Source: Bdellovibrio sp. 22V (GTDB taxonomy: Bacteria; Bdellovibrionota; Bdellovibrionia; Bdellovibrionales; Bdellovibrionaceae). From it: a DNA stretch of 64,000 bases. The DNA lies in assembly GCF_030169785.1 (NCBI RefSeq), contig NZ_CP125854.1, forward strand, positions 1,364,001 through 1,428,000, given 5' to 3'. Below are positions 1 to 64,000 of the stretch, piece by piece (the first letter of the stretch is position 1; the number at the start of each line of letters is the position of its first letter). Position numbers and translations under genes: made by a program. Under the pieces are notes generated by a model that was not told the DNA's origin, ran no database searches, and saw nothing but the letters and a program-made list of their open reading frames with translations.

Positions 1-176
1 ATTTTTTTAAAGAGCAACTGTCCGCCCCCGTCTAAAAAGACCCACGTGCGAAAGCACGCACGCCGAAAAAATGCGCTCGGAAAGACTTCGAAGAGTGTTG
101 CACTTCGATACAAAATCGACTTTTTGTTTATAGCCTTTTTCTTGATTCGAATAATCTGACTCTACTGGGGGAATAA

Positions 177-572
177 ATGAATGCGAAAGATCTTATCAGC
201 AGAGCTGGCGACCTTTTCAATCAAGCTACTAGCTTAGGTAATAACAAAACCCTCTTAGGCGCCGGGGCCATTCTCATGGCGTTAGCCATCTTTCAGATGA
301 AAAAGGACAAAGAACAAAAAACACCGAAGGAGAGCGAGCCAGCGGTCGTTTTTTCAGTCCCAGGAGTCGGACCGAACCCTTTTGCGCGAGAAGAGCCCGT
401 GGTTTTGACTCAGGACCCTCAGGTGCAAATCCTCGCGGATGAAACAAATGAACTGAAAAAAGAAAATCGCATTCTAATCAACTCAATCAAAGGCCCGTCT
501 TTCTCTGAATGTCGCAAGACGACCGCAGGGAAGGAGATCGCCGCGACACCGACAGAAAGCAATAACACGTGA
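177..572 (+). CDS. Hypothetical membrane-anchored small protein
   Basis: A 131-residue protein I do not recognise. Residues about 25-41 form one hydrophobic stretch (TLLGAGAILMALAIFQM) followed by a run of Lys/Glu, which suggests a single membrane segment with a polar, Pro- and Glu-rich C-terminal part. The start ATG follows GGGGGAATAA, an acceptable ribosome-binding site. The gene faces the downstream amidohydrolase gene tail to tail, with only 18 bases between the two stops. A short CGTGC-GAAA-GCACG hairpin lies at 45-58 in the upstream leader. No catalytic motif is visible; the function is unknown. Confidence 0.6.
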   Translation: MNAKDLISRAGDLFNQATSLGNNKTLLGAGAILMALAIFQMKKDKEQKTPKESEPAVVFSVPGVGPNPFAREEPVVLTQDPQVQILADETNELKKENRILINSIKGPSFSECRKTTAGKEIAATPTESNNT

Positions 573-590
573 GATTTCATCTGAGACGTC

Positions 591-2531
591 TTATGGATCG
601 CGCGGGGTGCGCTGATATTGTAACTCTTCCCGCTCTTCTATTCCCAGACGAGGAACCACCTGCATGGAGTCCACTTTCGCAAAGATGGTTTGTCCTTCTT
701 TGATCGTCTCCAGCACGAAAATATCTTTGATGGTCGTAGGATTCACTTTCAAAGGGTTCGCCGAAAGAATCGCAAAGTCCGCCATTTTCCCGGGCCGGAT
801 CGAACCCTTTACTTCTTCTTCAAAATAAAGATACGCTCCGCCCAAGGTCAGCGCTTTCAAAGACTCAAATGCGGAGATCCGCTCCCCGGGACCTAAAATT
901 TTTCCTGTGCGTGTTGTGCGATTTACGGCAGAGTCCATGAGTCGCATAGGATTAGGCGGAATCACCGGTGCATCGGAATGATTCGCTATTGTCATTTCTC
1001 GTCGCAAAGCCGAAGCCATCGGGCTGATTTTTGAAGCCCGCTCTAAGCCCAAAGTTTCAGACACATGCCAGTCACCCCAAAAGTAGGTGTGCGCGCTAAA
1101 AAAACTGGGCGTAATTCCTAATTGTTTCATTTTATCCAGTTGATCTTCACGCACGGTTTGCGCATGAATCATCACCGGGCGAAGATCTTTTTGTCCGTAT
1201 TTTTCCTGTGCCTTACGAACCGCTTCGATCATCATGTCGGCGGCGGCGTCCCCGTTACAATGAACAAAAACCTGAACGTCACTGCGATAAGCGGCATCCA
1301 ACCACTGATCGAGCTGATCTTGGGTCAAAATCGGAAATCCGCGATAGTCCGCTTTCTCACCGGCGGGAACTCGCAAGTACGGTTTCGAGAGATAGGCTGT
1401 TTTTCCTTGCGGAGATCCATCCTGCGTAATTTTAATTCCGCCCACCTTTAGTCGCCGATCGTAGATGCCCACGTTTTGCCGAGCTTGACCTTCGATAACG
1501 GGACTATTGAAAACTTCTTTCTGTGAATGATAACTCCACAGCTGCGGATTGTTTTCATATCCCGGAGGAAAATAATTTACGTCCAACTTTCTGCTGCCAT
1601 TCATGACGTCATTAAAATTCGTCCACTTCGGATAAGCCACAACATCCATTTTCAAACGATTTTGTTTTGCAGCTTCTCGCAATAAAGCCATGGTCCCTGG
1701 GAGCGTCTGTCCTTCTTGCGCCGTCGTGATCCCTTGACTCGCGTAATAGTTTTGCACGAAGTCCAACTTTGTTAAGTTATCCTCCATCGTGCCCGGAGGA
1801 ATTTTTGCGAAGAAGTTGAAGACCGCTTGTTCCTCGACGACTCCTGTTGGCAATCCTGTTGTTTTATCGAAAAGAATTCTTCCGCCCTCGGGAGCCTTAC
1901 TGCCTTTTTTAAATCCCGCCAGTTTCAACATCGCCGTATTTCCCACAGCAAGATGCCCTGAAGCATGAAGAATAAAAATAGGACGTGTCGTGGAAATACG
2001 ATCCAGATCCTTGGCTGTAGGATGCCTTCTTTCCTGCAACATCGAATCGTCATAACCGACAGCAAACGCCACTTGGCCTTCAGGGATTTTGGCGTCTTGA
2101 ATGTACGCTTGAACTTTTTTTACAATATCGTTGATGTTGCGAACGTCACCGACCGGCGGAGGACTTAAATCCGGCGTCCCCCATATACCGACATACGACC
2201 CAATGTGGGAGTGACCATCAACAAAACCCGGCACCATGGTTTTGCCTTTAAGATCCACCATTTTCGTGACAGGCCCGCGATACGGCTGCATTTGCTGTGT
2301 ATGGCCCATGGCCATAATTCTTCCGCGCGCAACAGCGACAGCTTGCACTGTGGGGTTGTCTTTTTCCATCGTGATAATGTCGCCATTGAAGTAAATAACT
2401 TCCGCTACGGATGGCATGGAAGCTTCGGTGAAACGACCTTGAATTTTTTCTTCTTCTTTCTTTTGAGACGAAGAACAGGCGGCGAGACCCACTAGAAAAA
2501 TCGCAAATATAGAAAACCGGATCAAAGACAT
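591..2531 (-). CDS. Amidohydrolase family 3 lipoprotein (YtcJ-like)
   Basis: A 646-residue metal-dependent hydrolase of the amidohydrolase superfamily. The N terminus is a lipoprotein signal with lipobox LAAC and Cys19, so the enzyme is probably anchored to a membrane facing the periplasm. The HxH metal motif lies in VDGHSHI at about 104-110. Later motifs include VHCNGDAA and NHSDAPV, which match the family's His and Asp metal ligands, and the composite beta-sandwich closes in the C-terminal GSIRPGKMADF segment. YtcJ-like enzymes hydrolyse amide or N-formyl bonds, but the substrate cannot be read from sequence. Most members are about 530-600 residues; the extra length is the lipoprotein leader and a C-terminal tail. 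Confidence 0.9.
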   Translation of the reverse strand: MSLIRFSIFAIFLVGLAACSSSQKKEEEKIQGRFTEASMPSVAEVIYFNGDIITMEKDNPTVQAVAVARGRIMAMGHTQQMQPYRGPVTKMVDLKGKTMVPGFVDGHSHIGSYVGIWGTPDLSPPPVGDVRNINDIVKKVQAYIQDAKIPEGQVAFAVGYDDSMLQERRHPTAKDLDRISTTRPIFILHASGHLAVGNTAMLKLAGFKKGSKAPEGGRILFDKTTGLPTGVVEEQAVFNFFAKIPPGTMEDNLTKLDFVQNYYASQGITTAQEGQTLPGTMALLREAAKQNRLKMDVVAYPKWTNFNDVMNGSRKLDVNYFPPGYENNPQLWSYHSQKEVFNSPVIEGQARQNVGIYDRRLKVGGIKITQDGSPQGKTAYLSKPYLRVPAGEKADYRGFPILTQDQLDQWLDAAYRSDVQVFVHCNGDAAADMMIEAVRKAQEKYGQKDLRPVMIHAQTVREDQLDKMKQLGITPSFFSAHTYFWGDWHVSETLGLERASKISPMASALRREMTIANHSDAPVIPPNPMRLMDSAVNRTTRTGKILGPGERISAFESLKALTLGGAYLYFEEEVKGSIRPGKMADFAILSANPLKVNPTTIKDIFVLETIKEGQTIFAKVDSMQVVPRLGIEEREELQYQRTPRDP

Positions 2532-2634
2532 AAAACCCCCGTTTCCTCAGCGTGACGAGAGTTTTAAAGTGCCTCAATAAAATAGAATTTCATTTGGTGA
2601 AAGTCACAGGCGACAAAATGCCAAATACCAAAAA

Positions 2635-4347
2635 CTACAGCGCCACTGGCCACGTGGCTTTTAGGGTGTACTTTCCATTCTTTGGCTCGATCCGCAATTT
2701 CAGATTCTGATTCAACCAGCGAACAATCATCTCTTGCTCAGAGCTGGACATTTCAGGATTCAAGAAACGGAAATCAAACTGCGAAAGAGGCAGGCTTAAG
2801 TTCATCGACTTTTCATCGCCCTTGCTATTTTCAATCTCCAAAGCAATCGTTGCGAAGCCGGATTTTTTATTAGGCTCCTGCACTTCAAAACGCACGCGCG
2901 AACCTTCGTCGAAAAACCCTTTCCACTCTTCATCTGACATATCGACTTCAAGAAAGCGCTCGACCATTTTGAAATCCGGTGAATGCGAAAGAATGTAAGA
3001 CTGAAACACTGTCGCTAGAACCGACCAATCATATGAAATAGGCAACGTGCAATGCATGCCTTGCGGAAGATCGACGACGCGAATATTTTTGCTGTCGATC
3101 TTCATTTCTTTGTTTTGCAGTTTCTGTGAATTGAGTTCAAAGGGCACCGCGGGATCTTGATTAGTTGCATAGATCAAAACCGGCTGCTCGACTTGCTTGT
3201 AGAACTTCCAGAAATCATTCACGGCCCAGAAATCACCACTGTCTTTCATTCCCGGAGGCAACTGGACTTTCGAAATATAAGAAAGACCCCCGTGATAGGT
3301 GCGCGTGATTTCAGAGATAACTTTTGAAAGATACGCGAAGCTGTCATAAGTCAGCAACGCCGGGATCTTTTTATTCAGCCCCTCAAGACGTTGACGTCCC
3401 CAAAAATCGACGAAAGCCGCTTTCACACCGCCCGCTTGCGTGAGGGATTGCATGGTACTTTGCAAATTCACGACCGGACACAGCGCTGTAAAACTGCGAA
3501 TCAAAGGACGCGACGACGGCGAATTGAATTTATTCAAAAGCGACGAGTACAAAACCCCATGACCACCTAAGCTGATTCCGAAAATATGCACGCTGTCGAC
3601 CAAGCTCGAAAGAGGCTCGTTGGAATCCGTCAGCAACTTCGCAACGAGAATATTCTGAATGCCTTCGTCATAACCGCCGAAAGAAAACTGATTGTTATTC
3701 GCCACAAAATCGGGGCTGGTCATATTCTCGAGCATCAGGACGTTGAACGGCCCTTGTTCGAAAAGCATCATCAGCCAGGCCCGTTCCGGTTTGAAGTCCT
3801 CAATGCTCGAAAAAATTCCAAGACGAACGATCACAAGAGGACGTCTTTTCATGTCCCCTTTTAATGCCAGCAATCCCTTCAGTTTGACGTTCCCAGGAAG
3901 ATTCACCACCACCCGACGCAAAAAAGGATGCGCCTGCGGTTGGTACTTCATCGTCATCATACCCATCACGTTTGCGAAATAACCGTTGTCACCGGTTTCG
4001 ATTTCAGAGCGGCACTCCTGAAAGTATTTCTGCATCAAAGCGCCTTGCAGCTGTGGCGAGGACGCCAGACGAGAATCCATCATGCGACCTTTCCATACGT
4101 GAGGCGCGCACTGGGCGCTCATCAATTTGGGCTCTCCGCGCGGAATCCAACTCAAGACATTTTCGAATAAGAAGTTAAGGGGGCCAGGATAACGCCCTGG
4201 GCTGTCAGACAATAGTGGAGATTCTTCATCAGGGAAGCTAATGCGAGAGCTGCTAAACTGCTCCATAAAAGCCCGCTGCGGGTTCGAAGCGAAGGCCGAA
4301 AAACTTAAAAAAATGAAGCTGATAGAGAGTGACCACGACCGAAGCAT
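2635..4347 (-). CDS. Secreted alpha/beta hydrolase
   Basis: A 570-residue protein with an N-terminal signal peptide (about residues 1-21, ending AFA-S). The nucleophile elbow GISLGG places the likely catalytic Ser at 259. A later Asp in ATNQDPAVPF and a His in GMHCTLP have the right order for the acid and base of the triad. Around 150 residues before the fold and about 120 after it have no recognised domain. It probably acts as an esterase or peptidase in the periplasm or outside the cell; the substrate is unknown. It diverges from the Glu dehydrogenase gene, sharing a promoter region of about 110 bases. Confidence 0.75.
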   Translation of the reverse strand: MLRSWSLSISFIFLSFSAFASNPQRAFMEQFSSSRISFPDEESPLLSDSPGRYPGPLNFLFENVLSWIPRGEPKLMSAQCAPHVWKGRMMDSRLASSPQLQGALMQKYFQECRSEIETGDNGYFANVMGMMTMKYQPQAHPFLRRVVVNLPGNVKLKGLLALKGDMKRRPLVIVRLGIFSSIEDFKPERAWLMMLFEQGPFNVLMLENMTSPDFVANNNQFSFGGYDEGIQNILVAKLLTDSNEPLSSLVDSVHIFGISLGGHGVLYSSLLNKFNSPSSRPLIRSFTALCPVVNLQSTMQSLTQAGGVKAAFVDFWGRQRLEGLNKKIPALLTYDSFAYLSKVISEITRTYHGGLSYISKVQLPPGMKDSGDFWAVNDFWKFYKQVEQPVLIYATNQDPAVPFELNSQKLQNKEMKIDSKNIRVVDLPQGMHCTLPISYDWSVLATVFQSYILSHSPDFKMVERFLEVDMSDEEWKGFFDEGSRVRFEVQEPNKKSGFATIALEIENSKGDEKSMNLSLPLSQFDFRFLNPEMSSSEQEMIVRWLNQNLKLRIEPKNGKYTLKATWPVAL

Positions 4348-4458
4348 AGGCCCTTATTGTGGTGGAAAAGAACCACTGAGTCATCACCTTTTTCCAGAGT
4401 GACTTTGAGTATTTACTTCATTAGACTTCACTCGTGTATTTTTAAGGAGACACAAATC

Positions 4459-5733
4459 ATGGAACACAAGATAGAGCCCTTGTATGACGGGCCTCTTTTC
4501 AGAAACGCTATTCAAACTCTCGAAGAAGCGGCAAAAATTATTAACTGTGACCCTAACGTACTTGAGCGTCTAAAAAGACCTCGTCGCGCGATCACGGTTT
4601 CTGTTCCCGTTCGTATGGATGACTACAGCGTTAAAGTTTTCACTGGCTACCGCGTGCAATACTCTCCAACATTGGGCCCTTACAAGGGCGGTATCCGTTA
4701 TCACCAAAACGTAGACCTTTCTGAAGTTGTCGGCCTTGCAGCTTTGATGACTTTCAAAAACTCTGTTCTTGGTCTTCCTTTGGGTGGCGCGAAAGGTGGT
4801 ATCACTGTGGATCCCACAAAACTTTCTCGCACTGAAAAACAAAATCTGACTCGTCGTTATGCTTCTGAAATTGCTCCTTTCGTAGGACCAACTAAAGACA
4901 TTCCAGCTCCGGACGTGGGCACAGACCCGCAAACAATGGCTTGGTTCATGGACACTTACTCGCAAGAGCAAGGTGGCTACGCACAACCAGGTGTTGTGAC
5001 TGGTAAGCCAGTAGAGATCGGTGGATCTTTAGGTCGTAACCACGCAACAGGTTTGGGTGTTGTTTACGTCGCGGAAAAAGCCTTCGAAGTGAACAACATG
5101 AGCATGAAGGGCGCTTCCATCGCTATTCAAGGTTTCGGTAACGTAGGATCTTTCGCTGCGAAATTCGCTCACGAACGTGGCGCGCGCATCGTTGCTGTGT
5201 CTGACGTTTCTGGCGGTATCTTCAATGGCGACGGTCTTGATATCCCTGAAGTTTTGGAATACGTGAAAGCTCACAAATTCTTGAAGGGCTATCCCAAAGC
5301 GCAACCAATCAGCAATGAAGAATTGCTTGAAGTGAAATGTGACGCTCTTTTCCCGTGTGCTCTTGAGAACCAAATCGACACGCACAACGCTGAAAAAATC
5401 CAAGCAAAAATCATCGTTGAAGGTGCGAATGGTCCTGTAACAAACGCAGCGACAAAAATTCTTACTAAACGTGGCGTTTTCATCGCTCCAGACGTTATCG
5501 CGAATGGTGGCGGCGTGATCGTGTCTTACTTTGAATGGGTTCAAGACATCACTTCGTTCTTCTGGGACGAAGATGAAGTCAACGGCCGCTTGAAAGGCAT
5601 CATCACAAAAGCATTCGATAAAGGTTATGCTCTTTCTAAAGAGAAAAATGTCGATATGAGATCTGCTGCAATGGCGGTTTCTATTCAACGTCTTGAGAAA
5701 GCAATGCTTCTCAGAGGCCTTTACCCTCGCTAA
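4459..5733 (+). CDS. gdhA: Glu/Leu/Phe/Val dehydrogenase (glutamate dehydrogenase)
   Basis: A 424-residue NAD(P)-dependent dehydrogenase that interconverts glutamate and 2-oxoglutarate plus ammonia in the cytosol. The substrate and catalytic lysines are seen in GPYKGGIRY (K76), MTFK (K100) and PLGGAKGGI (K112), followed by PAPDVGT. The Rossmann domain carries the dinucleotide motif GFGNVGS. The open frame extends 34 codons upstream, but the ATG at 4459 is chosen because it follows TAAGGAGA at good spacing and the upstream residues do not look like the family. The stop overlaps the pyrD start by one base (TAATG), so the two genes are translationally coupled. The cofactor preference (NAD or NADP) is not settled. 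Confidence 0.95.
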   Translation: MEHKIEPLYDGPLFRNAIQTLEEAAKIINCDPNVLERLKRPRRAITVSVPVRMDDYSVKVFTGYRVQYSPTLGPYKGGIRYHQNVDLSEVVGLAALMTFKNSVLGLPLGGAKGGITVDPTKLSRTEKQNLTRRYASEIAPFVGPTKDIPAPDVGTDPQTMAWFMDTYSQEQGGYAQPGVVTGKPVEIGGSLGRNHATGLGVVYVAEKAFEVNNMSMKGASIAIQGFGNVGSFAAKFAHERGARIVAVSDVSGGIFNGDGLDIPEVLEYVKAHKFLKGYPKAQPISNEELLEVKCDALFPCALENQIDTHNAEKIQAKIIVEGANGPVTNAATKILTKRGVFIAPDVIANGGGVIVSYFEWVQDITSFFWDEDEVNGRLKGIITKAFDKGYALSKEKNVDMRSAAMAVSIQRLEKAMLLRGLYPR

Positions 5734-6719
5734 TGAACAAGCCTTGGTTACTTTTACCACCCCAGTGGGCTCACGATCTGAGCTCACTGGCGTTACCTCT
5801 GTACTCTCTTATTCACGGAAGAAAAACTCCGCAGTGGAAAAGCTTCACGTGGAAAGATCTTTATTTTCCTAATCCCCTTGGCATCGCGGGCGGCGTCGAT
5901 AAGAACGCCGAACATCTGAAAGAATGGTGGGCACTTGGTTGCGGCTTCGTTGAAGTCGGCACTGTCACACCGTTAGCGCAGACTCCGAATCCAGGAAAGA
6001 TCATGGATCGTGATCTGAGACTGCAGGCGATGTGGAACAAGATGGGTTTTCCAAGTGATGGCGCGGACGACACGTTTTACAATCTTGCCTCTTATGCTCC
6101 GAACTATCGCACACCGATTTTCGTGAACATCGGAAAGAACCGTTACACTCCCAACAACAAAGCTGTCGACGACTACATCACGTTGGTGGATAAGTTCCGT
6201 CCTTTTGCGGATGCCTATGTTGTGAATATCTCAAGCCCCAATACCAAGGGACTTCGCGATCTTCAGAACAAAGACAATCTGCGATCTCTGATCGGTCCCA
6301 TCGTGGACCGCGTTTCGCATTTTGAACCTACGCCGGTGCTAGTGAAACTTTCCCCCGATATGGGTGAAGAAGCCTTGGCGGAAACAGTTTTGCACTGCCA
6401 AGAGTTGGGTGTTGATGGCTTCGTGTTAACAAACACAACTTTATCTCGCCCACAAGGCTGTCGCTTCCCTGCCGAAGGAGGACTTTCGGGTGCTCCATTA
6501 AAACAACTTTCGCAGCGCGCATTGCAAGTGGCTGTTGAAAGCTTAGGCAAAAAGCGTGAGGGGATGCTTTTAGTCAGCGTTGGAGGAGTGCTAACTCCTG
6601 AAGATGTCTTTGAAAGATTGCAAATGGGCGCAGATCTTGTTCAAATTTATTCTGCACTTGTTTTCCACGGTCCGGGATTTTTCCACGACGTGGCAAGAAG
6701 GTATAATGACGGACGATAG
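5733..6719 (+). CDS. pyrD: Dihydroorotate dehydrogenase (quinone), class 2
   Basis: A 328-residue FMN enzyme oxidising dihydroorotate to orotate with quinone as acceptor, in pyrimidine synthesis. Class 2 features are the N-terminal helical segment before the barrel, the NPLGIAGGVDKNAE motif (about residues 49-62), VNISSPNTKGLRDLQ with the catalytic Ser region, LVKLSPD, and the FMN phosphate site SVGGV near the C terminus. It starts inside the gdhA stop codon and its last 14 bases overlap the next gene, so it is part of a tight forward operon. It is somewhat short of the typical 336-350 residues but no core motif is missing. Confidence 0.95.
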   Translation: MNKPWLLLPPQWAHDLSSLALPLYSLIHGRKTPQWKSFTWKDLYFPNPLGIAGGVDKNAEHLKEWWALGCGFVEVGTVTPLAQTPNPGKIMDRDLRLQAMWNKMGFPSDGADDTFYNLASYAPNYRTPIFVNIGKNRYTPNNKAVDDYITLVDKFRPFADAYVVNISSPNTKGLRDLQNKDNLRSLIGPIVDRVSHFEPTPVLVKLSPDMGEEALAETVLHCQELGVDGFVLTNTTLSRPQGCRFPAEGGLSGAPLKQLSQRALQVAVESLGKKREGMLLVSVGGVLTPEDVFERLQMGADLVQIYSALVFHGPGFFHDVARRYNDGR

Positions 6720-7167
6720 CGCAGTAGAGACAAAACCTAAAAAGTCGAAGATCCGCAAGGGCCATTGGATTCCTGTGGTCGCTGGCTTTTTGCGCAAAGA
6801 TGGCAAAATCCTCGTCGGCCAACGCCCTGAGAACAACTCTTTGGCAGGCCAATGGGAATTCCCCGGCGGCAAAATTGAGAACGGCGAAACTCCTGAAGAA
6901 GCGCTAGCTCGCGAATTAAATGAAGAATTAGGAATCGAAGCTGACGTCGGTGAACTGAAGCTTGCTTGTACACACTCTTACGGAGATGTAGGGATTCTCA
7001 TATTGTTTTATGAAATCCTATACTGGAAGGGCGAGCCTCGGGCAAAGCACCACATGATGTTAGAGTGGATTCACCCCGAAGAACTTAAGCAACGGAATAT
7101 TCCTGAGGCCAATCGCAAAATCCTTCACAAGATTTACAAAGCCCTAGGACTTGAATGGCGAAAATAA
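6706..7167 (+). CDS. mutT: MutT-type Nudix hydrolase (8-oxo-dGTP diphosphatase-like)
   Basis: A 153-residue Nudix protein. The full Nudix box runs from about residue 55 to 77 (GGKIENGE through REL and EELGI), and the preceding LAGQWEFPGG is typical of MutT, which removes oxidised dGTP from the nucleotide pool. The C terminus (HHMMLEW, IPEANRKIL) also fits MutT. The ATG at 6706 is preferred over an in-frame start at 6604, which would lie deep inside pyrD. With this start the gene overlaps pyrD by 14 bases and the next gene by 13, so all three are probably co-transcribed. The exact substrate is inferred. Confidence 0.88.
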   Translation: MTDDSAVETKPKKSKIRKGHWIPVVAGFLRKDGKILVGQRPENNSLAGQWEFPGGKIENGETPEEALARELNEELGIEADVGELKLACTHSYGDVGILILFYEILYWKGEPRAKHHMMLEWIHPEELKQRNIPEANRKILHKIYKALGLEWRK

Positions 7168-8267
7168 TTCTCGTAAGCAAACATGTGAACGCGACTTCGT
7201 GGCAGCTGGCGCAAGCTCTAAGAGCTCAGCAACACGAGGTGGTTCTGCTTACGAGCTATGGTGAAACTCCCCGCGATACCAGCGGCATTGAGTTCATGGG
7301 TTATTTCAAACGCTGGAGCGCCCTTGAAGGCCTGCGCATCATTCCCGGTCTTTTTGGATTACAACCGCAAATTCTGCATATTCTTTTAGATGATGACCGT
7401 ATGAATCCGGCCCAAATCATCCTGTCGATGTTCGCAAAATCTCATCCGAGCTGTGTTTTGACGACGTCTCTTCTTAACATTCGTTATGGGCTGACCCGCA
7501 GAAATCCTGTGCGCTATTTGATTGAAGAAAGCGATATTGTCACCTGCCCGACTGTTGAAGCCCTGGGACAATTAAGAGGATTGGATGTTCGCTCCAATCG
7601 CCAGGGGCGTGGTATTCTGCCTCCTGTTTTGGATCTGAAATCCGCGCAAGAGCAAAATCTTTTCGACGCTGAAGAAGAAGCTCTGTTCATCGAAAGCCTT
7701 GAAAAAACTCCTTATGTCGTTGTGCCTTTTCGTGAAACGGATTTTAACTCTGAAAGCGACAGCTTTATTCGCATCCGTACACTTGCGCAAAAGTATAAAG
7801 TTGTTCTTTGGGGCTCTTACGCGCACTGGACTTTACGAGACCGCAAAAAATTTGCGGCCTGGATGGAAGAGTTCCAATGCGGCGGGCGCTGGACTGTGAC
7901 GGGAACTCTAACCGAAAACTTAGGTCATCTGCTTTTGGAAAAGAGCACTGCTTTCGTCTTGGCGGGACAGACTCTGACCCCGGTTGAAATGACGGAATAT
8001 TATATGCGCGCGATTCATTCGCACGCTGTTTTGATTCTCGACTCCAAACAAACGAGCGTTCACTCCGATCTTTGGAAAAACGCCGTGAACTGCTGGGTGC
8101 TCAACCACCATCACTTGCAAAAAGACCTGGTCAAACTTCTGGCGAAACCGCATTTGAAGTTGCCGGAAAACCTTTCGGAGCAATTGGCGGAAGATCGCCA
8201 CCTTATTGATTCGTCTTTGAACGAACTCAATCGTCTGTACAACAAGGCTTTAAATCATTTAAGATAA
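7155..8267 (+). CDS. Glycosyltransferase-like protein, divergent
   Basis: A 370-residue cytosolic protein. The N terminus (AKIILVSKHVNATSWQLAQAL) looks like the first Rossmann strand and helix of a GT-B glycosyltransferase. The second half has PYVVVPF, WGSYAHWTLRD and a segment resembling the domain-2 EMTEYYMRAI region of the family. Clear donor-binding motifs (EX7E) are weak, so the call rests largely on fold-like features and its position next to a genuine group 4 glycosyltransferase. It overlaps mutT by 13 bases and precedes the next gene by 6. It could be a partner or inactive paralogue of the following enzyme. Confidence 0.6.
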   Translation: MAKIILVSKHVNATSWQLAQALRAQQHEVVLLTSYGETPRDTSGIEFMGYFKRWSALEGLRIIPGLFGLQPQILHILLDDDRMNPAQIILSMFAKSHPSCVLTTSLLNIRYGLTRRNPVRYLIEESDIVTCPTVEALGQLRGLDVRSNRQGRGILPPVLDLKSAQEQNLFDAEEEALFIESLEKTPYVVVPFRETDFNSESDSFIRIRTLAQKYKVVLWGSYAHWTLRDRKKFAAWMEEFQCGGRWTVTGTLTENLGHLLLEKSTAFVLAGQTLTPVEMTEYYMRAIHSHAVLILDSKQTSVHSDLWKNAVNCWVLNHHHLQKDLVKLLAKPHLKLPENLSEQLAEDRHLIDSSLNELNRLYNKALNHLR

Positions 8268-8273
8268 TCGGGT

Positions 8274-9533
8274 ATGGCCAAAAAATCCCGGCTTCCAGAA
8301 ACATTGAATATTTGTCTGACGTCGCATCGTTTTCCGATTTTAAGTCGCGCGACGGATCATGGTTTTCTGTGGCCGATTGCCCGCGGTCTTGCGCGCGAAG
8401 GACATAAAGTCACCGTTCTCGCGGCGACCTCTCCCCTAAAAAAAGCTGAAGTGGTTCGTGACGGCGTTAAAGTTTTTTACCTGCATGAAGGCGCCAAAAA
8501 TTTTTCGCACATGAGTTTTCAAATGGCTGTGCGCCAGCGTTTCGCGCAACTTCACAAAGAAGATCCTTTTCATATCGTTCATAGTATCGATAAATCAGGC
8601 TTCCGCATTGGCACGCGCAAGAATGCTTTGAAAGTCGCGATGGCTTACGACGTGGAAGCGACGCAAATGTCACAGCTCTTCGCTATTCGCGCGATGAAGC
8701 AGGACAACTTAAGCAGTATGCTTACAACCGCGATTGCGACGACATACAAATTTCTTACGACTTATTACGGTGGCGACCGCCGCTTGCTGACGACCGCTGA
8801 CGGAATCTTCGTCACGAATCCGGAACAAAGAATTATTCTGGAAAGATACTATCTTTATCCGGACTATCACACGTACACGGTGCCTTACGGAATTGAACTT
8901 GGCGACCTTACTCCAAAAGAAAAATCTTTGGAGCTTCGTAAGCAATTGGGCATTCCTGAAAATGCTCACGTCGCTGTGACCATTTCAGATATGACGGAAG
9001 TGCAAGAGATCTTGCCTTTGCTGAAAGCGTTTGAAAAAGTTGCGATCAAAAAGCCTAACAGTTATTTGATCGTCGTCGGCAACGGGCCGAAGTTCCGCGA
9101 TATCGAATTTAACGTTCTGAACCTGGCTTTGGGAAATCGCGTGGTCATGACCGGCGCCGTTCCTTCTGCTGAGATCGAGGACTATATCGTTTTGGGGGAT
9201 GTTTTCGTGAACATGGGCTCCCGAACGACCGGTTTTGAACCCTCCACTTTAGAGGCCATGGCCCAAAAGAAAGTGGTTTTAGGCTCCGAAGTATCGCCGA
9301 TTGCTAATATTATTGAAGACGGTCGTGATGGATTCCTGCTTAGACCCGCGGACGTAGACTCTATGAGCAATCTTTTGGTCGAAATCTTCTCTGGAACGAT
9401 GCCCGCCGAAGAAATTGGCGAACGCGCGCGCCAAAAGGTTGTAGACCTCTTCGATACGCCTAAAATGGTCCAGGCGACCCTTGATGCCTACCGTAAAATC
9501 CTTCTCAATACTGGGTTCTATAAGAAGCATTGA
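8274..9533 (+). CDS. Glycosyltransferase family 4 protein
   Basis: A 419-residue GT-B retaining glycosyltransferase. The acceptor-side domain begins NICLTSHRFPI and contains a His/Gly-rich loop typical of the family. The donor domain has LIVVGNGP at about 261-268, and the EX7E-like sequence FEPSTLEAMAQKKVVLGSE, followed by ANIIEDGRDGFLL. It should transfer a nucleotide-sugar residue to a cell-surface glycan or lipid at the inner face of the cytoplasmic membrane. It sits 6 bases after the preceding glycosyltransferase-like gene, and the pair probably acts on the same glycan, which is not known. Confidence 0.88.
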   Translation: MAKKSRLPETLNICLTSHRFPILSRATDHGFLWPIARGLAREGHKVTVLAATSPLKKAEVVRDGVKVFYLHEGAKNFSHMSFQMAVRQRFAQLHKEDPFHIVHSIDKSGFRIGTRKNALKVAMAYDVEATQMSQLFAIRAMKQDNLSSMLTTAIATTYKFLTTYYGGDRRLLTTADGIFVTNPEQRIILERYYLYPDYHTYTVPYGIELGDLTPKEKSLELRKQLGIPENAHVAVTISDMTEVQEILPLLKAFEKVAIKKPNSYLIVVGNGPKFRDIEFNVLNLALGNRVVMTGAVPSAEIEDYIVLGDVFVNMGSRTTGFEPSTLEAMAQKKVVLGSEVSPIANIIEDGRDGFLLRPADVDSMSNLLVEIFSGTMPAEEIGERARQKVVDLFDTPKMVQATLDAYRKILLNTGFYKKH

Positions 9534-9636
9534 GTTAAAGTATTGAAAAGTGGTGGTCAGGCCTCCGCAGTTCTGTATAATCGGGAGTGTTATCAATACT
9601 TTAAGGGGCTGCCGTCAGAGCTGAAGGAAGCACATA

Positions 9637-9927
9637 ATGACTAAAGCGGATTTGATTAATTTAATCTCTGAAAAAGCCGGTATCACTCGCGTGAAAGCGG
9701 AAACTGTGGTGAACACCATTTTTGATTCTATGGTGGAGGCCCTTATGCGTGACGACCGTATCGAGATCCGTGGCTTCGGTTCATTTGTGAATCGTCAGTA
9801 CGGTGCTTATAAAGGACGCAATCCTCGTACGGGTGAAATCATCAACGTGGATGAAAAGAAACTTCCGTTTTTCAAAGTCGGAAAAGAACTTAAAGAAGAC
9901 ATCAATAACGGGCCTAAAAAGGCGTAA
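9637..9927 (+). CDS. HU/IHF family DNA-binding protein
   Basis: A 96-residue nucleoid protein. It opens with TKADLINLISEKAG, has the GFGSF turn at about 47-51 and the arm sequence RNPRTGE that inserts into the minor groove and bends DNA. The combination with EIRGFGSF and KVGKEL resembles IHF more than HU, but the two cannot be firmly separated here. It has its own leader, with AAGGAAGCACATA before the ATG, and is followed at once by a strong terminator, so it is transcribed as a single gene or as the last one of a run. Confidence 0.93.
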   Translation: MTKADLINLISEKAGITRVKAETVVNTIFDSMVEALMRDDRIEIRGFGSFVNRQYGAYKGRNPRTGEIINVDEKKLPFFKVGKELKEDINNGPKKA

Positions 9928-9929
9928 AA

Positions 9930-9957
9930 AATAAGGGGCTTAAAAGCCCCTTATTTA
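9930..9957 (+). terminator. Intrinsic terminator after the HU/IHF gene
   Basis: A perfect 11-bp stem AATAAGGGGCT / AGCCCCTTATT with a TAAA loop (9930-9940 and 9945-9955), followed by a short T-rich stretch. It starts 3 bases after the stop codon. Confidence 0.9.
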
Positions 9958-9961
9958 TTGG

Positions 9962-9986
9962 GAAAAAGGTACCAGGTACCTTTTTC
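9962..9986. repeat. Dispersed palindrome, copy A (GGTACC-A-GGTACC)
   Basis: Two 12-base arms (9962-9973 and 9975-9986) are perfectly complementary around a single central A. The core is GGTACCAGGTACC, with GA5 before and T5C after. It abuts the TAA stop of the minus-strand gene that ends at 9987. Near-identical copies occur at 24824, 56854 and 57262, with diverged relatives at 48883/49021, 54823 and 63445. Confidence 0.9.
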
Positions 9987-10292
9987 TTATTGAGCGCTTT
10001 CGCACTTCGTATTTTTAACTTCATAAAACTCGCTGGATTTCACGAAGCTTGTTACACAGTTAAAAAGAGGCACTTCGCCACGCACGCGATAGTAACCACG
10101 CACTTGTGTTTGCACCGCCAAATCAGCGCCGACAACTTGGACGAACTGATGCTTTTCGATAGCGACAATGCCTTCGTCAAAACCTAAAGTTTGTAAAACG
10201 CTTTCATTCGTCATTTCCCAGATTGCCTTCATTTTTCCAGCGTAAGCCGGAGCTGCGGATAGAACCAATAAAGCGAGAACAAGCTTCTTCAT
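9987..10292 (-). CDS. Small secreted protein of unknown function
   Basis: A 101-residue protein with a clear signal peptide (MKKLVLALLVLSAAPAYA, cleavage before GKM). Two cysteines near the C terminus (in FNCVTS and TKCESAQ) could form one disulfide in the periplasm. The ATG at 10292 is chosen because it begins the signal peptide and follows AAAGAGG on the minus strand; the open frame upstream adds 40 residues that would hide the signal. No domain is recognised. Its stop codon touches a dispersed palindrome (copy A). Confidence 0.75.
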   Translation of the reverse strand: MKKLVLALLVLSAAPAYAGKMKAIWEMTNESVLQTLGFDEGIVAIEKHQFVQVVGADLAVQTQVRGYYRVRGEVPLFNCVTSFVKSSEFYEVKNTKCESAQ

Positions 10293-10435
10293 CGAAAACC
10301 TCTTTGCGGTGTTATTAAAAAGATGCTGAGGTTTTATAAAAGAAAACCCGGCTTTCAAAGTCAGGTTTTCGTTGTTTGTTATTTTTACCGGTTTTAACCG
10401 CGGAATTTCCAAGAACGCCTGTGAAAAATCAGCCC

Positions 10436-13400
10436 TTATCTACTTTCGAGTTTGGATTCGATCAGCTGCAAGCGTTTTTCCAAAGCTTTATTCTGCTCTT
10501 CTAATTTCTTATTGATCTCTTCAAGAGACGCCATTTTTCTTTTTTGTTCGTCCAGTTCTTTGTGCAACTCTTGGCTGTCATTGTACCAAAGAGCATAAAA
10601 CTCCTTAAGAGCTTCAATCATCGGCGAAATAAAGCCCAAATAGTTCACTTTCTTCATGCCCTTTTTATCCGTCTTGACGAGATCGGGATAAATTTTTTCC
10701 ACTTGCTGAGCGATCACTCCGCGCTGCAAACCTTCGGAATACTGGATAGGTTCCTTCCAATAATAACTGACACCTTCCACTTGCAGAATTTTCTCGAGGG
10801 AAAAATGCAATGGCTGAATGTCTTTCTTTAAACGGCGGTCCGAAGGATTGAGTGAACCCGAGTACGTGATATTACGCGCTTGAATATCCATACCATAACC
10901 ACCACCACGATTGTAAAAAACGAGTGAGTTTTGCGCCGTACTTGTCGTTCCGATCTCAAGATCCGAACTCGCGTCACCACCCATGTAAATCACAGTGCCT
11001 GGGCCGTTACGTGCCGCGATCTCCCCTGCCACATCGAGCTTGAATGATGGAGACGAATCGCCAATTCCCACCTTACCATCGCCCTGCACGCGCAACAATT
11101 GATTGAAAACGCCTGCACTTGTGTAACCGACAGAGAAAGCATCCTGAGCTTGATTGTTATCCGAGAAATTCACGCGCAACTCGGATTGGTCGGCCGCGAG
11201 ATTGTAACGAGCCATCCAAATAGGATCGGTGACATCACTGTCTGAAGTTGCGGGCGAGGGTCCCCCGTGAAAATAAAGATAATTCCCGTAGTTTGGCAGT
11301 GTCCCGGTGCTTGCGGGATTTACAGGGCCGAGCTTAATGTTGCCGCCGACATGCAAAGTCGCCAGAGGCGCCGTCAAACCAATACCCACGTTGCCGCTTG
11401 AAGCGATACGCATTTTCTCTGTCGCGCTTCCGTCTGTTGAATTATGGAAAGTCAAAGCGGTATTATTTGTCGTTGCCGTTGTCGTCCACGCTTCCTCGGC
11501 AGCGAAACGAATGCTTCCCGCTTCGATGAGAGTCGAACCATTGTACCCACGAACTAAAAGACTACCGATATTTCCTAAAGCCAGCGGTGTCGGTGTCGTC
11601 GCGTTGCCGCGGTATCTTGTTAAAATCAATGACGGCGTATTCGTATCGGAATACGTCTGAATATTGATATCGTCACTCGCGTCGCCCACAGCATTGTTCA
11701 CCAACGTCAAACCCGAAGTCGGCGCCGAAGTTCCAATACCCACATATCCCGTGCTCGCAATAGACATCGCTTGTTTTGAAACGGTGCCAATCGGTGATTC
11801 ATAGTTGATTTGCAAAGCATTGTTCGTGTCTGAACGAGTCAGCGCAAAGCCAGTGTTTTCAGCGCCGTTATTGATTTGCAGACTCGCATCTTCGTTCACT
11901 CCGCTGGCAGAGACACGCGCCACCGCACTCGCTCCCAAGACATGTAAATTCGTCGCAGGAGAAACCGTGCCCACACCGAATTTACCGTCGCCTTTGAAAA
12001 CGAACTGCGCGGCACTCCCGCCGGCAGGATCAAACAGTTGCAGTGCTCCCGCTCCGCCGGAAGTGCCCGAACCTGAAGAAATAATATTCCAGGTTCTTCC
12101 ACCCGTATCACTGTTGACCAGAACCAGACGAGTTCCGCCGGTGTTTGACGAAGTAAATCGCCCCACATTCATTGACGCCGATGAAACATCTAAAGTCGCC
12201 GTGGGATTGATCACACCGATACCAACATTCCCATCGCTTTTGATTGTCATGCGCTCGGTATTGCTCGTTTCAAAAGCGAGATTGTAGGCATCGTTCGTGC
12301 CCAACGTCGCGGCCGCACCAAAACTGTTTCCTCCATTCAGGAAAACCGAGCCTGTCGTGAATGAAGAACACGTCATCAATCCCGTCGCATCGAAACTGAC
12401 AATTTGCCCGACGGCACAACTGAATGTAGTTAAAGCAGCCCCCGTCCCATTCGAAGCAACAAGACGATTGGCCGTCAACGAGGTTACTCCCGTTCCGCCC
12501 TTAGAAACAGGAACTGCAGACGGAAAGGTCGCAGGATCCGCGCTGATAGTTCCAGATGAAACGGCAATACCCGCGCCCACTTGCACGGCCCCTTTTGCAG
12601 AAGTCGTCGCGTCGTTAATTGAAATCGCAGGTGTCGTCGCTCCGCTTGCCACAACAATCGGAGCCGTTCCCGTGACATTGGTGACAGTTCCATTTGTCGG
12701 CGTCACCCATTGAAGTCCCGAAGGCTGAGCGGAATTCGCAGAAAGAACTTGTCCATTCATACCTACCGCAAGACGAATATCATTCGTTCCATCGTTAACA
12801 ACAACATCACCTTTCGCCGTCAGAGGAGAAAGCGCATTAAACGCCGCCACCGCCGTTGTTTGTCCCGTGCCGCCATTCGCAATCGGCAACGTCCCCGCGA
12901 CTTCCGTTGCAAGATTAACCGCGGCTCCGTTAGAAGCGGCAGTCAAACGACCTTGGGCATCGACCGTGATATTCGCACGCGTGTAAGATCCGGCAGTCAC
13001 TGCCGTGTTCGCAAGCGAAATAGTTCCCGTCGACGTAATCGGGCCACCGCTCAAACCTGTGCCTGTCGCAATATTCGTAACGGTACCGCCTGCATTCGAA
13101 TCACTCGCGGGGGCCCATTTCGTTCCGTCATACTTCAACACCTGCCCCGCAGTTAAACCCGTTGTATCGACATCTACACCCTTGATCTTATTAACGCTGA
13201 CCGCGCCAATGCTTCCGCTCACGTCACCTGCGACCGAAACATTGATCGCCTGACATTGGAAAGATCCCGAAACAGAATTCCAATACGGCGTTTGATGAGC
13301 TGCACAGTTCCCGCTTCCCACGGCCGCGTTGAATGCCGCTGTCGTCATATACGTGCCCAACGTCGCAGATAAATTCGTCACGTCGGAAATCGCAATGGCG

Positions 13401-14278
13401 GAACTCAACCACTGGGAGCCGTCATACTTTAAAAAATGTCCTGACGTCGGCGCCCCCGAAGAAACGGCCACGCCTTGAAGTTTTATGACAGAAGGATTGG
13501 GATAAGCGCCACCAAGATCTCCACCCGCAGCACCTGTGGGAGGACGTGCGTCTGTGAAGCGCGCATCATTCCCTGCAGCGACGGTACCTGCACTTGTGCC
13601 TACGGAAATTCCAAGGACAGGAAGCGAAGCCGTGCCTCCTTTAGTGAGCGGAGCAGTGACATTAATATCTGAAACCATGCCGGCCCCGCCCGCATCGTTT
13701 TGACAGGCAAAGCTAGTGCCGTCGAAGGTCAGATACTGTCCCGGCACACAAGACGTCACACTGTTTTTTAAAACGAAGTCTGAAGGAAGTTTGTCACCGA
13801 GCTTCGCCGCGGAATAAGAAAAATTCGCAAAAGGCACAGAGCGAATCGTGTTGTTAGGCGTAATCGCCTTCCAACCAGAGCCATCATGAAATTGCACGCG
13901 CAAGACACGCACTTCATCTAAAGAAGGAGTGTATGTCGTGCCCCCGTCACAGTCATGTGTGACGGAGTTGTTGAAGGCGTCCCTTAAAGAATAACTGGAG
14001 GTTGTGGGAAAAAGTTTTGTGCCTTCACCGATAGGAATATCGAAGACGCCCTTCGAACCTTGCATGTTCACGGCATTACGTTGTTCGCGATAATAAACGC
14101 AAGTTCCAGAGACATTCGTGATTTCAAAGGCGAAGCTCACGTTGTTATATTCTAACGGTGTTCCATCGGACTTAAGAATGCGACCTTGATAATTCAAAGT
14201 CGTCGGCGTCGCGATCGCTTCTGATAAAAACAGAAGCGCCAAAAGAAACAATCCTTTACGTACAGTTTGCTGTTCCAT
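10436..14278 (-). CDS. Giant fibre-like protein with C-terminal peptidase S74 chaperone domain
   Basis: A 1280-residue exported protein. A signal peptide (about 1-23, ending SEAIA) precedes an N-terminal beta-rich region starting TLNYQGRILKSDG. Most of the length is Gly/Thr/Ser-rich low-complexity sequence with recurring turns such as GNVGIG, VGIGTSAP and PLATLHVGG, as in trimeric phage-fibre shafts. From about residue 1146 the motif SDRRLKKDI starts an S74 intramolecular chaperone domain (Ser-Lys type self-cleavage), ending in a coiled coil of about 45 residues. In phage fibres this domain trimerises the shaft and then cuts itself off. A cell-surface fibre or adhesin is the likely product. 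The gene stands alone, with no phage genes nearby. Confidence 0.85.
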   Translation of the reverse strand: MEQQTVRKGLFLLALLFLSEAIATPTTLNYQGRILKSDGTPLEYNNVSFAFEITNVSGTCVYYREQRNAVNMQGSKGVFDIPIGEGTKLFPTTSSYSLRDAFNNSVTHDCDGGTTYTPSLDEVRVLRVQFHDGSGWKAITPNNTIRSVPFANFSYSAAKLGDKLPSDFVLKNSVTSCVPGQYLTFDGTSFACQNDAGGAGMVSDINVTAPLTKGGTASLPVLGISVGTSAGTVAAGNDARFTDARPPTGAAGGDLGGAYPNPSVIKLQGVAVSSGAPTSGHFLKYDGSQWLSSAIAISDVTNLSATLGTYMTTAAFNAAVGSGNCAAHQTPYWNSVSGSFQCQAINVSVAGDVSGSIGAVSVNKIKGVDVDTTGLTAGQVLKYDGTKWAPASDSNAGGTVTNIATGTGLSGGPITSTGTISLANTAVTAGSYTRANITVDAQGRLTAASNGAAVNLATEVAGTLPIANGGTGQTTAVAAFNALSPLTAKGDVVVNDGTNDIRLAVGMNGQVLSANSAQPSGLQWVTPTNGTVTNVTGTAPIVVASGATTPAISINDATTSAKGAVQVGAGIAVSSGTISADPATFPSAVPVSKGGTGVTSLTANRLVASNGTGAALTTFSCAVGQIVSFDATGLMTCSSFTTGSVFLNGGNSFGAAATLGTNDAYNLAFETSNTERMTIKSDGNVGIGVINPTATLDVSSASMNVGRFTSSNTGGTRLVLVNSDTGGRTWNIISSGSGTSGGAGALQLFDPAGGSAAQFVFKGDGKFGVGTVSPATNLHVLGASAVARVSASGVNEDASLQINNGAENTGFALTRSDTNNALQINYESPIGTVSKQAMSIASTGYVGIGTSAPTSGLTLVNNAVGDASDDINIQTYSDTNTPSLILTRYRGNATTPTPLALGNIGSLLVRGYNGSTLIEAGSIRFAAEEAWTTTATTNNTALTFHNSTDGSATEKMRIASSGNVGIGLTAPLATLHVGGNIKLGPVNPASTGTLPNYGNYLYFHGGPSPATSDSDVTDPIWMARYNLAADQSELRVNFSDNNQAQDAFSVGYTSAGVFNQLLRVQGDGKVGIGDSSPSFKLDVAGEIAARNGPGTVIYMGGDASSDLEIGTTSTAQNSLVFYNRGGGYGMDIQARNITYSGSLNPSDRRLKKDIQPLHFSLEKILQVEGVSYYWKEPIQYSEGLQRGVIAQQVEKIYPDLVKTDKKGMKKVNYLGFISPMIEALKEFYALWYNDSQELHKELDEQKRKMASLEEINKKLEEQNKALEKRLQLIESKLESR

Positions 14279-14416
14279 AGTGTTCTTTTCGGAACGATAC
14301 TCAGCAATCCTTACGATCTTTTCTTAACAATAATATGATAATATTCCGCAAAATTCCGGCTGGGTTCTCACAATGAAACGGCGTCCGTTAAGAGGCGCAT
14401 AAAGCCGATTTGAGTC

Positions 14417-15631
14417 TTACGATTTTGAAAACACTCTAACATCTGCAATATGCGAGAGGCCCATCAATGCCATGAAAAGTCTTTCCAGACCTAAGGCGAT
14501 CCCCCCCGAAGGTGGCATTCCCGCTTCTAGGCATTGGAAGAATTCTTCATCCAAAGACACGATTTCTTTGTGCAAGGATTTTTTCTTTTCAAGATCTTCC
14601 GCCGAACGCAATCGTTGAATGCGCGGATCGTTGAGCTCATGAAAAGCATTCGCCAGTTCAAAGCCTTTCCAATAAACCTCAAAACGATCGCCCCACCCGT
14701 CTTCTGTCATGCGCGCCAACGCCGCTTGATAAGGAGGATATTTTTCAACGAAGATAAGATCGTCGTGCGGCAACTGCGATTCTATTTTTTCCATGAAAAT
14801 CAAAAAGAAATAATCATCAATGCTTTCGGCGCTACGCACGTCGACGTTCAGCTTGTGCGCCAAAGCTTTGAGTTCTTCTTTTGTCGTGTCGGGACGAAGC
14901 GGAAAATCGCAGTAGAATTTAAAGAGCTCGGCAATGCTGTAAGTCTTTACAGCATGCGGAGCAGAGACTTTCAAAGTCTTCGCCAGTGAATGCACCAGTT
15001 TTTCCACATCTTTTTTGATGTGTGTGAGTGAATCGTAAGCGCGATACCACTCTAACATAACGAATTCGGGCTGATGGCGTTCAGTGATTTCACCGTTTCT
15101 AAAACAAGGTGCGATTTCAAAAATCTTTTCTGCGCCCAAGGCCAAGGCTTTTTTCAAATGCAGCTCTGGGCTTGTCGGAAGATAAAACTTTTGCTGGCGT
15201 GAACCGACTTGCAAAATCGTGGAAAAAACATCGAGCGAAGGCTCCGTTCCGGGACAAACAACCAAAGAGGGAGTATTAATCTCCAAGAAATGATCTTTGA
15301 CGAAAAAATCGCGCACGCCTTGAACAAAAACACTCCACTGACTGAGAATCTCTTTATTAAAACGATGTGCCGGCAAAGACACCAAAGCGGGCGCCAACAA
15401 AATAATTTCCGCTGCCGATACGACTGCGATCAAATCACCCTCGTGCAAGAATTCGGAATGCGCCGGAGGTTTCGCAAATTCGATTTTATGTTCTTTTTGA
15501 TCGCGAATCACCGTGATCTTAAGAAAATGAGGATCACGCTCGATTTTATAAATTCGCCCCGCCACCTGATATTGCGGTGGCATTGCGGGATAAGACTTCC
15601 AAATGTTGGTTAGATATTCGTTTCGATTCAA
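14417..15631 (-). CDS. epmA: EpmA-like elongation factor P lysyl-transferase (GenX/PoxA family)
   Basis: A 404-residue class II lysyl-tRNA-synthetase-like enzyme. Motif 2 is visible as EIAPCFRNGEITERHQPEFVMLEWYRAY (about 190-218) and motif 3 as GIALGLERLFMALMG near the C terminus. EpmA lacks the tRNA anticodon-binding domain and attaches beta-lysine to elongation factor P. The first 80 residues here form an extra small domain (GRIYKIERDPHF, IEFAKPP) that could be a degenerate OB fold, which makes the protein longer than the usual 325 residues. No efp or epmB gene is in the window, so the EF-P role is inferred from the family. Bona fide LysRS seems unlikely given the length. Confidence 0.82.
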   Translation of the reverse strand: MNRNEYLTNIWKSYPAMPPQYQVAGRIYKIERDPHFLKITVIRDQKEHKIEFAKPPAHSEFLHEGDLIAVVSAAEIILLAPALVSLPAHRFNKEILSQWSVFVQGVRDFFVKDHFLEINTPSLVVCPGTEPSLDVFSTILQVGSRQQKFYLPTSPELHLKKALALGAEKIFEIAPCFRNGEITERHQPEFVMLEWYRAYDSLTHIKKDVEKLVHSLAKTLKVSAPHAVKTYSIAELFKFYCDFPLRPDTTKEELKALAHKLNVDVRSAESIDDYFFLIFMEKIESQLPHDDLIFVEKYPPYQAALARMTEDGWGDRFEVYWKGFELANAFHELNDPRIQRLRSAEDLEKKKSLHKEIVSLDEEFFQCLEAGMPPSGGIALGLERLFMALMGLSHIADVRVFSKS

Positions 15632-15643
15632 AGTCCTGCCAGA

Positions 15644-15883
15644 TTAGCGGCAAAGACCTTGAGAGCGCAAGTTTTCAAGCTGGGCCAAAAGGGAATCCAT
15701 GTCATTCGCACCGCCAAGAACATCCTCTTCGACTACGATACGGTGCTTCACCCATGAACCATTATAGATCCCTTCGCTCGCCAAACCACAAGATGGCACG
15801 GACGGGATCGCGGCATGAGCGTGACCCAGTTGAGTTAACATCGACATGATCAAAGTTGTGATGAGTGCTAAAAGGATTCTCAT
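15644..15883 (-). CDS. Very small secreted protein
   Basis: A 79-residue protein with a signal peptide (MRILLALITTLIMSMLTQLGHAHA, cleavage near AHA-A). The mature part is about 55 residues with two cysteines (PSCGLA and GLCR) that may form a disulfide. It lies 12 bases upstream of the EpmA-like gene on the same strand, so the two may be co-transcribed. No family is recognised. Confidence 0.62.
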   Translation of the reverse strand: MRILLALITTLIMSMLTQLGHAHAAIPSVPSCGLASEGIYNGSWVKHRIVVEEDVLGGANDMDSLLAQLENLRSQGLCR

Positions 15884-16089
15884 AAATTCTGCCTTTTTTC
15901 GTCTGGGTCTTTATGACACCAGCTCCTCCCTGCAAGCCCTATAAAGCAAAGGCCTTGCCAAGATATTTTGTCACTAGTCTCGTACGCGCTCGCTCTTAGT
16001 ATTATTTCTTGCGACTTTGCCGATCGAGGTTGTCTTTTCAAGTAGCATCATTTATTTCAACTGTTGAATTACATTGAGGAAAGGGGCCT

Positions 16090-17517
16090 ATGATGCTCGA
16101 TTTGCAACGCACCCTAAATTCACTAAAATCCCAAGCCGACTGGGTCAGTTTACGTCACGTCACTGAAAAAACGACCTATCGAACTGTTCGTGATGAAAAA
16201 CCCGATCGCAATCACATCGCTTTCGATCAAGGCGTGATGGTCGAGGTTTTGGTCGAGGGTCATTTTGGCTTCGCCGGCACGAGCGATTTGACCGAGTCGG
16301 GAATTCAAAGAGCTTTGAACAAAGCTCTTTTGATGGCCAAGGCCGCGTCTTCGCAAAAAGTGCATCCGTTCACTTTGGATCAACGTCCTCACGCGCAAGG
16401 TAAATACTCGTCTCCGGTGGTAAAACCCCTCGATTCTTTCACGGCGAAAGAAATTTCCGATATTTTTGTCGACGCAACGAAGGCTATGAAAGTTTCTGAT
16501 AAGATTGTCAGCCGGTCTGCAACGGCGATGATCGTGGAAACAGAGTTTTACACCGTGACTTCCCACGGTTCTGACGTTCACCAAAAATTTTCGATCGTGA
16601 GTACGGACTTTTCTGCGACGGCAGGGGCGAACGGCGAAATGCAAACCCGTTCCGACAGCGGCGGCCTTGCCCGCTGCTTGCAAATCGGTGCGGAAGTTTT
16701 CGATCGCGCCTCGATCCTGGAACGTGCAAAGCGTTTGGCCGAAGAATCGGTCGAGTTGTTGAGTGCGGAAAACTGCCCTGACACGACAATGGACCTTTTA
16801 TTGGCGCCAGATCAAATGACCCTGCAAGTGCACGAGTCCATCGGCCATCCTTTGGAATACGACCGCATCCTTGGCGACGAGCGCAATTATGCCGGCTGGA
16901 GTTTCGTACAACCGGAAGACTTCGGAAAGCTCCAATACGGCTCGAAATTGATGAATGTCACTTTTGATCCGACCGTTCCTGATGCATTGGCTTCCTATGC
17001 GTTTGATGACTCTGGCCATACGGCGCAAAAAGAATTTTTGATCAAAGACGGAAAGCTTTTGCGCGGTTTGGGTGGACTTGAATCACAGGCGCGCTTGAAT
17101 TTGCCGGGGGTCGCGAATTTCCGGTCTTCTTCGTGGAATCGTGCCCCGATTGATCGCATGGCGAATATCAATCTGGAGCCAGGCACTAGCAAACTTGAAG
17201 ACATGATCGCGTCCGTTGAGCGCGGTGTTTTCATGATGGCGAACAAATCTTGGTCTATTGATGATTACCGCAATAAATTCCAATTCGGCTGCGAATACGC
17301 CAAACTGATCGAAAATGGTAAGATCACAAAGACCTTAAAAAATCCTAATTATCGCGGGACAACTGTGAAATTCTGGAACTCTTTAAAGTCTGTCAGCGAA
17401 AACCGTGAAACTTACGGCTCTCCTTACTGCGGTAAAGGCGAACCCAACCAAGTGATCCGCGTCGGCCACACAACACCTTACTGCCTCTTCGCAAATGTTG
17501 AAGTCTTTGGCGCATAA
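16090..17517 (+). CDS. tldD: TldD-type metalloprotease
   Basis: A 475-residue protein of the TldD/PmbA family. The zinc motif HESIGH (HExxxH) is at residues 248-253, and the conserved SVERGVFMMANKSWSIDDYRNKFQFGCEYA region lies near 375-405. With TldE/PmbA it forms a heterodimeric protease that in other bacteria matures microcin or degrades unfolded peptides such as CcdA. The catalytic subunit is this one. The start follows GAGGAAAGGGGCCT. It is followed directly by its partner gene. About 200 bases upstream hold no other gene. Confidence 0.93.
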   Translation: MMLDLQRTLNSLKSQADWVSLRHVTEKTTYRTVRDEKPDRNHIAFDQGVMVEVLVEGHFGFAGTSDLTESGIQRALNKALLMAKAASSQKVHPFTLDQRPHAQGKYSSPVVKPLDSFTAKEISDIFVDATKAMKVSDKIVSRSATAMIVETEFYTVTSHGSDVHQKFSIVSTDFSATAGANGEMQTRSDSGGLARCLQIGAEVFDRASILERAKRLAEESVELLSAENCPDTTMDLLLAPDQMTLQVHESIGHPLEYDRILGDERNYAGWSFVQPEDFGKLQYGSKLMNVTFDPTVPDALASYAFDDSGHTAQKEFLIKDGKLLRGLGGLESQARLNLPGVANFRSSSWNRAPIDRMANINLEPGTSKLEDMIASVERGVFMMANKSWSIDDYRNKFQFGCEYAKLIENGKITKTLKNPNYRGTTVKFWNSLKSVSENRETYGSPYCGKGEPNQVIRVGHTTPYCLFANVEVFGA

Positions 17518-17529
17518 TTGGAGCAACGA

Positions 17530-18867
17530 ATGAGTTTTTCTGAAAATACAAAAAAGAATTTCAATCTCGTTGCCGACCATCTTCTTGCCAATCTTCAAGG
17601 TGACGAAGCGGCGAACGTCAACTTGCACGCGGAAGAATCTTTGTTCGTGCGTTTCAACGGCAACAAAGTTCGTCAGAACACGCACGTCGAGCAACGTTCT
17701 TTATCCCTTTTACTGCAAAAAAAAGGCAAAACCGCAAATTTAAGTTTTTCAATTACGGGCCAAGCCGATGAAGACAGAAAACGCGCGGACTTTTGGTTAA
17801 AGCAAGCTCGTCAAGAGTGTGACTACCTTCCAGAAGATCCCTACCAAGTGCCTTTGCAAAACAACGGCACCAGCGACACAACGGTGAAAGGCGCGCTTTT
17901 GCCGGATGAAAAAGTCATCACTTCGATCACGACTCCGGCAGAAGGTGCGGACTTGGCAGGCCTTTACTGTGCAGGTCCTTTGATCTCTGCAAATAAAAAC
18001 TCCAAAGGTCAAAGCCACTGGTTTGCAAATGAAAACTTCTTTGTCGACTACTCCCTTTACATGGGCCAAAAAGCCGTGAAGTCGATTTATGCCGGCACAG
18101 AGTGGAATCAAAAACACTTTGAAGCGAATTTGGCGCAAAGTAAAAATCAATTGCGTCTGATGGAGAGACCGAAAGTCACTTTGAAGCCGGGTGCGTATCG
18201 CACTTATCTTGCGCCGGGTGCGGTGGCGGAGATGGCTTCGATGTTTTCTTGGGGCGCTTTAAGCTTCAATGCTTACAAGCAAGGCGGAAGCGCTTTGCAA
18301 AAGCTCGCCGACAAAGAAAAGTCTTTCTCTAAACTCTTTTCGATGCGCGAGAACTATAAAACGGGCCTCACTCACCGTTTCAACTCTTTGGGAGAGTTAG
18401 CTCCGGAGACGATGGAATTGATCACTCAAGGTGAATTGAAAAATTTCATGGTCAGCACCCGTTCTGCGAAAGAATATGGCGTGGCTGGAAATGCGTCTGA
18501 CGCCTATGAGTCTCCACGTGCTATGGAAATCCTGGCAGGTTCTTTGAAACAAGAAGACATCTTGAAAGAACTAGGTACGGGACTCTATTTGTCGAATCTT
18601 CATTATCTGAACTGGTCGGATCGTCTGAATGCGCGCATCACGGGAATGACTCGTTATGCGTGTTTTTGGGTGGAAAATGGGGAAATCGTCGCTCCGATTG
18701 CGGATTTGCGCTTCGATGAGAGCCTTTATGACTGTTTGGGTGGCAATCTTGTCGCCGTGACGGACTTCCAAGAGATCGACCCCATGGTTTCAACCTATGA
18801 AAGCCGTGCTTTCGGTGGAAAAAAGATCCCGGGTATGCTAATCAAGGACTTCAAATTCACCCTTTAG
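17530..18867 (+). CDS. pmbA: PmbA/TldE-type protease partner subunit
   Basis: A 445-residue TldD/PmbA-family protein without the HExxxH motif, as expected of the non-catalytic TldE partner. Conserved features are LFVRFNGNKVRQ near the N terminus and the C-terminal ARITGMTRYACFWVENGEIVAPIADLRF block. The ATG at 17530 is preferred to a TTG at 17518, because GGAG at 17520-17523 sits at proper distance from it. It follows tldD by 12 bases, giving a two-gene protease module, and precedes a DUF4286 gene by 7 bases. Confidence 0.92.
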   Translation: MSFSENTKKNFNLVADHLLANLQGDEAANVNLHAEESLFVRFNGNKVRQNTHVEQRSLSLLLQKKGKTANLSFSITGQADEDRKRADFWLKQARQECDYLPEDPYQVPLQNNGTSDTTVKGALLPDEKVITSITTPAEGADLAGLYCAGPLISANKNSKGQSHWFANENFFVDYSLYMGQKAVKSIYAGTEWNQKHFEANLAQSKNQLRLMERPKVTLKPGAYRTYLAPGAVAEMASMFSWGALSFNAYKQGGSALQKLADKEKSFSKLFSMRENYKTGLTHRFNSLGELAPETMELITQGELKNFMVSTRSAKEYGVAGNASDAYESPRAMEILAGSLKQEDILKELGTGLYLSNLHYLNWSDRLNARITGMTRYACFWVENGEIVAPIADLRFDESLYDCLGGNLVAVTDFQEIDPMVSTYESRAFGGKKIPGMLIKDFKFTL

Positions 18868-18874
18868 GAGTCCC

Positions 18875-19198
18875 ATGGTTACTTATATGATCCACCTCGT
18901 GGTTAGACATGAGGTCTATTCTGAGTACGTTGAATGGCTTAAAACTGAACACATTAACGAAGTTCTGCAATGCCCGGGCTTTATCAGCGCTGAACTCTGT
19001 CTTCGTAAAGGTGGAAGCCTGGAAGCTTCAAGCAAGGACGTCAAGGTCGTTTACAAAGTGAAAGACGAAGCTTCTTTGAAGACGTACATGTCTGAATATG
19101 CGATGAAACTGAGAGAAAAAGGCCTCGAGAAATTCCCAGGCCAATACTCCGCCCAGCGTGAAGTTTGGTTAGAAACTATTAATTTTGAGTCAAAATAA
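18875..19198 (+). CDS. DUF4286-family small protein
   Basis: A 107-residue protein matching the ferredoxin-like dimeric alpha/beta fold of DUF4286: VTYMIHLVVRHEVYSEYVEWLKTEHI begins with a beta strand followed by the long helix typical of the family, then a CPGFISAELC strand and the second half VKVVYKVKDEASLKTYM. No catalytic function is known. It is the last gene of the tldD-pmbA run (7 bases after pmbA), probably co-transcribed; a link to the protease is only suggested by position. Confidence 0.75.
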   Translation: MVTYMIHLVVRHEVYSEYVEWLKTEHINEVLQCPGFISAELCLRKGGSLEASSKDVKVVYKVKDEASLKTYMSEYAMKLREKGLEKFPGQYSAQREVWLETINFESK

Positions 19199-19264
19199 AA
19201 TTCCGGGGCTTTCATTTCACCTCTGTGAGGTGTATGTTAGGTTTTGTAAACAAAGGAGACTGTT

Positions 19265-19729
19265 GTGGCTACAACTACATTCCAAAAACTTTTGAAGAAC
19301 TTGTCTGGAAACAAAGGCATTCAGAATCTTCTCGAAAACTTCCAAAAACTGAATGACGAAATCAAAAAGAAAGAATCGGAGTTGAAAGGCCGTTTCGATC
19401 AACAAAAAGAAGAAAAGATCGAACTTGCTTGGAAGAAATACCAAGACATCGTGAAAGCTTTGGGCGCTTCTGAAGAGAAACTAGAAAAAGAAGTGAACAC
19501 CGCGATCACAAAAATCAAAAAGTCAGCGGATCACTTGGAAAAGAACATCCAAACTTACAAGAAAAAAGCCATCGCGCAAAAAACGATGCTGGAAAAGTCT
19601 CTTTTCAACAAGTCTATGAAAAAGACTTCTAAAAAAGCGTCAGCTAAAGGGACAACAAAGAAAGCGTCTGCAAAAAAAGCGACTAAAAAAGCCATTCGCA
19701 AAACGACAAAAAAAGTAAAACGCGCTTAA
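19265..19729 (+). CDS. Histone H1-like protein with lysine-rich tail
   Basis: A 154-residue basic protein starting with GTG after AAAGGAGACTGTT. Residues about 1-110 are predicted helical and strongly charged (EIKKKESELKGRF, AWKKYQDIV), consistent with a coiled coil. Residues about 115-154 form a Lys/Ala/Ser/Thr tail of the H1 type, with repeated KKAS, KKAT and KKT units. Bacterial H1-like proteins of this layout (AlgP, HctB, PhaF tails) bind DNA non-specifically. It has its own transcription unit and is closed by a strong terminator. Whether it compacts the nucleoid in the attack phase is an inference. Low-complexity composition is a caution. Confidence 0.82.
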   Translation: MATTTFQKLLKNLSGNKGIQNLLENFQKLNDEIKKKESELKGRFDQQKEEKIELAWKKYQDIVKALGASEEKLEKEVNTAITKIKKSADHLEKNIQTYKKKAIAQKTMLEKSLFNKSMKKTSKKASAKGTTKKASAKKATKKAIRKTTKKVKRA

Positions 19730-19750
19730 GCTTGGCTCTTTAAAAAATCT

Positions 19751-19786
19751 AAAAAGGAAGGCCCTTAAAAAGCCTTCCTTTTTTTA
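19751..19786 (+). terminator. Intrinsic terminator after the H1-like gene
   Basis: Perfect 12-bp stem AAAAAGGAAGGC / GCCTTCCTTTTT (19751-19762 and 19772-19783) with a 9-base loop and a T run on the 3' side. Confidence 0.93.
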
Positions 19787-19895
19787 TTGGTCTCTCCCTT
19801 AGTCAGGTAAAGACAAAGAGCATTTTTTATGCGAGCGCCTAGTCTAGCGAGTAAGTTCCTGACACCGCCCTCAAATTCTGCTAATTTTCAACTCG

Positions 19896-20621
19896 ATGAG
19901 ATTTCTTAAAGGTCTTCTAAAGTGCATAGGATTTTTTATTCTGGGTGTAGTGACCTGCGCGCTTGTGGGCCTGACGGCTGTTTCGTATTACGCTGTTGAT
20001 CAATTGACGAAAGCCTCGGCCTCCGAAGAAAAAACGGCCAAGAGACCTCCTGTCGCTAAGGCCTCTGTGCTCCCGTCGCTGCCGACCGGGCCCGAAAGTC
20101 ACACCGAAGTAAACCCCAATCTTAAAGAACTTGTGCGCATTGGGAAGAGCTACGATGAAGAGCTCAATCTTTTCGACGAACTTGCGGAAAAGATCGCGCA
20201 AAAATCAGTTCCTGATCTGTGCCATACTCTCTGCAATCCGTCATATTTGGATCGTGAAAGACTTGCCAACGAACGCACCGCTTATCTGGTTTCTTACTAC
20301 AAACAAGAGGGTACGCGCGCATTGCAGGATCCTCTTTTCCGAATGAAACTGGAAGAAGTCGGATTTATCTCCCGATTGTATCCGCCGTCGCTTCGGAAGA
20401 TCATGGTGCAAATTGAAGAAGCGAAATCAGCGAAGTTCAAACTGGCTTTGCAACTTGAAACGGCGGTGGTCAAAGAAATTTATCATTTCACGTTTCGCTT
20501 TGATCAAATGAAACAAGATGCGGAGAAGTTAAAAACGTTGCGAGAACTTATTCGTTCTTGCCAGCGAGGTATTCCTCGCAAAAACGTGATATCCGAGTGC
20601 CACTCTCAAATCGCGAACTGA
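19896..20621 (+). CDS. Hypothetical inner-membrane-anchored protein
   Basis: A 241-residue protein with an N-terminal hydrophobic segment (CIGFFILGVVTCALVGLTAVSYYAV, about residues 10-34) and a Thr/Pro-rich linker, leaving a mostly helical soluble domain of about 190 residues outside the cytoplasm. Cysteines occur in VPDLCHTLCNPSY and RSCQRG, the first pair spaced as in a small disulfide loop. There is no recognised domain. It lies 37 bases ahead of the MFS gene on the same strand. Confidence 0.6.
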   Translation: MRFLKGLLKCIGFFILGVVTCALVGLTAVSYYAVDQLTKASASEEKTAKRPPVAKASVLPSLPTGPESHTEVNPNLKELVRIGKSYDEELNLFDELAEKIAQKSVPDLCHTLCNPSYLDRERLANERTAYLVSYYKQEGTRALQDPLFRMKLEEVGFISRLYPPSLRKIMVQIEEAKSAKFKLALQLETAVVKEIYHFTFRFDQMKQDAEKLKTLRELIRSCQRGIPRKNVISECHSQIAN

Positions 20622-20658
20622 CTTGAACCTCACTTTAATTTAGTTTAACACCTTCTGC

Positions 20659-21843
20659 ATGGGTCAAGGTGTCTCTCGCTTTCAAGTTTCATTCATGGTT
20701 GTCACTTGCATCCTTGTGATCGGCAATCTCTATTACAATCAACCTCTGCTCGGAATTCTCGCGCGTGAGTTCGCTGTATCGGAAAAAACAGTCTCGCTTG
20801 TTCCGGCCCTGACTCTTGTGGGCTATGCCATCGGCATTCTTCTTTTAGTTCCCCTCGGTGACATGATGGAGCGCCGTAAGCTTTTGCAAGTAAGTATGAC
20901 TGCGGCGGGATCATTGGCTCTGGCTTTGGCGTTCACTTCCAGTTTTGCAGTGTTGTGTGCGTTGAGTTTTGCAATGGGTTTCTTTAACGTCTCAGCGACG
21001 GTGCTAATTCCTTTCTCTGCAAATCTCGCAAAGCCGCAAGAGCGCGGCAAAGTTATGGGCACCGTGATGTCGGGAATTTTATTGGGCTCACTGATGGCGC
21101 GAACTCTTTCGGGTTTCATGGCTGAGCACTTTGGCTGGAAGTCGATTTTTATTTTCGCCGGATCAGTGAACTTGCTTTTGGCGGTGGCGACTCAATGGGC
21201 ACTACCCGCCTCTGTTCCGCAATTCAGCGGTTCGTACAAAGCTCTGTTGCACTCCACCTGGGGTTTGATTCGTGACCTGCCTCTGGTGCGCGAAGCGGCT
21301 TTGATGGGCGCGATTCTTTTTGGTTCATTCTCGGCGTTTTGGACGACGCTGACGTTCTTATTAGAAGGCGAACCTTTCAATTACACCCCGCAAACAATCG
21401 GGTTGTTCGGTCTTCTAGGAATGATTGGCGCTTTGGCGGCGCCTCTTGCGGGTCGTTACGCCGATAAAAAAGGCACGGCAGCGACCATTCGTTTGGGCTT
21501 ATATTGCTCTATGGGAGCTTTTGCTTTACTTGCACTTTCTTCCAAGCTTGTTCTCGGCGTGATCTTGGGCGTTCTTATTTTGGACTTGGGCATTCAAGTC
21601 GCACATATCTCCAACCAAGCGCGTGTTTTTGAACTTTCCGCAGAAGCGCGTTCCCGTCTCAGCTCGATCTATGTGTTCTGTTATTTTATCGGAGGAAGCC
21701 TCGGCTCTTGGATCGGCTCGCTGCTGTGGAGTTGGGGAAAATGGCCCGCCGTGAGTCTTGGCGGTCTGGTCTTCTGCGGAGCCGCGAACCTCTTATTTCG
21801 AAGAGGACAGAAAGTCCGAGCGACTGCTCAAAAAATAGCATAA
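20659..21843 (+). CDS. Major facilitator superfamily transporter
   Basis: A 394-residue protein with about 12 hydrophobic segments. The N-terminal [12 protein letters not shown] motif and the loop 2-3 motif GDMMERRK (GxLaDrxGrrk-like) are typical of MFS drug/H+ or efflux transporters of the YNQPLL group. The second half repeats the signature as GRYADKKG. It probably exports a small compound using the proton gradient; the substrate cannot be read. The ATG lies 37 bases after the preceding gene. Confidence 0.88.
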
Positions 21844-21943
21844 AATAGCCTCATTTCGCCTCGCATTAGCCGGTTTGCTCTCCTTACAAATCTTTCATAC
21901 CAAAGGGGGCTGTGCTAGTCTCGAGGCGCTTATTGAGGTGCAC

Positions 21944-24817
21944 ATGAAAATTGCCGATTTATCTCCCCGTAACGAGTTTACTCCCCGTCACATTGGACCC
22001 ACAGATTCAGACATCCACGATATGTTGAAAACTTTAGGTTTCAACTCTTTGGAGCAAATGGCTGACAAAGTGATTCCTGCGCAAATTCGTACACAGCACA
22101 AGTACGATGACGTTGGTAACGGAATTTCTGAATACGATCTTTTGAACTATCTGAAAAAGATGGTGAGCAAAAACAAAGTTTACAAAAGCTATATCGGCAT
22201 GGGCTATCACGACACCATCACGCCGACAGTAATTCAAAGAAACGTTTTTGAAAATCCTGTTTGGTACACAGCCTACACACCTTATCAGCCGGAAATTTCG
22301 CAAGGCCGCTTGGAAGCTCTTTTGAATTTCCAAACAATGATCTCGGATCTTGCAGGCATGGAAATTTCCAACGCCTCTTTGTTGGATGAGGGAACGGCCG
22401 CTGCGGAAGCGATGTTCATGGCGCATGCTCTTTGCAAGAACAAAGCGAACACTTTCATCGTTTCTCCTGACATGCATCCGCACGTGATCGAAGTTTTGGG
22501 AACGCGCGCGGAGCCGTTGGGCTTCGAGATGATCGTCATGGATCCTGCGAAGTACGATTTCTCTAAACCTGTGTTCGGCGTGTTCTTCCAATATCCAAAC
22601 ACCAACGGCGTAATTGAAGATTACTCCGCTCTTGCAAAAACCTACAAAGACCACGGCGCTCTTGTAACGGCGTCTGCGGATTTGTTGGCGATGACTCTTT
22701 TGACGCCTCCGGGAGAATGGGGCGCAGACATCGTTGTCGGTAACTCACAACGTTTCGGTGTGCCACTCGGCTACGGAGGCCCTCACGCAGGGTTCATGGC
22801 GACGAAAGACGCTTACAAGCGTTTGATGCCAGGCCGTCTTGTCGGCGTGAGTGTCGATTCTCAAGGTAAAAAAGCGTTGCGTTTGGCTTTGCAAACTCGC
22901 GAACAACATATCCGTCGTGAAAAAGCGACTTCCAATATTTGTACGGCACAAGTTCTATTGGCAAACATGGCTTCCATGTACGCGGTTTATCACGGCCCGC
23001 AAGGCTTGAAAAAAATCGCTCTGCGCGTTCAGCGCATGACAGGTATTTTGGCTGAAGGATTGAATAAGCTTGGTTTTGCTGTCGCAAAAACTCCGTTCTT
23101 CGATACCATCACTGTGACAACAGACAAAGCGGCTGCGATTGTCGCGCAAGCAGATCAAATGCAAATCAACTTCCGCAATTTCGGCAACAACAAGTTGGGT
23201 ATCTCTTTGAATGAGACGACGACTTTGGAAGATGTTGAAATGATCTGGGCGGCATTCAATCTTGGCAACATGGCGGGCTTTACCGCTTTGTCGATCGACG
23301 AAGCGATGAAAGACGTTGAAGTTCCTGCGAAGCTGACTCGTACTTCCGCTTACATGACTCATATGGTGTTTAACTCTCACCACAGCGAAACAGAAATGCT
23401 TCGCTACATCCACTCTTTGCAAAACAAAGATTTGACGTTGACTCATTCCATGATCCCATTGGGATCTTGCACGATGAAGCTCAATGCCACGACAGAGCTT
23501 GTTCCTGTTTCATGGCCTGAGATCAGCAAACTTCATCCGTTTGCTCCGACGTCTCAAGCGGCGGGCTTGATCGAAATGATTCACGATCTTGAAAAGAAGT
23601 TGGCGGACATTACGGGCTTCGCGGCTGTCAGCTTGCAACCAAATGCGGGTTCGCAAGGTGAATACGCGGGTCTATTAGTGATTCGTAAGTATCATCATTC
23701 TCGCGGCCAAGGTCATCGTAACATCTGCTTGATCCCATCTTCTGCGCACGGAACAAATCCTGCGTCCGCAGCGCTTGTGAACATGCAAGTTGTTGTGGTG
23801 GCGTGTGACGACCAAGGAAACGTGGACGTTGCCGATCTTAAAGCGAAAGCAGAACAACATCGCGACAACTTGGCGGCGTTGATGATCACGTACCCTTCGA
23901 CTCACGGTGTGTTCGAAGAAGGTATCGTTGAAATCTGCAAGATCATCCACGACAACGGCGGACAAGTTTACATGGATGGAGCCAACATGAATGCTCTTGT
24001 TGGCATGTGCCGTCCTGGAACTTTCGGTCCTGACGTGTCTCACATGAACCTGCATAAAACATTCTCGATTCCTCACGGTGGTGGCGGTCCTGGCGTCGGC
24101 CCGATCGGTGTTGCGGCTCACTTGAAAGAGTTCTTACCGACACACTCTTTGGTTCCTGAAGCGGGTCCTGCAAAAGGGATCTCGGCGGTGTCATCGGCAC
24201 CTTGGGGTTCTGCGAGCATTCTGCCGATCTCTTGGGCGTACATCACCATGATGGGCGCTGAAGGATTGAGAAAAGCGACTCTTGTCAGTATCTTGAGCGC
24301 AAACTACATTGCGAAAAAGTTGGAACCGCACTTCCCTGTTCTTTACAAAGGGAAAAACGGGCTTGTGGCGCACGAATGTATCGTGGACGTTCGCGAGATC
24401 AAAAAAACTTCCGGCATCGACGTGACAGACGTTGCAAAACGTTTGATGGACTTCGGCTTCCATGCTCCGACAATGAGCTTCCCGGTTGCGGGAACTTTGA
24501 TGATCGAACCGACAGAATCCGAGCCGAAAAAAGAAGTCGACCGTTTCATTGAGTCTATGATCGCGATTCGCAAAGAAATCACGGCGATTGAATCCGGCAA
24601 AATGGATAAAGAAAACAACGCCTTGAAAAATTCTCCGCACACAGCGCAGATGATGATGAAACCTGAATGGAATCATCCTTACTCTCGCGAAGAAGCTGTG
24701 TACCCTGTCGAGTGGTTGCGCGCTAACAAGTACTGGCCCACTGTCGGCCGCGTGGACAACGCTTACGGCGACAGAAACCTTATTTGCTCTTGCCCCCCGC
24801 TAGAGGATTATCAATAA
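21944..24817 (+). CDS. gcvP: Glycine dehydrogenase (decarboxylating), P protein
   Basis: A 957-residue single-chain P protein of the glycine cleavage system. It decarboxylates glycine with PLP and passes the aminomethyl group to the lipoyl arm of GcvH. The N-terminal half begins RHIGP after SPRNEFTP; the PLP-binding lysine is in [18 protein letters not shown] near residue 705. [12 protein letters not shown] and [11 protein letters not shown] are also conserved. The ATG at 21944 is preferred to one 69 bases upstream because it starts right where family members begin. The length equals that of the typical fused enzyme (not the two-subunit form). gcvT and gcvH lie about 5 kb downstream. Confidence 0.97.
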
Positions 24818-24823
24818 CACCGC

Positions 24824-24850
24824 GGAAAAAGATACCAGGTACCTTTTTCC
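24824..24850. repeat. Dispersed palindrome, copy B
   Basis: Arms of 13 bases (24824-24836 and 24838-24850) pair around a central A with one mismatch. The core is GATACCAGGTACC. It lies 6 bases after the gcvP stop and 15 bases before the start of the glycosyltransferase gene, so it forms part of the leader of that gene. Confidence 0.85.
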
Positions 24851-24865
24851 CACGGGAACTCTTGG

Positions 24866-25852
24866 ATGAAAAAAGTTTTGCTCATTCGCCTAGATAAAAT
24901 CGGAGACCTGATCTGCACCATGTGTGTCGATCAGGTTTCTTTTTTAAAAGGTCACGATGTGCAATGGGTGATCTCCAAAGGTCTTGGCTTCGTTCCCGAT
25001 CATGCGGATCCAAAAAGAAAGTATCTTGAACTTTCCAAAGAGAATTGGAAAGAATCGCTTCGCGCTCTCCGTACGTTCCTGCACGAGTTTAAACCCGACG
25101 TCGCCGTGAGCTTTCAAGCTCCGTGGTGGGTCAGTTATGCTTTGTGGGCGGAAAACGTGCCTGTGCGGGCGGGAGTTAAATCGCAATGGCATAGCTTCTT
25201 GTTTTTAAATCGCGGTCTGCGCCAGCGCCGCAGTCTTGCGACTCAGCACGAGGCGGACTACAACCTCGATTTGCTTTTGCATGCGTTTGATATCGAAGAA
25301 GACGTCTTGCAGGAAAAAACTCCCGTATTGAAACTTGAAGCGCCTGAAAACATCGCGCTTTTGGATAAATACGGTCTTGCCGTCAAAAGGTATGTCGTCG
25401 TGCACCCTGGTATGGCCGGTTCCGCCTTAAATTGGCCCATTCCTCGTTACATTGAATTTATTGAAGAGGTCGCTAAAGACACGCAGGTGGTTCTTACAGG
25501 AACTCCCGCCGATGAACCTTGGCTCAAAGACATCAAAGAAAGATTCAAAGATCATCCTCGTGTTCGTTCTTTGCAGAATCAGCTGAAGGCCGCAGAGCTT
25601 TTCACGATTTTAAAAAACTCGAAAGCGGTCGTAGTTCCAAGTACGGGCGTTGCTCATATGGCGGCGTCTTTAGGAGCAACCGTTTTAGGAATTTACTCGC
25701 CTCTTCGCGTGCAACATCCCCGTCGCTGGGCCGCGCGAGGGAAAGACGTTCACATCTTCGTCCCTGAAGTGGCCGACGTGGACCAGGTTGATCCTCATTG
25801 CATGGACCTGATTACAGTTGAAGATTTGCTAAAAACACTTCGTTCCCTTTAA
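24866..25852 (+). CDS. Glycosyltransferase family 9 protein (heptosyltransferase-like)
   Basis: A 328-residue GT9 enzyme of LPS core assembly. It starts KKVLLIRLDKIGDLICT, the classic N-terminal sequence of heptosyltransferases, and contains VVVHPGM, LTGTPADEPWL and the donor-site region VVPSTGVAHMAASLGATVLGIYSP near residues 255-280. It should add a heptose or related sugar to the LPS inner core at the cytosolic face of the inner membrane. The gene starts just after copy B of the palindrome, and a GGGAACT box precedes the ATG. Confidence 0.9.
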   Translation: MKKVLLIRLDKIGDLICTMCVDQVSFLKGHDVQWVISKGLGFVPDHADPKRKYLELSKENWKESLRALRTFLHEFKPDVAVSFQAPWWVSYALWAENVPVRAGVKSQWHSFLFLNRGLRQRRSLATQHEADYNLDLLLHAFDIEEDVLQEKTPVLKLEAPENIALLDKYGLAVKRYVVVHPGMAGSALNWPIPRYIEFIEEVAKDTQVVLTGTPADEPWLKDIKERFKDHPRVRSLQNQLKAAELFTILKNSKAVVVPSTGVAHMAASLGATVLGIYSPLRVQHPRRWAARGKDVHIFVPEVADVDQVDPHCMDLITVEDLLKTLRSL

Positions 25853-25861
25853 ACTATCAAA

Positions 25862-26881
25862 ATGTCGAGACAGTATTCTTACCCCGCATCTTTTGAGGAG
25901 TCGTTAACCCAAGCTCTTGCAAGCTTTCAACTGACATTGAAGGACTCTAAAGCTTTGGCGAAATGCGTGCTCGCACTGTCAGACTATTTTATTCAAAAAC
26001 CGGAGGCTCCGACGCCATGGAACGAAACCTGGGCGCAAGTGGCTTATCTTTGTTATTATCTTCCTTTGAACGCGTCTCGTTTGCGCGGGATCGTCGCTGA
26101 GGCCGAGAAACGAAACTTCTTTCAAGGCTTGGAACGAGTTATCGACTTCGGCGCGGGCCTTGCGACAGCGTCGTTGGTTTTATCTGAAAAGCAGGCTTTT
26201 CGTTTTCAGTTAATTGAAAGAGCGGCGGAACCGCAAAAACTGATCGAAACTTTTTTTCCGCAATTCACAGCGGAAGAATGGCAACGCACCTTTAGCGCTC
26301 CCAAACTTAAAGATCCCCAAAAAACCTTGGCGGTGTTTTCTTATTCACTGACGGAATTAAGCGATATCCCCGACTGGGCTTATGAGTGTGAAGCTTTGAT
26401 GTTGGTGGAGCCTTCGACACAACAAGACGGCCGAAAGCTTCTGCAGCTTCGCCAAAAACTTTTGGATAAAGGTTATCATGTGTGGGCTCCATGTACCCAT
26501 GAAGGACCTTGTCCGCTGCTGACACAGTCAAAGACCGATTGGTGCCATGATCGTGTTCACTTCGCAGCTCCCGAGTGGTTTTTAAAAATGGAAGAACAGC
26601 TTCCGATGAAAAACCGAACACTGACAATGAGCTATCTTTTAATGCGCAAGACGCCGGCTGAAAAAATCCCAGCGGCTCGCGTAGTCGGAGACCGCCTGCA
26701 GGAAAAAGGCAAAGATCGCCAAATGATTTGCCGAGGTCCCGAGCGCGAATTCTTGGCCTGGATGCACAAGACGAAGATTGAGCAAGAGATCCCTCGTGGC
26801 GTGCTTGTCCAAATCCCTGAAAGCGACGTGCAAAAAGTTTCAAACGAACTGCGCGTGCAGAAAGAGATTCAGCGTCTATGA
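25862..26881 (+). CDS. Rsm22-type small-subunit rRNA methyltransferase family protein
   Basis: A 339-residue protein of the Rsm22 family (PF09243). The Rossmann-like SAM site is VIDFGAGLATASLVL (about 92-106), and the family's Cys signature appears as CTHEGPCPLLTQSKTDWCHD near 212-231, which in mitochondrial Rsm22/METTL17 holds an Fe-S cluster. The likely role is in assembly or methylation of the small ribosomal subunit, by family analogy. The gene overlaps yheU by 4 bases (ATGA). Bacterial members are little studied. Confidence 0.87.
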   Translation: MSRQYSYPASFEESLTQALASFQLTLKDSKALAKCVLALSDYFIQKPEAPTPWNETWAQVAYLCYYLPLNASRLRGIVAEAEKRNFFQGLERVIDFGAGLATASLVLSEKQAFRFQLIERAAEPQKLIETFFPQFTAEEWQRTFSAPKLKDPQKTLAVFSYSLTELSDIPDWAYECEALMLVEPSTQQDGRKLLQLRQKLLDKGYHVWAPCTHEGPCPLLTQSKTDWCHDRVHFAAPEWFLKMEEQLPMKNRTLTMSYLLMRKTPAEKIPAARVVGDRLQEKGKDRQMICRGPEREFLAWMHKTKIEQEIPRGVLVQIPESDVQKVSNELRVQKEIQRL

Positions 26882-27132
26882 ACGACAATGAAAAACTGCC
26901 GCCCATGGAAGTTCCCCAAGAAGCTTTAAGCCCGGAGGCTCTGCGTGGCATTATCGAGAGTTTTATTTTGCGCGAAGGAACAGACTATGGCCGCGAGGAA
27001 GCGGCCTTCGAAACAAAATTCAATCAGATTAAAAAGCAATTAGATAAGGGCGACGTGAAAATCGTCTTTGACCCCAACACGGAAACCGTCGGCATCGTCA
27101 CTAAAATCGAGTGGCAACGCCTGCTTAAGTAA
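26878..27132 (+). CDS. yheU: YheU family protein
   Basis: An 84-residue protein with the YheU signature (PF06794): EVPQEALSPEALRGIIESFILREGTDYG near residues 12-39, followed by a short second half. The family has no assigned function; the fold is small and helical. It begins within the stop codon of the Rsm22-type gene (ATGA), so the two are translated together. This is the last gene of the forward run; a minus-strand gene ends 2 bases later. Confidence 0.85.
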   Translation: MNDNEKLPPMEVPQEALSPEALRGIIESFILREGTDYGREEAAFETKFNQIKKQLDKGDVKIVFDPNTETVGIVTKIEWQRLLK

Positions 27133-27134
27133 TT

Positions 27135-27644
27135 CTATCTTCGGAAGTACTCTTTCACTTTTTCCCACGTTGTGCGCGCATCGTAAGTTCCGACAACGCT
27201 GACACACATTTTATAAGTCGTCACGGTACGAGTGTAAGAGCCGGAGCCTCCGCCCAGCGTGATAACTCCAACAACGGCACCCACGGCTTTTTCGGGTACA
27301 GTCGCTGATTGCTTGCGCGTGTATTTGGTAATTTCAGAAAGGGGCGCCAGCTCAAAAGGGGCGTGCAGAATGATCGGTTGATTCATCTTTTCGCCTTGAT
27401 AATAGGCCATGATTTTTTCAACATTCTGAAGATTGTTTTGGAAATGCTTCACCAAAAGATCTGGATTTTCGGTGATAAGAGGATTGCGTTTATCATCAAA
27501 GTAATCACAGATGACTCCGACAACTCTTTCACCTGTTCGAACTTCACGGCCGTTTTCATCAAAGATACGACCTTCAAAACCGGCGTAGGCGATGGAGCCG
27601 GCAAAAATACTTACCAAGACAAGAACGTTCAGGGCGGTTTTCAT
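27135..27644 (-). CDS. Secreted protein of unknown function
   Basis: A 169-residue protein with a signal peptide (MKTALNVLVLVSIFAGSIAYA, cleavage before GFEG). The mature part has a Gly-rich turn (VITLGGGSGSYT) and two Cys (VICDY, YKMCVSV) that may pair. The start fits an AGGA-like site in the minus-strand leader. No family is recognised. It converges with yheU, leaving 2 bases between the stops. Confidence 0.65.
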   Translation of the reverse strand: MKTALNVLVLVSIFAGSIAYAGFEGRIFDENGREVRTGERVVGVICDYFDDKRNPLITENPDLLVKHFQNNLQNVEKIMAYYQGEKMNQPIILHAPFELAPLSEITKYTRKQSATVPEKAVGAVVGVITLGGGSGSYTRTVTTYKMCVSVVGTYDARTTWEKVKEYFRR

Positions 27645-27745
27645 AGAATTCTCCGATTTTTATTAATCGAAGAATTCCATGCGATCCCTATGCCAGGATT
27701 GCCGTGCAATAAAACTCACAAATAAGAATCCGGGATGGCAAACTT

Positions 27746-28528
27746 TTATACATAAGAGACAGAATTTAGTGAATCCTCATAAGCTTTCAAAAGAGTTTTC
27801 CACTCTTCACTTTCACGCAATTTCTTGATTTCTTTATCCAGCCACTCGAACAGGCTTTTATTATCAGGGCTCACCAGGATTTTTCTATGGATCATTTCCA
27901 TGGGTTTTTCAGAGATATAAATCGACCCCTGCAGGCCGAGGTCTTTGATCAAATAACGTGTCGCCAATCCACCGGAAATAACGAAATCAATACGGCCGCT
28001 GGCTAACATTTTTAGACTGCCCGCCAGGGAACTCGTTTCGCCTTTATTCACTTTTCCCTGTTTCGCAAGGTCTTCCAACGTCGGATTCCTATGACCCAAA
28101 ACATCCGTCGTTTTTTTACCTTCTAAAGAATTCGGCCCCTCATAGTTCAGAGGTTTTTTGACCGTTGAAAGCACGATGTTTTGATCGTCATATAAAGAAG
28201 ACGTCCATAAAAATCTTGTCTCTTGCGCATCTTCAAACCATTTGGGCTCTACAAGAGGAACGACAAAACTTTTACCGTTCTGCAGGCTTCGCACAAGACG
28301 ACTGCGCGGCAGGATTTTAACTTTAAATTTGTATTTACCTTGAGAGCGTTTCGAAAGCAGCGCCGCCAGGTCATAAATCAACCCTTTCTCTTGCGTGGAA
28401 TCCACAACAAAAGGAGGCGTGTCATAGGGTGATATCATTGTCACAGCTTCAGTAGCATGCGCTTGAACCGCCAATGTCAGCAGAACAAACAAAACCCCGA
28501 AGCGAGCAAATAAACCGCGCATATTCAT
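27746..28528 (-). CDS. Periplasmic solute-binding protein (SBP_bac_3 family)
   Basis: A 260-residue family 3 extracellular solute-binding protein with a signal peptide (about 1-25, ending QAHA). The N-terminal lobe starts VTMISPYDTPPFVVD; the Arg-containing site is seen near RSRLVRSLQNGKS, and the C-terminal lobe ends with a helix rich in Glu/Lys. Family members bind amino acids or related small molecules. No ABC permease or ATPase lies nearby, so it may be a sensor or scavenging protein rather than an importer subunit, as is common in this group. Confidence 0.8.
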   Translation of the reverse strand: MNMRGLFARFGVLFVLLTLAVQAHATEAVTMISPYDTPPFVVDSTQEKGLIYDLAALLSKRSQGKYKFKVKILPRSRLVRSLQNGKSFVVPLVEPKWFEDAQETRFLWTSSLYDDQNIVLSTVKKPLNYEGPNSLEGKKTTDVLGHRNPTLEDLAKQGKVNKGETSSLAGSLKMLASGRIDFVISGGLATRYLIKDLGLQGSIYISEKPMEMIHRKILVSPDNKSLFEWLDKEIKKLRESEEWKTLLKAYEDSLNSVSYV

Positions 28529-28548
28529 AGGGGCATTCTATCATTTCG

Positions 28549-28588
28549 AAGGGCAAAAAACGAAACGAGGGCCTTTCGGGCCCTCGTT
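28549..28588 (-). terminator. Intrinsic terminator after the XRE regulator
   Basis: Perfect 10-bp stem AACGAGGGCC / GGCCCTCGTT (28564-28573 and 28579-28588), loop TTTCG. On the minus strand it is followed by a T-rich stretch (CGTTTTTTG). It ends transcription of the regulator gene just before the solute-binding-protein start. Confidence 0.85.
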
Positions 28589-28616
28589 GTAAGTCGAGTT
28601 TGAGTTAATAGCTTCT

Positions 28617-29096
28617 TTATTCGTTAATGCCGAATCCTGAAACAGGAAAAAGCGACACGGAAATCTGATAAGTTCTTCCTTGTGCTGCCCCTGCATCGAG
28701 AAACTGAGCCAATTCCTTGCGGAAAGCTTTGATTTTCTCTTTAGCTTCAGGAAGACGGTTTTCATCTACAGTGATAGAGATTGTAGATTGCTCGCGTTCT
28801 TCCGTTGGCATTTTCTCCAAGAGACGCTCCAATTTACGCTTCATTTTCTTTTCGCGAGAAATCTCGCCGAAGCGCTGGAGTTCATCCGGAGTGAGGTTCA
28901 AACGCTCCCCGAACATACGGATTGTTCTCATCGTAACAGTTCTTTTACCATTTAGAATTTTGGACAAGAAAGACGAGTCCACTTCTAGATGGCGCGCGAA
29001 CGCACGGAGTGAGTAACGGGGATAGTTTTGGCTACGACGAGCCAATTCATCTTCAAGAAATTGTCTAAAATCTGAGTTTTGTTTTACGTCCTGCAT
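28617..29096 (-). CDS. TIGR02147-like XRE helix-turn-helix regulator
   Basis: A 159-residue DNA-binding protein. The N terminus MQDVKQNSDFRQFLEDELARR and the HTH segment YSLRAFARHLEVDSSFLSKILNGKRTVT fit the TIGR02147 family known mainly from Fibrobacteres and bdellovibrios, although the family is usually about 270 residues; this one is a shorter form. The C-terminal region has a basic coiled coil (MKRKLERLLEKM) and a Ser/Thr-rich STISITVD strand. The ATG at 29096 is chosen for the match to the family start; an upstream frame adds 16 residues. It probably regulates genes nearby, target unknown. Confidence 0.8.
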   Translation of the reverse strand: MQDVKQNSDFRQFLEDELARRSQNYPRYSLRAFARHLEVDSSFLSKILNGKRTVTMRTIRMFGERLNLTPDELQRFGEISREKKMKRKLERLLEKMPTEEREQSTISITVDENRLPEAKEKIKAFRKELAQFLDAGAAQGRTYQISVSLFPVSGFGINE

Positions 29097-29193
29097 GAGG
29101 ACACAATTATTTGCAGGGCCCCTAATAATCAATATTTTGTTCACGCCTTACAGACTTTTAATAATGCCATTCGGGGTGCGTCATTCGCCGAAC

Positions 29194-29706
29194 TTACAAT
29201 TCTAAAATTTTATCAAATATCAACAACTTACGGGCGCGTCCTTTTTCTAAAATTTCGTAATGTTCATTACAAAATGGGTAGCCGAAATCGCCCTCTGCAC
29301 GGATCATCTCCCGCAACTTCAGCTCATCTCGTTGTGGCCCCAAAATCAATCTTTGCGCGTGTAAAAGACCTTTTTGATGAAGCTCCTGCAGAATATTGAA
29401 GATCGTGAAGGCGCCCACACCCGCGACGATGGCCGTTCCTGTTAAAGGAAGATCAATGTCCTCACCTTTTTTCGCCAGGAAGAACGCCTTTGCGAGAGCG
29501 TCCTCGCGATAATACTCCCTGTGAAAGCGCTGCTCGAGCTGCTGAACAATATGCGGGACTTGATCGACAAAATACACCTCAGGAAACCGCCCGCTTTCAT
29601 AAGCATTCAGCCCCATATAGCCGTGGTCGCAGCAAAAGTCCCAAACAGGCTTGTTGGGAAGAAGCTGATCATAGATAAACTGCATGCGCTCGGAAAGTTT
29701 GTACAT
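29194..29706 (-). CDS. TrmK-like tRNA (adenine-N1) methyltransferase family protein
   Basis: A 170-residue SAM-dependent methyltransferase-like protein resembling TrmK, which makes m1A22 in tRNA. The start MYKLSERMQFIYDQL is followed by VWDFCCDHGYMGL, a variant of the DxGTDHAYLPI SAM motif, and later by AIVAGVGAFTIFNIL, a counterpart of the AGMGG-lI motif. The glycine signature is partly degenerate, so activity should be treated as uncertain. It is somewhat shorter than TrmK (about 220). The ATG at 29706 is preferred over one 18 bases upstream. It diverges from gcvT with about 90 bases between. Confidence 0.72.
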   Translation of the reverse strand: MYKLSERMQFIYDQLLPNKPVWDFCCDHGYMGLNAYESGRFPEVYFVDQVPHIVQQLEQRFHREYYREDALAKAFFLAKKGEDIDLPLTGTAIVAGVGAFTIFNILQELHQKGLLHAQRLILGPQRDELKLREMIRAEGDFGYPFCNEHYEILEKGRARKLLIFDKILEL

Positions 29707-29798
29707 CGCCCGGAAAAATAGCACAGGCGCGTTTTTGCGCGCAAGCCCGACAGGTTCTTTAATTGACTGTTTCCCTCTGGAAAAGGAAACTCACGCCC

Positions 29799-30881
29799 AT
29801 GAAAAAGACACCTCTCGCAGAAACACATGAAAAATTAGGCGCACGCATGGTCGACTTTGCTGGCTGGTACATGCCGGTTCAATACGTAGGCCTTCGTGAA
29901 GAACACAACAACGTTCGCAACAACGTGGGACTTTTCGATGTCTCACACATGGGCGAAGTTCGCGTAAAAGGACCTAAAGCTCTTGAAACTTTGGAATGGC
30001 TGACCACGAATGACGTTGCGAAATTGAATGACGGCGAAGCTCAGTATTCTCTTCTTCCGAATGATCAAGGCGGCTTGGTTGACGACATCATCGTTTATTG
30101 CCTGAAGAAAAATGAAGACTACTTGGTGTGCGTGAATGCTTCCAACAAAGACAAAGACTTTGCGTGGATGACCAAACACAACAAGGGCGCCGACATGACG
30201 GACGAGAGTGATAAATGGGGTCAGATCGCGATTCAAGGCCCGAAAGCTTTGGAATTGTGTGACCGTGTTTTCGGTTTCAAAGTCAGCGAAATGAAGCCGT
30301 TCACATTAAAAGCCGGCGAATTCCAAAATCACAAAATCATGGTGGCAACAACGGGCTACACAGGCGAAAAAGGCTGCGAAGTTTTCGTTGAGGCCGCAGG
30401 AACCGCGGCTTTATGGATGACTTTGTTAGAGCAAGGAAAAGACCTGGGAGTTCAATCCATCGGCTTGGGCGCCCGCGACACTTTGCGCACGGAAATGAAG
30501 TACTCTCTTTACGGCCACGAGATTGATGACACGACGAATCCATACGAAGCCGGCCTTGGCTGGGTGATTAAACCCGCTAAAAAAGACTTTATGGGTAAAG
30601 CTTTGATCGTGGGTAAAAAAGAAGCCGGTCTAAAGCAAAATCTTGTGGGATTTAAGATGCTTGAGAAGGGCATCCCTCGTCAGGGATACAGCCTATTTTC
30701 TTTTGACAACAAAGAAATCGGCAAGGTAACTAGTGGTACACACTCACCGACCCTCGATGAACCTATCGGGATTGCCTACATCGACACGGAGTTCGCTAAA
30801 GAAGGAACTGAGTTTCTTCTCGATATCCGCGGTCGCAAGGTGAAAGCGGTGGTTTGTAAGACCCCTTTTGTAACGAAATAA
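29799..30881 (+). CDS. gcvT: Glycine cleavage system T protein (aminomethyltransferase)
   Basis: A 360-residue folate-dependent enzyme that transfers the methylene group from the GcvH lipoyl arm to tetrahydrofolate, releasing ammonia. The N terminus KKTPLAETHEKLGARMVDFAGWYMPVQY, the LFDVSHMGE motif (about 48-56) and the GLGARDTLRTEM segment near 228-239 are diagnostic. An in-frame TTG upstream exists but the ATG at 29799 fits the family. No glycine riboswitch is visible in the short leader, which is shared with a divergent gene. gcvH follows by 10 bases. Confidence 0.97.
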   Translation: MKKTPLAETHEKLGARMVDFAGWYMPVQYVGLREEHNNVRNNVGLFDVSHMGEVRVKGPKALETLEWLTTNDVAKLNDGEAQYSLLPNDQGGLVDDIIVYCLKKNEDYLVCVNASNKDKDFAWMTKHNKGADMTDESDKWGQIAIQGPKALELCDRVFGFKVSEMKPFTLKAGEFQNHKIMVATTGYTGEKGCEVFVEAAGTAALWMTLLEQGKDLGVQSIGLGARDTLRTEMKYSLYGHEIDDTTNPYEAGLGWVIKPAKKDFMGKALIVGKKEAGLKQNLVGFKMLEKGIPRQGYSLFSFDNKEIGKVTSGTHSPTLDEPIGIAYIDTEFAKEGTEFLLDIRGRKVKAVVCKTPFVTK

Positions 30882-30891
30882 GGAGCCGCAC

Positions 30892-31281
30892 ATGGCATTT
30901 CACATCCCAGAAGACTACTACTACACAAAAGAACACGAATGGGCTCAAGTTGACGAGAACATCGTAACTGTTGGTATCACTGAGTTTGCTCAAGACCAAT
31001 TGGGTGAAATCGTATACGTAGAGCTTCCAGAAGAAGGTCAAAAAATCACTCAAGGTCAAACTTTCGGCGTTATCGAGTCTGTTAAAGCCGTGAGCGACCT
31101 TTACGCTCCCGTTTCTGGAACTGTTATCGAAGTAAATATGGCTTTGGGCGACGATCCATCCGTATTGAACGACGATCCAGTAAACGAAGGTTGGTTAGTT
31201 CGTATCGAAATGGATACTGAAAAAGAACTCGCAAACCTTATGAGAGCTCCAGATTACAAAAAATTGATCAGCGAGAAGTAA
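30892..31281 (+). CDS. gcvH: Glycine cleavage system H protein
   Basis: A 129-residue lipoyl-carrier protein. The lipoyl lysine is K65 in VIESVKAVSDLYAPVSG, and the N-terminal FHIPEDYYYTKEHEWAQVD and C-terminal EGWLVRIE are typical. It shuttles the aminomethyl intermediate between GcvP and GcvT and the electrons to the L protein. It follows gcvT by 10 bases with AAGGAG before the ATG, so they form an operon. gcvP lies apart and the lipoamide dehydrogenase gene is not in the window. Confidence 0.97.
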   Translation: MAFHIPEDYYYTKEHEWAQVDENIVTVGITEFAQDQLGEIVYVELPEEGQKITQGQTFGVIESVKAVSDLYAPVSGTVIEVNMALGDDPSVLNDDPVNEGWLVRIEMDTEKELANLMRAPDYKKLISEK

Positions 31282-31338
31282 TTTTCGTTGATTTAGCGCC
31301 CTAAAGTGCGCTATCACTGTGTTTCAAATTTAAGGTGT

Positions 31339-31421
31339 GCCCCGCTGGTGAAATTGGCAGACACGCTAGACTTAGGATCTAGTGCGCAAGCGTGGGGGTT
31401 CAAGTCCCTCGCGGGGCACCA
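31339..31421 (+). tRNA. tRNA-Leu (anticodon UAG)
   Basis: Acceptor stem GCCCCGC pairs with GCGGGGC, discriminator A and an encoded CCA at 31419-31421. The D-arm is GGTGAAATTGGCAGACAC. The anticodon stem CTAGA / TCTAG encloses CTTAGGA, giving anticodon TAG (31373-31375) for CUA-type codons. The variable arm TGCGCAAGCGT is long, as in leucine tRNAs, and the T-arm is GGGGGTTCAAGTCCCTC. It is followed 5 bases later by a perfect 19-bp terminator stem. Confidence 0.97.
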
Positions 31422-31426
31422 AATCT

Positions 31427-31467
31427 AAAAATAAAAAAGCCACTCAAAGAGTGGCTTTTTTATTTTT
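31427..31467 (+). terminator. Strong terminator after tRNA-Leu
   Basis: A perfect 19-bp stem (31427-31445 and 31449-31467) with an AAA loop. The lower stem is A/T, and the upper stem is GCCACTC / GAGTGGC. Confidence 0.92.
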
Positions 31468-31504
31468 ACACTTCGTTCTTGCCCGGGACTTGGACTTAGA
31501 ACTT

Positions 31505-31605
31505 TGGGGGTTCACAAAAATAGCATCCTGCTATTTTTGGGCGCGCTTTAGCGCGTCCGAAGGACGATGGGCAGGAGCCCATCGCCCACTCCCTCGCGGG
31601 GCACC
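31505..31605 (+). repeat. Partial second copy of the tRNA-Leu 3' end, split by hairpins
   Basis: The 10 bases TGGGGGTTCA at 31505-31514 repeat tRNA positions 31393-31402 and the 16 bases TCCCTCGCGGGGCACC at 31590-31605 repeat 31405-31420. Between the two lie about 75 bases that fold into consecutive hairpins: AAAAATAGCA-TCC-TGCTATTTTT at 31516-31538, GCGCGC-TTTA-GCGCGT at 31541-31556, and CGATGGGC-AGGA-GCCCATCG at 31565-31584. No acceptor 5' strand is present, so this is not a functional tRNA. It may be a tRNA remnant or a decayed attachment site. Confidence 0.7.
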
Positions 31606-31608
31606 TAT

Positions 31609-31641
31609 GACTTGAAGCGACCTCGAAGGTCGATTCAAGTC
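31609..31641. repeat. Near-perfect hairpin after the tRNA-like copy
   Basis: Arms of 15 bases (31609-31623 and 31627-31641) pair around CGA with one mismatch. The arms start GACTTGAA and end TTCAAGTC. It has no following T run, so it does not look like a terminator of the usual kind. The stretch 31642-31711 up to the next gene shows nothing recognisable. Confidence 0.75.
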
Positions 31642-31711
31642 ACCCGTCACGAAAACAAAACACCGTCATTGTTGAATCTCGCAAACTTTGCCTGCTATTT
31701 CTTTCGATTTT

Positions 31712-33448
31712 TTATTGGGCGCTCTGAGTTTGAAAAGCTTTTTCCAAGCGCTCGAGTCGAAGCTGCAACACTTGATTTTCTTTTCTCAATGTTTGAATTT
31801 CCGCGTGCTGAGTCTTCATCTGAGTTTTCAATTCCGCGATATCACGGGATTGTGCAAGATCATAAGAGTAAAGCGCCTTCACCGCGCCCGAAAGCCAGGG
31901 AATAAAACCGCCATAGCTGACTTGCTTGGAACCGTCATCGGCGGTCGTAACAAGTTCGGGAGCGACCTTTTCAACATCCTGGGCAATGTAGCCCGTGTGC
32001 CTTCCCTTCGCGGCGTGTTTCCACTCATAGCTGACGGTTTCTAGCTTCAGAATTTTCTCTAATGAAAGAGCATCGGGCACGGGCTCAATATTTTTTTTCA
32101 ATCTGCGATCCGAAGAACACGAGATATTTCCCGCCGCTGATGGTTGGATCGAGCAACTGGCAGCACCGTCAGAAAAGGAGGCCACGATTGAACCTACCGG
32201 CCCCACGACGTGAAGTCTTCGACTTGGAGACTGCGTGCCGATGCCGACATTTCCGGAGTTATCGATGCGCATTCTTTCAAAGTTCACGGGATTGGAACCT
32301 CCAGCGATAAATCGAATAATCCCGCTTGTACTCTGCGAAGCCACGCGCAACTCATTGGTCGACGTTGTTGAAGCAAACGATGCATAAGAATCCACGGCAT
32401 TGGACTGCATCGAAGCACCTACGGGAACCCCGGTGGCAATGCGCGAGTTCACGTTAAAGAAAACCTGATCACCGTCCTCTGACGAAACTTGACTGATCAC
32501 CAGGCCATTCGCGCGCACATCCAGTTTGTAATCAGGAACTGTCGTACCAATACCGACATTGCCGTTCCCGGCAATAACCATGCGCGGTTGTCCCTCGGTG
32601 AAAACATTCAACACACCGGAGGTAGGCGTTCCCGGATTATAGTTCGCCATGAAAAGTCCGGTGTCACCGTTGTCTTCAAAGGCCAAACCCACGGCGGCAT
32701 TTTTGCTTGTAGGAATTCCCGCTTTCAAACGAACCGCACCGTTAACATCAAGAGCACTGCGGGGAGCGGAGGTCGCAATACCAACGTTTCCGCCGGGATA
32801 ATAAATAGAAAGATTTGGATTCTGAATCCACAGCGAATCGCCATTCCCCGCAGAGACACACGCTACGACAGCGTTGTCGACTCCGGGAGCATACGTATTT
32901 TCAAGAATCAGCTTAAGCTTCACTTTGCTTTTGTCCTGATTAAAACCTATTCCGCCAGGAAGAGCTGTGGTGCGCTCCACCGCAATTTCGAAATCGGCGA
33001 ATCCCTGATTTGTCCAAGCCCCTGTCGCATCTGCAACGGCCGTAAAACGATTCAATCTCATTCGCGTGATTTTTAAATCTCCGCCATAATAAGTGACATT
33101 GTTAGAGGCATTCCACGTTTGATAAGCGATGACACCGGGCGGACTCCCGAAACCGTTTTTCCCGCTGGTTGAGAGTTCAGGAATAGTCACGGGAAGAGCG
33201 TTAATATTGATGTGGCTTCCAGCCAAAGTTCCGCCGAGATTGTTTTTGCATACGTCGGCAATTCCCAAAAGTGTTTCGATATCCTGGATCATCTGCATTT
33301 GATTGTTCTTGGATTGCAAAGATCTTTGCGATTGAAAACTGTCTGACATCAGCGTCATCGTTCCCAAGGAGGCAATAGTTAAAATGCCCAGAGCCAAGAG
33401 AATCTCGACGAGAGAAAAACCATTGTTCGCGTTATTGCCAACCACCAC
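31712..33448 (-). CDS. Prepilin-like protein fused to an S74 chaperone domain
   Basis: A 578-residue protein. It begins with a type IV prepilin signal: NNGFSLVEILLALGILTIASLG, with the Gly-Phe cleavage site (residues 10-11) and Glu at +5 of the mature protein. Residues about 30-200 resemble minor-pilin-like sequence; then fibre-like Gly-rich turns (GNVGIGTTVP, GNVGIGTQSP) lead to the S74 chaperone domain from about 445, marked by SSDRRLKKNI, then a C-terminal coiled coil. The gene starts with GTG (33448) after AGAAGG. The product is likely assembled as a pilus tip or pseudopilin-associated surface fibre. This architecture is unusual; the S74 part is shared with the 1280-residue protein at 10.4 kb. 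Confidence 0.82.
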   Translation of the reverse strand: MVVGNNANNGFSLVEILLALGILTIASLGTMTLMSDSFQSQRSLQSKNNQMQMIQDIETLLGIADVCKNNLGGTLAGSHININALPVTIPELSTSGKNGFGSPPGVIAYQTWNASNNVTYYGGDLKITRMRLNRFTAVADATGAWTNQGFADFEIAVERTTALPGGIGFNQDKSKVKLKLILENTYAPGVDNAVVACVSAGNGDSLWIQNPNLSIYYPGGNVGIATSAPRSALDVNGAVRLKAGIPTSKNAAVGLAFEDNGDTGLFMANYNPGTPTSGVLNVFTEGQPRMVIAGNGNVGIGTTVPDYKLDVRANGLVISQVSSEDGDQVFFNVNSRIATGVPVGASMQSNAVDSYASFASTTSTNELRVASQSTSGIIRFIAGGSNPVNFERMRIDNSGNVGIGTQSPSRRLHVVGPVGSIVASFSDGAASCSIQPSAAGNISCSSDRRLKKNIEPVPDALSLEKILKLETVSYEWKHAAKGRHTGYIAQDVEKVAPELVTTADDGSKQVSYGGFIPWLSGAVKALYSYDLAQSRDIAELKTQMKTQHAEIQTLRKENQVLQLRLERLEKAFQTQSAQ

Positions 33449-33572
33449 GATGCCTTCTTCTTTGATGTTGGCTTTTATTCTAAAATTCCTCGTGATGATT
33501 TTTGTATGAAAAACACCATGACAGTGCCGCGAAGTTATGGAAAGCGTTCGACCGAACAGGACTCAAAGCGAG

Positions 33573-34331
33573 TTACCGTGACTTCTTCTTCGGCTTTTTC
33601 TTTTCCACTTTCGGAAGCGACTTAACAAAGGCTCGGGCCTCGGCCTTTTCTTCTTCAGAGATGCGGTTGAATTCTGTATTGGTTAAAGCCCCGATCAAAG
33701 CATAAGCATAGATGGAATGGCGGTGCTTCGGATCGTATTCGGCGAGCTTCTTCATCGTCTTTTTCCAGCCGAGCTTCATAAACTGCGGAACGGTTGTGAT
33801 CCCGATCTTTGCGAATTGTTTTTCGGAAACCGCGCCTAGGTTTTTAAGATCTGAGATCCTTTTAGCTTTTTTTAGCTTCTCTTCGGCGGGTTCGTCAGAA
33901 AAAAGGCGTGGACGTCGCGTATCGATATTCACTTGAATATCGTCGTCTTTATTTTTCTTGGTTTTTGGCGAGGTTCCTTTTTTCCCTTTGGGTTTTGGAA
34001 TACTTCCCCAAAAACTCTGGGGCCGCAGAACTTCACGAAGGATGTCAGGAACAATTTCTTCAAAGCCATCCGTATTTAAAGGCAGGTAAAGCCACTTGGG
34101 CAGAATCCGGTGTGGAGACAATACGGGGAATTTAGCGAGAGCTTTTTCTTGAAATTCTTTTTCTACAGGAAACATGACGCCGTTCCAACGGCTGTCATCC
34201 GATTCAAAGATCAGCAGAACGATCTTCTCCTCAATATAATATGCAAATCCGCCAAACATGGATTTGCGGCGATATCCTTCTTCAGGAAGAAGTTCTTCGA
34301 CCCATTTAAGTTCACCTGGTTCTTTTGCCAT
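33573..34331 (-). CDS. TfoX N- and C-terminal domain protein
   Basis: A 252-residue protein with the two TfoX/Sxy domains. The N-terminal domain shows RRKSMFGGFAYYIEEKIVLLIF at about 21-42. The C-terminal domain contains ISDLKNLGAVSEKQFAKIGITTVPQF, followed by IYAYALIGAL, near 165-215. A basic linker of about 25 residues separates them, and the tail is Lys-rich. TfoX/Sxy activates competence genes in gammaproteobacteria; here the role is not proven. It is transcribed in the same direction as the prepilin/S74 gene just downstream, which could hint at a shared competence or pilus link. Confidence 0.85.
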   Translation of the reverse strand: MAKEPGELKWVEELLPEEGYRRKSMFGGFAYYIEEKIVLLIFESDDSRWNGVMFPVEKEFQEKALAKFPVLSPHRILPKWLYLPLNTDGFEEIVPDILREVLRPQSFWGSIPKPKGKKGTSPKTKKNKDDDIQVNIDTRRPRLFSDEPAEEKLKKAKRISDLKNLGAVSEKQFAKIGITTVPQFMKLGWKKTMKKLAEYDPKHRHSIYAYALIGALTNTEFNRISEEEKAEARAFVKSLPKVEKKKPKKKSR

Positions 34332-34393
34332 ATCCTAGCTTACCGATTTTCGGGTCTGTAAAGCAACATTTCCCGAATACGAGAATTCAACTC

Positions 34394-34404
34394 CTCATAA
34401 TGAG
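34394..34404. promoter_or_regulatory. Inverted repeat upstream of the XRE gene
   Basis: CTCAT-A-ATGAG is a perfect 11-base palindrome 43 bases before the XRE start. GAGAAT occurs at 34381 and again at 34402, in direct orientation. The spot fits an autoregulatory operator; no protein-DNA data are available. Confidence 0.35.
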
Positions 34405-34446
34405 AATAGGAATGCACGAATAAAAACTCTCGTTCACCCTGGAAAG

Positions 34447-34728
34447 ATGCAGTCACGCCTTTTCAAAAAAGAACTCGGAATATATTTAAAAAAGAAACGA
34501 GAGCATGTGGGCCTCTCGCGGCGTGATCTTGGTCTGATTCTTGGTTACTCGGGCTCACAGTACGTGCACAATTGGGAGTCTGGCATCGCATTGCCTCCCA
34601 TTATGAAAATAAAAATTCTGGCAAAACATCTCAACGTTCCTGCCGAAGAGGTTTTTAGCCGCGTCGAACAGATCGTCGTTCTTGAAGCCGCTGAAAGCTT
34701 ACGTCGCCGATTTAAAATGGAAGCATAA
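34447..34728 (+). CDS. XRE-family helix-turn-helix protein
   Basis: A 93-residue DNA-binding protein. The HTH lies at about residues 19-51, in VGLSRRDLGLILGYSGSQYVHNWESGIALP, with a typical recognition helix and an ALPP turn. The rest is a short helical tail (LEAAESLRRRFKMEA) that may help dimerise. It stands alone, with a plausible self-operator palindrome upstream. It faces the choloylglycine-hydrolase-like gene tail to tail with 4 bases between stops. Targets are unknown. Confidence 0.82.
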   Translation: MQSRLFKKELGIYLKKKREHVGLSRRDLGLILGYSGSQYVHNWESGIALPPIMKIKILAKHLNVPAEEVFSRVEQIVVLEAAESLRRRFKMEA

Positions 34729-34732
34729 TCCA

Positions 34733-35800
34733 TTATCGAGCGGCATCGGCTTTTAAGCCTGTCGCGACGTCGGGCTTGAGAAACTCAAAACTTTTTGTCG
34801 TCTTGAATTTATCCGAAACATTTCCAATTAACTCGTAATTTTTTACGAGAGTGATTTTTTTAACAGGAGCGCCTTTCTTAAAATCCAACTTGGCAAGATC
34901 CACCCATACGAGGTTGGGACTTAAAGTGTTCTCATAGAAGTAAAGACCTTTTGTAAGATCCGCAACAGTTCGCCACCGCGTAGGGGAAATATACGGGCGT
35001 GCCGGATCGGGAGTTCCAAACGGCTGCGAGACATTGCGCAGAACACTCAATACACCGGCGACGGCTTCCCGGTAGTCTTTGGGCGTCGGCAGTTGTTGAG
35101 TGTAGTAAGCTGCCCGCACAAAGCGATCGGCTGCATCTGTCGTGCCTGGAAGATTTTTTTCTCCTCCGAAACCTTTGTACTGCTTTAATCCCGCCAATTG
35201 TTTATCAAACGGTGGAGAATTCGTCATAACTTTGAATTCTTTGCTTTGATAAATTTTCGGCTGTCCGTCGATGTATTCAATCACAGCCGTATCGCCGGTT
35301 CTATCAGACAACGCCAAATGCACAGTTCCCTGCTTCGTCCCACCAGTCGTCGGAACGCTAGCCATTAAGACCTGAACGGGTGCCTTATCGATCGCCGCAA
35401 TAGCTTCATCGACCGTTGCAAAATTATCCAAGAAATATTGCGCCCAAAGGCTGACAGAAATACCTGGAAGACTTTCGTCACGAGAACCAAAATCGCTTTC
35501 AGAAAGATAAAGCAAATTAGCTGCAAGACCTTTTTCATTCATGCCATCGGCGGTGCCCTTGTCATAAGCCGACGTAACAACACTTCCATATTTTGCAGTC
35601 CATTTCAGAGAGTTCGCATCCGCTAAACCGTCACGCGCAATTCCGCGTGGAAAGAGCCACATATTTGTCCCGATGTCCTCCAACCAATCCATATTGCGAC
35701 CCACAATGACGTCCTGATTTTTACCCTCCCACAAAAGACGCGTGCACGGATAAGCTGGAACGGCAGAAATTAAACTCAAAACCAGAAATAGAGTTTTCAT
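34733..35800 (-). CDS. Linear amide C-N hydrolase (choloylglycine hydrolase / penicillin V acylase family)
   Basis: A 355-residue Ntn hydrolase with a signal peptide MKTLFLVLSLISAVPAYP; cleavage exposes Cys19 of CTRLLW as the N-terminal nucleophile. Family features are NMDW (after VIVGR), the AADGMNEKGLAANLLYL-like segment, and an Asn/Arg region further on. Members cleave bile salts, penicillin V or acyl-homoserine lactones. The ATG at 35800 is preferred over a 25-codon longer frame because it gives the signal peptide. The mature enzyme should act in the periplasm or outside. Substrate unknown. Confidence 0.88.
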   Translation of the reverse strand: MKTLFLVLSLISAVPAYPCTRLLWEGKNQDVIVGRNMDWLEDIGTNMWLFPRGIARDGLADANSLKWTAKYGSVVTSAYDKGTADGMNEKGLAANLLYLSESDFGSRDESLPGISVSLWAQYFLDNFATVDEAIAAIDKAPVQVLMASVPTTGGTKQGTVHLALSDRTGDTAVIEYIDGQPKIYQSKEFKVMTNSPPFDKQLAGLKQYKGFGGEKNLPGTTDAADRFVRAAYYTQQLPTPKDYREAVAGVLSVLRNVSQPFGTPDPARPYISPTRWRTVADLTKGLYFYENTLSPNLVWVDLAKLDFKKGAPVKKITLVKNYELIGNVSDKFKTTKSFEFLKPDVATGLKADAAR

Positions 35801-35899
35801 AAAACCTCTTTTCTTTATTATCTCGACTTCTCGATGGGGAACGAAGATCGAATCTCTAATTTTGACCGAAAACAATTCGGTTTTATCACCGAGTCGAAT

Positions 35900-36355
35900 T
35901 TACGTGTAAGCGATAAGTCGACCCGCAAATATCACAGCGGTCCACAAACCTAAAGAAAGTAAAGAATGCGCGACAGCCCAGCTGTGAAGACCTTGATGAA
36001 CCCGCCAGTGATAAATGCCTAGATTTATCAAAGCGAAAAGAATCAGAAGCATTTTGATTTGAAAAGTGCGATTCAAAAGAATTTCTTCGGGATTCGCCAC
36101 AATTAAAAGAACTCCCGTCACTACAACTAAAAGAAAACCGCGCCGGGACATTCTTAAATTGAGGTTTGCAACGGTCTCTAACGGCACCGCTTTACCAACA
36201 CCGAGTAAGCGCAAATCAAATACAAAAGCGCCTCCTACTACCAAAGTTATTCCCAAAATATGCAAGCTTTCTGTGATGGGGTAGATCCATGTGGACGCTT
36301 GCAGGCCTTGCGACAGCGAAGACGCACCTATTTTCGCCGCGACTTCGCCTAACAT
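35900..36355 (-). CDS. DUF6644-like integral membrane protein
   Basis: A 151-residue membrane protein with about four hydrophobic segments: ITESLHILGITLVVGGAFVFDLRLLGV, GFLLVVVTGVLLIVA, MLLILFALINLGIYHW and LLSLGLWTAVIFAGRLIAY. The conserved His (SLHILG and YHWRVH) could bind a metal or haem, as suggested for related DUF proteins, but that is not shown here. It is 1 base downstream of a DUF6152 gene on the same strand; such pairs are common in proteobacteria and likely function together. Confidence 0.72.
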   Translation of the reverse strand: MLGEVAAKIGASSLSQGLQASTWIYPITESLHILGITLVVGGAFVFDLRLLGVGKAVPLETVANLNLRMSRRGFLLVVVTGVLLIVANPEEILLNRTFQIKMLLILFALINLGIYHWRVHQGLHSWAVAHSLLSLGLWTAVIFAGRLIAYT

Positions 36356-36356
36356 T

Positions 36357-36701
36357 TTAGCGCAACTCGACTTTTTTGTTATTTACGGTGATAGATTCCG
36401 CACGAAGCTCTGGTTTTTTCTCTTTGGAGGGATATCCCAGAATTTGCACGTCCGCTCCCGGCTGAATCATTTCTGCTGTGAGCCCTCGCGCCTGCATTCG
36501 TGAAACCGGAGCCAGGATCACCGTCCAAGTTTTCCCCTGATAATCCACTTGCAAACTGCCGTGCGGATTTTCATAGGACGACTTTAAAACTTTCGCTGAA
36601 AAGTTCATCACCTTCGAAGCGTCGTAAGAGCTCCATCCGTGATGAGCTTGAACGGGCAAACCTGTTAAGAGACAAAAACAAAGCAGTACTATCTTTTTCA
36701 T
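36357..36701 (-). CDS. DUF6152 family periplasmic protein
   Basis: A 114-residue protein with a signal peptide MKKIVLLCFCLLTGLPVQA. The mature part opens with the family's HHGWSSYD motif, where paired His suggest metal binding, and contains NPHGSLQVDY. It precedes the four-helix membrane protein by one base, so the pair is an operon. Function of the family is not known; a role with metal or redox homeostasis is only a guess from the His motif. Confidence 0.78.
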   Translation of the reverse strand: MKKIVLLCFCLLTGLPVQAHHGWSSYDASKVMNFSAKVLKSSYENPHGSLQVDYQGKTWTVILAPVSRMQARGLTAEMIQPGADVQILGYPSKEKKPELRAESITVNNKKVELR

Positions 36702-36760
36702 GCCTCACCTCGGATCTTATTTTAGAAAAGACCGCGGCACTGGCAATCAAACTTACTTTG

Positions 36761-37519
36761 TTATTTGAAACTGCTGCCGTACTTTTTAAAGATTTTCTCG
36801 AGCTTGCCGTTCGTTTTGAGTCTTTCAATAGCTGCGTTGAGATCCTTAACCTTGACCCGGCCTTTACGGCTGATCGAGCAAGAAATCGGATACTCTTGTA
36901 AAAACATTCTTTCACGACCTTTTTCAATTTCGGGATGTTTTGTCTTGAAATAATCCAAGAAAATTTCATCCGTCACAATATAAGAAAGACGTCCATTGAG
37001 AAGCTTCATTAAATTTGCTTCCTCACGAGGCGCATCTTCGCGGTTTATCTTTTTTGCCGCAAACAGCGGATCTAGTTTCGGATAGACGTACTGAAGCATG
37101 GCTCCGATTGTTTTCCCCTGCAAATCTTGATAGCGCTTCGGCATCGGTGCGGGGCCGATGATCACTTCACGCTTCGTAAAAATCGGAATAGAAAAATCCA
37201 GCTGATCCTTATTGCTGGCCCATACCGTGCTCGTATAGCAAAGCATGTCCATCTGCCCTTTCAGAAGATAGTCATCCAAACGGTAACGAGTGACCAAGCT
37301 TAGCGAACTTTTCATACCCAGCTCTTCAGCTAAGGCATTGATGTAGTCGGGAACGAGACCTACCAGATGCGTTGGATCTTTTTCCTCAAAAAGAAGAGGC
37401 GCTGCCAGACCAGCCGGAACACCGCCACGAAGTTCTTGTCGATGGGGTGCCTTTGCTTCGTGCCCAGAGACGGAAAATGCGAACACGGAACACAAGAGAA
37501 GAATAGCACTGAAGCGCAT
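36761..37519 (-). CDS. Periplasmic solute-binding protein (SBP_bac_3 family)
   Basis: A 252-residue family 3 binding protein with a signal peptide (MRFSAILLLCSVFAFSVSG). The first lobe has LVPDYINALAEELG and a typical DMLCYTSTVWASNKDQLDFSIPIFTKRE stretch that resembles amino-acid binding pockets; the second lobe has GKTIGAMLQYVYP. The start at 37519 gives a proper signal; an upstream frame of 58 codons is not supported. There is no ABC partner nearby. It is the second such lone binding protein in the window (the other is at 27.7 kb). Confidence 0.8.
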   Translation of the reverse strand: MRFSAILLLCSVFAFSVSGHEAKAPHRQELRGGVPAGLAAPLLFEEKDPTHLVGLVPDYINALAEELGMKSSLSLVTRYRLDDYLLKGQMDMLCYTSTVWASNKDQLDFSIPIFTKREVIIGPAPMPKRYQDLQGKTIGAMLQYVYPKLDPLFAAKKINREDAPREEANLMKLLNGRLSYIVTDEIFLDYFKTKHPEIEKGRERMFLQEYPISCSISRKGRVKVKDLNAAIERLKTNGKLEKIFKKYGSSFK

Positions 37520-37589
37520 AAATATTTTGGCCCCCCGGTTTTTTTGAAAGTCTAAAACAGGGAATCCAAAATCGCACGCAGAATAAATT

Positions 37590-38591
37590 CTAGTTTTTCC
37601 AAATATCGTGAATAATTTCAAACGAACGCAGACGATCTTGATGGTCGTAAGCATCCGAGACGATAATAAGTTCATCGGCTTGAGTTTCCGCAATCAACTT
37701 CTCAAGTCCTTCTTTTACTTTTTTCGGCCCACCAATAACGGATGTACTAAGGCGACTGAGTACATGTTCCTTTTCCAGCGGACTCCACAAAGAATCCATA
37801 TTCTCGACGGGTGGCTGCAAAGAAACGCGTTGGTTACGAATGATCCCTAAAAATCTTTGATACAGAGTCGTGGCTAAGTGTTCGGCTTTCTCATCCGTTT
37901 CTGCGGCAATGACTTGAACTCCGACCATTGTGTGCGGAGCTTTCAAATGTTCCGACGCTTGAAAACCCACTCGGTATAAATCCAAAGCCTGCATCATCAG
38001 CTCAGGCGCAAAGTGCCCGGCAAAAGCATAAGGCCGCCCGGTCACCGCTGCGAGCTGCGCACTATAAAGACTCGAGCCCAATAACCAAATCGGCACATCA
38101 ATGCCCGCACCGGGGACCGCGCGAACTTTCTGACCCGGAATAGGCTTCGCAAAATAATATTCCAATTCGGAAACGAGTTCGGAAAAATCGGCTTCTCTTC
38201 CGGTCATCTCCCGGCGAAGCGCTCGCATCGTAAAACCATCCGTTCCCGGAGCTCGCCCCAAACCCAAATCGATTCTTCCGGGATAAAGTGTTTCAAGAGT
38301 TCCGAATTGCTCTGCGATCACAAGAGGCGCATGATTCGGAAGCATGATGCCGCCAGAGCCCACGCGGATTTTCGAAGTTCCTCCCGCAACGTACCCAATA
38401 AGCACCGACGTCGCCGCACTCGCAATACCTTCGAGGTTATGATGTTCCGCCAGCCAAAATCTTTTATATCCAAGGTTCTCTACGTGCCGGGCTAGATCCA
38501 AAGTGTTGCGAAAGGAATCGGAAATATTTTTTCCTTCCGCTACTGGAGCCAAATCAAGAACTGAAAGAGACGTATTTGAAAGCGTTTTCAT
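37590..38591 (-). CDS. LLM class flavin-dependent oxidoreductase
   Basis: A 333-residue TIM-barrel enzyme of the bacterial luciferase-like superfamily. The sequence [30 protein letters not shown] (about 38-67) and [42 protein letters not shown] (about 74-115) are characteristic of the MsnO8 group. It probably uses FMN (possibly F420) to oxidise a small organic compound. It has its own leader and is not clearly linked to neighbours. Confidence 0.93.
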
Positions 38592-38687
38592 AGTCGACCT
38601 CGAGGAAGAACGGCGATAACCGCCGTTCTCTTACTATGAGGCCGAATAATAAAATGGCAAGACGGGAAAATCTTCGGAGGCCGAACG

Positions 38688-39977
38688 TTATAGACGTTTA
38701 AGAGCGTCAGAGAGATCCGAGATAATATCTTGTTCATTCTCAAGACCAATACTCAAACGAATCGCGCGTGGATCAATCCCCGATTCACCGCGCTTTTCCG
38801 TCGGAATTGCAGAATGAGTCATAAATCCCGGAACTTCGATTAAAGTTTTTGTTAAACCCAAGCTCACCGCCAAAGTGATAGCATAAGAGTTCGCTGCGAT
38901 ATCATCGACGAACTTCTGACACTTTTTCATGTCCCCCTTGAGCTGGAAAGAAATCATTGTGCCTGGAGCGAACTTCCCTTCCGGAGATTTCAAATATTTT
39001 TTCGCTTCTTTGTATTGAGCATGGCTTTTCAGGCCAGGGTAAATGACTTTCTCCACTTTCGGATGCGCCTCTAAAAACTGCGCAACCTTTAACGCGGAAG
39101 CCTGCTGTTGTTCGAAGCGAATTGCTTGGGTGGAAATTCCATAAACCAAAATATGCCAAGCGGAATAAGGATGAATGATCGCACCGAAATCTTTGCGGGC
39201 CACGCGCAAAATACTTTCGAAAGAGCGTGGCGCGATAACGGCTCCGCCCATTTCCGTGCCGAAGCCTGAAATATTCTTCGTCAAACTTTGAATGACGAAA
39301 TCAATTCCCCACTCTAACGGACGCAAAGCCCAAGGCGTCGCGAAGGTATTATCGACGATTGTGTAAATCTGATTTTCTTTGCCACGTTTTTTATTTGCAG
39401 CTTTAACAAGTTTTACGATGCGTTCAAGATCCGCGATTTCAAGAATAGGATTCGAAACAGTTTCAAAGTAAATCACACGTGTTTTCGGATCTTGAAGCTC
39501 TTGCTGTAATGACTTAAGGTCGTTGATATCGATTAAAGAATTTTGAACATTGAATTTAGGCAGCCAGTTCGTGATTAAGCTGTAAGTACAACCGTACAAA
39601 GTTTTGTGAGCGACCACTTTTTGTCCATGGCTGATTAAAGACATCAACGTCGAAGCAATCGCGCCCATACCGCTTCCGAAGGTCACAGCGCACTCGCCTT
39701 TTTCCAGCAAAGCCAACTGATCTTCCAACATTTTTGTCGTGGGCTCTTCAAGGCGATCATAAATCCAGATCGGCTTGCCTTTTTCATTTTGTGCTCCGAA
39801 AGTGCTAAAGCCTTCTGCACCTCTTTGCAAAGATTCCAGACGGAATGTCGTTGACGCCGTCATCGGAGGAATAAGATGGTGAGAGAACTCCCAAGATTGC
39901 GACATGAATTCGCCGTGAATAGCTTGCGTTCTTGGCGACTTTGGTGACTTCGGCGCCTGGCTTCTTTTTTTCGTCAT
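38688..39977 (-). CDS. PLP-dependent Cys/Met metabolism enzyme
   Basis: A 429-residue type I PLP enzyme of the cystathionine gamma-synthase family. Lys234 in FVIQSLTKNISGFG is the likely PLP lysine, VDNTFATP supplies the Asp for the pyridine N, and YDRLEEPTTKMLED holds the Tyr/Arg phosphate site contributed by the neighbouring subunit. Members include methionine gamma-lyase, O-acetylhomoserine sulfhydrylase and cystathionine gamma-lyase, and the specific reaction is not settled. A basic, Pro-rich N-terminal extension of about 18 residues (KKRSQAPKSPKSPRTQ) is unusual for the family. Confidence 0.88.
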   Translation of the reverse strand: MTKKRSQAPKSPKSPRTQAIHGEFMSQSWEFSHHLIPPMTASTTFRLESLQRGAEGFSTFGAQNEKGKPIWIYDRLEEPTTKMLEDQLALLEKGECAVTFGSGMGAIASTLMSLISHGQKVVAHKTLYGCTYSLITNWLPKFNVQNSLIDINDLKSLQQELQDPKTRVIYFETVSNPILEIADLERIVKLVKAANKKRGKENQIYTIVDNTFATPWALRPLEWGIDFVIQSLTKNISGFGTEMGGAVIAPRSFESILRVARKDFGAIIHPYSAWHILVYGISTQAIRFEQQQASALKVAQFLEAHPKVEKVIYPGLKSHAQYKEAKKYLKSPEGKFAPGTMISFQLKGDMKKCQKFVDDIAANSYAITLAVSLGLTKTLIEVPGFMTHSAIPTEKRGESGIDPRAIRLSIGLENEQDIISDLSDALKRL

Positions 39978-40079
39978 AATTCCTCCAAAGATACGTCCGA
40001 ACTAGAGCACATATTCTAAGGGTTTGGAAGATTTTAGAATGTTTGCAGAGCGCCAATGAGCCTTGCGTCCAGGAAAATA

Positions 40080-40646
40080 CTAGTAAGAAAGACGAATATG
40101 AAAAATGAGCCCCTCGGTTCGGGACTTAACGCGGGACTCTGTCAATGAATCTATCCGCAGAGTTTCTCCTTCACTGATCCCTATGTCGTTCGCCATGAAA
40201 CTTCCTTGGGCGCAGAAAAGGTAATGGCAACCTTGATCTACATGCAGAGTTCGCTCTTCTCCCGCGCTCCATGTTTCCACGGTCATATCCGCCCGAACTT
40301 TTTCACGACGAAAAATCACACCGACATCAATAACTTCGTCACCTAGAAGTTCACATTCGATTTCATCATCTCCCGAAAACCACAGCGGCTTGAGCGGCGG
40401 CAGCAGATCACCATTGAGTTTCAGTCCGCGCCCTCGCCACACGACGAGAAAACGATCATATCCAGGAAAAAGAGAAAACGCGGAAGACGTGCGCACAGTC
40501 GCCGAACTCACCCGCCACAAAAAATCTCCGTCAGGAAAGGCGGCATCGTCCGGAACTAAAGAAATTTGCGAGGTTACGCCCAAGCCATTTTTCCAAGGCA
40601 TTACTTTGTATTCGTCAGCGGAAATTTTTCTTTGCATGATCGTCAT
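40080..40646 (-). CDS. HutD/Ves family protein
   Basis: A 188-residue cupin-like protein. The N terminus ADEYKVMPWKNGLGVTSQIS (about 10-29) is the diagnostic HutD/Ves motif, followed by FLWRVSSATV and a FSLFPGYDRFLVVWRG segment. HutD is encoded with histidine-utilisation genes elsewhere, but none are visible here. It starts one base inside the stop of the APH-like gene (TAATG on the minus strand), implying coupled translation. A second possible start lies 9 bases on. Function uncertain. Confidence 0.85.
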   Translation of the reverse strand: MTIMQRKISADEYKVMPWKNGLGVTSQISLVPDDAAFPDGDFLWRVSSATVRTSSAFSLFPGYDRFLVVWRGRGLKLNGDLLPPLKPLWFSGDDEIECELLGDEVIDVGVIFRREKVRADMTVETWSAGEERTLHVDQGCHYLFCAQGSFMANDIGISEGETLRIDSLTESRVKSRTEGLIFHIRLSY

Positions 40647-41539
40647 TACATCATCTTGTTTAAGACTCGGGCAATTTCAATTTCTCGCGCCGGGAGCGGG
40701 CGTTGTTCTTCGCCACTCCAGGCCGCTGACAAGAGTGTCATGCAATAAGCCCAGGCATGCATTCGCTGGCGGTCAAACGGAAGTTCTTCCGCAAGCACGC
40801 CAAGACGGCGGTCTAAAACTTTTTCCAGAGGATCCATGAGATGAGGATAATCATTGGGATTATAAAACAAAGGACCGACTTCAAAAACCGGGTCGCCGAT
40901 ATATCCGTGGGGATCAATAACTTTCCACGCATCTTCACTTTGCAAGACATTGTCATGATGAAGGTCTCCGTGCAGAAGAACTTCTTCTCCGCCGGGCGCG
41001 GTGAGTTCTTTAAAAAGACCTTTGGCTTTATCTACAAGATATTTATCAAGACGCCCTTCCAGTTCCTTATAAGCGGCTGAAAGTTGCGATAGAGGTTGAA
41101 ACAACAGCACAGAGGCTGTGTTTTTACGATTCAGTTGGCGAATCGCTCGCGCTAAAGTTCGTGTTGCGAGCTCATCTTGTCCCTCGATAACAAGACGTTT
41201 TACGGTGTAACCTGGTTGCAGTCGTTCCATCGCGAGCGCACTGTATTCCGTGCTATACAAGAAAACTTCCGGAGCGATTCCGCTATGGATCTTCAGCCAC
41301 TCTACTTCCCGACTTAAAGGCCCCAGGGGAGGGGACATTTTCAGCACGGCCTCTTTGCCGGAAGAAAACTTGATGAAACCCACAAACCCGTATGTCAGAT
41401 ACGGATGTACTTGCTCCAGTTCAAAGTCCCATTGCGAAGCGAGTTCCTTGAGTTGCTGGGGAAGATTTTTTAGCCATGATTCCCCGTCAGCTCCATAGAC
41501 TTCACGAATGTTCTTTTTAAATCCTTCAGAAAAACCCAT
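40646..41539 (-). CDS. APH(6)-like aminoglycoside/hydroxyurea phosphotransferase
   Basis: A 297-residue kinase of the APH_6_hur family (PF04655). Catalytic Asp is in HGDLHHDN (190-197), and the metal-binding Asp in VIDPHGYIGDP (208-218). An ATP-anchoring Lys sits in AVLKMSPP near 67. Family members include StrB-type streptomycin 6-phosphotransferases; the presence of the full motifs suggests a working enzyme, but the substrate is not shown. It is transcribed just before the HutD-like gene with a one-base overlap. Confidence 0.86.
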   Translation of the reverse strand: MGFSEGFKKNIREVYGADGESWLKNLPQQLKELASQWDFELEQVHPYLTYGFVGFIKFSSGKEAVLKMSPPLGPLSREVEWLKIHSGIAPEVFLYSTEYSALAMERLQPGYTVKRLVIEGQDELATRTLARAIRQLNRKNTASVLLFQPLSQLSAAYKELEGRLDKYLVDKAKGLFKELTAPGGEEVLLHGDLHHDNVLQSEDAWKVIDPHGYIGDPVFEVGPLFYNPNDYPHLMDPLEKVLDRRLGVLAEELPFDRQRMHAWAYCMTLLSAAWSGEEQRPLPAREIEIARVLNKMM

Positions 41540-41563
41540 TTCCCGAGGATAACAGAATTCCCG

Positions 41564-41818
41564 CTACTGCGCGATTTCATTTTCTGGAACCAGGTTCACA
41601 GCGATTTTAACCTGTCTTTTACCTTCAATGTATCGGATCCTTTCTAAAGTGCGATTGAATGCTTGGGAAACCTCCGTGTCTTCGGTCGCCTTGAGGAGCT
41701 TTTGATGAACCTCCTTTTCTTCCTCGGAAACCTTGCCTATCAAGCCATTAAAGTCTTTGATAGAAGCCATAGAAATCGAACTCATTAAAATAATCGTTGT
41801 TACTATTGTGAAGCGCAT
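41564..41818 (-). CDS. Small secreted protein of unknown function
   Basis: An 84-residue protein with a signal peptide (MRFTIVTTIILMSSISMA, cleavage before SIKD). The mature part is helical and charged (VSEEEKEVHQKLLKATEDTEVSQAF), ending in VAVNLVP-like strand sequence. The ATG at 41818 follows a strong GGAGGGCAAGG site on the minus strand; a longer frame by ten codons is not supported. It lies 24 bases upstream of the APH-like gene and may be in the same unit. Confidence 0.68.
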   Translation of the reverse strand: MRFTIVTTIILMSSISMASIKDFNGLIGKVSEEEKEVHQKLLKATEDTEVSQAFNRTLERIRYIEGKRQVKIAVNLVPENEIAQ

Positions 41819-41885
41819 CCTTGCCCTCCTATCACTAAGAGGCTTCAAAGTTGCTTTTCGGTTAATATTCCTCTAGCCTCTTCTC

Positions 41886-43088
41886 ATGAAAAACTCTAAA
41901 GCCGGTATTCTTTTTATTTTTATCACTGTGACGTTGGACATGATCGGGATTGGTTTGGTCATCCCGTCGCTGCCAGACATCATGCGCCGTTTTGTTTCTT
42001 CAGAAACCTCGGTTTCTGAGTACTTCGGTTATTTTATTTCGGTTTACGCCCTTATGCAGTTCGTGGCCTCTCCGCTTTTAGGAGCTTTGTCAGATCGTTT
42101 TGGCCGTCGCTCCATCCTTCTGGTTTCCCTTTTAGTTGCCGGGTTTGATTATATTTTGATGGCCTATGCCCCGACCCTGGAGATTCTTTTTGCGGGACGT
42201 ATCCTTGCAGGCTTGACCGGCGCGAATATCACGGTGGCGATGGCGTATATCGCTGACGTCAGCACGGATGAAAATCGCTCTGCCAATTTCGGGATGATCG
42301 GAGCCGCGTTCGGTCTTGGCTTCATTATTGGGCCTGCAATCGGGGGACTGTTGGGACACTACGGCCCGCACTATCCATTCCTTCTTGCAGCGGGAATGAA
42401 TTTGCTTAACTTCTTGTTCGGTCTTTTCATTCTGCCAGAGTCACTGGCTCCGGAAATGCGCCGTCAAATTAACTTGGCAAAAACAAACCCGTTTTCTTCT
42501 TTGCTGAAGTCACTTCAGGCAAAACATATCTTGGGATTGCTTTTGGTTTATTTCCTCTTCCAATTAGCGGGGCAAACTCATCCGTCCATTTGGACGTTGT
42601 ATACAGAGACTCGCTACCAATGGACAACGACACAAGTCGGGATGTCTTTGGCGGTGGTTGGTATTCTTTCGGCCATTGCTCAAGGCTGGCTCACTCGCAT
42701 TGTCGTACCTAAGATTGGGGAGCATAAAGCCGTGGCCTGGGGAGCTTTCGGTTACACACTGACGTTCATTCTTTTCGCGCTCGCGACAGAGGGTTGGATG
42801 ATGTATGCGATCCTTATTTTCTCTGCGATTTTCTGGGTGGCTCCACCTGCGTTGCAGTCTTTGATAAGTCACAATGTTCCTCCTCAGGAACAAGGTGAAT
42901 TGCAAGGCTCGCTTGTCAGTTTGACCGCTTTGGCGTGTATCATTACGCCGCTTGTAACCACGAAACTTTTTGCCGTCTTTGGCGCGAAGTCCGCTTCCGT
43001 GTATGTTCCTGGAGCACCTTACTTCTTCGCAGCCGTCATTGCTCTAGTTTCCTGGCTCATTATCGCTCGTCAGCGCAAACCAAATTGA
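41886..43088 (+). CDS. TetA-like MFS exporter
   Basis: A 400-residue 12-segment MFS protein. It begins with FIFITVTLDMIGIGLVIPSLPDIM, has the A motif GALSDRFGRRSILL in loop 2-3 (about 66-79), and the C motif near AAFGLGFIIGPAIGGLLG (about 142-159), as in class A/G tetracycline antiporters. It should exchange a drug for protons at the inner membrane; tetracycline export is inferred from resemblance only. No tetR-like repressor is divergent. A perfect 12-bp hairpin overlaps the stop. Confidence 0.85.
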   Translation: MKNSKAGILFIFITVTLDMIGIGLVIPSLPDIMRRFVSSETSVSEYFGYFISVYALMQFVASPLLGALSDRFGRRSILLVSLLVAGFDYILMAYAPTLEILFAGRILAGLTGANITVAMAYIADVSTDENRSANFGMIGAAFGLGFIIGPAIGGLLGHYGPHYPFLLAAGMNLLNFLFGLFILPESLAPEMRRQINLAKTNPFSSLLKSLQAKHILGLLLVYFLFQLAGQTHPSIWTLYTETRYQWTTTQVGMSLAVVGILSAIAQGWLTRIVVPKIGEHKAVAWGAFGYTLTFILFALATEGWMMYAILIFSAIFWVAPPALQSLISHNVPPQEQGELQGSLVSLTALACIITPLVTTKLFAVFGAKSASVYVPGAPYFFAAVIALVSWLIIARQRKPN

Positions 43089-43110
43089 GACTCAGTTTTG
43101 AGTCTCAATT
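43083..43110 (+). terminator. Hairpin at the end of the TetA-like gene
   Basis: Perfect 12-bp stem AATTGAGACTCA / TGAGTCTCAATT (43083-43094 and 43099-43110) with a GTTT loop, overlapping the stop codon. The T tract is weak (ATCTTTC), so termination may be partial. Confidence 0.7.
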
Positions 43111-43166
43111 ATCTTTCAAAATAAAAATTTGAAATCTTGACCTCTCCGTATGTAAAAACTCGTGTT

Positions 43167-43811
43167 ATGATTTCTCATAACAGGGAGGTCGTTATTTACC
43201 CCGGAGAACGCTTTAACAGCATCACCCATCTTGTTGGCGCTGCCCTCTCTATCGCAGGAACTTCAGTTCTTATCACGACCGCCACTCTGCATGGCGACGT
43301 TTGGAAAATTGTCAGCACCAGCGTCTATGGCGGCATGCTGGTTTTGCTTTATACAATTTCGACTCTCTATCACAGCATGAAAGGTCGAGCGAAACAGATC
43401 CTGCAGAAGCTGGATCACATTGCCATTTATCTTTTGATCGCGGGGACGTACACGCCGTTTGCTTTGATAACTTTGCGCGGTCCTTGGGGCTGGTGGATTT
43501 TTGGAATCAATTGGTCTTTAGCATTAATTGGAATTATTTATGAACTCACCCTCGCCCATAAAACGCGGATACCTTCGCTGATCATTTATGTGTTGATGGG
43601 ATGGCTTGTCGTCGTCGCTTTGAAACCTTTGACGGCAGCTCTGGCTCCGGCAGGAGTTTTCTGGCTGGCCCTCGGCGGACTTCTTTATACCGGCGGCATT
43701 GTCTTTTTTGTTTTCGATGAAAAGGTGCGCCACTTCCATGGCATTTGGCATTTGTTCGTTCTCGGCGGAAGCTTGTGTCAGTATTTCTGCATCCTTTTTT
43801 ATCTGGTGTAA
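43167..43811 (+). CDS. Hemolysin III family membrane protein
   Basis: A 214-residue seven-segment protein of the PAQR/hemolysin III (YqfA) family. The N-terminal YPGERFNSITHLVGAALSIAG and the motifs DHIAIYLLIAGTYTPF (about 92-107), GGLLYTGGIVFF and the C-terminal HFHGIWHLFVLGGSLCQYF carry the conserved Asp and three His of the metal site. The start is uncertain: ATG at 43167 has no clear ribosome-binding site and a TTG lies 30 bases upstream. Biological role is unclear; the name hemolysin is historical. Confidence 0.88.
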   Translation: MISHNREVVIYPGERFNSITHLVGAALSIAGTSVLITTATLHGDVWKIVSTSVYGGMLVLLYTISTLYHSMKGRAKQILQKLDHIAIYLLIAGTYTPFALITLRGPWGWWIFGINWSLALIGIIYELTLAHKTRIPSLIIYVLMGWLVVVALKPLTAALAPAGVFWLALGGLLYTGGIVFFVFDEKVRHFHGIWHLFVLGGSLCQYFCILFYLV

Positions 43812-43905
43812 GTGACACGGTTTTCAAAGTGTCACTTTGACTCCAAACTTCTTGGCATCTTCTTTGAAATAATTCCCCTGTGTAGCAAAACCACACGGAG
43901 GGAAA

Positions 43906-44328
43906 ATGAAATCACTAGCAACCACACTTCTTATCACTTTGTTTGCAGTCAACACTTACGCAGCCAGCATCTTTGACTGGGTACGCCCTGACCCTCGCCC
44001 CGGCGATGGCCGTGGTGGACGTGGACCTGCCGTCACTTGTTCTGCCACAGACGATGGTTGGGAAGAGCACTGGGGAGGCCACAGAGACTGTCGCGAGTGT
44101 TTGAAGAAGCACGGAGATTGTATCGAAACCTGTTCTGCTAAATTCTATACCTGTCAAGCGGAAGGCATCGACTACAGAGGTTACAGAACGACGATCGAAG
44201 GTCGCGGCGATTACCGCTACTCTGCGGAGCGTGAAGCGATCGACCGTTGCCAATACCGCTACGATAACTGCCGCATTGTAAGCTGCTCTGAAACGAACGA
44301 AACCGTTTCGCGCAGATCTTGCCGCTAA
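43906..44328 (+). CDS. Secreted cysteine-rich protein
   Basis: A 140-residue protein with a signal peptide (about 1-20, MKSLATTLLITLFAVNTYAA). Ten cysteines follow in the mature part, with patterns such as CRECLKKHGDC, CSAKFYTCQ, CQYRYDNC and CSETNE, implying several disulfides. A Gly/Asp/Arg-rich segment (DPRPGDGRGGRGP) precedes them. No known family is recognised. A good ribosome-binding site (GGAGGGAAA) precedes the ATG, and a bidirectional terminator follows directly. Tyr- and Arg-rich regions (YRGYRTT, RGDYRY) stand out. Confidence 0.72.
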   Translation: MKSLATTLLITLFAVNTYAASIFDWVRPDPRPGDGRGGRGPAVTCSATDDGWEEHWGGHRDCRECLKKHGDCIETCSAKFYTCQAEGIDYRGYRTTIEGRGDYRYSAEREAIDRCQYRYDNCRIVSCSETNETVSRRSCR

Positions 44329-44329
44329 C

Positions 44330-44360
44330 AAAAAAGAGAGCTTTCACAGCTCTCTTTTTT
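44330..44360. terminator. Bidirectional terminator between convergent genes
   Basis: Perfect 13-bp stem (44330-44342 and 44348-44360), loop TTCAC, with A6 on the left and T6 on the right, so it can stop transcription from both sides. It sits exactly between the stops of the Cys-rich gene and the cytochrome b gene. Confidence 0.93.
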
Positions 44361-44893
44361 TATTCCACTTTGTTCTTATAACCGTGAATCATTCCTGCCA
44401 CGAGATTTTGTTTCTCGTGGTAGCTTTCATAGAGGGCGCCGATGATGTGAATCGCCACTCCGGCCATCATAACGTTGGCGATATTATGATGAAGATCTTC
44501 GACCCAGTCTTCGCCGAAGAACCGGTCCATGCTCATCATATAACCTGTAACACCCAAAGCGAGCACGCAGATCATCAGAAAAATCATCATCCAACCCGCA
44601 ACAGGATTGTGGGCCAATGACGGTTTTCTATTTTTGAAATCGACAAGATATTTGAAAACAGTTTTGGGACTCGCCAACCAACGACTAAAACGGGCGTACG
44701 GACTGCCAAAAAAGCCCCACAAAAAACGAGCTACGACAAAACCCGCAGCGACGTATCCGATAATCTCGTGAGGTTTATCACCTTCTTCGGTGATGAAGTA
44801 GTTCAGAAAAATACAAACCACCAAGGTCCAATGAAAAACGCGAACAAAGACATCCCAAACGTAGATTCTTTTTTCGCTTGTGTTCATTGGCAC
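44360..44893 (-). CDS. Cytochrome b561-like membrane protein
   Basis: A 177-residue protein with four hydrophobic segments and His in membrane positions suited to two haem b groups: VFHWTLVVCIFLNYF, PHEIIGYVAAGFVVARFLWGFFG, HHNIANVMMAGVAIHIIGAL and AGMIHGY. The family passes electrons at the cytoplasmic membrane, often to a partner c-type cytochrome or catalase-like reaction. It follows a PepSY-like gene by 17 bases on the same strand; such pairs are common. Confidence 0.87.
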   Translation of the reverse strand: MPMNTSEKRIYVWDVFVRVFHWTLVVCIFLNYFITEEGDKPHEIIGYVAAGFVVARFLWGFFGSPYARFSRWLASPKTVFKYLVDFKNRKPSLAHNPVAGWMMIFLMICVLALGVTGYMMSMDRFFGEDWVEDLHHNIANVMMAGVAIHIIGALYESYHEKQNLVAGMIHGYKNKVE

Positions 44894-44910
44894 CTCGGCT
44901 TCAATTCAAA

Positions 44911-45171
44911 TTACTTTTTGTATTCTTTTACGATAGAGCCATCTACTGGGTTGAAGTAGATTTCTACTTTTTTACCTTCTTTGTCCCAGCCGTAGATTTC
45001 GTAGCAGTTACCGTCTACTTTGAATTTTTTGATCTTGTAACCTTGAGACAAAATCATTTCTTTCATTTTTTCTTCTGTCATCCATTTGTCTTTTGCTTCC
45101 TTTGTACATTCAGGAGCTGCGAAAGAGACAGAACCTGTCAAAAGAACGAGAGCTGTCAAAAGAGCCTTCAT
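44911..45171 (-). CDS. PepSY-like small secreted protein
   Basis: An 86-residue protein with a signal peptide MKALLTALVLLTGSVSFA. The mature part holds EKMKEMILSQGYKIKKFKVDGNCYEIYGWDKEGKKVEIYFNPVDGSIV, a single PepSY-type domain, with two Cys (PECTK and NCYE). It precedes the cytochrome b gene by 17 bases and probably helps its assembly or redox regulation; PepSY domains are thought to inhibit peptidases or bind redox partners. Confidence 0.8.
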   Translation of the reverse strand: MKALLTALVLLTGSVSFAAPECTKEAKDKWMTEEKMKEMILSQGYKIKKFKVDGNCYEIYGWDKEGKKVEIYFNPVDGSIVKEYKK

Positions 45172-45317
45172 TATAACCTCCTCAGTGGTTTCCCTGTTGT
45201 CCTTAAGTTCCGCCGCCTTGTCCAGAGTCTAGACCGCGGGGCTTCCTCACTGAAAACAAGATGAAAATTAAGCCGTTGTTTTTTATTCGTGTTAAACTCG
45301 AATAGAAGGATATTACT

Positions 45318-45905
45318 TTGAAAGACGAAATACTGTCACGCCTTGAAAATCCTCAACCTCTGGATCTGCATACCAAACTCACCCGGCATGCCTGTGTCGC
45401 CATCATTCTTAGAGGACCTAGTTTGCACTACTTAGAAGTCGGCTTTATACAGCGTGCCTTAAATCCTCTCGACCGGTGGGCGGGTCATATCGCTTTTCCC
45501 GGCGGAAAAAGAGAAGACTCTGACAAATCCGATCTCGAGGCGGCTTTACGGGAAACGAAAGAGGAAGTCGGCGTGGACTTGCATCCCGACGAGCTTTTAG
45601 GGCGCCTTGACGACGTGCAGGCGCGCAAAGGCGGAACGCTGCTGGATTTCTATATTCGCCCTTTTGTTTTCTACACTCAGCGTGAATTTGCAGTGACTTT
45701 GGATGCGGCGGAAGTCGCCGATTTTTTCTGGGTGCCGCTTAAGGAAATTCAAAACCCGCAAAGACAAACTCACTATACTGTCGAACGCGAGTTCGGCCAT
45801 GTGAAACTTCCTGCGGTGCAATTGGATCGTGAGCCGCCGCTCTGGGGACTCACGTACATGATGATTCTGAATCTATTCGAGCGACTGAACGGTCTTAAAA
45901 AATAG
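45318..45905 (+). CDS. CoA-type Nudix hydrolase (NudL-like)
   Basis: A 195-residue Nudix protein. The Nudix box spans about residues 62-85 (GGKREDSD, then REtKEEVG) and the preceding WAGHIAFPGG and following GRLDDVQARKGGTLLDFYIRPFVFY fit the CoA pyrophosphatase group. It should hydrolyse CoA or acyl-CoA derivatives in the cytosol. It begins with TTG after AGAAGGATATTAC; no better in-frame ATG is near. The gene ends 11 bases within the 3' end of the minus-strand gene, so they converge and overlap. Confidence 0.85.
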   Translation: MKDEILSRLENPQPLDLHTKLTRHACVAIILRGPSLHYLEVGFIQRALNPLDRWAGHIAFPGGKREDSDKSDLEAALRETKEEVGVDLHPDELLGRLDDVQARKGGTLLDFYIRPFVFYTQREFAVTLDAAEVADFFWVPLKEIQNPQRQTHYTVEREFGHVKLPAVQLDREPPLWGLTYMMILNLFERLNGLKK

Positions 45906-46884
45906 GATAGGCTTCTGAAATCTTGATCGCTTTTGCCGTCCACGGACTGTTCGGCAGATTTTTTTTCATTTGCTCCAGATATTGCAATCCCTGCGCTCGC
46001 GTTTGCTTCGACAACTCCATGCGTTCCTCTTTCGTACTGACTGTAGAGTAGTCGCGCTTCAGGAATTCGTTCAGCTGAAAATCACTTAAAAGTCTTTTAT
46101 CCGTCAAAATCCACGAAAGTTCCATATGATACTGAATCATTTCGTAAAGAGCTTCCTCGAAAACTTCGACGACAGGACCCCATTTTAAAATCACATCGTA
46201 TTTTTTAAACGCCATCGGATAATCGCGCTTTACCAGAAACATGCGCGCTTCACTCAGAACATTTTTTCCGTACATCTGACGAGAGCCATTAAGCATCGCC
46301 AACACTTCATTCTTATAATAAGAATTCGGATACCGATCCAAGAAAGAGTGAAACTGTAAATTTAGAAGATACGGAGTTTCTTCGGTTTGCGTTAAAGCTG
46401 CTCCCAAACTGAGAGAGACAAACTCCATCTGTCTTTCTTTGCTTCTCCACGTTTGTTTGATTTCGCCTTCCACCGCACGCAAAAGCTGCAAGTGCATGTA
46501 CTCCGAATCATTTTTGTGATTGTTCATTTCAATATAAATATTCGCTTCGTTGATCACCATGATAAAGTCTTGTGCGTTCATGAAAGTATCAATGTAAGCA
46601 CGGTAAGCTTCTTTATAGCGCGGGCTCGCACCATAATTGACAATCAAACTTTTATAATACTTTGCGGGTTCGCATTTGTTGTAACCGTCACTGGCTCTTT
46701 GCGCTTTTGCCCAAAGCTCTTGCTCGCTGGCATCCCAGTCAATTTCCATATCTTCGGGGCAGATTTGTACGTAAGGATCTTGAATGAAACCAAGTTCGAA
46801 TAGAATTTTTTGCAGCTTCGTCACTTTGGCATCGGCAGTGAGTGACATCAATAAAATCGCGATTGTGATTAAGATCTTTTTCAT
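45895..46884 (-). CDS. Periplasmic TPR-like protein (BamD-like)
   Basis: A 329-residue exported protein. A signal peptide MKKILITIAILLMSLTADA is followed by helical repeats, with segments such as LFELGFIQDPYVQICPED, AYRAYIDTFMNAQDFIMVINEANIY and FLVKRDYPMAFKKYDVILKWGP, which resemble tetratricopeptide helices. The C-terminal LEQMKKNLPNSPWTAKA is like BamD-type repeats, but there is no lipobox. The ATG at 46884 is chosen because it starts the signal peptide. It follows an outer-membrane barrel gene separated by a terminator. Function unknown. Confidence 0.65.
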   Translation of the reverse strand: MKKILITIAILLMSLTADAKVTKLQKILFELGFIQDPYVQICPEDMEIDWDASEQELWAKAQRASDGYNKCEPAKYYKSLIVNYGASPRYKEAYRAYIDTFMNAQDFIMVINEANIYIEMNNHKNDSEYMHLQLLRAVEGEIKQTWRSKERQMEFVSLSLGAALTQTEETPYLLNLQFHSFLDRYPNSYYKNEVLAMLNGSRQMYGKNVLSEARMFLVKRDYPMAFKKYDVILKWGPVVEVFEEALYEMIQYHMELSWILTDKRLLSDFQLNEFLKRDYSTVSTKEERMELSKQTRAQGLQYLEQMKKNLPNSPWTAKAIKISEAYPIF

Positions 46885-46903
46885 ACGTTCCCCCCGAAAA
46901 AAT

Positions 46904-46935
46904 GAAGGGCGCTTCCCCCTCCGAAAGCGCCCTTC
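46904..46935 (-). terminator. Terminator between the outer-membrane protein and TPR genes
   Basis: Perfect 11-bp stem GAAGGGCGCTT / AAGCGCCCTTC (46904-46914 and 46925-46935). On the minus strand it is followed by ATTTTTTCGG, so it can stop transcription of the porin-like gene before the TPR-like gene. Confidence 0.9.
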
Positions 46936-46941
46936 CACAGA

Positions 46942-47949
46942 TTAGTTCTTTTTACCCGTCAACAAATTGTGACGAGCTTCAACGTGCGCCTTGATACGAG
47001 CACGGATACCAACAATAGTTTCGTCAGTGCCGTTGCCAGAAAGATCGCGACGGTGACGGATTTCCGGGCTCAATACCAACCATGTTCCCACAGGAAGATT
47101 GTAAGCCACAGCCACTTCGTGAGCTTGTTTGTCTAGGTACTGGTACTCAACCACAACAGCACCAGGTCCCACTTTGTAAGATCCACCGATTTTTCCACCG
47201 ACAGTCGTGTCTGTGAATTCCGGATGATCGACAACAACAACACCCTCAGCCCATACTTTCCAAGAACCATCCAAACCGCGGAATACGAAACCAATGCTTC
47301 CACGTTTTTCTTTTTTATCTGTACCTTCATTTTCTTTCATCAAGCCCGAGATTTGCGCCGACAATTGATTTGAAAGCTCTTTGCTCAACTTGATTGAAGC
47401 ACCCTTTTCGTCAGACACTTTCAAGTCACCCGCACCTGCTTCAAACATAGAGATCGCCACTGTATCGACAATCTTAAAGAAGTTCGCCGGAAGTTCGACC
47501 GTGAAACCGATCACTTCGTCTTGTTTTGAAAGATTATAAAGAAGAGCGTCCTTAAACATTGGCAGCTCTGTATAGTTTTGACCGAAAGCCATTTGGTGCT
47601 TACCGGCAGTGATCACTGCACGTGGCAAGCCAGAGATTTTGTCCGTTTCGATTTGGATGTAAGCCTCTTCCAAGAACTTACCAAGATCGAAATCTTCGTC
47701 CATAGTGGACTTGTTCAATTTTTGCTCAAGCTCGGTCTTTACGACCATCTTGATACCTTCACGCACGATCAATTCAAATTTGATCTCAGCGTCTTGCACG
47801 CGAAGATTTCTTTCATAGTCTTCGCTTGAGCTCCCTGTCACATCGAAATTCGCCTGGCCGTCGACTTTAAGCCACGGCGCTGCTTCTGCTGTCACTGTTT
47901 GTGTGCAAAGCAATGCCGCAAGTACGGCAGTAGTAAGTTGAGTTTTCAT
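46942..47949 (-). CDS. Outer-membrane beta-barrel protein (porin-like)
   Basis: A 335-residue exported protein with a signal peptide (about 1-23, QTVTAEA). The mature chain alternates polar and hydrophobic residues in strands such as GGKIGGSYKVGPGAVVVEYQYL, and IVGIRARIKAHVEARHNLL, and has a porin-like segment AVITAGKHQMAFGQNYTELP near 114-133. It is likely a channel or scaffold in the outer membrane; the substrate is unknown. The last residues KKN lack the usual terminal Phe. It has its own terminator and precedes the TPR-like gene. Confidence 0.72.
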   Translation of the reverse strand: MKTQLTTAVLAALLCTQTVTAEAAPWLKVDGQANFDVTGSSSEDYERNLRVQDAEIKFELIVREGIKMVVKTELEQKLNKSTMDEDFDLGKFLEEAYIQIETDKISGLPRAVITAGKHQMAFGQNYTELPMFKDALLYNLSKQDEVIGFTVELPANFFKIVDTVAISMFEAGAGDLKVSDEKGASIKLSKELSNQLSAQISGLMKENEGTDKKEKRGSIGFVFRGLDGSWKVWAEGVVVVDHPEFTDTTVGGKIGGSYKVGPGAVVVEYQYLDKQAHEVAVAYNLPVGTWLVLSPEIRHRRDLSGNGTDETIVGIRARIKAHVEARHNLLTGKKN

Positions 47950-48368
47950 GGTTCCCCCTTTTTTGGTTTATGTGGACCGCCCTCTTTCCCCTAATTGTTC
48001 GAGTGCGGTTGCGAATGGGGACTATTCCAAAGAAGGTGCCAGCGCGACTTTCATGTCACGGGCAAAAAATTCAAACTCGCAAGATCACAGAAGTAAATGG
48101 GTGTTTGGAACACAGTTCGCGAAGCGAAGGTGACGACAATTGTTTCTCGCCGTCTCAAAAAAGACGCCCTATTTTGTCTCAACACTCTAGGTCAAATTTT
48201 AAGCAAACAAAGAAGAGTGAAGTCATTTTCATCAGATAGAAAGATGTCACCGCATAAGAGACAATTTCAGTCTCTATTACATGTGATTATAGGTGTGCAT
48301 TTCTGTTTGACACTTCCCGTTTCAAACTAGGAATCGTGCAAGTTTTTAAAGAATTTTGAAAAAGTCGC
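47950..48368. other. Leader region without a gene
   Basis: A stretch of about 420 bases between the porin-like gene and the sigma-28-like promoter. It holds no protein-coding frame that I would support; the short frames in it have no good start site. An imperfect hairpin AGAGAC-GTCTCT at 48257-48275 and a TTGACA hexamer at 48307-48312 without a matching -10 are the only notable points. Confidence 0.5.
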
Positions 48369-48395
48369 TCAACTCTCCAAAGGTCCAGCCGATAA
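48369..48395 (+). promoter_or_regulatory. Sigma-28 (FliA)-like promoter
   Basis: The perfect -10 octamer GCCGATAA at 48388-48395 lies 11 bases after TCAACTCT (48369-48376), which matches five of eight positions of the FliA -35 consensus TAAAGTTT at the correct spacing. Transcription would start near 48402, a few bases before the ribosome-binding site of the small frame at 48426. Confidence 0.6.
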
Positions 48396-48425
48396 GCTTA
48401 CTACCTTGAATGAAAGGAGCCTTGA

Positions 48426-48515
48426 ATGGCGAAATCAAATGTAGCACGTCACGAATTGATACTTTCTCAGGAGATTCGTGAATTGACTCTACACCCGGAG
48501 ACGGGGCCACCTTAA
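48426..48515 (+). CDS. Possible 29-residue protein behind a FliA-like promoter
   Basis: A 29-codon open frame from ATG to TAA, below the usual length cut-off. The start follows GAAAGGAG with a 6-base spacer, and the sequence reads MAKSNVARHELILSQEIREL and then TLHPETGPP. A strong sigma-28-like promoter lies about 30 bases upstream and a perfect terminator 30 bases downstream, so promoter, RBS, frame and terminator form a compact unit of about 180 bases. The peptide is mixed polar with two Glu-rich turns, likely cytosolic. I do not recognise it; it could instead be the leader of a small RNA. Confidence 0.5.
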   Translation: MAKSNVARHELILSQEIRELTLHPETGPP

Positions 48516-48544
48516 CCCTTCTAATTTAAATATTGGTGATTAAT

Positions 48545-48577
48545 AAAAACCAGAACTGCAAGGAGTTCTGGTTTTTT
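48545..48577 (+). terminator. Intrinsic terminator after the possible small gene
   Basis: A stem of about 13 bp (48545-48557 and 48564-48576) with the sequence AAAAACCAGAAC / GTTCTGGTTTTT, loop GCAAGG, followed by TTCTTTTT. Confidence 0.92.
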
Positions 48578-48627
48578 CTTTTTCCGGGCTTCGTCCCGAG
48601 CCCTGGAGTCGGTTTCTTCGAACGAGG

Positions 48628-48778
48628 GTTGGGGTTGGAAGAGGCTTAGTCCTAGTAGCAGCTGCGGTCGCACGCCATCCGGGCTCAATCGCCGCCGCAC
48701 TTCGTGCGGTTCGCGCCATCGTGGCGCCGGCAAAGGCGACCTTCGTGCTCCCATGCCTAAGCCTCTTCCAACCCCAAC
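48628..48778. ncRNA. Long inverted repeat with a structured interior
   Basis: Perfect 22-base arms (48628-48649 and 48757-48778; starting GTTGGGGTTGGAAGAGGC and its complement) enclose 107 bases. AACGA / TCGTT extends the stem with a small bulge. Inside, GGTCGC pairs with GCGACC, and CCGCAC-TTC-GTGCGG, GCGCCA-TCG-TGGCGC and GCAGCTGC form further stems. The layout suggests a large multibranched RNA or a short palindromic element. No coding frame is supported. It follows a terminator, so it needs its own promoter if transcribed. Confidence 0.55.
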
Positions 48779-48882
48779 TCGTTAAGATCCCAAATCCACT
48801 CTTCGATCGAATCCGTATAAAGATAAAAACAGAATCTGGCTGGATTTTATTAAGGCAAATTTGTCGCGGGAAGGAAAAGAGG

Positions 48883-49047
48883 AAAAGGTGCCTGGTTCTT
48901 TTTTCTGGCGAGGGTGCAGCAAAGACGCCTGAGGTTCTGTTGTTTATGAGAGTTCGAAATAAAAAAAGAGCGCATGGGATTCATGCGCTCTTTTGCTTTG
49001 CTTCTTTTTTCTGCGCTGTAGCCAGAAAAAAGAAGCAGGCACCTTTT
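48883..49047. repeat. Inverted-repeat unit of the dispersed palindrome family, copies E1/E2
   Basis: A 27-base arm at 48883-48909 (AAAAGGTGCCTGGTTC and on) is the near-perfect complement of 49021-49047 (26 of 27). The arms hold the GGTGCC / GGCACC core. The 111 bases between carry a perfect 13-bp stem with A/T ends (48964-48976 and 48982-48994), a bidirectional terminator. The right arm runs into the stop codon of the gene at 49046. Confidence 0.85.
48964..48994. terminator. Bidirectional terminator inside the inverted-repeat unit
   Basis: Perfect 13-bp stem AAAAGAGCGCATG / CATGCGCTCTTTT (48964-48976 and 48982-48994), loop GGATT, with A-rich and T-rich flanks. Confidence 0.9.
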
Positions 49048-49993
49048 AGAGGATTGAGAAAACTGTGTTGAAGGAGATTGTTGTGGATTCTGTTCTCAAT
49101 TCTTTTGGGTAGAAGTTGAGAAATGTTGAGAAATAGATGTCTCTTGTGAAGGCCATGCCGGCGCCGAGGCGCTGGCTGAGTGTTCTGTTGAGCATAGCCC
49201 ATTCGTTGTCCAAGCTTCTTGGGTTTGTGAAGCCCATAGCGAGGGACGTGTACATATTGAATTTGTCAGAGAAGTTGTACTTCACTTGCGGATAGAAGCC
49301 GACGTAGTAACGGCCTGCTGTGCGGTCTTTCTTTTCGTAGTCTCTATTGTACATGAAATAACTGATGCTTGAGTCCAAGCCGACTGCGAAACCGGAAGTT
49401 CCCATGTTGTAAACAAGAGAGTTGTCGTAGCCAAGAGTCGCGTACTGACCGACATCCAAATATTCTTGAACTGTCGTGATGGAAACTCCGTAAGAGTTTC
49501 TCATTTGTACGTTACCCAATCTTGCGTTGCGGTCGTAGTTAACGAAAGGTGTTTTTACGTCGGTGCGTTTTGATCCGTGGAAAGGCGTCAAGGCGCTGAT
49601 ACCTGTTCCCAAACTCAAAGCACTTTTGCTGTCGAAACGGTAACGACCACTGATAGAACCGCTGACTGCCGTATCGTTGTTACCGATAGAGCCATCTGGA
49701 TTTGGTTGTTTTGGATTTGAAAGATCACCGATCGGTGGACCGAAATAAGATAAAGAGAATTTCAAAGAGTAACGGGAAAGAGATCCCGAGTCCGCTTTCA
49801 ATTTTGAATCCGTGATGTCTCTGTCGTCTTCGAACTTTTTGTTTTTAAGAACATCTGTCGCTTTGATCGATGTTTCTTGTGTCGCCACTTCAGAAACAGA
49901 CGTCGCTGGAGTGGAAAGAGTTGTTGTCGAAGTTTGTGCATGAGCAGCAAAGGTCAAAGACACGAGCGCGGCAACCAAAAGCCCTGATTTCAT
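49046..49993 (-). CDS. Outer-membrane-type beta-rich protein
   Basis: A 315-residue exported protein with a signal peptide MKSGLLVAALVSLTFAAHA. A Thr/Ser-rich segment follows, then strands that alternate in an outer-membrane manner: SRYSLKFSLSYFGPPIGD, GRYRFDSKSALSLGTGISALTPF, YVGFYPQVKYNFSDKFNMYTSLAMGFTNP. The C terminus VFSIL is followed by a TAA that is part of the palindromic arm E2, so an original C-terminal stretch may have been lost. A barrel in the outer membrane is likely. No family is recognised. Confidence 0.72.
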   Translation of the reverse strand: MKSGLLVAALVSLTFAAHAQTSTTTLSTPATSVSEVATQETSIKATDVLKNKKFEDDRDITDSKLKADSGSLSRYSLKFSLSYFGPPIGDLSNPKQPNPDGSIGNNDTAVSGSISGRYRFDSKSALSLGTGISALTPFHGSKRTDVKTPFVNYDRNARLGNVQMRNSYGVSITTVQEYLDVGQYATLGYDNSLVYNMGTSGFAVGLDSSISYFMYNRDYEKKDRTAGRYYVGFYPQVKYNFSDKFNMYTSLAMGFTNPRSLDNEWAMLNRTLSQRLGAGMAFTRDIYFSTFLNFYPKELRTESTTISFNTVFSIL

Positions 49994-50084
49994 TAGGATT
50001 CTCCCCTTGTTTCGGGAGCTTGTACCTGTTGCGGCTCAAAAAGGAAAGTCAAGGTTGGGTCGGTGACACGCCTTAGTAGAAATT

Positions 50085-50933
50085 TCAACCCTGATGGCGC
50101 AGCTTATAGAGCACATCTGGAATATATTCGATTACATCCGAGGCCGTCATCGAAAGCAGATCTTTTTGCCGCGAAGCCCATAAATTGGCTGTGGCTCCGT
50201 GAACATAGGCCCCCAATAAAGCGGCTTTTGTTGGCGCCAGGCCCTGTGCTCTTAAAGCCGTGATAATTCCCGCCAACACGTCCCCTGTTCCCGATTTTGC
50301 CAAGGCCGCATTCCCCGAAGAAATAGTATAGGTATGCCGCGAGTTTGCGATCAATGTGCGGTGCCCTTTCAGAAGGACCACACATTGAAAAAGTTCCTGC
50401 GCTTTGCGGGCGAAGGTCCTGCGATCTGAGTTGATTTCTTCGGCACTGACATGCAGGCATCGCGCGAGCTCTCCTGTATGTGGAGTCACGATCCACGTCG
50501 GTGGCAAAGGAAAGATGTTTTCCTGCGCACAGACGGTGATCGCATCAGCATCGAGAATCACTTTTGCAATTTTTTTTTCTTTGAGACGACGAACAATCTC
50601 TGCTGTCACAGAGTTCACGCCAAAGCCCGGTCCGACAAGAACGCTGTCGAATTTTAAATCTTCCCAAGAAGTTTTCGCTAAATCGCACAGTAAAAAATCG
50701 GGATTCTCTAACGAGGAGACAGAAATATTCTTTTGCGCCAAGGTGACATAGCCGCTTCCCATGCGCAGGGCTGCTTTCGCCGCTAAGATGCCGGCTCCGG
50801 GATATTCCGCGCTTCCTGCCAGAAGCAAGCTTCGTCCTCGGGAGGCCTTATTATCCATGACAGAAACGGCAGGTAAAAGTTTCCCCGCGGCTTTTTTCTT
50901 AAGAATAAATTTCTGATCGTTGGCTTTTTCCAC
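50085..50933 (-). CDS. nnrD: ADP-dependent NAD(P)H-hydrate dehydratase
   Basis: A 282-residue ribokinase-like enzyme (CARKD) that repairs hydrated NAD(P)H. Motifs are AGSAEYPGAGILAAKAALRMGSGYVTLA (about 39-66), VTPHTGELAR near 154, VVLLKGHRTLI, and the catalytic GNAALAKSGTGDVLAGIITALRAQG near 221-245. The bifunctional NnrE epimerase domain is absent; it may be encoded elsewhere. The start is GTG at 50933 and its ribosome-binding site is not clear. It diverges from map with about 26 bases between starts. Confidence 0.93.
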   Translation of the reverse strand: MEKANDQKFILKKKAAGKLLPAVSVMDNKASRGRSLLLAGSAEYPGAGILAAKAALRMGSGYVTLAQKNISVSSLENPDFLLCDLAKTSWEDLKFDSVLVGPGFGVNSVTAEIVRRLKEKKIAKVILDADAITVCAQENIFPLPPTWIVTPHTGELARCLHVSAEEINSDRRTFARKAQELFQCVVLLKGHRTLIANSRHTYTISSGNAALAKSGTGDVLAGIITALRAQGLAPTKAALLGAYVHGATANLWASRQKDLLSMTASDVIEYIPDVLYKLRHQG

Positions 50934-50959
50934 CTCTTTGAGTGTATAACTGGCGCATC

Positions 50960-51718
50960 ATGATCGTAAAGACAGAAGCCGACCTCGAAGGTCTTAAAAA
51001 AATCGGAAAGATTGTCGCTAATTGCCTGCAACACATGGCTCGCTCCATGGAACCTGGCATGACGACAAAAGAGCTCGATGAAATCGGCGGTAAGTTTCTT
51101 GAACTGCATGGTGCAAGATCCGGCCCTATGCTCACTTACAACTTCCCGGGCTATAATTGCATCAGCCTTAATCATGAAGTGGCCCATGGCGTGCCATCTA
51201 ACAAAAAAATTCAAAAAGGCGATCTGATCAATATCGACGTGTCGGCGGAGTTGAACGGCTATTACGCTGACAACGGTGGTTCGTTCATTGTCCAGCCTCC
51301 GGGCCGCAGCGAAGATCAACGCCTGCTGGATGCCACTCGCAAAGCATTGAATGCGGCGATCGCGGCTGTAAAAGCGCAAGAGCTTATCAACGTCATCGGT
51401 TACAACATTGAAAAAGTGGCGAAGGAGCACGGTTACACCGTGATTGAGAACCTCGGCAGTCATGGTGTCGGTCGCGGTTTGCATGAAGAGCCCAAGTTTA
51501 TCGCCAGTTACTTTGATAAAGCGGATAAACGTCGTCTGAAAGAAGGCCACGTTATTACCATTGAGCCTTTTCTTTCGACGGGTGCTCGCTTCGTTGATGA
51601 AGAGCCTGACAATTGGACGCTGGTTGCCGGCAAAGAACATCGCACCGCTCAATTTGAACACACGATGGTTGCGATGAAAGACCGCGCTCTCATCGTCACT
51701 CATCCGGACCCTGTCTAA
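50960..51718 (+). CDS. map: Methionine aminopeptidase type I
   Basis: A 252-residue enzyme that removes the initiator Met from new proteins. The metal ligands sit in INIDVSAELNGYYADNGG (Asp pair, about 91-108), GHGVGRGLHEEP (His), GHVITIEPF (Glu) and QFEHTMV (Glu). The substrate His is in NHEVAHGVP. ATG at 50960 is chosen; a GTG 18 bases upstream is possible. The leader is very short, since nnrD starts 26 bases away in the other direction. The residue count is typical of the short type Ia form. Confidence 0.96.
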   Translation: MIVKTEADLEGLKKIGKIVANCLQHMARSMEPGMTTKELDEIGGKFLELHGARSGPMLTYNFPGYNCISLNHEVAHGVPSNKKIQKGDLINIDVSAELNGYYADNGGSFIVQPPGRSEDQRLLDATRKALNAAIAAVKAQELINVIGYNIEKVAKEHGYTVIENLGSHGVGRGLHEEPKFIASYFDKADKRRLKEGHVITIEPFLSTGARFVDEEPDNWTLVAGKEHRTAQFEHTMVAMKDRALIVTHPDPV

Positions 51719-51790
51719 AAACAACGAAGTAGCATTTGCCCGACTCCGGGAAGAATTTAGGATGAGAACCTCTTACCCAGAGGAGGGCTC

Positions 51791-52276
51791 ATGAATAAAT
51801 CTTACGCGTTACTAATAACGACTCTGTTTTCTGTCGGAGCAAACGCTGCGACCGTCGACGAAAAAAACATCACCATGGATGCGGCGCTGATTATCGCACA
51901 AGCGGCCGTGGAAAACTGCGCTTCAAAAGGTTATGCCGTTGCAGCGACCGTTGTCGATGCTTCCGGCGACACCAAAGTTACTTTGCGGAACGAAGCAGCC
52001 GGGCCGCATACGCTGGATGCCAGCCGTCGCAAGGCTTACACATCGGCCTCCGCCAAACAGCCTACCAGTGCAATGTTGGCGACTTCGCAAAGCAATCCCA
52101 CCGCTCAGAACCTAGGGCAGATTGACGGCTTTCTCTTGCTCGGTGGAGGTATTCCCATACGAATTAATAATATCGTCGTTGGTGCTATTGGCGTGGGTGG
52201 TGCACCAGGCGGTCCTTTGGACGATCAGTGCGCTCAAGCAGGGATAGACAAATTGAATCAAAAAGGCGCCCCTTAG
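51791..52276 (+). CDS. Secreted GlcG/HbpS-like haem-binding family protein
   Basis: A 161-residue protein with a signal peptide (MNKSYALLITTLFSVGANA). The mature part is a single GlcG/HbpS domain: AALIIAQAAVENCASKGYAVAATVVDASGD, DASRRKAYTSASAKQPTSAML and the C-terminal VGAIGVGGAPGGPLDDQCAQAG. Members bind haem or degradation products in the periplasm. The gene has a strong AGAGGAGGGCTC site before the ATG. Neighbours give no pathway clue. Confidence 0.82.
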   Translation: MNKSYALLITTLFSVGANAATVDEKNITMDAALIIAQAAVENCASKGYAVAATVVDASGDTKVTLRNEAAGPHTLDASRRKAYTSASAKQPTSAMLATSQSNPTAQNLGQIDGFLLLGGGIPIRINNIVVGAIGVGGAPGGPLDDQCAQAGIDKLNQKGAP

Positions 52277-52389
52277 AGAACAAATGGAAGCCGGCGTATT
52301 AGATTTGTTGTAGACACAGCGCCTTAAGGCTTGAAGCTATAACAAAAGGTGAAAGGCTATGTCTGTCAATATTTCCGATGGAGGAATCT

Positions 52390-52791
52390 ATGAAAATGTT
52401 TTTTGTTTTAGCTTCAATGTTTGTTGCGTTCTCTGCAAACGCTGCGGATCGCAAAGTTGGTAACGTGATCGCTGTTGAAAGAGAAGTTCCAGAAATTTAC
52501 GACACATGTCTTTCAAACATGGGCGACCAAGACACAACAAAGCCTAGATCTTTCTATTCTTGCGCTATCAAGTACACAACGGCTGGCGAGATTCCAGTAA
52601 GCCAAGGTCGCGTGTTGAGATTGAAAACTGACAAGTGTGACGTTCACGGTGAAGCATTCAACGGCGTTATCTTGATCACTTTCGCAAACATCTCTAAAGA
52701 CACTGCGACTTTCGAGCCTTCACGTTCTTGCTTGAAGAACGCATTGACTGGCAAAGACTACGTGAAAGCAATCGTTTACACTCTCGAGTAA
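52390..52791 (+). CDS. Small secreted protein of unknown function
   Basis: A 133-residue protein with a signal peptide (MKMFFVLASMFVAFSANA, cleavage before ADRK). Four Cys (YDTCLSN, YSCAIK, DKCDVH, RSCLKN) suggest two disulfides in the periplasm. The ATG at 52390 follows GGAGG at 52380-52384, which decides the start over an ATG 12 bases upstream. A perfect 11-bp terminator follows. TATAAC at 52338-52343 may serve as a -10 element, but its -35 is poor. No family is recognised. Confidence 0.7.
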   Translation: MKMFFVLASMFVAFSANAADRKVGNVIAVEREVPEIYDTCLSNMGDQDTTKPRSFYSCAIKYTTAGEIPVSQGRVLRLKTDKCDVHGEAFNGVILITFANISKDTATFEPSRSCLKNALTGKDYVKAIVYTLE

Positions 52792-52808
52792 TTTCGATTT
52801 TTCTGCGT

Positions 52809-52839
52809 GAAAGAACGGTGATTTCTTTACCGTTCTTTC
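52809..52839 (+). terminator. Terminator after the small secreted gene
   Basis: Perfect 11-bp stem GAAAGAACGGT / ACCGTTCTTTC (52809-52819 and 52829-52839), loop 9 bases. Confidence 0.87.
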
Positions 52840-52998
52840 ACAACTCATCCAGAGTTCCTACTTATTCTCATCTTCTTTTCATTTCGTTTTTAAATTCGCG
52901 TTTTTCCTATCAAAAAGTGCGTCCTTTTTCTTGCGCTTTTTTAACGCCATAACTAAAATCCTAAGGAAGCTTAATCAGAGTCTAGAATTGGAGAACGT

Positions 52999-53520
52999 AT
53001 GGCAAAATTGTTCTTTACGGAAATTCCGAGTCGCGAAGAACTCCAAAAAAATGCTGCTCTTCTATATCCAGATCTCGATCACCTCACATTGTACTCTCAC
53101 ATCTTGTTTCGCAAAGTGACGACAGATCTGGAAATCAACTTAGATGCTTTCTTTTCTCAATACAGCCTTTCGTCAGGACGTTTTGCATTGATGCTGCTTT
53201 TGCAAAGACATACTCCTCAAGGTTTAATGCCTTCGGAGATGGCGCAGAAAGTGGGCGTAACGCAAGCGACGATTTCCGGTTTGATCAACAGCCTCGAAAA
53301 AGCGGACATCGTCAAACGCACGACTCACGAGAAAGACGGTCGTTCTTTCGTGATTCTTCTGACGGAGAAAGGTCACGAAGTCTGCAATAAAATTCAGCCG
53401 CTCTATCATGAACGCATCAGCCACTTCTGGTCTGAGTTCAGCAATGCAGAAAAAGAACAAATCAATAGCGTGTTCGAAAGAATGATCAAAGTGATCGGAA
53501 AACTAGGACAGAAATCTTAA
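52999..53520 (+). CDS. MarR family transcriptional regulator
   Basis: A 173-residue winged-helix protein. The recognition helix lies near GLMPSEMAQKVGVTQATISGLINSLEKADIVKRTTHEKDGRSFVILLTEKG (about 74-124), with the wing DGRSFVI. Dimerisation helices flank it. MarR proteins respond to small ligands and usually repress efflux or stress genes; no divergent target lies next to it, and the ligand is unknown. A perfect terminator follows. The start follows TTGGAGAACGT. Confidence 0.92.
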   Translation: MAKLFFTEIPSREELQKNAALLYPDLDHLTLYSHILFRKVTTDLEINLDAFFSQYSLSSGRFALMLLLQRHTPQGLMPSEMAQKVGVTQATISGLINSLEKADIVKRTTHEKDGRSFVILLTEKGHEVCNKIQPLYHERISHFWSEFSNAEKEQINSVFERMIKVIGKLGQKS

Positions 53521-53525
53521 AATAG

Positions 53526-53556
53526 AAAAAGCCCTGCACACGCAGGGCTTTTTTTT
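53526..53556 (+). terminator. Intrinsic terminator after marR
   Basis: Perfect 12-bp stem AAAAAGCCCTGC / GCAGGGCTTTTT (53526-53537 and 53542-53553), loop ACAC, then more T. Confidence 0.95.
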
Positions 53557-53579
53557 TATCACGGCATTTCTTATTGTGA

Positions 53580-54779
53580 TCAGTGCTCGCCGTTCAAAGT
53601 ACAGGACAAAATATTTCCCATCGTGTCGCCCATAGAGTTTTGGAATGGGCCGAAGTGGTTGTAAGACTTGCTGCCAAAGAACGGAGTCACACAACGCTCT
53701 GTCGGCAATTTCAATCCGTTGGATGTCACGTTCGCAGGATGCGTGTTCACCGATTTAGACGTATTCACTTGCACCGCAAACATACCCGTAACCTTTGCAG
53801 CCGCACAGAAGGCATTGAAAGTTTGCAAAGAGCTTCCGACAACACGGATCATCTCTGCCTGACTTGCATTCGTTGCGATCGTGCATTTTGGATAAAGGAC
53901 GTTCCACTCGCGGATACAAGATTGGATGTTACCGCCAGAGTTCGGAGTGAATTGGAACAAACCGATATTCAATCTTGAAGCGGCGTCTTGATACGGATCT
54001 TCATAGAAATTAACACCTGCTGGACGACGGTAACCTGAAGGTGCATACTTCGCTGCCGCTCTTTGCGCCGCTGCTGTATCCGCTGTCGTCAAAGATTCTT
54101 GGTAAGACAAACACATCATGAATTTAGACCAAAGCTTCGAAGCTTTGACATAGCCTTCACGGTTTCCAGCCAAGGCTTCACGACGGTATTCATTCATCTT
54201 ATCCACGAACTGATTTGCTTTTTTGATAGTCGCTGCAGAAGGAACATTCTTTCCAGCCAATGTCGTATTCAGTGTCGAAGACGTCACGTTACACATTGGA
54301 TGTGAAATCAAACTGTTCGGCAAGTAAGTGTTCGCATCTTTATTTAAGTTGAAATAAGAAGAGACATAACCCAATTGCGCTTTGGAAGGTTGCATCTTAA
54401 GTTCCACCGCGTAAGCGATGCGATCTGCGAAACGATCTTTTCCTTCCGTGTTCACGTCACAGCTGTCTGTGCGATGAGACTCTTGCGCATTTCTGACCGG
54501 CAAAAGTTCACGATAAGATTTAAAAGTGTTATCTACAATGCCACCCACAGGGTACGCCACTTCATTGAACACATCGAAACCTTCCGGAGTGATAGAGTCT
54601 GTCACTGCCGCAGGTTCCCGTGCCGGAGGAGGCGTCGTCGGATTCGTTGGCGTCGTTGTCGGAGGTTTTGGTTGAGTTTCTTGAACCGGTCTTTTCGCCA
54701 TGGCGAAAGTCTGTTGAGAAACGATTGTTGTTACTACGAAGGCCATCAAGATGTTGGTTTTGTTTGTTTGTTTGTTCAT
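53580..54779 (-). CDS. Secreted protein with lysozyme-like core
   Basis: A 399-residue exported protein. A signal peptide (about 1-26) is followed by a Pro/Thr-rich linker (PKPPTTTPTNPTTPPPA). In the C-terminal half, KFMMCLSYQES (Glu228) and RLNIGLFQF (273-277) resemble the catalytic Glu and the G-L-M/F-Q helix of lytic transglycosylases, so the fold may be lysozyme-like. Seven Cys suggest disulfides. The rest shows no known domain. It could act on peptidoglycan, self or prey; this is an inference from two motifs. Confidence 0.55.
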   Translation of the reverse strand: MNKQTNKTNILMAFVVTTIVSQQTFAMAKRPVQETQPKPPTTTPTNPTTPPPAREPAAVTDSITPEGFDVFNEVAYPVGGIVDNTFKSYRELLPVRNAQESHRTDSCDVNTEGKDRFADRIAYAVELKMQPSKAQLGYVSSYFNLNKDANTYLPNSLISHPMCNVTSSTLNTTLAGKNVPSAATIKKANQFVDKMNEYRREALAGNREGYVKASKLWSKFMMCLSYQESLTTADTAAAQRAAAKYAPSGYRRPAGVNFYEDPYQDAASRLNIGLFQFTPNSGGNIQSCIREWNVLYPKCTIATNASQAEMIRVVGSSLQTFNAFCAAAKVTGMFAVQVNTSKSVNTHPANVTSNGLKLPTERCVTPFFGSKSYNHFGPFQNSMGDTMGNILSCTLNGEH

Positions 54780-54799
54780 GCCCGCTAGATCGGAGCAAG

Positions 54800-54872
54800 G
54801 TCTTAAGACTTAAGACGTCCTAGACTTTACCTGGACCTTTTTTCCGGACTTTTTCTGGAAAAAGGTAAAGTC
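54800..54872. repeat. Palindromes in the divergent region, with a diverged copy G
   Basis: GTCTTAAG-A-CTTAAGAC is a perfect 8-base palindrome at 54800-54816. Next, GACTTTACCT (54823-54832) pairs with AGGTAAAGTC (54863-54872); inside, TTTTTCCGG pairs with CTGGAAAAA. The left half, TTTACCTGGACCTTTTTTCC, looks like a mutated GGTACCTGGTACC copy. Confidence 0.6.
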
Positions 54873-54931
54873 GAGATAAACTGAAAAATTATTGTTCAGT
54901 CACTCTTCAGACGATGGTCTGGCAGAAGGGT

Positions 54932-54959
54932 TCAAGCTCCCCGCGATGTCGACCGATAA
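54932..54959 (+). promoter_or_regulatory. Sigma-28 (FliA)-like promoter of the PilZ operon
   Basis: ACCGATAA at 54952-54959 (7 of 8 bases of GCCGATAA) lies 12 bases after TCAAGCTC (54932-54939), which fits five of eight -35 positions. Spacing is one base longer than ideal. It would drive the gene starting at 54993. Confidence 0.5.
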
Positions 54960-54992
54960 TGTGAATGCAACAAACAAAAAGGGAGTCTCAAA

Positions 54993-55295
54993 ATGAGTCA
55001 ACAATATGATGTACCGAACCTCTATAACTTCTTACTTCATACTCCAGAGGCCGGTCTCAGAAAAATGCTTGTTGATAACAAGCCGTTCTCAGAAGCCCAC
55101 TTCAATTTGATGTTAAAAGTTGTGCGCGCATGCAACGAAGAACAATTCACTGCTCACTTCGATAAGCAGGATTTCCCCAAAATCAAAATGGGCCCTGCGG
55201 AAATGAAGATCAAAGAAAAGTTCTGGTCTGAATGTATGACGACTTGGAACAATCGTGGACTTCTGACTCCAGCTGTGGCAGTTAAGGCAGCGTGA
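54993..55295 (+). CDS. Small helical protein of unknown function
   Basis: A 100-residue cytosolic protein, largely helical by sequence: LRKMLVDNKPFSEAHFNLMLKVVRACNEEQFTAHF is a strong amphipathic helix region. It has a good GGGAGTC site before the ATG. It overlaps the next gene by 4 bases (GTGA), so it is translated with the RlmM-like methyltransferase. No family is recognised. A sigma-28-like promoter lies about 35 bases upstream. Confidence 0.7.
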   Translation: MSQQYDVPNLYNFLLHTPEAGLRKMLVDNKPFSEAHFNLMLKVVRACNEEQFTAHFDKQDFPKIKMGPAEMKIKEKFWSECMTTWNNRGLLTPAVAVKAA

Positions 55296-56191
55296 TTGCT
55301 TATCTTACGTCAGAACAATTTCTCCCAGAGCTTCTTGAAGAACTAAAAAACGTTCGTTCAGTCCATGGAAGCCTGGTTCTCACTGATGGGCCCGTGCAGA
55401 CCTCTGTATGGGCCCAAAACATTTGGTTCGACTGTGAAATCATTCCTTTCGAGTCCATCAGCCAGGCGGCAAAAGCTCTCAAGGCTCTCGGCAAACTCTG
55501 GGCTCCTTACACATTCGACAATCACCGTCGGGCTCAGCTGATTCAAGAACAGCTTCCGGTTTTGAAACCTCGTGTGGTGGAGTTTCTTGCTCCCCTGCCC
55601 GAGAATAATATCGGTGCTTGGACTTTGCTCGACAAAAATACCTTACTGGCTTCCGCGAAAACCAACTCCCCTTTTCCATTGGGCGAAGTGAAGTTTCATG
55701 AAGATAAAAAAAATCCGCCTTCACGCGCCTATTTAAAACTGTGGGAGCTTTTCACGGTTTACGGAGTGAAACCTCAACCAGGACAAAAAGTCGTCGACTT
55801 CGGCAGTTGTCCTGGAGGATGGACATGGGTGTTGCAACAGGTCGGCTGTGAGGTGATCAGTATCGATCGAGCCCCGCTGGAGCCGCATATTGAAAAACTG
55901 CCTCGCGTGCATTTTATGAAGACCAACGCTTTCAATGTGAAGCCCGAGGACATTGGGGCCATTGATTGGTTCTTTTCCGATATCATCTGCTATCCCGAGA
56001 AACTTCTCGAACTTGTAAAGATGTGGCAAAGTTCAGGACTTTGCTCGAACTTCGTTTGCACGATAAAATTTCAGGGTAAGACCGATTTTGCGACTCTTAA
56101 AAAGTTTTTGCAAATGGACGGCGCACACATTCAGCACCTGCACCACAACAAGCACGAGGTCACTGTATGGATAAAGACATCTTCACCCTGA
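55292..56191 (+). CDS. RlmM-like (FtsJ-type) rRNA/RNA methyltransferase
   Basis: A 299-residue SAM-dependent RNA methyltransferase with a divergent N-terminal domain of about 140 residues. The catalytic core has NPPSRAYLKLWEL (Lys149), VVDFGSCPGGWTWVL (SAM site, 168-182), WFFSDIIC (Asp) and VCTIKFQG (Lys), giving the FtsJ K-D-K-type tetrad; the late Glu in HEVTVW closes the set. RlmM methylates C2498 of 23S rRNA in E. coli. The start is GTG at 55292 within the previous stop, and it overlaps the PilZ gene by 25 bases. Confidence 0.85.
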   Translation: MIAYLTSEQFLPELLEELKNVRSVHGSLVLTDGPVQTSVWAQNIWFDCEIIPFESISQAAKALKALGKLWAPYTFDNHRRAQLIQEQLPVLKPRVVEFLAPLPENNIGAWTLLDKNTLLASAKTNSPFPLGEVKFHEDKKNPPSRAYLKLWELFTVYGVKPQPGQKVVDFGSCPGGWTWVLQQVGCEVISIDRAPLEPHIEKLPRVHFMKTNAFNVKPEDIGAIDWFFSDIICYPEKLLELVKMWQSSGLCSNFVCTIKFQGKTDFATLKKFLQMDGAHIQHLHHNKHEVTVWIKTSSP

Positions 56192-56853
56192 TTGGTCGCG
56201 AAGAAGAGAAAGCGAAACTTTGGAATGACTTAGCTCAAGCCAAAGGAGAGCTTCTTTGCAAAGGCCAAGAAGATGCTGTCTGTAAATTGCGTGTGAGTTT
56301 TTATAATTCGAAATCGCAAACTCTTGAGTGTGTTTTTGAATCACCCACGACTTTAAAACCGCAAGAGGAATACCTGGGACATTTCTTTCTTGGCGGAGAA
56401 AAATACTACTTTCAAAGCGTCACGCAAATCCACCAAGGCAAAGTGATCGTCCCGCTTCCGAAAGAGCTTTATCATCTGCAACGCCGCCAAAATTATCGCG
56501 TGAGAATTCCCGAAGGCTACCAAGCTTTCTATAATATTATTCTTGTGAACGCGAATCCGCAAAAAATCATCGGCCAACTTGCGGACTTAAGCAGTCAAGG
56601 CTGTAAGGTGGTCTATCGCTTGGATGCGCCCTTAATGAAAACCGGCGACCAAGTCACCGGTCATCTTGTCATTGGCAAACGCGCTCCGATTGAAATCCAA
56701 GGGGTTGTTCGTCATATCAAAGTCGACGAAGGCAATAAAGTCATCCAAACCTTCGGCATTGAATTCACCCCCCTTCCTGCAATCATCGAAAACAAACTTT
56801 TCGCGATCACGATGGAAATCCACAAAGACGTCTTCAAACGCCCCACAAAGTAA
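56167..56853 (+). CDS. PilZ domain protein (YcgR-like), cyclic-di-GMP receptor
   Basis: A 228-residue protein. The N-terminal flap-like domain (about 1-100) precedes the PilZ domain, marked by RRQNYR (106-111) and DLSSQG (140-145), the RxxxR and DxSxxG motifs that bind cyclic-di-GMP. YcgR acts as a flagellar brake in other bacteria; here it might link the second messenger to motility or predation. It overlaps the methyltransferase gene by 25 bases and ends 1 base ahead of palindrome copy C. A joint promoter for the three genes is the FliA-like site at 54932. Confidence 0.87.
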   Translation: MDKDIFTLIGREEEKAKLWNDLAQAKGELLCKGQEDAVCKLRVSFYNSKSQTLECVFESPTTLKPQEEYLGHFFLGGEKYYFQSVTQIHQGKVIVPLPKELYHLQRRQNYRVRIPEGYQAFYNIILVNANPQKIIGQLADLSSQGCKVVYRLDAPLMKTGDQVTGHLVIGKRAPIEIQGVVRHIKVDEGNKVIQTFGIEFTPLPAIIENKLFAITMEIHKDVFKRPTK

Positions 56854-56876
56854 GAAAAGGTATCTGGTACCTTTTC
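56854..56876. repeat. Dispersed palindrome, copy C
   Basis: Arms of 11 bases (56854-56864 and 56866-56876) pair around a central T with one mismatch. The core is GGTATCTGGTACC. It begins in the first base after the PilZ TAA stop. Confidence 0.88.
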
Positions 56877-56923
56877 CCAGGATTACAGCTCATAGAGAGT
56901 CTTATTTTGAGACGGTCTCGCTC

Positions 56924-56951
56924 TTTAGAGGACCCCCGCCCCAACCGATAA
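56924..56951 (+). promoter_or_regulatory. Possible sigma-28-like promoter
   Basis: ACCGATAA at 56944-56951 (7 of 8), 12 bases after TTTAGAGG (56924-56931). The -35 match is weak. It would drive the small lipoprotein gene; the start site would fall about 15 bases before the ATG. Confidence 0.35.
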
Positions 56952-56972
56952 GTTAAAGGACGGAGAAAACCT

Positions 56973-57257
56973 ATGGCTTTACGGAATGTTCTTGTATTGG
57001 CTTTCTTAGGCGGCACCCTTGCGGGGTGTTCGATGGAAGTGTCATTGGAACAATTGGCGGAAGGCATGGCTCCGGAAGTCAAAATGCAAAAAGCCCAGCT
57101 TACGGGTTTCGTCTCAGGTTCTTCGGCGGCGGCGCCTACAGGCAACGGCTACTCGGTGGAAAGTGCGACAGGAAACTACACCAACAAACTTTCTGCGAAA
57201 ACCAACGGCGGATACAAAGTCTTTATCTCGGTTCAGGGAAACATCGTTTCAAACTAA
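56973..57257 (+). CDS. Small lipoprotein of unknown function
   Basis: A 94-residue protein. The lipobox LAGC with Cys19 (MALRNVLVLAFLGGTLAGC) marks a lipoprotein. The mature part is short, Ser/Gly/Ala-rich (SGSSAAAPTGNGYSVES) and ends GGYKVFISVQGNIVSN. It is flanked by palindrome copies C and D at 97 bases upstream and 4 bases downstream, so the gene sits in a cassette-like unit. The ATG follows GGACGGAG. No family is recognised. It may be under the possible FliA-like promoter at 56924. Confidence 0.72.
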   Translation: MALRNVLVLAFLGGTLAGCSMEVSLEQLAEGMAPEVKMQKAQLTGFVSGSSAAAPTGNGYSVESATGNYTNKLSAKTNGGYKVFISVQGNIVSN

Positions 57258-57261
57258 GTGG

Positions 57262-57286
57262 GAAAAAGGTACCTGGTACCTTTTTC
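57262..57286. repeat. Dispersed palindrome, copy D
   Basis: Perfect 12-base arms (57262-57273 and 57275-57286) around a central T, core GGTACCTGGTACC. It lies between the stop of the lipoprotein gene (4 bases away) and the stop of the convergent coiled-coil gene, which starts its TAA at the very next base. Confidence 0.92.
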
Positions 57287-58048
57287 TTATTCGGACATTT
57301 CGGGTGCTAAAACTGTCGGGTCTTTTTTGCGGATAGGTTCGTATTCAGCGTCCAATTTTTTCTGCAGATCTTTTCTTTTTTGCTCGGCTTGTTTTTTCAA
57401 ATCTGCTTGAGCTTTTTTATTCTCGTCATAGCGTTTTGAATAATCGCGGTGCAATTGATTGAACTCGTCGTTTTTCGCGCGCATGTAATCGTCAAAGTCT
57501 TTTCGCTTGTCACGCATGTTGGCTTCAAACTCGTCGCGCTTTTCTTTTTGATCGGCATAGAAGTCTTTTCGTTTCGCATCGAGGTCGTCAAAGAATTCTT
57601 TGCGCTCATCCGAGTCCGACTTCTTTTTTGCGAAAGACTTGCGCGCTTCGGCTTGTTCTTTAGTGAATTCCTCGCGCTCTTTCTTTTGAGTTTTATTAAA
57701 CTGTTCGCGTTGTTTATTCATGTCTTTGCTGAACAGTTCTCTTTTCTTATTCACGATACTGCTGAATTTATTGCGGACTTCACCAGGAGAGCGGGAAAAA
57801 TCCGCCATCATCTGATCCATAAACGCTTTTTCGTCGTTCTCTTTCTGTCTTTCGGCGGGGATATCTTTGCGGAGTTTTTCTAATGCTTCCCGGTCCGCTT
57901 TCAAAGAGTATTTGTCATCGACCAAAGTCGTGTCATCATTGGCCCAAACATTTCCACTCACGACAAGCACGCTCAACACACACAGAAACAAAGTCTTTGT
58001 ATTTTGGCCTGGGCTCGCAATGACGGCTTTAAGTCGTGCTAAGTTCAT
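57287..58048 (-). CDS. Secreted coiled-coil protein, strongly charged
   Basis: A 253-residue exported protein with a signal peptide ending near VSGNVWA-N (about residue 36). The rest is almost wholly Lys/Glu/Asp/Arg/Phe-rich, with repeats around KKREEF, DKRKDF and KRDEF every 11 residues or so (e.g. AKRKDFYADQKEKRDEFEANM). It is predicted to form a long, stiff coiled coil in the periplasm. A Phe in each repeat may give a special packing. No family is recognised, and the charge pattern makes homology calls unsafe. Confidence 0.75.
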   Translation of the reverse strand: MNLARLKAVIASPGQNTKTLFLCVLSVLVVSGNVWANDDTTLVDDKYSLKADREALEKLRKDIPAERQKENDEKAFMDQMMADFSRSPGEVRNKFSSIVNKKRELFSKDMNKQREQFNKTQKKEREEFTKEQAEARKSFAKKKSDSDERKEFFDDLDAKRKDFYADQKEKRDEFEANMRDKRKDFDDYMRAKNDEFNQLHRDYSKRYDENKKAQADLKKQAEQKRKDLQKKLDAEYEPIRKKDPTVLAPEMSE

Positions 58049-58135
58049 GAAAAATCTCCTGCGCGAAGTCGAGTATGTCTGCTTTTGAGAATAATTGGAC
58101 TCTACCGAAAACTCAACCCACCGATAAGGATCTAT

Positions 58136-58795
58136 ATGTTATATGGTCGAAGAGTTATTGAACCCCAACGCGTGCCCCAAGGACAAAGTCCTCAACGCTT
58201 TATCTTGAACAAAGCGTTTCAGTATAAATACTGCTGGTACATGATCACTGCTGTGGCTGGCGGTGCGATTTTATTTCTTCTGCCGTCTTTTTTCTTTATC
58301 AATCAAAACTACGAACTCTTCAAAGGTCTTGCTTACGATACGCACCCGCATCTTGTAGAGCATCTTGAAAGAGAGATCACATGGTTGCGCATTTTCCTTG
58401 CGGCGAGCTTTGTCTTCCTGATGGGTGTGACGTTGTTCTTAAGTATCCGTATGACGAAAAATCTTCTTTCTCCATTGATTACGATGGAGCGCCACATGCA
58501 CCAATTGATGCTGGGACAATGGCATATTCCGGACTATCACTTGCCGGAAGAAGATGACTTCCGTGACTTGGCGATGACTTACGATTATTTCTATCGCTCT
58601 TTAAAAGCTAATACGGAAATGGAATTGAAGCTTTTAGAAAAACTCAGCATTGATCCGCAAAACCGGGAAGCTTACGCGGCCTGGAAGCACTTGCTATCAG
58701 AAAAACGCGCGCGTCTGGGAATCAAAGAAGAATTTATTTCTAACGAGAGCGTCGTAGAGTTGAGCGAATTTGATCAGAAACGTCGCGTTTCTTAA
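58136..58795 (+). CDS. Two-segment membrane protein with a HAMP-like region
   Basis: A 219-residue protein with two membrane segments, YMITAVAGGAILFLLPSFFFI (about 37-57) and IFLAASFVFLMGVTLFLSIRMTKNL (about 95-119), with a short outside loop. Following the second is RMTKNLLSPLITMERHMHQLMLGQWHIPDYHLPEEDDFRDLAM, a HAMP-like relay of methyl-accepting receptors, then a short helical tail. There is no signalling output domain, so it could be a truncated receptor or a partner. The start at 58136 follows AAGGATCT. Its 3' end overlaps smpB by 56 bases on the other strand. Confidence 0.7.
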   Translation: MLYGRRVIEPQRVPQGQSPQRFILNKAFQYKYCWYMITAVAGGAILFLLPSFFFINQNYELFKGLAYDTHPHLVEHLEREITWLRIFLAASFVFLMGVTLFLSIRMTKNLLSPLITMERHMHQLMLGQWHIPDYHLPEEDDFRDLAMTYDYFYRSLKANTEMELKLLEKLSIDPQNREAYAAWKHLLSEKRARLGIKEEFISNESVVELSEFDQKRRVS

Positions 58796-59192
58796 TCGCC
58801 TCACGCTTGTCGTGGGTTTTTTTGCCCTTCACCAAAGCAATCTCTAATTTTGCGCGGCCATTCTTAAAATAGATTTTCAATGGCACGCAAGAGTAACCCT
58901 TCTCACGAAGGGCTCCGTAAATCTCTTCCAATTCTTTACGATTTAAAAGCAGTTTACGAAGACGCTCGGGCGCGTGATTGTTGTAACTCGAAGCTTTGTA
59001 TTCCGCGATGTGCGCGTTCTGCAAGAAGGCCTCGTCGCCACGAAAGGAAATATATGAATCTTTGAGCTGCACGTCTTTGTTACGCAAAGACTTCACTTCA
59101 CTGCCCATAAGCACAAGCCCCGCTTCGTAGGTTTCTACGATCGTATAATCGAATCGGGCTTTTTTGTTCTCTTGAACAATCAAAATACTCAT
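58740..59192 (-). CDS. smpB: SsrA-binding protein
   Basis: A 150-residue RNA-binding protein essential for trans-translation: it binds tmRNA and brings it to stalled ribosomes. Motifs are NKKARFDYTIVETYEAGLVLMGSEVKSLR at about 9-37, AYISFRG-type strand DSYISFRGDEAFLQNAHIAEY and the C-terminal GKKTHDKREAIKKRD tail. The tmRNA gene is not in the window. The gene overlaps rsmA by 4 bases and is the last in a six-gene operon; it converges on the HAMP-like gene with a 56-base overlap. Confidence 0.97.
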   Translation of the reverse strand: MSILIVQENKKARFDYTIVETYEAGLVLMGSEVKSLRNKDVQLKDSYISFRGDEAFLQNAHIAEYKASSYNNHAPERLRKLLLNRKELEEIYGALREKGYSCVPLKIYFKNGRAKLEIALVKGKKTHDKREAIKKRDVSDQIRSTLRRSR

Positions 59193-60016
59193 GCTTCAAA
59201 TCCGAAGTGCTTGTACAACTTCACAAACTGTTGGGGACTGAGTTCCTCAGCGCGAGCCGTTTCTTTGAAACCCAGCTCGGCCAGCCAGCCAATAAGCTGC
59301 TCTTCAGTTAGCTTTTTTTGATGCAAAAGACCAGATAAATTTGATTTGAGCAGTTTTCGGCGCTGAGCAAATCCTGCCTTTACAAATGTAAGAAAGGCCT
59401 GGCGGTTTTTTACTTCGCTCGGAATCTTGGAAAAAGCCAAAACCCGGCTGGCCACTTTGGGTGCCGGCAAGAAGTCGCGAGGCCCCGCCTCTGTCACCAT
59501 TTCGGTTTTCCAGAAAGTCTGCGCGATCACACTTAAGAGTCCGTAATGCTCGGTCTTTGCCGCCGCACGAATTCTTTGCGCCACTTCTTTTTGAAACATC
59601 AGCACCATATGCTGCGGCCCGTTTTCTTCCAACGAACGCTCAATCACGATGCTGGACGAAATCTGATACGGAAGATTGCTGACGAAAACTAATTTTTTGT
59701 CGGAGTAAAACTGCGACCAATCCAGGCGCAAAGCATCTTCTTCAATAACCGGCAATCCCTGTTCGCGCCAGTAAGCCGCGATTTCGCGGTCAAGTTCGAT
59801 CAACTGCAACGGCAGATTCATTTGGCGCAGAAAGTATGTCAAAGCGCCGGGGCCTGGCCCCACTTCAACGAGTTGCTCGGGAGCAAACTCTTTCACCTGC
59901 ATGATAATGCGTTCGATGACTTTATCACTGACAAGAAAGTTCTGTCCTAAAGATTTTTTCGCAAGAATCCCCAACTCTTGGAGAGTCTTCTCTAAACGTT
60001 CTCTGGCTTGGCTCAT
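59189..60016 (-). CDS. rsmA: 16S rRNA dimethyladenosine transferase
   Basis: A 275-residue SAM methyltransferase (KsgA) that dimethylates A1518 and A1519 of 16S rRNA. Motifs LGQNFLVSDKVIERI (about 21-35), EVGPGPGALTYFLRQ (SAM), NLPYQISSSIVIE (the NLPY signature), and AQRRKLLKSNL are clear. It overlaps tsaD by 4 bases and smpB by 4 bases, within one operon. Confidence 0.97.
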   Translation of the reverse strand: MSQARERLEKTLQELGILAKKSLGQNFLVSDKVIERIIMQVKEFAPEQLVEVGPGPGALTYFLRQMNLPLQLIELDREIAAYWREQGLPVIEEDALRLDWSQFYSDKKLVFVSNLPYQISSSIVIERSLEENGPQHMVLMFQKEVAQRIRAAAKTEHYGLLSVIAQTFWKTEMVTEAGPRDFLPAPKVASRVLAFSKIPSEVKNRQAFLTFVKAGFAQRRKLLKSNLSGLLHQKKLTEEQLIGWLAELGFKETARAEELSPQQFVKLYKHFGFEA

Positions 60017-61050
60017 TTAAAATCCGATGCAAGTGCTTGAGGAGAAGGGCCGAGATCAATATTTGAAAATTCACCGCGAGCCATACGAAGTGCGCCGACG
60101 TAACCGACCATCGCCGCATTGTCTGTGCAATAACGAAGAGGAGGAATCACCAAACGCAGACCCTTTTTCTGAGCCCATTCTTCCGCACGGGCACGCAAGC
60201 GCGAGTTCGCACTCACTCCCCCGGTTAGAATGACTCTTTGCGAGCGGAATACTTTTGCGGCTCTGTCTAATTTTGCTATCAGGACATCGACGATGGCTTC
60301 TTGAAAAGAAGCGCATAAATCAGGAAGCTGTTCTTGCACAAGTTCCGGTCCCAACTGCTCGATCATTCTTTGCCCTGCGGATTTCAAACCTGAAAAGCTC
60401 ATATCAAAAGTGTCGTCGTGAATCATGCTGCGGGGAAATTCGAAAGCTTCTGGATTTCCCGTTTTCGCAAGTTGATCCACACGCACACCGCCTGGAAAAC
60501 CGAGGCCCGCCATCTTCGCGAATTTATCAAAACATTCGCCGGCAGCATCATCTTTCGTCGCGCCTAAAATGCGATATTCACCCAGGCCTTTAATTTGATA
60601 AAGACTGGTGTGACCGCCACTGATTGCAAGTCCCACGTAAGGATAACCGAAATCTTCCGGCGGAGCGTGCTGGGCGTCTTTCAAAAAAGGCGCTAAGAGA
60701 TGACCTTCCAAGTGATTCACACCCAGGAACGGCAGCTTCTTCGCTTGCGCCAAAGATTTTGCCGTCACGAGACCAACAATCAAAGCTCCGACCAGACCAG
60801 GACGATTGGTGACGGCGATACCTTGCACGTCATTCCAGTTCATACCGGCTTTTTTAAAAGCTTCTTCAATAAGAGGAATTAAAGCGATGGAGTGATTACG
60901 AGCAGCGATTTCAGGAACAATCCCTCCGTAAAGTTCATGTTCCAGATCTTGCGAGGCGGAAACGACAGAGTGTACCAACCCGTGACGATCTACGATCGCG
61001 ACAGAGGTATCATCACAACTGGTTTCAATAGAAAGAACACGTTCAATCAC
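60013..61050 (-). CDS. tsaD: tRNA N6-threonylcarbamoyladenosine synthase catalytic subunit
   Basis: A 345-residue ASKHA-fold protein that attaches threonylcarbamoyl to A37 of ANN-reading tRNAs. Motifs are SIETSCDDTSVAI near the N terminus, the metal-binding HLEGHLLAPF (His pair), YPYVGLAISGGHTSL, and GGVSANSRLR. The partners TsaB, TsaC and TsaE lie elsewhere. It is 3 bases after cpoB and overlaps rsmA by 4 bases in the operon. Confidence 0.97.
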   Translation of the reverse strand: MIERVLSIETSCDDTSVAIVDRHGLVHSVVSASQDLEHELYGGIVPEIAARNHSIALIPLIEEAFKKAGMNWNDVQGIAVTNRPGLVGALIVGLVTAKSLAQAKKLPFLGVNHLEGHLLAPFLKDAQHAPPEDFGYPYVGLAISGGHTSLYQIKGLGEYRILGATKDDAAGECFDKFAKMAGLGFPGGVRVDQLAKTGNPEAFEFPRSMIHDDTFDMSFSGLKSAGQRMIEQLGPELVQEQLPDLCASFQEAIVDVLIAKLDRAAKVFRSQRVILTGGVSANSRLRARAEEWAQKKGLRLVIPPLRYCTDNAAMVGYVGALRMARGEFSNIDLGPSPQALASDFK

Positions 61051-61053
61051 GGA

Positions 61054-61725
61054 TTATTTTTTCATTCCTTTGAGGCGTATCTTAGCACGACGAGCCTCTT
61101 CAGATTTTGGAAACTTACTCACAACTTCGTCGTAAAAGGTCTTTGCTTCGTCGCGCATCCCTAATTCTTGGAAGGAAACTCCGATTTTATAAGTCGCATC
61201 CGCGAACTTTGAACCTTTCGGGCTGTCGTCACGGTATTTCTGATAATTCAAGATCGCCTGTTTCCAGTCTTTCTTGTCAAAGAAATCTTCGGCCACTTCA
61301 TAGACGTTTTTCTTTGCTGAACGCGCGGATCTTTCCGCTGTATCCGCGGCTTTTGCGGCGTTTAAAGCATTCACTTGAGCGTTCAGTGCGAAAATCTGGC
61401 TCTCCATTTTCGTCAGAGCTTCTTGCAACAGTTGAACCTTCTGGTTGAGTTCGGCGTTTTGTTGGTGCGCCGATTTCAAGGCGTTTTCTGCACCAGAAGT
61501 GTTTTGGCCCACGCGGTTTTCAACCACGTCGACACGGCCATTAAGATGGCGCATTTGTTCTTCAAGATCGGCAAAACGGTTGGACACGTCAGCATTGGAT
61601 CTTTGCAAAGTGACCACTTGCTGTTGCATCACCTGGCGTTGCTCGTTTTCCCGAACTTCATTGCGCGTTTTCAAACATCCCGTAAGAAGAAGTGCCGTAG
61701 AGGCAAGGACGATGATCAACTTCAT
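61054..61725 (-). CDS. cpoB: CpoB/YbgF-like Tol-Pal coordinator, as a lipoprotein
   Basis: A 223-residue protein. A signal with lipobox LLTGC (Cys17) precedes a coiled coil (about 28-120) with repeated heptads, and a C-terminal TPR-like region: AEDFFDKKDWKQAILNYQKYRDDSPKGSKFADATYKIGVSFQELGMRDEAKTFYDEVVSKFPKS. CpoB coordinates Tol-Pal with peptidoglycan synthesis during constriction. In E. coli it is soluble, so a lipid anchor is a difference here. It overlaps the 105-residue lipoprotein gene by 4 bases and leads tsaD by 3 bases. Confidence 0.88.
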   Translation of the reverse strand: MKLIIVLASTALLLTGCLKTRNEVRENEQRQVMQQQVVTLQRSNADVSNRFADLEEQMRHLNGRVDVVENRVGQNTSGAENALKSAHQQNAELNQKVQLLQEALTKMESQIFALNAQVNALNAAKAADTAERSARSAKKNVYEVAEDFFDKKDWKQAILNYQKYRDDSPKGSKFADATYKIGVSFQELGMRDEAKTFYDEVVSKFPKSEEARRAKIRLKGMKK

Positions 61726-62039
61726 AAAATATCTCCCGTTTTTTGACGAATCAAACGCGCTGAGTTTTCAGCTTTTTCCGCCGCCATTCGCGCACGGACA
61801 AACTGTTCTTTGGCTTTAGAATAATCACGATCTTCAAAATAGATGCGGCCCTTACGATAAGCTTCCTCCGCCTGATGCCAGTAACCGGGGGAATGTCGAG
61901 CCGCTTGAACGGAACGAGCCGCATCTAAAGCGGCTCGCGCGAGGGAATAGTCCTCAATGGGTGCGGGAACTGTTTGACAACCAACGATCACCGTGAAAAG
62001 TAAAATTCCGATGAAAATTCTTTGGAGTCTCACTCGCAC
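61722..62039 (-). CDS. Small lipoprotein, DUF4398-like
   Basis: A 105-residue lipoprotein. The lipobox IVGC puts Cys21 at the membrane anchor (MRVRLQRIFIGILLFTVIVGC). The mature chain is helical: ALDAARSVQAARHSPGYWHQAEEAYRKGRIYFEDRDYSKAKEQFVRARMAAEKAE, similar to DUF4398 and to a TPR half. It lies 18 bases after pal and overlaps cpoB by 4 bases, which points to a role in the Tol-Pal system. No tol genes are in the window. Confidence 0.82.
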   Translation of the reverse strand: MRVRLQRIFIGILLFTVIVGCQTVPAPIEDYSLARAALDAARSVQAARHSPGYWHQAEEAYRKGRIYFEDRDYSKAKEQFVRARMAAEKAENSARLIRQKTGDIL

Positions 62040-62057
62040 CCTTTCTTAACTAAAAAA

Positions 62058-62567
62058 TTACTGAGCAGGAACAAAGTTCGCACGGCGGTTTTTCGCCCAT
62101 GCTGCTTCAGTGTCACCCATCTCGATAGGTTTTTCTTTACCGTAGCTGATCACGCTCAAACGCTCAGAAGGAATTCCAAGGCTGACCATGTAAGCTTTAA
62201 CTGCATTAGCGCGTCTTTCACCCAATGCTACGTTGTACTCGATTGTACCACGAGAATCGCAGTGACCTTCAATTTGCACTCTAGCTGATGGATTTGCTTT
62301 CATCCACTCAACGTTTGTCGCGATATCTTTTTTCGCGGAAGCATCAAGGCTCGATTTATCATAACCGAAGTGAACTGTCACAAGACCCGCAATTTTTCCA
62401 GAGTCAGATCCCATTGGATCATAGCTCAATGGAGCAGAGTCGATAGCCGTAGACTGTTGTCCGCCTGCTGGCATTGTTTCGATGGATTGGTCAGATTGAG
62501 TTTGTTTTCCTTTGCAACCGGCAACTAGGGCGCAAGCAACAAGACCAAGAGCTAATTTACGAAGCAT
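62058..62567 (-). CDS. pal: Peptidoglycan-associated lipoprotein Pal
   Basis: A 169-residue lipoprotein with lipobox LVAGC (Cys18). A Gln/Ser/Thr-rich linker of about 30 residues leads to the OmpA-like domain: VHFGYDKSSLDASAKKDIATNVEWMKANPSARVQIEGHCDSRGTIEYNVALGERRANAVKAYMVSLGI, where the Asp and Arg that clamp peptidoglycan are in GHCDSRGT and ALGERRA. It anchors the outer membrane to the wall. It is first in the operon pal-lipoprotein-cpoB-tsaD-rsmA-smpB, and a TTGACA hexamer lies about 70 bases upstream on the minus strand. Confidence 0.95.
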   Translation of the reverse strand: MLRKLALGLVACALVAGCKGKQTQSDQSIETMPAGGQQSTAIDSAPLSYDPMGSDSGKIAGLVTVHFGYDKSSLDASAKKDIATNVEWMKANPSARVQIEGHCDSRGTIEYNVALGERRANAVKAYMVSLGIPSERLSVISYGKEKPIEMGDTEAAWAKNRRANFVPAQ

Positions 62568-62690
62568 GATGTCCTCCTATGAAGATCCTATAGTTATCAT
62601 TTACAAATAAAAACTTTAATTTATAGCAGCTCATTGTCAAACTTTTGATTTCCGAATTGATGTTGCGTTGCTGTACGGCTTTGAGAATTT

Positions 62691-63503
62691 ATGCAAAAAC
62701 ATCTGAGTCACAGCTTTCTATTTTTCTGTTCAATTCTCTTTTTTTCTCTCGTATCACGCGCGCAACTTGAAGTTCCTCCCGAGCTGGAATGGAAGACTCT
62801 CAAGACGCCTCACTTCGAAATCATTTTTAATGCCAAGCAGCAGGACCTTGGTCTCCTTTACGCTGAAAAATTAGAGAAAGCCTACTCCGAGCTGCGAGCT
62901 TACTTTCACTCACTTCCAGAAAAGACAGTCGTTATTATAAACGACAAAACCGACATCACAAACGGGTATGCCACACGAATCCCATATCCGCACATTATGG
63001 CTTACCCGGTTTTGCCGGGACCTGAAGAGAGTCTCGCAGATACAGGCGATTGGGCGTTTGAACTTCTAGCGCACGAATACACTCATATTCTCAATTTTGA
63101 ACCGGCGAACGGAGTGATGAAGCCTTTGCGTTCCATTTTTGGAAACATCATCGCACCGAATATTCTTTTGCCACAATGGTGGAAAGAAGGGCTTGCGGTC
63201 GAAATGGAGACGCGTCTGAGCCGGCATGGGCGGCTGCGCTCTTATTTTCAAGATGCGACGATTCGCGCGATGGTCGATGAACAAACCTTCCTTAGCTACG
63301 ACATCGCCCAAGCCAACGAAGTGATACCCACATGGCCTGAAGGAGCGCGCTCTTATCTTTTTGGTTCACTGATCTGGAGTCAGCTCCTCTCCGATAAAGG
63401 ACCTAAGCTTGTGGGAGATCTGAATGAACGCCAGGGCGGTCGTGGGTGCCAGGTCCTGTTTCTTGACGCGTTCGAACAAGAAACAGGACCTGGCACCTTT
63501 TAA
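62691..63503 (+). pseudogene. Zinc metallopeptidase of the MA clan, cut short at a palindrome
   Basis: A 270-residue exported protein: a signal peptide (about 1-24), then a gluzincin core with HEYTH (128-132), and the third ligand Glu166 in QWWKEGLAVEME. Bdellovibrio relatives of this layout are much longer (a peptidase domain followed by a TolB-like propeller). Here residues about 252 onward are encoded by the palindrome arm (GGTGCCAGGTCC...), and the frame ends just after it with TAA. So the propeller part is missing. It is probably a remnant; a short functional protein cannot be excluded. It converges on ppdK with 3 bases between. Confidence 0.72.
63445..63497. repeat. Long-armed palindrome, copy F
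   Basis: Perfect 21-base arms (63445-63465 and 63477-63497) starting GGTGCCAGGTCC, with 11 bases between (ACGCGTTCGAA). It lies inside the 3' part of the truncated peptidase gene. Its right end runs CCTTTTAAG, where TAA becomes the stop codon. Confidence 0.95.
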
Positions 63504-63506
63504 GAA

Positions 63507-64000
63507 CTAGTGAATTTTCTTGCCCATCAAAGCCGCGCGCGCTGCCGCCAATCTTGCAATTGGCACGCGGAATGGAGAACAAGAAACGTAATCCAAACCT
63601 ACGCGGTGGAAGAACTCAATTGAATCCGGATCACCACCATGTTCACCGCACACACCGACTTTCAAGTCAGGTTTTGTACGACGGCCAAGGTCTGTACCCG
63701 TTTTAACAAGAGAGCCCACGCCCACTTGATCAATCGACATAAACGGATCTTTCGGCAAAATGCCGGAAGACACGTATGAACCCAGGAAACGACCGGAATC
63801 ATCACGAGAAAGTCCCAGCGTTGTCTGAGTCAAATCGTTCGTTCCGAAGCTGAAGAAGTCCGCGTGCTCAGCAATAGCGTCTGCTGTGATCGCCGCACGA
63901 GGAAGCTCGATCATTGTACCGACAAGGTAGTCGAACTTTACGTTCTTCTCTGCCTGAACTTTTTTAACTTCATTGATCGCAAGATGGCGCAGGATATTCA
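63507..64000 (-). CDS. ppdK: Pyruvate, phosphate dikinase, C-terminal end (runs off the window)
   Basis: The C-terminal 164 residues of a PEP/pyruvate-binding enzyme, open at the window edge. Motifs are [64 protein letters not shown] and the end [23 protein letters not shown], with the catalytic Cys in [12 protein letters not shown] interconverts pyruvate, ATP and phosphate with PEP, AMP and pyrophosphate. The frame continues upstream without a stop, so the Met at 63914 is not the start. It ends 3 bases past the truncated peptidase gene. Confidence 0.95.

What the first reader, a model, noticed from the sequence alone, without database searches (positions are those of the whole stretch)
48369..48577. 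Compact FliA-driven unit encoding a possible 29-residue protein or small RNA
GCCGATAA at 48388 is a perfect sigma-28 -10 box, with a fair -35 at the right spacing. A start with a strong ribosome-binding site and a 29-codon frame follow, closed by a perfect terminator. In Bdellovibrio, FliA is linked to attack-phase transcription, so this could be a highly expressed attack-phase small gene or RNA that gene callers omit.
Basis: partly seen in the sequence, partly recalled or inferred. Interest (0 to 1): 0.7.

Follow-up and report, generated by a model that had tools for sequence, protein, structure and literature searches.

The report
Attack-phase "noncoding" RNA encodes protein
A short transcript in a predatory bacterium, the counterpart of an RNA called non-coding in 2013 although it is among the most abundant RNAs of the hunting stage, carries a roughly 29-residue protein gene kept intact in every one of 24 sequenced Bdellovibrio species, so one of the predator's most expressed genes seems to have been missed.

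Summary
The unit is real and conserved. GCCGATAA alone is a chance-level match (2 in the window, 1.95 expected). However, promoter, Shine-Dalgarno site, frame and terminator are kept together in all 24 genomes of the genus. The Bdellovibrio bacteriovorus HD100 orthologue lies inside published APsRNA5 (176 nt; 388,842 RPKM in attack phase, 73 in growth phase). That RNA was filed as non-coding, and no later paper in the library names it.

The frame is protein-coding. Codon differences are strongly conservative in that frame only (0/300 column shuffles). The T-G-P-P codons carry 29 third-position changes against 2 in positions one and two. The family MA…VVRHE…E[IL]RELx4ETGPP is single-copy and found in 33 genomes of four genera; in two genera the RNA has two frames, M..RPDI* and …ELLELx4ETGPP.

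Unexplained: the EIREL codons are almost frozen at silent positions, suggesting a second, RNA-level function. sigma-28 control is likely, not shown: HD100's published 5' end sits ~24 nt past the -10 box. The peptide's function is unknown; it fails RAPP arrest-peptide criteria and has no co-directional downstream gene. In passing: merRNA also carries a conserved 14-codon frame.

The parts
48369..48376 (+). -35 element TCAACTCT of a sigma-28-type promoter
   Evidence: Conserved as TCAACT (TTAACT once) in 24/24 genus genomes; other genera have TAAAGT, TCAACT or TTAACT at the same spacing. The element with its spacer is unique in the own genome.
48377..48387 (+). unusually conserved 11-nt spacer CCAAAGGTCCA
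   Evidence: Nearly invariant across 24 genomes; reason unknown
48388..48395 (+). -10 element GCCGATAA
   Evidence: GCCGATA in 24/24 genus genomes; alone not above chance
48404..48417 (+). leader hairpin CCTT-GAATGA-AAGG that would partly cover the Shine-Dalgarno site; about a dozen sampled genomes have stronger, unrelated leader hairpins at the same place
   Evidence: Folds of each leader, not tested experimentally
48413..48419 (+). Shine-Dalgarno site AAAGGAG
   Evidence: Conserved in all 24 genus genomes as (A)AAGGAG
48426..48515 (+). 29-codon protein gene MAKSNVARHELILSQEIRELTLHPETGPP* (27-33 aa in the genus and its nearest relative)
   Evidence: Open frame in 24/24 genus genomes plus 9 others; coding test 0/300 shuffles; start and stop kept, indels in multiples of 3
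48447..48455 (+). codons of R8-H9-E10; R8 and E10 are almost free of silent changes (H9 varies)
   Evidence: CGT 21/21 Arg, GAA 23/24; R8 0 and E10 1 third-position changes on the tree
48471..48485 (+). frozen core GAGATTCGTGAATTG (E16-I17-R18-E19-L20), near-invariant at silent positions
   Evidence: GAG 24/24, ATT 21/21 Ile, CGT 23/24, GAA 24/24, TTG 24/24; 2 third-position changes in 5 codons against 29 in the 4 codons of TGPP
48498..48512 (+). conserved C-terminal ETGPP, protein-level selection
   Evidence: G, P, P invariant, T in 23/24, with freely varying third positions
48545..48576 (+). intrinsic terminator, end of the transcript
   Evidence: 13-pair stem, 6-nt loop, T tract; CCAGA...TCTGG-type stem kept in most genus genomes; HD100 APsRNA5 ends at the same place

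Best explanation
This is the orthologue of HD100 APsRNA5, and it is a messenger RNA, not a non-coding RNA. Steps: (1) a sigma-28 (FliA)-type promoter makes a ~176-nt transcript in attack phase (expression shown in HD100 by others; FliA inferred); (2) the RNA ends at the intrinsic terminator; (3) ribosomes bind AAAGGAG and make a ~29-residue cytosolic protein (coding shown by conservation; translation not shown); (4) the protein acts through two fixed blocks, a helical R-x-E...E[IL]REL segment and an exposed C-terminal ETGPP, most likely by docking on a partner protein or the ribosome as an attack-phase regulator (inferred, low confidence; partner unknown); (5) the RNA probably has a second role or constraint in the EIREL codons, because these are frozen at silent positions (constraint shown, cause unknown). 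The stated confidence is for steps 1-3 together; step 4 alone is about 0.3.
For: Orthology and expression; HD100 numbering confirmed by the c-di-GMP-I riboswitch inside the published merRNA coordinates. Shared neighbours in the genus, NUDIX gene on one side and a convergent ~315-aa gene on the other. Coding: frame open in 33 genomes of four genera; BLOSUM coding test z 4.7, 0/300, the other five frames hold stops; 29 third-position against 2 first/second-position changes in TGPP, and the stop codon varies TAA/TAG/TGA but is always a stop. Promoter conserved, including other genera with the canonical TAAAGT -35. Helix 2-22 with unstructured tail predicted at modest confidence. Silent freeze of EIREL.
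Against: No ribosome profiling or peptide evidence was available. The published HD100 5' end is ~24 nt past the -10 box and the FliA column is blank for APsRNA5. The silent freeze shows that the RNA sequence itself matters, so the protein may be only part of the function. No family, fold or partner was found. The hydrophobic moment of the helix is not exceptional.
Confidence: 0.8

Rival explanations
1. Dual-function RNA (an extension of the best explanation rather than its opposite): it encodes the small protein and the GAGATTCGTGAATTG segment also acts as RNA, pairing with target mRNAs or binding a protein, as SgrS/SgrT does with separate segments.
For: Position-specific silent freeze: E16 always GAG while E19 always GAA; I17 always ATT while I12 uses ATC and ATT. 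Codon bias cannot explain opposite choices for one amino acid in one gene.
Against: No conserved hairpin (no compensatory pairs, RNAalifold finds none). The segment is not frozen in the other genera g6 and g8. No target was sought.
Confidence: 0.4
2. A purely non-coding small RNA, as published; the open frame is incidental.
For: Published as APsRNA5, non-coding; folds better than shuffles in this genome (z -3.9).
Against: Coding signature in the right frame only, 29 silent against 2 other changes in TGPP, conserved Shine-Dalgarno site, start and stop in 24/24. No consensus fold of the coding region.
Confidence: 0.06
3. A cis-acting leader or arrest peptide: ribosomes stall at Gly-Pro-Pro and regulate a downstream gene.
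For: Conserved C-terminal 14-residue motif of fixed spacing ending in GPP; small frame; two-frame versions in g6 and g8.
Against: The next gene is convergent in the sampled genus genomes, and the frame is followed at once by a terminator. Arrest peptides of the RAPP class need Arg before [AG]PP, reported irreplaceable (PMC12992588); here it is Thr (once Val). No signal peptide or membrane segment is visible by eye.
Confidence: 0.05
4. A ribosome-occupying mini-mRNA: very abundant short frames with strong Shine-Dalgarno sites hold ribosomes in the non-growing attack phase, the peptide itself being unimportant.
For: Extreme abundance; strong Shine-Dalgarno sites also on merRNA and APsRNA2; C-terminal Pro-Pro before a stop is expected to terminate slowly (established knowledge, not tested).
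Against: Amino-acid conservation of E, E, L, G, P, P over four genera is more than slow termination needs; in g6, g8 and g13 some frames run 1-7 codons past PP.
Confidence: 0.1

Closest known systems
APsRNA5 of Bdellovibrio bacteriovorus HD100 (Karunker et al. 2013, PMC3627812)
   Same: Orthologous locus, strand, length (176 nt) and 3' end; attack-phase transcript
   Different: Described there as a non-coding RNA without homologues elsewhere; here shown to hold a conserved protein gene in 33 genomes of four genera
merRNA of B. bacteriovorus (same paper)
   Same: Massively expressed attack-phase RNA called non-coding, which also holds a conserved short frame behind a strong Shine-Dalgarno site
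   Different: Contains a c-di-GMP-I riboswitch; unrelated sequence; no sigma-28-type promoter seen by eye
Dual-function RNAs such as SgrS/SgrT (from general knowledge)
   Same: One short RNA with a small protein gene and evidence of RNA-level constraint
   Different: Here the constrained RNA segment lies inside the coding frame; no target known
RAPP-type arrest peptides (ApdA, ApdP, ApcA; PMC10951233, PMC12992588)
   Same: Small frame with C-terminal Pro-Pro
   Different: Thr instead of the required Arg, no visible export signal, no regulated downstream gene

Membership tests
APsRNA5 (attack-phase RNA) | Same locus, strand and extent as HD100 605,441-605,617 minus | tested here: met
   HD100-sized genome G006 has the ORF at 605,512-605,598 minus, inside it; numbering checked with merRNA; gene neighbours shared
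APsRNA5 (attack-phase RNA) | Attack-phase-specific expression in this strain | not testable with these tools
   Shown only for HD100
sigma-28 (FliA) promoter | GCCGATAA-type -10 and TAAAG-type -35, 11-nt spacing | tested here: met
   -10 perfect and conserved, spacing right; -35 TCAACT is divergent in this genus but TAAAGT in g6
sigma-28 (FliA) promoter | Transcript starts about 7 nt after the -10 box | tested here: inconclusive
   HD100 published start is ~24 nt after it, just past a leader hairpin; FliA column blank
protein-coding gene | Frame-specific conservation with start, stop and ribosome-binding site | tested here: met
protein-coding gene | Translation product detected | not testable with these tools
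   The 2025 proteome notes that small proteins were under-represented (PMC12546842)
RAPP-type arrest peptide | Arg-[Ala/Gly]-Pro-Pro motif | tested here: not met
   Thr-Gly-Pro-Pro (Val in one) in all 33 genomes
RAPP-type arrest peptide | Co-directional downstream gene under its control | tested here: not met
   Terminator follows; next gene convergent in the sampled genus genomes
Known protein family | Match to Pfam, NCBIfam, PHROGs or PDB sequences | tested here: not met
   No significant match
Known RNA family | Match to Rfam | tested here: not met
   None at this locus
Dual-function RNA | Conserved base-pairing segment with identified targets | not tested
   Silent freeze seen; no target search done

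The most novel reading that the evidence does not exclude
The dominant attack-phase 'non-coding' RNAs of Bdellovibrio (APsRNA5 and merRNA at least) are a class of super-abundant mini-mRNAs, each encoding a conserved peptide of 12-30 residues and carrying a second RNA-level function, which together set the dormant-like state of the hunting cell. In sister genera the APsRNA5 unit is split into two frames, M..RPDI* and ...ETGPP, which the Bdellovibrio line fused into one.
Probability: 0.25. Interest if true: 0.85.

Novelty: new member of a known kind. Interest (0 to 1): 0.64.

Why it matters
By the published table APsRNA5 is the second most abundant of the attack-phase small RNAs of HD100, with 5295-fold phase specificity. 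If it is an mRNA, a 29-residue protein may be among the most abundant proteins of the hunting cell, apparently unstudied and outside mutant and proteome work. It gives a short, easily mutated handle on how Bdellovibrio holds and leaves attack phase, and, with the merRNA frame, questions the 'non-coding' reading of that RNA set.

Tried and rejected
Hairpin CACGAAT/ATTCGTG as cause of the silent freeze: 86% of cells paired but no compensatory change, equal to shuffles, broken in the HD100 group. Antisense gene: antisense frames hold stops. CsrA-type GGA motifs: not kept in all rows (by eye). RAPP arrest class: Arg missing. Attenuator of a downstream gene: neighbour convergent. Amphipathic helix: moment not above shuffles. 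Palindromic operator in the frozen core: left half changes without the right (by eye). Archaeal DNA-pattern hit L096 is a chance match in what reads as a CRISPR array. No viral copy. The RPDI pattern outside g6 and g8 gave only matches that look like chance. The stop-loss fusion of RPDI* with ETGPP is suggestive at codon level (CGT AAG GAA TAT ATC TGG against AGA CCG GAT ATC TGA) but not tested. A first collection pattern used the wrong gap length and found nothing.

Full report
OBSERVATION. The -10 box alone is worth little: GCCGATAA occurs twice in the window, 1.95 expected. The weight comes from comparison.

CONSERVATION. The window is part of a 3,601,631-base genome. DNA search found the locus in 22 of 23 other same-genus genomes, protein search in all 23, one copy each. 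The aligned unit has three blocks that hardly change: the promoter CTCAACT...AAAGGTC..GCCGATA; the Shine-Dalgarno and start region (A)AAGGAGCCTTGAATGGC; and the coding blocks. Leader, mid-frame and 3' region vary. Profile searches of 141 genomes of the order and 369 of the phylum added nine genomes of three other genera of the family (g13: 1, g6: 6, g8: 2). A degenerate DNA pattern for EL-x4-ETGPP gave the same families plus two lone matches in other families that look like chance; no genome of genus g3 in that set has it.

IDENTITY. Genome G006 has the length of B. bacteriovorus HD100 (3,782,950 bases; that figure is from my own knowledge) and carries a c-di-GMP-I riboswitch inside the published merRNA coordinates, so its numbering is that of Karunker et al. 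2013 (PMC3627812). Its orthologue, ORF 605,512-605,598 minus, lies inside APsRNA5, 605,441-605,617 minus, 388,842 RPKM in attack phase and 73 in growth phase. The paper kept it as a small RNA after a blastX filter and reported no significant homology elsewhere. No later paper in the library mentions it.

CODING. In the 69 gap-free nucleotides (23 codons) of 21 distinct genus sequences, differing codons are conservative only in the annotated frame (mean BLOSUM 1.56 against -0.35 +- 0.41 in column shuffles, 0/300; the other five frames all contain stops). On a tree from a neighbouring gene, the four codons of TGPP took 29 third-position changes and 2 at positions one and two. The stop codon changes between TAA, TAG and TGA but is always a stop. 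Length differences are whole codons.

A SECOND CONSTRAINT. The five codons of E-I-R-E-L took only 2 third-position changes. One glutamate is always GAG, another always GAA; one isoleucine is always ATT while another, five residues earlier, uses ATC and ATT. General codon preference cannot do this. A conserved hairpin does not explain it and antisense frames are not open. I leave the cause open; a pairing or binding site in the RNA is the obvious reading, and it was not tested.

PROMOTER. The -10 box is invariant in the genus as GCCGATA. The -35 TCAACT is not the textbook TAAAG, but in g6 the same gene has TAAAGT at the same spacing, which supports sigma-28. Against it, the published 5' end in HD100 is ~24 nt beyond the -10 box, just after a leader hairpin, and the authors did not list a FliA motif for APsRNA5. 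The end could be a processed or mis-mapped 5' end; that is inference. Several genomes have unrelated leader hairpins at the same place.

TWO-FRAME RELATIVES. In all eight g6 and g8 genomes the RNA has an upstream frame of 5-7 codons, M(..)[RK]PDI*, with its own Shine-Dalgarno site, then ~60-70 nt later the ...ELLELx4ETGPP frame. In the Bdellovibrio genus there is one frame, MAxxxVVR[HK]ExI...E[IL]RELx4ETGPP. A loss of the first stop with fusion would explain both (suggestive, not tested).

SURROUNDINGS. In the genus the gene usually sits between a NUDIX hydrolase gene and a convergent ~315-residue gene of no Pfam family. In this genome a porin-like gene and another lie in between on the NUDIX side. 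In other genera the neighbours differ. Nothing co-directional follows closely in the sampled genus genomes, so a cis-leader role is unlikely.

FUNCTION. AlphaFold gives helix 2-22 and a loose tail for a g6 member aligned with the rest (mean pLDDT 72.5). No family or PDB relative was found. RAPP arrest peptides need Arg before [AG]PP (PMC12992588); here it is Thr. The most likely reading is a small cytosolic protein that docks through its helix and ETGPP tail. Confidence in a translated small-protein gene is high (about 0.9), in sigma-28 control good (about 0.75), in the docking mechanism low (about 0.3).

WIDER. merRNA, the most abundant attack-phase RNA, holds a 12-14-codon frame (MK.RIHDHHDE[PA]PK*; HD100 MRTHEHHDDELK*) behind AAGGAGGACA in the 21 loci read out by the script, and it passes the same coding test (0/500). 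APsRNA2 has an open frame in 21 of 21 matches but fails the test (266/500).

Noticed in passing
G000:C1:1450592-1451037 (outside the window; L151) and HD100 L098: merRNA, described as non-coding, carries a conserved 12-14-codon frame MK.RIHDHHDE[PA]PK* behind AAGGAGGACA, upstream of its c-di-GMP-I riboswitch, in 21 loci read out; coding test 0/500 shuffles.
   Followed up: partly
L104 and L168-L188 (APsRNA2): APsRNA2 holds an open 15-17-codon frame M[VI]...ITKAEV... behind GGAGG or GGGGG in 21 of 21 matches, with a 6-nt indel, but does not pass the coding test (266/500); the frame overlaps an apparent RNA stem.
   Followed up: partly
L055, L056, L064-L069: Sister genera g6 and g8 have a 5-7-codon upstream frame M(..)[RK]PDI* with its own Shine-Dalgarno site on the same RNA.
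   Followed up: partly
L101, L102 (HD100 APsRNA6 and APsRNA7): Both published small RNAs contain longer frames that look by eye like small membrane proteins.
   Followed up: no
window 48377-48387: The promoter spacer CCAAAGGTCCA is as conserved as the -35 and -10 boxes across the genus, and the -35 plus spacer is unique in the genome; an extra regulator may bind there.
   Followed up: no
window 45900-47950: Two minus-strand genes, one weakly porin-like, lie between the NUDIX gene and this unit in this genome only among those compared.
   Followed up: no

What the first reader, a model, noticed from the sequence alone, without database searches (positions are those of the whole stretch)
48628..48778. 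150-base stem-loop with 22-bp arms and a branched interior
The arms are identical over 22 bases and the 107-base interior has at least three further stems. Such order is unlikely by chance and no gene explains it. It may be a structured RNA, or a mobile palindromic unit like the neighbour at 48883.
Basis: seen in the sequence. Interest (0 to 1): 0.6.

Follow-up and report, generated by a model that had tools for sequence, protein, structure and literature searches.

The report
Bdellovibrio hairpin family with rewritten stems
The hairpin is one of a family of about 3 to 30 copies per genome in predatory Bdellovibrio bacteria, usually just behind a gene, in which the tip stays the same while the long stem is private to each copy yet almost perfectly paired, apparently kept so at the level of DNA.

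Summary
In detail: 48628-48778 folds as described (z -7.95). It is not a lone hairpin but one of 11 copies in this genome, and 22 of 24 Bdellovibrio-genus genomes carry the family (3-30 matches each). Outside the genus it turned up in one genome of another genus, out of 344 searched. Each copy has a conserved ~95-nt branched tip, a long stem whose sequence is private to the copy, and in many copies a short conserved foot. Private arms pair with their own partner (108 of 114 copies above the 99th percentile of mismatched partners). Tip pairs covary strongly (25 of 28 pairs), but changes are almost all Watson-Crick to Watson-Crick with few G-U pairs, unlike SRP RNA of the same genomes. One ortholog has its tip inverted in place. 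Copies usually follow a gene in sense orientation (43 of 51 sites); neighbouring copies always converge (18 of 18). Published RNA-seq of strain HD100 probably covers one copy as a 3' UTR. Best reading: a lineage-specific interspersed palindromic element whose stem is kept paired by DNA template switching, sitting in mRNA 3' regions. Function is inferred, not shown.

The parts
48628..48649 (+). left private arm of the long stem (perfect 22 bp)
   Evidence: occurs nowhere else in the genome within 3 mismatches except as its own right arm
48757..48778 (+). right private arm of the long stem
48657..48749 (+). conserved branched tip (model R1 match, 90.6 bits)
   Evidence: G000:C1:1412657-1412749; covariation
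48617..48627 (+). left foot (TTCGAACGAGG), weak version of the conserved foot GCTTCGAGCG(ACG/GGG)GATTTG seen in many copies
   Evidence: in this copy the match is loose
48779..48786 (+). right foot (TCGTTAAG), weak version of CAAATC(TGT/TTT)GCT
   Evidence: loose in this copy
48426..48515 (+). upstream neighbour: conserved 29-codon ORF (MAKSNVARHELILSQEIRELTLHPETGPP)
48548..48577 (+). terminator-like hairpin with T run behind the 29-codon ORF; the element starts about 50 nt beyond
   Evidence: seen in sequence; conserved in relatives

Best explanation
A lineage-specific interspersed palindromic element of Bdellovibrionaceae. Anatomy: conserved foot, copy-private long stem, conserved branched tip. 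It sits mostly in the 3' region of genes in sense orientation and is probably transcribed there as part of the 3' UTR. The stem stays Watson-Crick perfect while its sequence changes because DNA replication copies one arm onto the other by template switching (or an equivalent conversion between the arms); the same process occasionally inverts the tip. Shown: family, anatomy, covariation, placement, arm turnover at fixed sites, one inversion, excess of two-sided Watson-Crick changes. Inferred: template switching as the cause, and a REP/BIME-like passive role of the hairpin at mRNA 3' ends (a block to 3' exonucleases or readthrough).
For: 11 copies in the own genome, 22 of 24 genus genomes, 23 of 368 in the phylum. 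Own arms pair, cross arms do not (perfect run median 20 against 5 in cross pairs). At orthologous sites, flanks and tip are kept while arms are either the same or rewritten but again self-complementary. One locus (L118 against L134) has the left arm unchanged and only the right arm altered. The tip of the G002 copy is inverted in place in G023, with flanks collinear. Tip: 25 of 28 pairs with two-sided changes, 0 of 500 shuffles. Two-sided WC changes 189 against one-sided G-U 12 in the tip; SRP RNA of the same genomes 1 against 22. Variable stem: 2365 WC, 22 G-U, 56 A-C. Upstream gene in sense at 43 of 51 sites, p 7e-7, median 18 nt. 18 of 18 neighbouring pairs convergent. APsRNA6 of HD100 covers a copy. 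Template switching homogenises arms, inverts spacers and yields compensatory changes (abstracts of PMC8794818 and PMC8604942).
Against: Arms are not generally faster than flanks: median identity of arms and flanks is alike over 34 ortholog pairs, with 12 of 34 pairs at or below 0.80, so turnover is episodic and its cause is not seen. Over the wider helix including the feet, G-U exceeds A-C (198 to 138), which an RNA-level constraint on the foot would give. The SRP control is less diverged, and cells are not independent events. No RNA data were read beyond one published table. Only one inversion was found. Template switching explains pairing but not where new sequence comes from.
Confidence: 0.55

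Rival explanations
1. A structured RNA family (3'-UTR element or small RNA) whose helices are kept by selection on the RNA; the private stem merely has to pair with itself.
For: Strong tip covariation; sense placement behind stop codons; HD100 APsRNA6 covers a copy; foot with G-U pairs, ACG/TGT and GGG/TTT variants (11 copies).
Against: G-U pairs are 1.3% of standard pairs in the tip against 12% in SRP RNA; in the variable stem A-C (56) exceeds G-U (22); one-sided changes in orthologs are 16 G-U and 16 A-C; no Rfam family.
Confidence: 0.25
2. A DNA hairpin recognised as single strand by a recombinase or transposase (as REP/RAYT or attC sites are), i.e. a non-autonomous mobile element; Watson-Crick perfection is needed because the folded DNA is the substrate.
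For: Dispersed copies with near-identical tips and few shared arms; Watson-Crick-only changes; convergent pairs; a few copies at unrelated sites share arms (3 pairs).
Against: Y1_Tnp (PF01797) does not track the element: absent in G007, G012, G016 which carry it, present in G003, G004 which lack it. Many sites are shared between species, so movement is rare. No target duplication or cassette seen; the G002 empty case also lacks the next gene.
Confidence: 0.3
3. An oversized transcription terminator or mRNA 3'-end protector selected for itself.
For: Median 18 nt from stop codon to the arm region; convergent pairs.
Against: No U run follows the stem. Separate terminators often lie next to it. 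APsRNA6 runs past the copy. Broken copies are tolerated (L109, L111, L114).
Confidence: 0.2
4. Each insertion makes its arms by inverted duplication of the target.
For: Arms unrelated between most copies; single left arm in L114 and single right arm in L111.
Against: Conserved foot outside the private arm in many copies; arms rewritten at fixed sites long after insertion; L114 and L111 are as well explained by decay.
Confidence: 0.07

Closest known systems
REP / BIME (repetitive extragenic palindromes)
   Same: Interspersed, palindromic, between or behind genes, neighbouring units in opposite orientation (abstract and passages of PMC3733652)
   Different: REPs are 20-40 bp with conserved stem and GTAG or CGTC tag; here about 150-200 nt, stem private to the copy, branched tip conserved; no tracking with Y1 transposase
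ERIC-type long intergenic palindromes (recalled)
   Same: About 127 bp, imperfect palindrome, intergenic, transcribed
   Different: ERIC arms are conserved in sequence; here the arms are the variable part (recalled comparison, no ERIC search made)
integron attC sites (recalled)
   Same: Palindrome read by structure more than by sequence, conserved foot
   Different: In attC the tip varies; here the tip is conserved. No integron cassette order was looked for
Template-switch hairpins (PMC8794818, abstract read)
   Same: Perfect stems with multibase compensatory change
   Different: That work concerns RNA genes and reconstructed histories; here a dispersed family shows the pattern at many loci of one genus

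Membership tests
REP/BIME | 20-40 bp unit with conserved palindromic stem | tested here: not met
   about 150 nt; stem sequence unrelated between most copies
REP/BIME | GTAG or CGTC tag at the foot | not tested
   No tag scan was run; a foot consensus GCTTCGAGCG..GATTTG was seen instead
REP/BIME | association with a RAYT (Y1_Tnp) | tested here: not met
   presence does not track copies in 5 of 24 genomes
REP/BIME | extragenic, neighbouring units in opposite orientation | tested here: met
   18 of 18 neighbouring pairs convergent; between genes
Rfam families (4227) | gathering score | tested here: not met
   window: only a tRNA; five loci at E up to 5: nothing over the element at threshold
Intrinsic terminator | U run directly after the stem | tested here: not met
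   base fractions behind the stem, T at most 0.47 at any position, 103 copies
Structured RNA gene | covariation of pairs | tested here: met
Structured RNA gene | G-U tolerated in place of A-U/G-C | tested here: not met
   1.3% against 12% in SRP; opposite trend over the wider helix
Structured RNA gene | expression | tested here: inconclusive
   one published transcript probably covers one copy; genome identity by recalled length

The most novel reading that the evidence does not exclude
A new class of nucleic-acid element in which an invariant tip is carried on a private, repeatedly rewritten but always self-complementary stem: nearly every copy in a genome has its own stem, so that each hairpin folds only with itself. 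The rewriting is an active or tolerated template-switch process on DNA, and the folded single strand (DNA or nascent RNA) is the functional form, read by a host protein through tip and foot.
Probability: 0.25. Interest if true: 0.85.

Novelty: new variant of a known kind. Interest (0 to 1): 0.62.

Why it matters
How long stems keep perfect pairing while their sequence changes is an open question; template switching has been proposed. This family gives many replicated loci in cultivable relatives (orthologs with same tip, same flanks, rewritten arms; one inverted tip; one half-changed stem) on which the proposal can be tested directly, with SRP RNA of the same genomes as contrast. It is also a so far unnamed repeat family, as far as my searches of the held library go, in a model predatory bacterium, next to strongly expressed attack-phase transcripts.

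Tried and rejected
Rfam search of the window at gathering score and of five loci with a loose threshold: no family. Phage collection by blastn and viral contigs by an exact 26-base pattern: nothing. Genome collection by the same pattern: two Bdellovibrio MAG contigs only. Y1 transposase as mover: not supported by presence/absence. Origin of the window copy's arm elsewhere in its genome: none within 3 mismatches, only its own two arms; the arms of the other 10 copies were not searched. Inverted target duplication at insertion: disfavoured because of the conserved foot and rewriting at fixed sites. Simple fast drift of arms: rejected because arms of most ortholog pairs are as alike as flanks and a minority strongly changed. 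Literature searches for a named repeat in Bdellovibrio: none found; the searches led nowhere. The neighbour repeat GGTGCC(T/A)GG was looked for at Y1 loci: present in 2 of 20.

Full report
1. The observation. It is the second of 11 inverted repeats listed in the window. A stricter scan (perfect arms of 18 or more, loop 60-170) finds only this place in the window and one place, at a site of this family, in 166 kb of relatives.

2. It is a family. BLAST of 48600-48800 against the own genome gave the same core at six other places; the arms mostly did not match. Seven cores aligned gave covariance model R1. R1 finds 11 copies in the own genome and matches in 22 of 24 genomes of the genus (3-30 matches), 0 of 15 outside. 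In the phylum search 23 of 368 genomes match, the extra one (G178) from another genus of the family (stricter filters); its four copies show the same tip, a similar foot and stems of their own. Two G genomes have contigs of the same lengths as named Bdellovibrio MAG contigs, so I take the genus as Bdellovibrio. G003 and G004 have none.

3. Anatomy. Folding copies one by one gives a three-part plan. (a) Tip: about 95 nt, with conserved strings such as CACGCC.TCCGGGCTC and GGTTCGCGCC. On 45 sequences 94.4% of cells pair, 25 of 28 pairs have a two-sided change, 192 such cells, 0 of 500 shuffles, and sliding the partner by 1-3 columns gives at most 52%. The alignment was fitted to the model, which leans towards it. 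(b) Private stem: in 114 of 115 matches (one dropped at a contig edge) left and right pair with a median score of 27.3 against 7.8 for partners taken from other copies; 108 of 114 exceed the 99th percentile of such cross pairs. Longest perfect run: median 20, maximum 34; cross pairs 5 (105 distinct copies). (c) Foot: in the G000/G018/G001 group a conserved left string GCTTCGAGCG(ACG or GGG)GATTTG and right string CAAATC(TGT or TTT)GCT. A loose left-foot pattern was found in 54 of 105 distinct copies, 19-36 nt from the tip in 51 of these; a strict two-sided pattern in 11 of 114 copies, 9 of them ACG with TGT. The window copy has only a loose version.

4. Arms are private and get rewritten. Within a genome, cores are up to 94% alike while arms are mostly no more alike than chance plus foot. 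Of all copy pairs, 32 have alike arms; 29 of these have related flanks and 3 do not. Orthologous sites are the best view. Strains G018 and G001 (about 94% alike) share most sites, as do G002, G006 and G023. At many sites everything is conserved; at others flanks and tip are conserved and both arms are different but again complementary (site 1 in four genomes, site 2; L087/L088 against L091). In 34 ortholog pairs, arms are at or below 0.80 identity in 12; the medians of arms and flanks do not differ much. Pairs with changed arms tend to have a more changed tip too, so replacement of the whole unit by conversion is possible. So change is episodic, not uniformly fast. One locus shows the left arm unchanged and the right arm altered in one strain (L118 against L134). 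Decay is seen too: internal deletion (L109), one arm left (L111, L114), element missing together with the neighbouring gene (L107).

5. DNA or RNA? In the variable stem of 103 copies there are 2365 Watson-Crick pairs, 22 G-U, 56 A-C and 115 others. Single isolated mismatches: 7 G-U, 16 A-C, 26 others, 4 gaps. In ortholog pairs, one-sided changes are 16 G-U, 16 A-C and 42 others, two-sided Watson-Crick 46. In the tip two-sided changes outnumber one-sided G-U changes 189 to 12, with 15 G-U pairs in 1166 standard pairs; SRP RNA of the same genus (20 distinct sequences) has 1 to 22 and 79 G-U in 653. RNA-level selection tolerates G-U and rejects A-C, so this pattern points to the DNA level. Against that, when the helix is extended into the feet, G-U exceeds A-C (198 to 138). 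One orthologous copy has its tip inverted between collinear flanks (L031 against L115). Arm homogenisation plus spacer inversion is what template switching between inverted repeats does (abstract of PMC8604942), and it has been proposed to create and maintain RNA hairpins with multibase compensatory change (abstract of PMC8794818). I therefore favour template switching, as inference. It does not explain where the new arm sequence comes from; the window copy's arm has no other match in its genome within 3 mismatches.

6. Place and expression. Using long ORFs as genes, one representative of each of 52 site clusters: the upstream gene points towards the element at 43 of 51 sites (p 7e-7), the downstream gene is convergent at 35 of 51 (p 0.011), and the median distance from stop codon to the arm region is 18 nt, 23 of 43 within 30 nt. 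Other copies lie directly behind a terminator-like T run. All 18 neighbouring copies closer than 1.5 kb converge, among 160 copies typed in from partly truncated lists, several of the pairs being orthologs. No U run follows the stem. G006 has the length I recall for B. bacteriovorus HD100 (3,782,950). On that identification, Table 2 of Karunker et al. 2013 (PMC3627812, passages read) lists APsRNA6 at 1,338,787-1,339,441 (+) with a FliA promoter, which covers the copy at 1,339,150-1,339,244 (+). The same stretch holds an ORF of about 90 codons ending just before the element, so APsRNA6 may be an mRNA with the element in its 3' UTR, and the transcript runs beyond it.

7. What it works like. Placement and paired orientation are those of REP/BIME (PMC3733652), but size, private stem and conserved tip differ and Y1_Tnp presence does not track it. 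I file it as a new variant of interspersed palindromic repeats, not as a REP. A passive role at mRNA 3' ends is the simplest function and is untested here.

8. Limits.

Noticed in passing
48426-48515 (+): Conserved 27-30 codon ORF (VRHEYIW.KEIREL...ETGPP) with ribosome site AAAGGAGCC and an upstream GCCGATAA (sigma-28-like -10, recalled). Its HD100 counterpart lies within APsRNA5 (605,441-605,617, 388,842 RPKM in attack phase), described as a non-coding RNA in PMC3627812; it may encode a peptide. Found by pattern in 8 of 24 loci and by eye in further ones.
   Followed up: partly
L093:1173-1442 (G006): APsRNA6 of HD100 appears to contain an ORF of about 90 codons (MNTELGAFALRQVLASTAVLGPILILIG...), so it may be an mRNA.
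   Followed up: partly
48883-49047, 63445-63497; L175: A second palindrome type, GGTGCCTGG... / GGTGCCAGG... (GGTACCAGG in L175, where one of our elements lies inside its loop).
   Followed up: partly
L049, L050, L051 against window 48311-48583: The short conserved ORF is inverted relative to its neighbours in the three closest relatives.
   Followed up: no
L084, L097: One element copy sits directly beside the SRP RNA gene, divergent from it, in G002 and G006.
   Followed up: no
arms of all copies: The 5' arm is rich in G and T, the 3' arm in C and A; unexplained.
   Followed up: no
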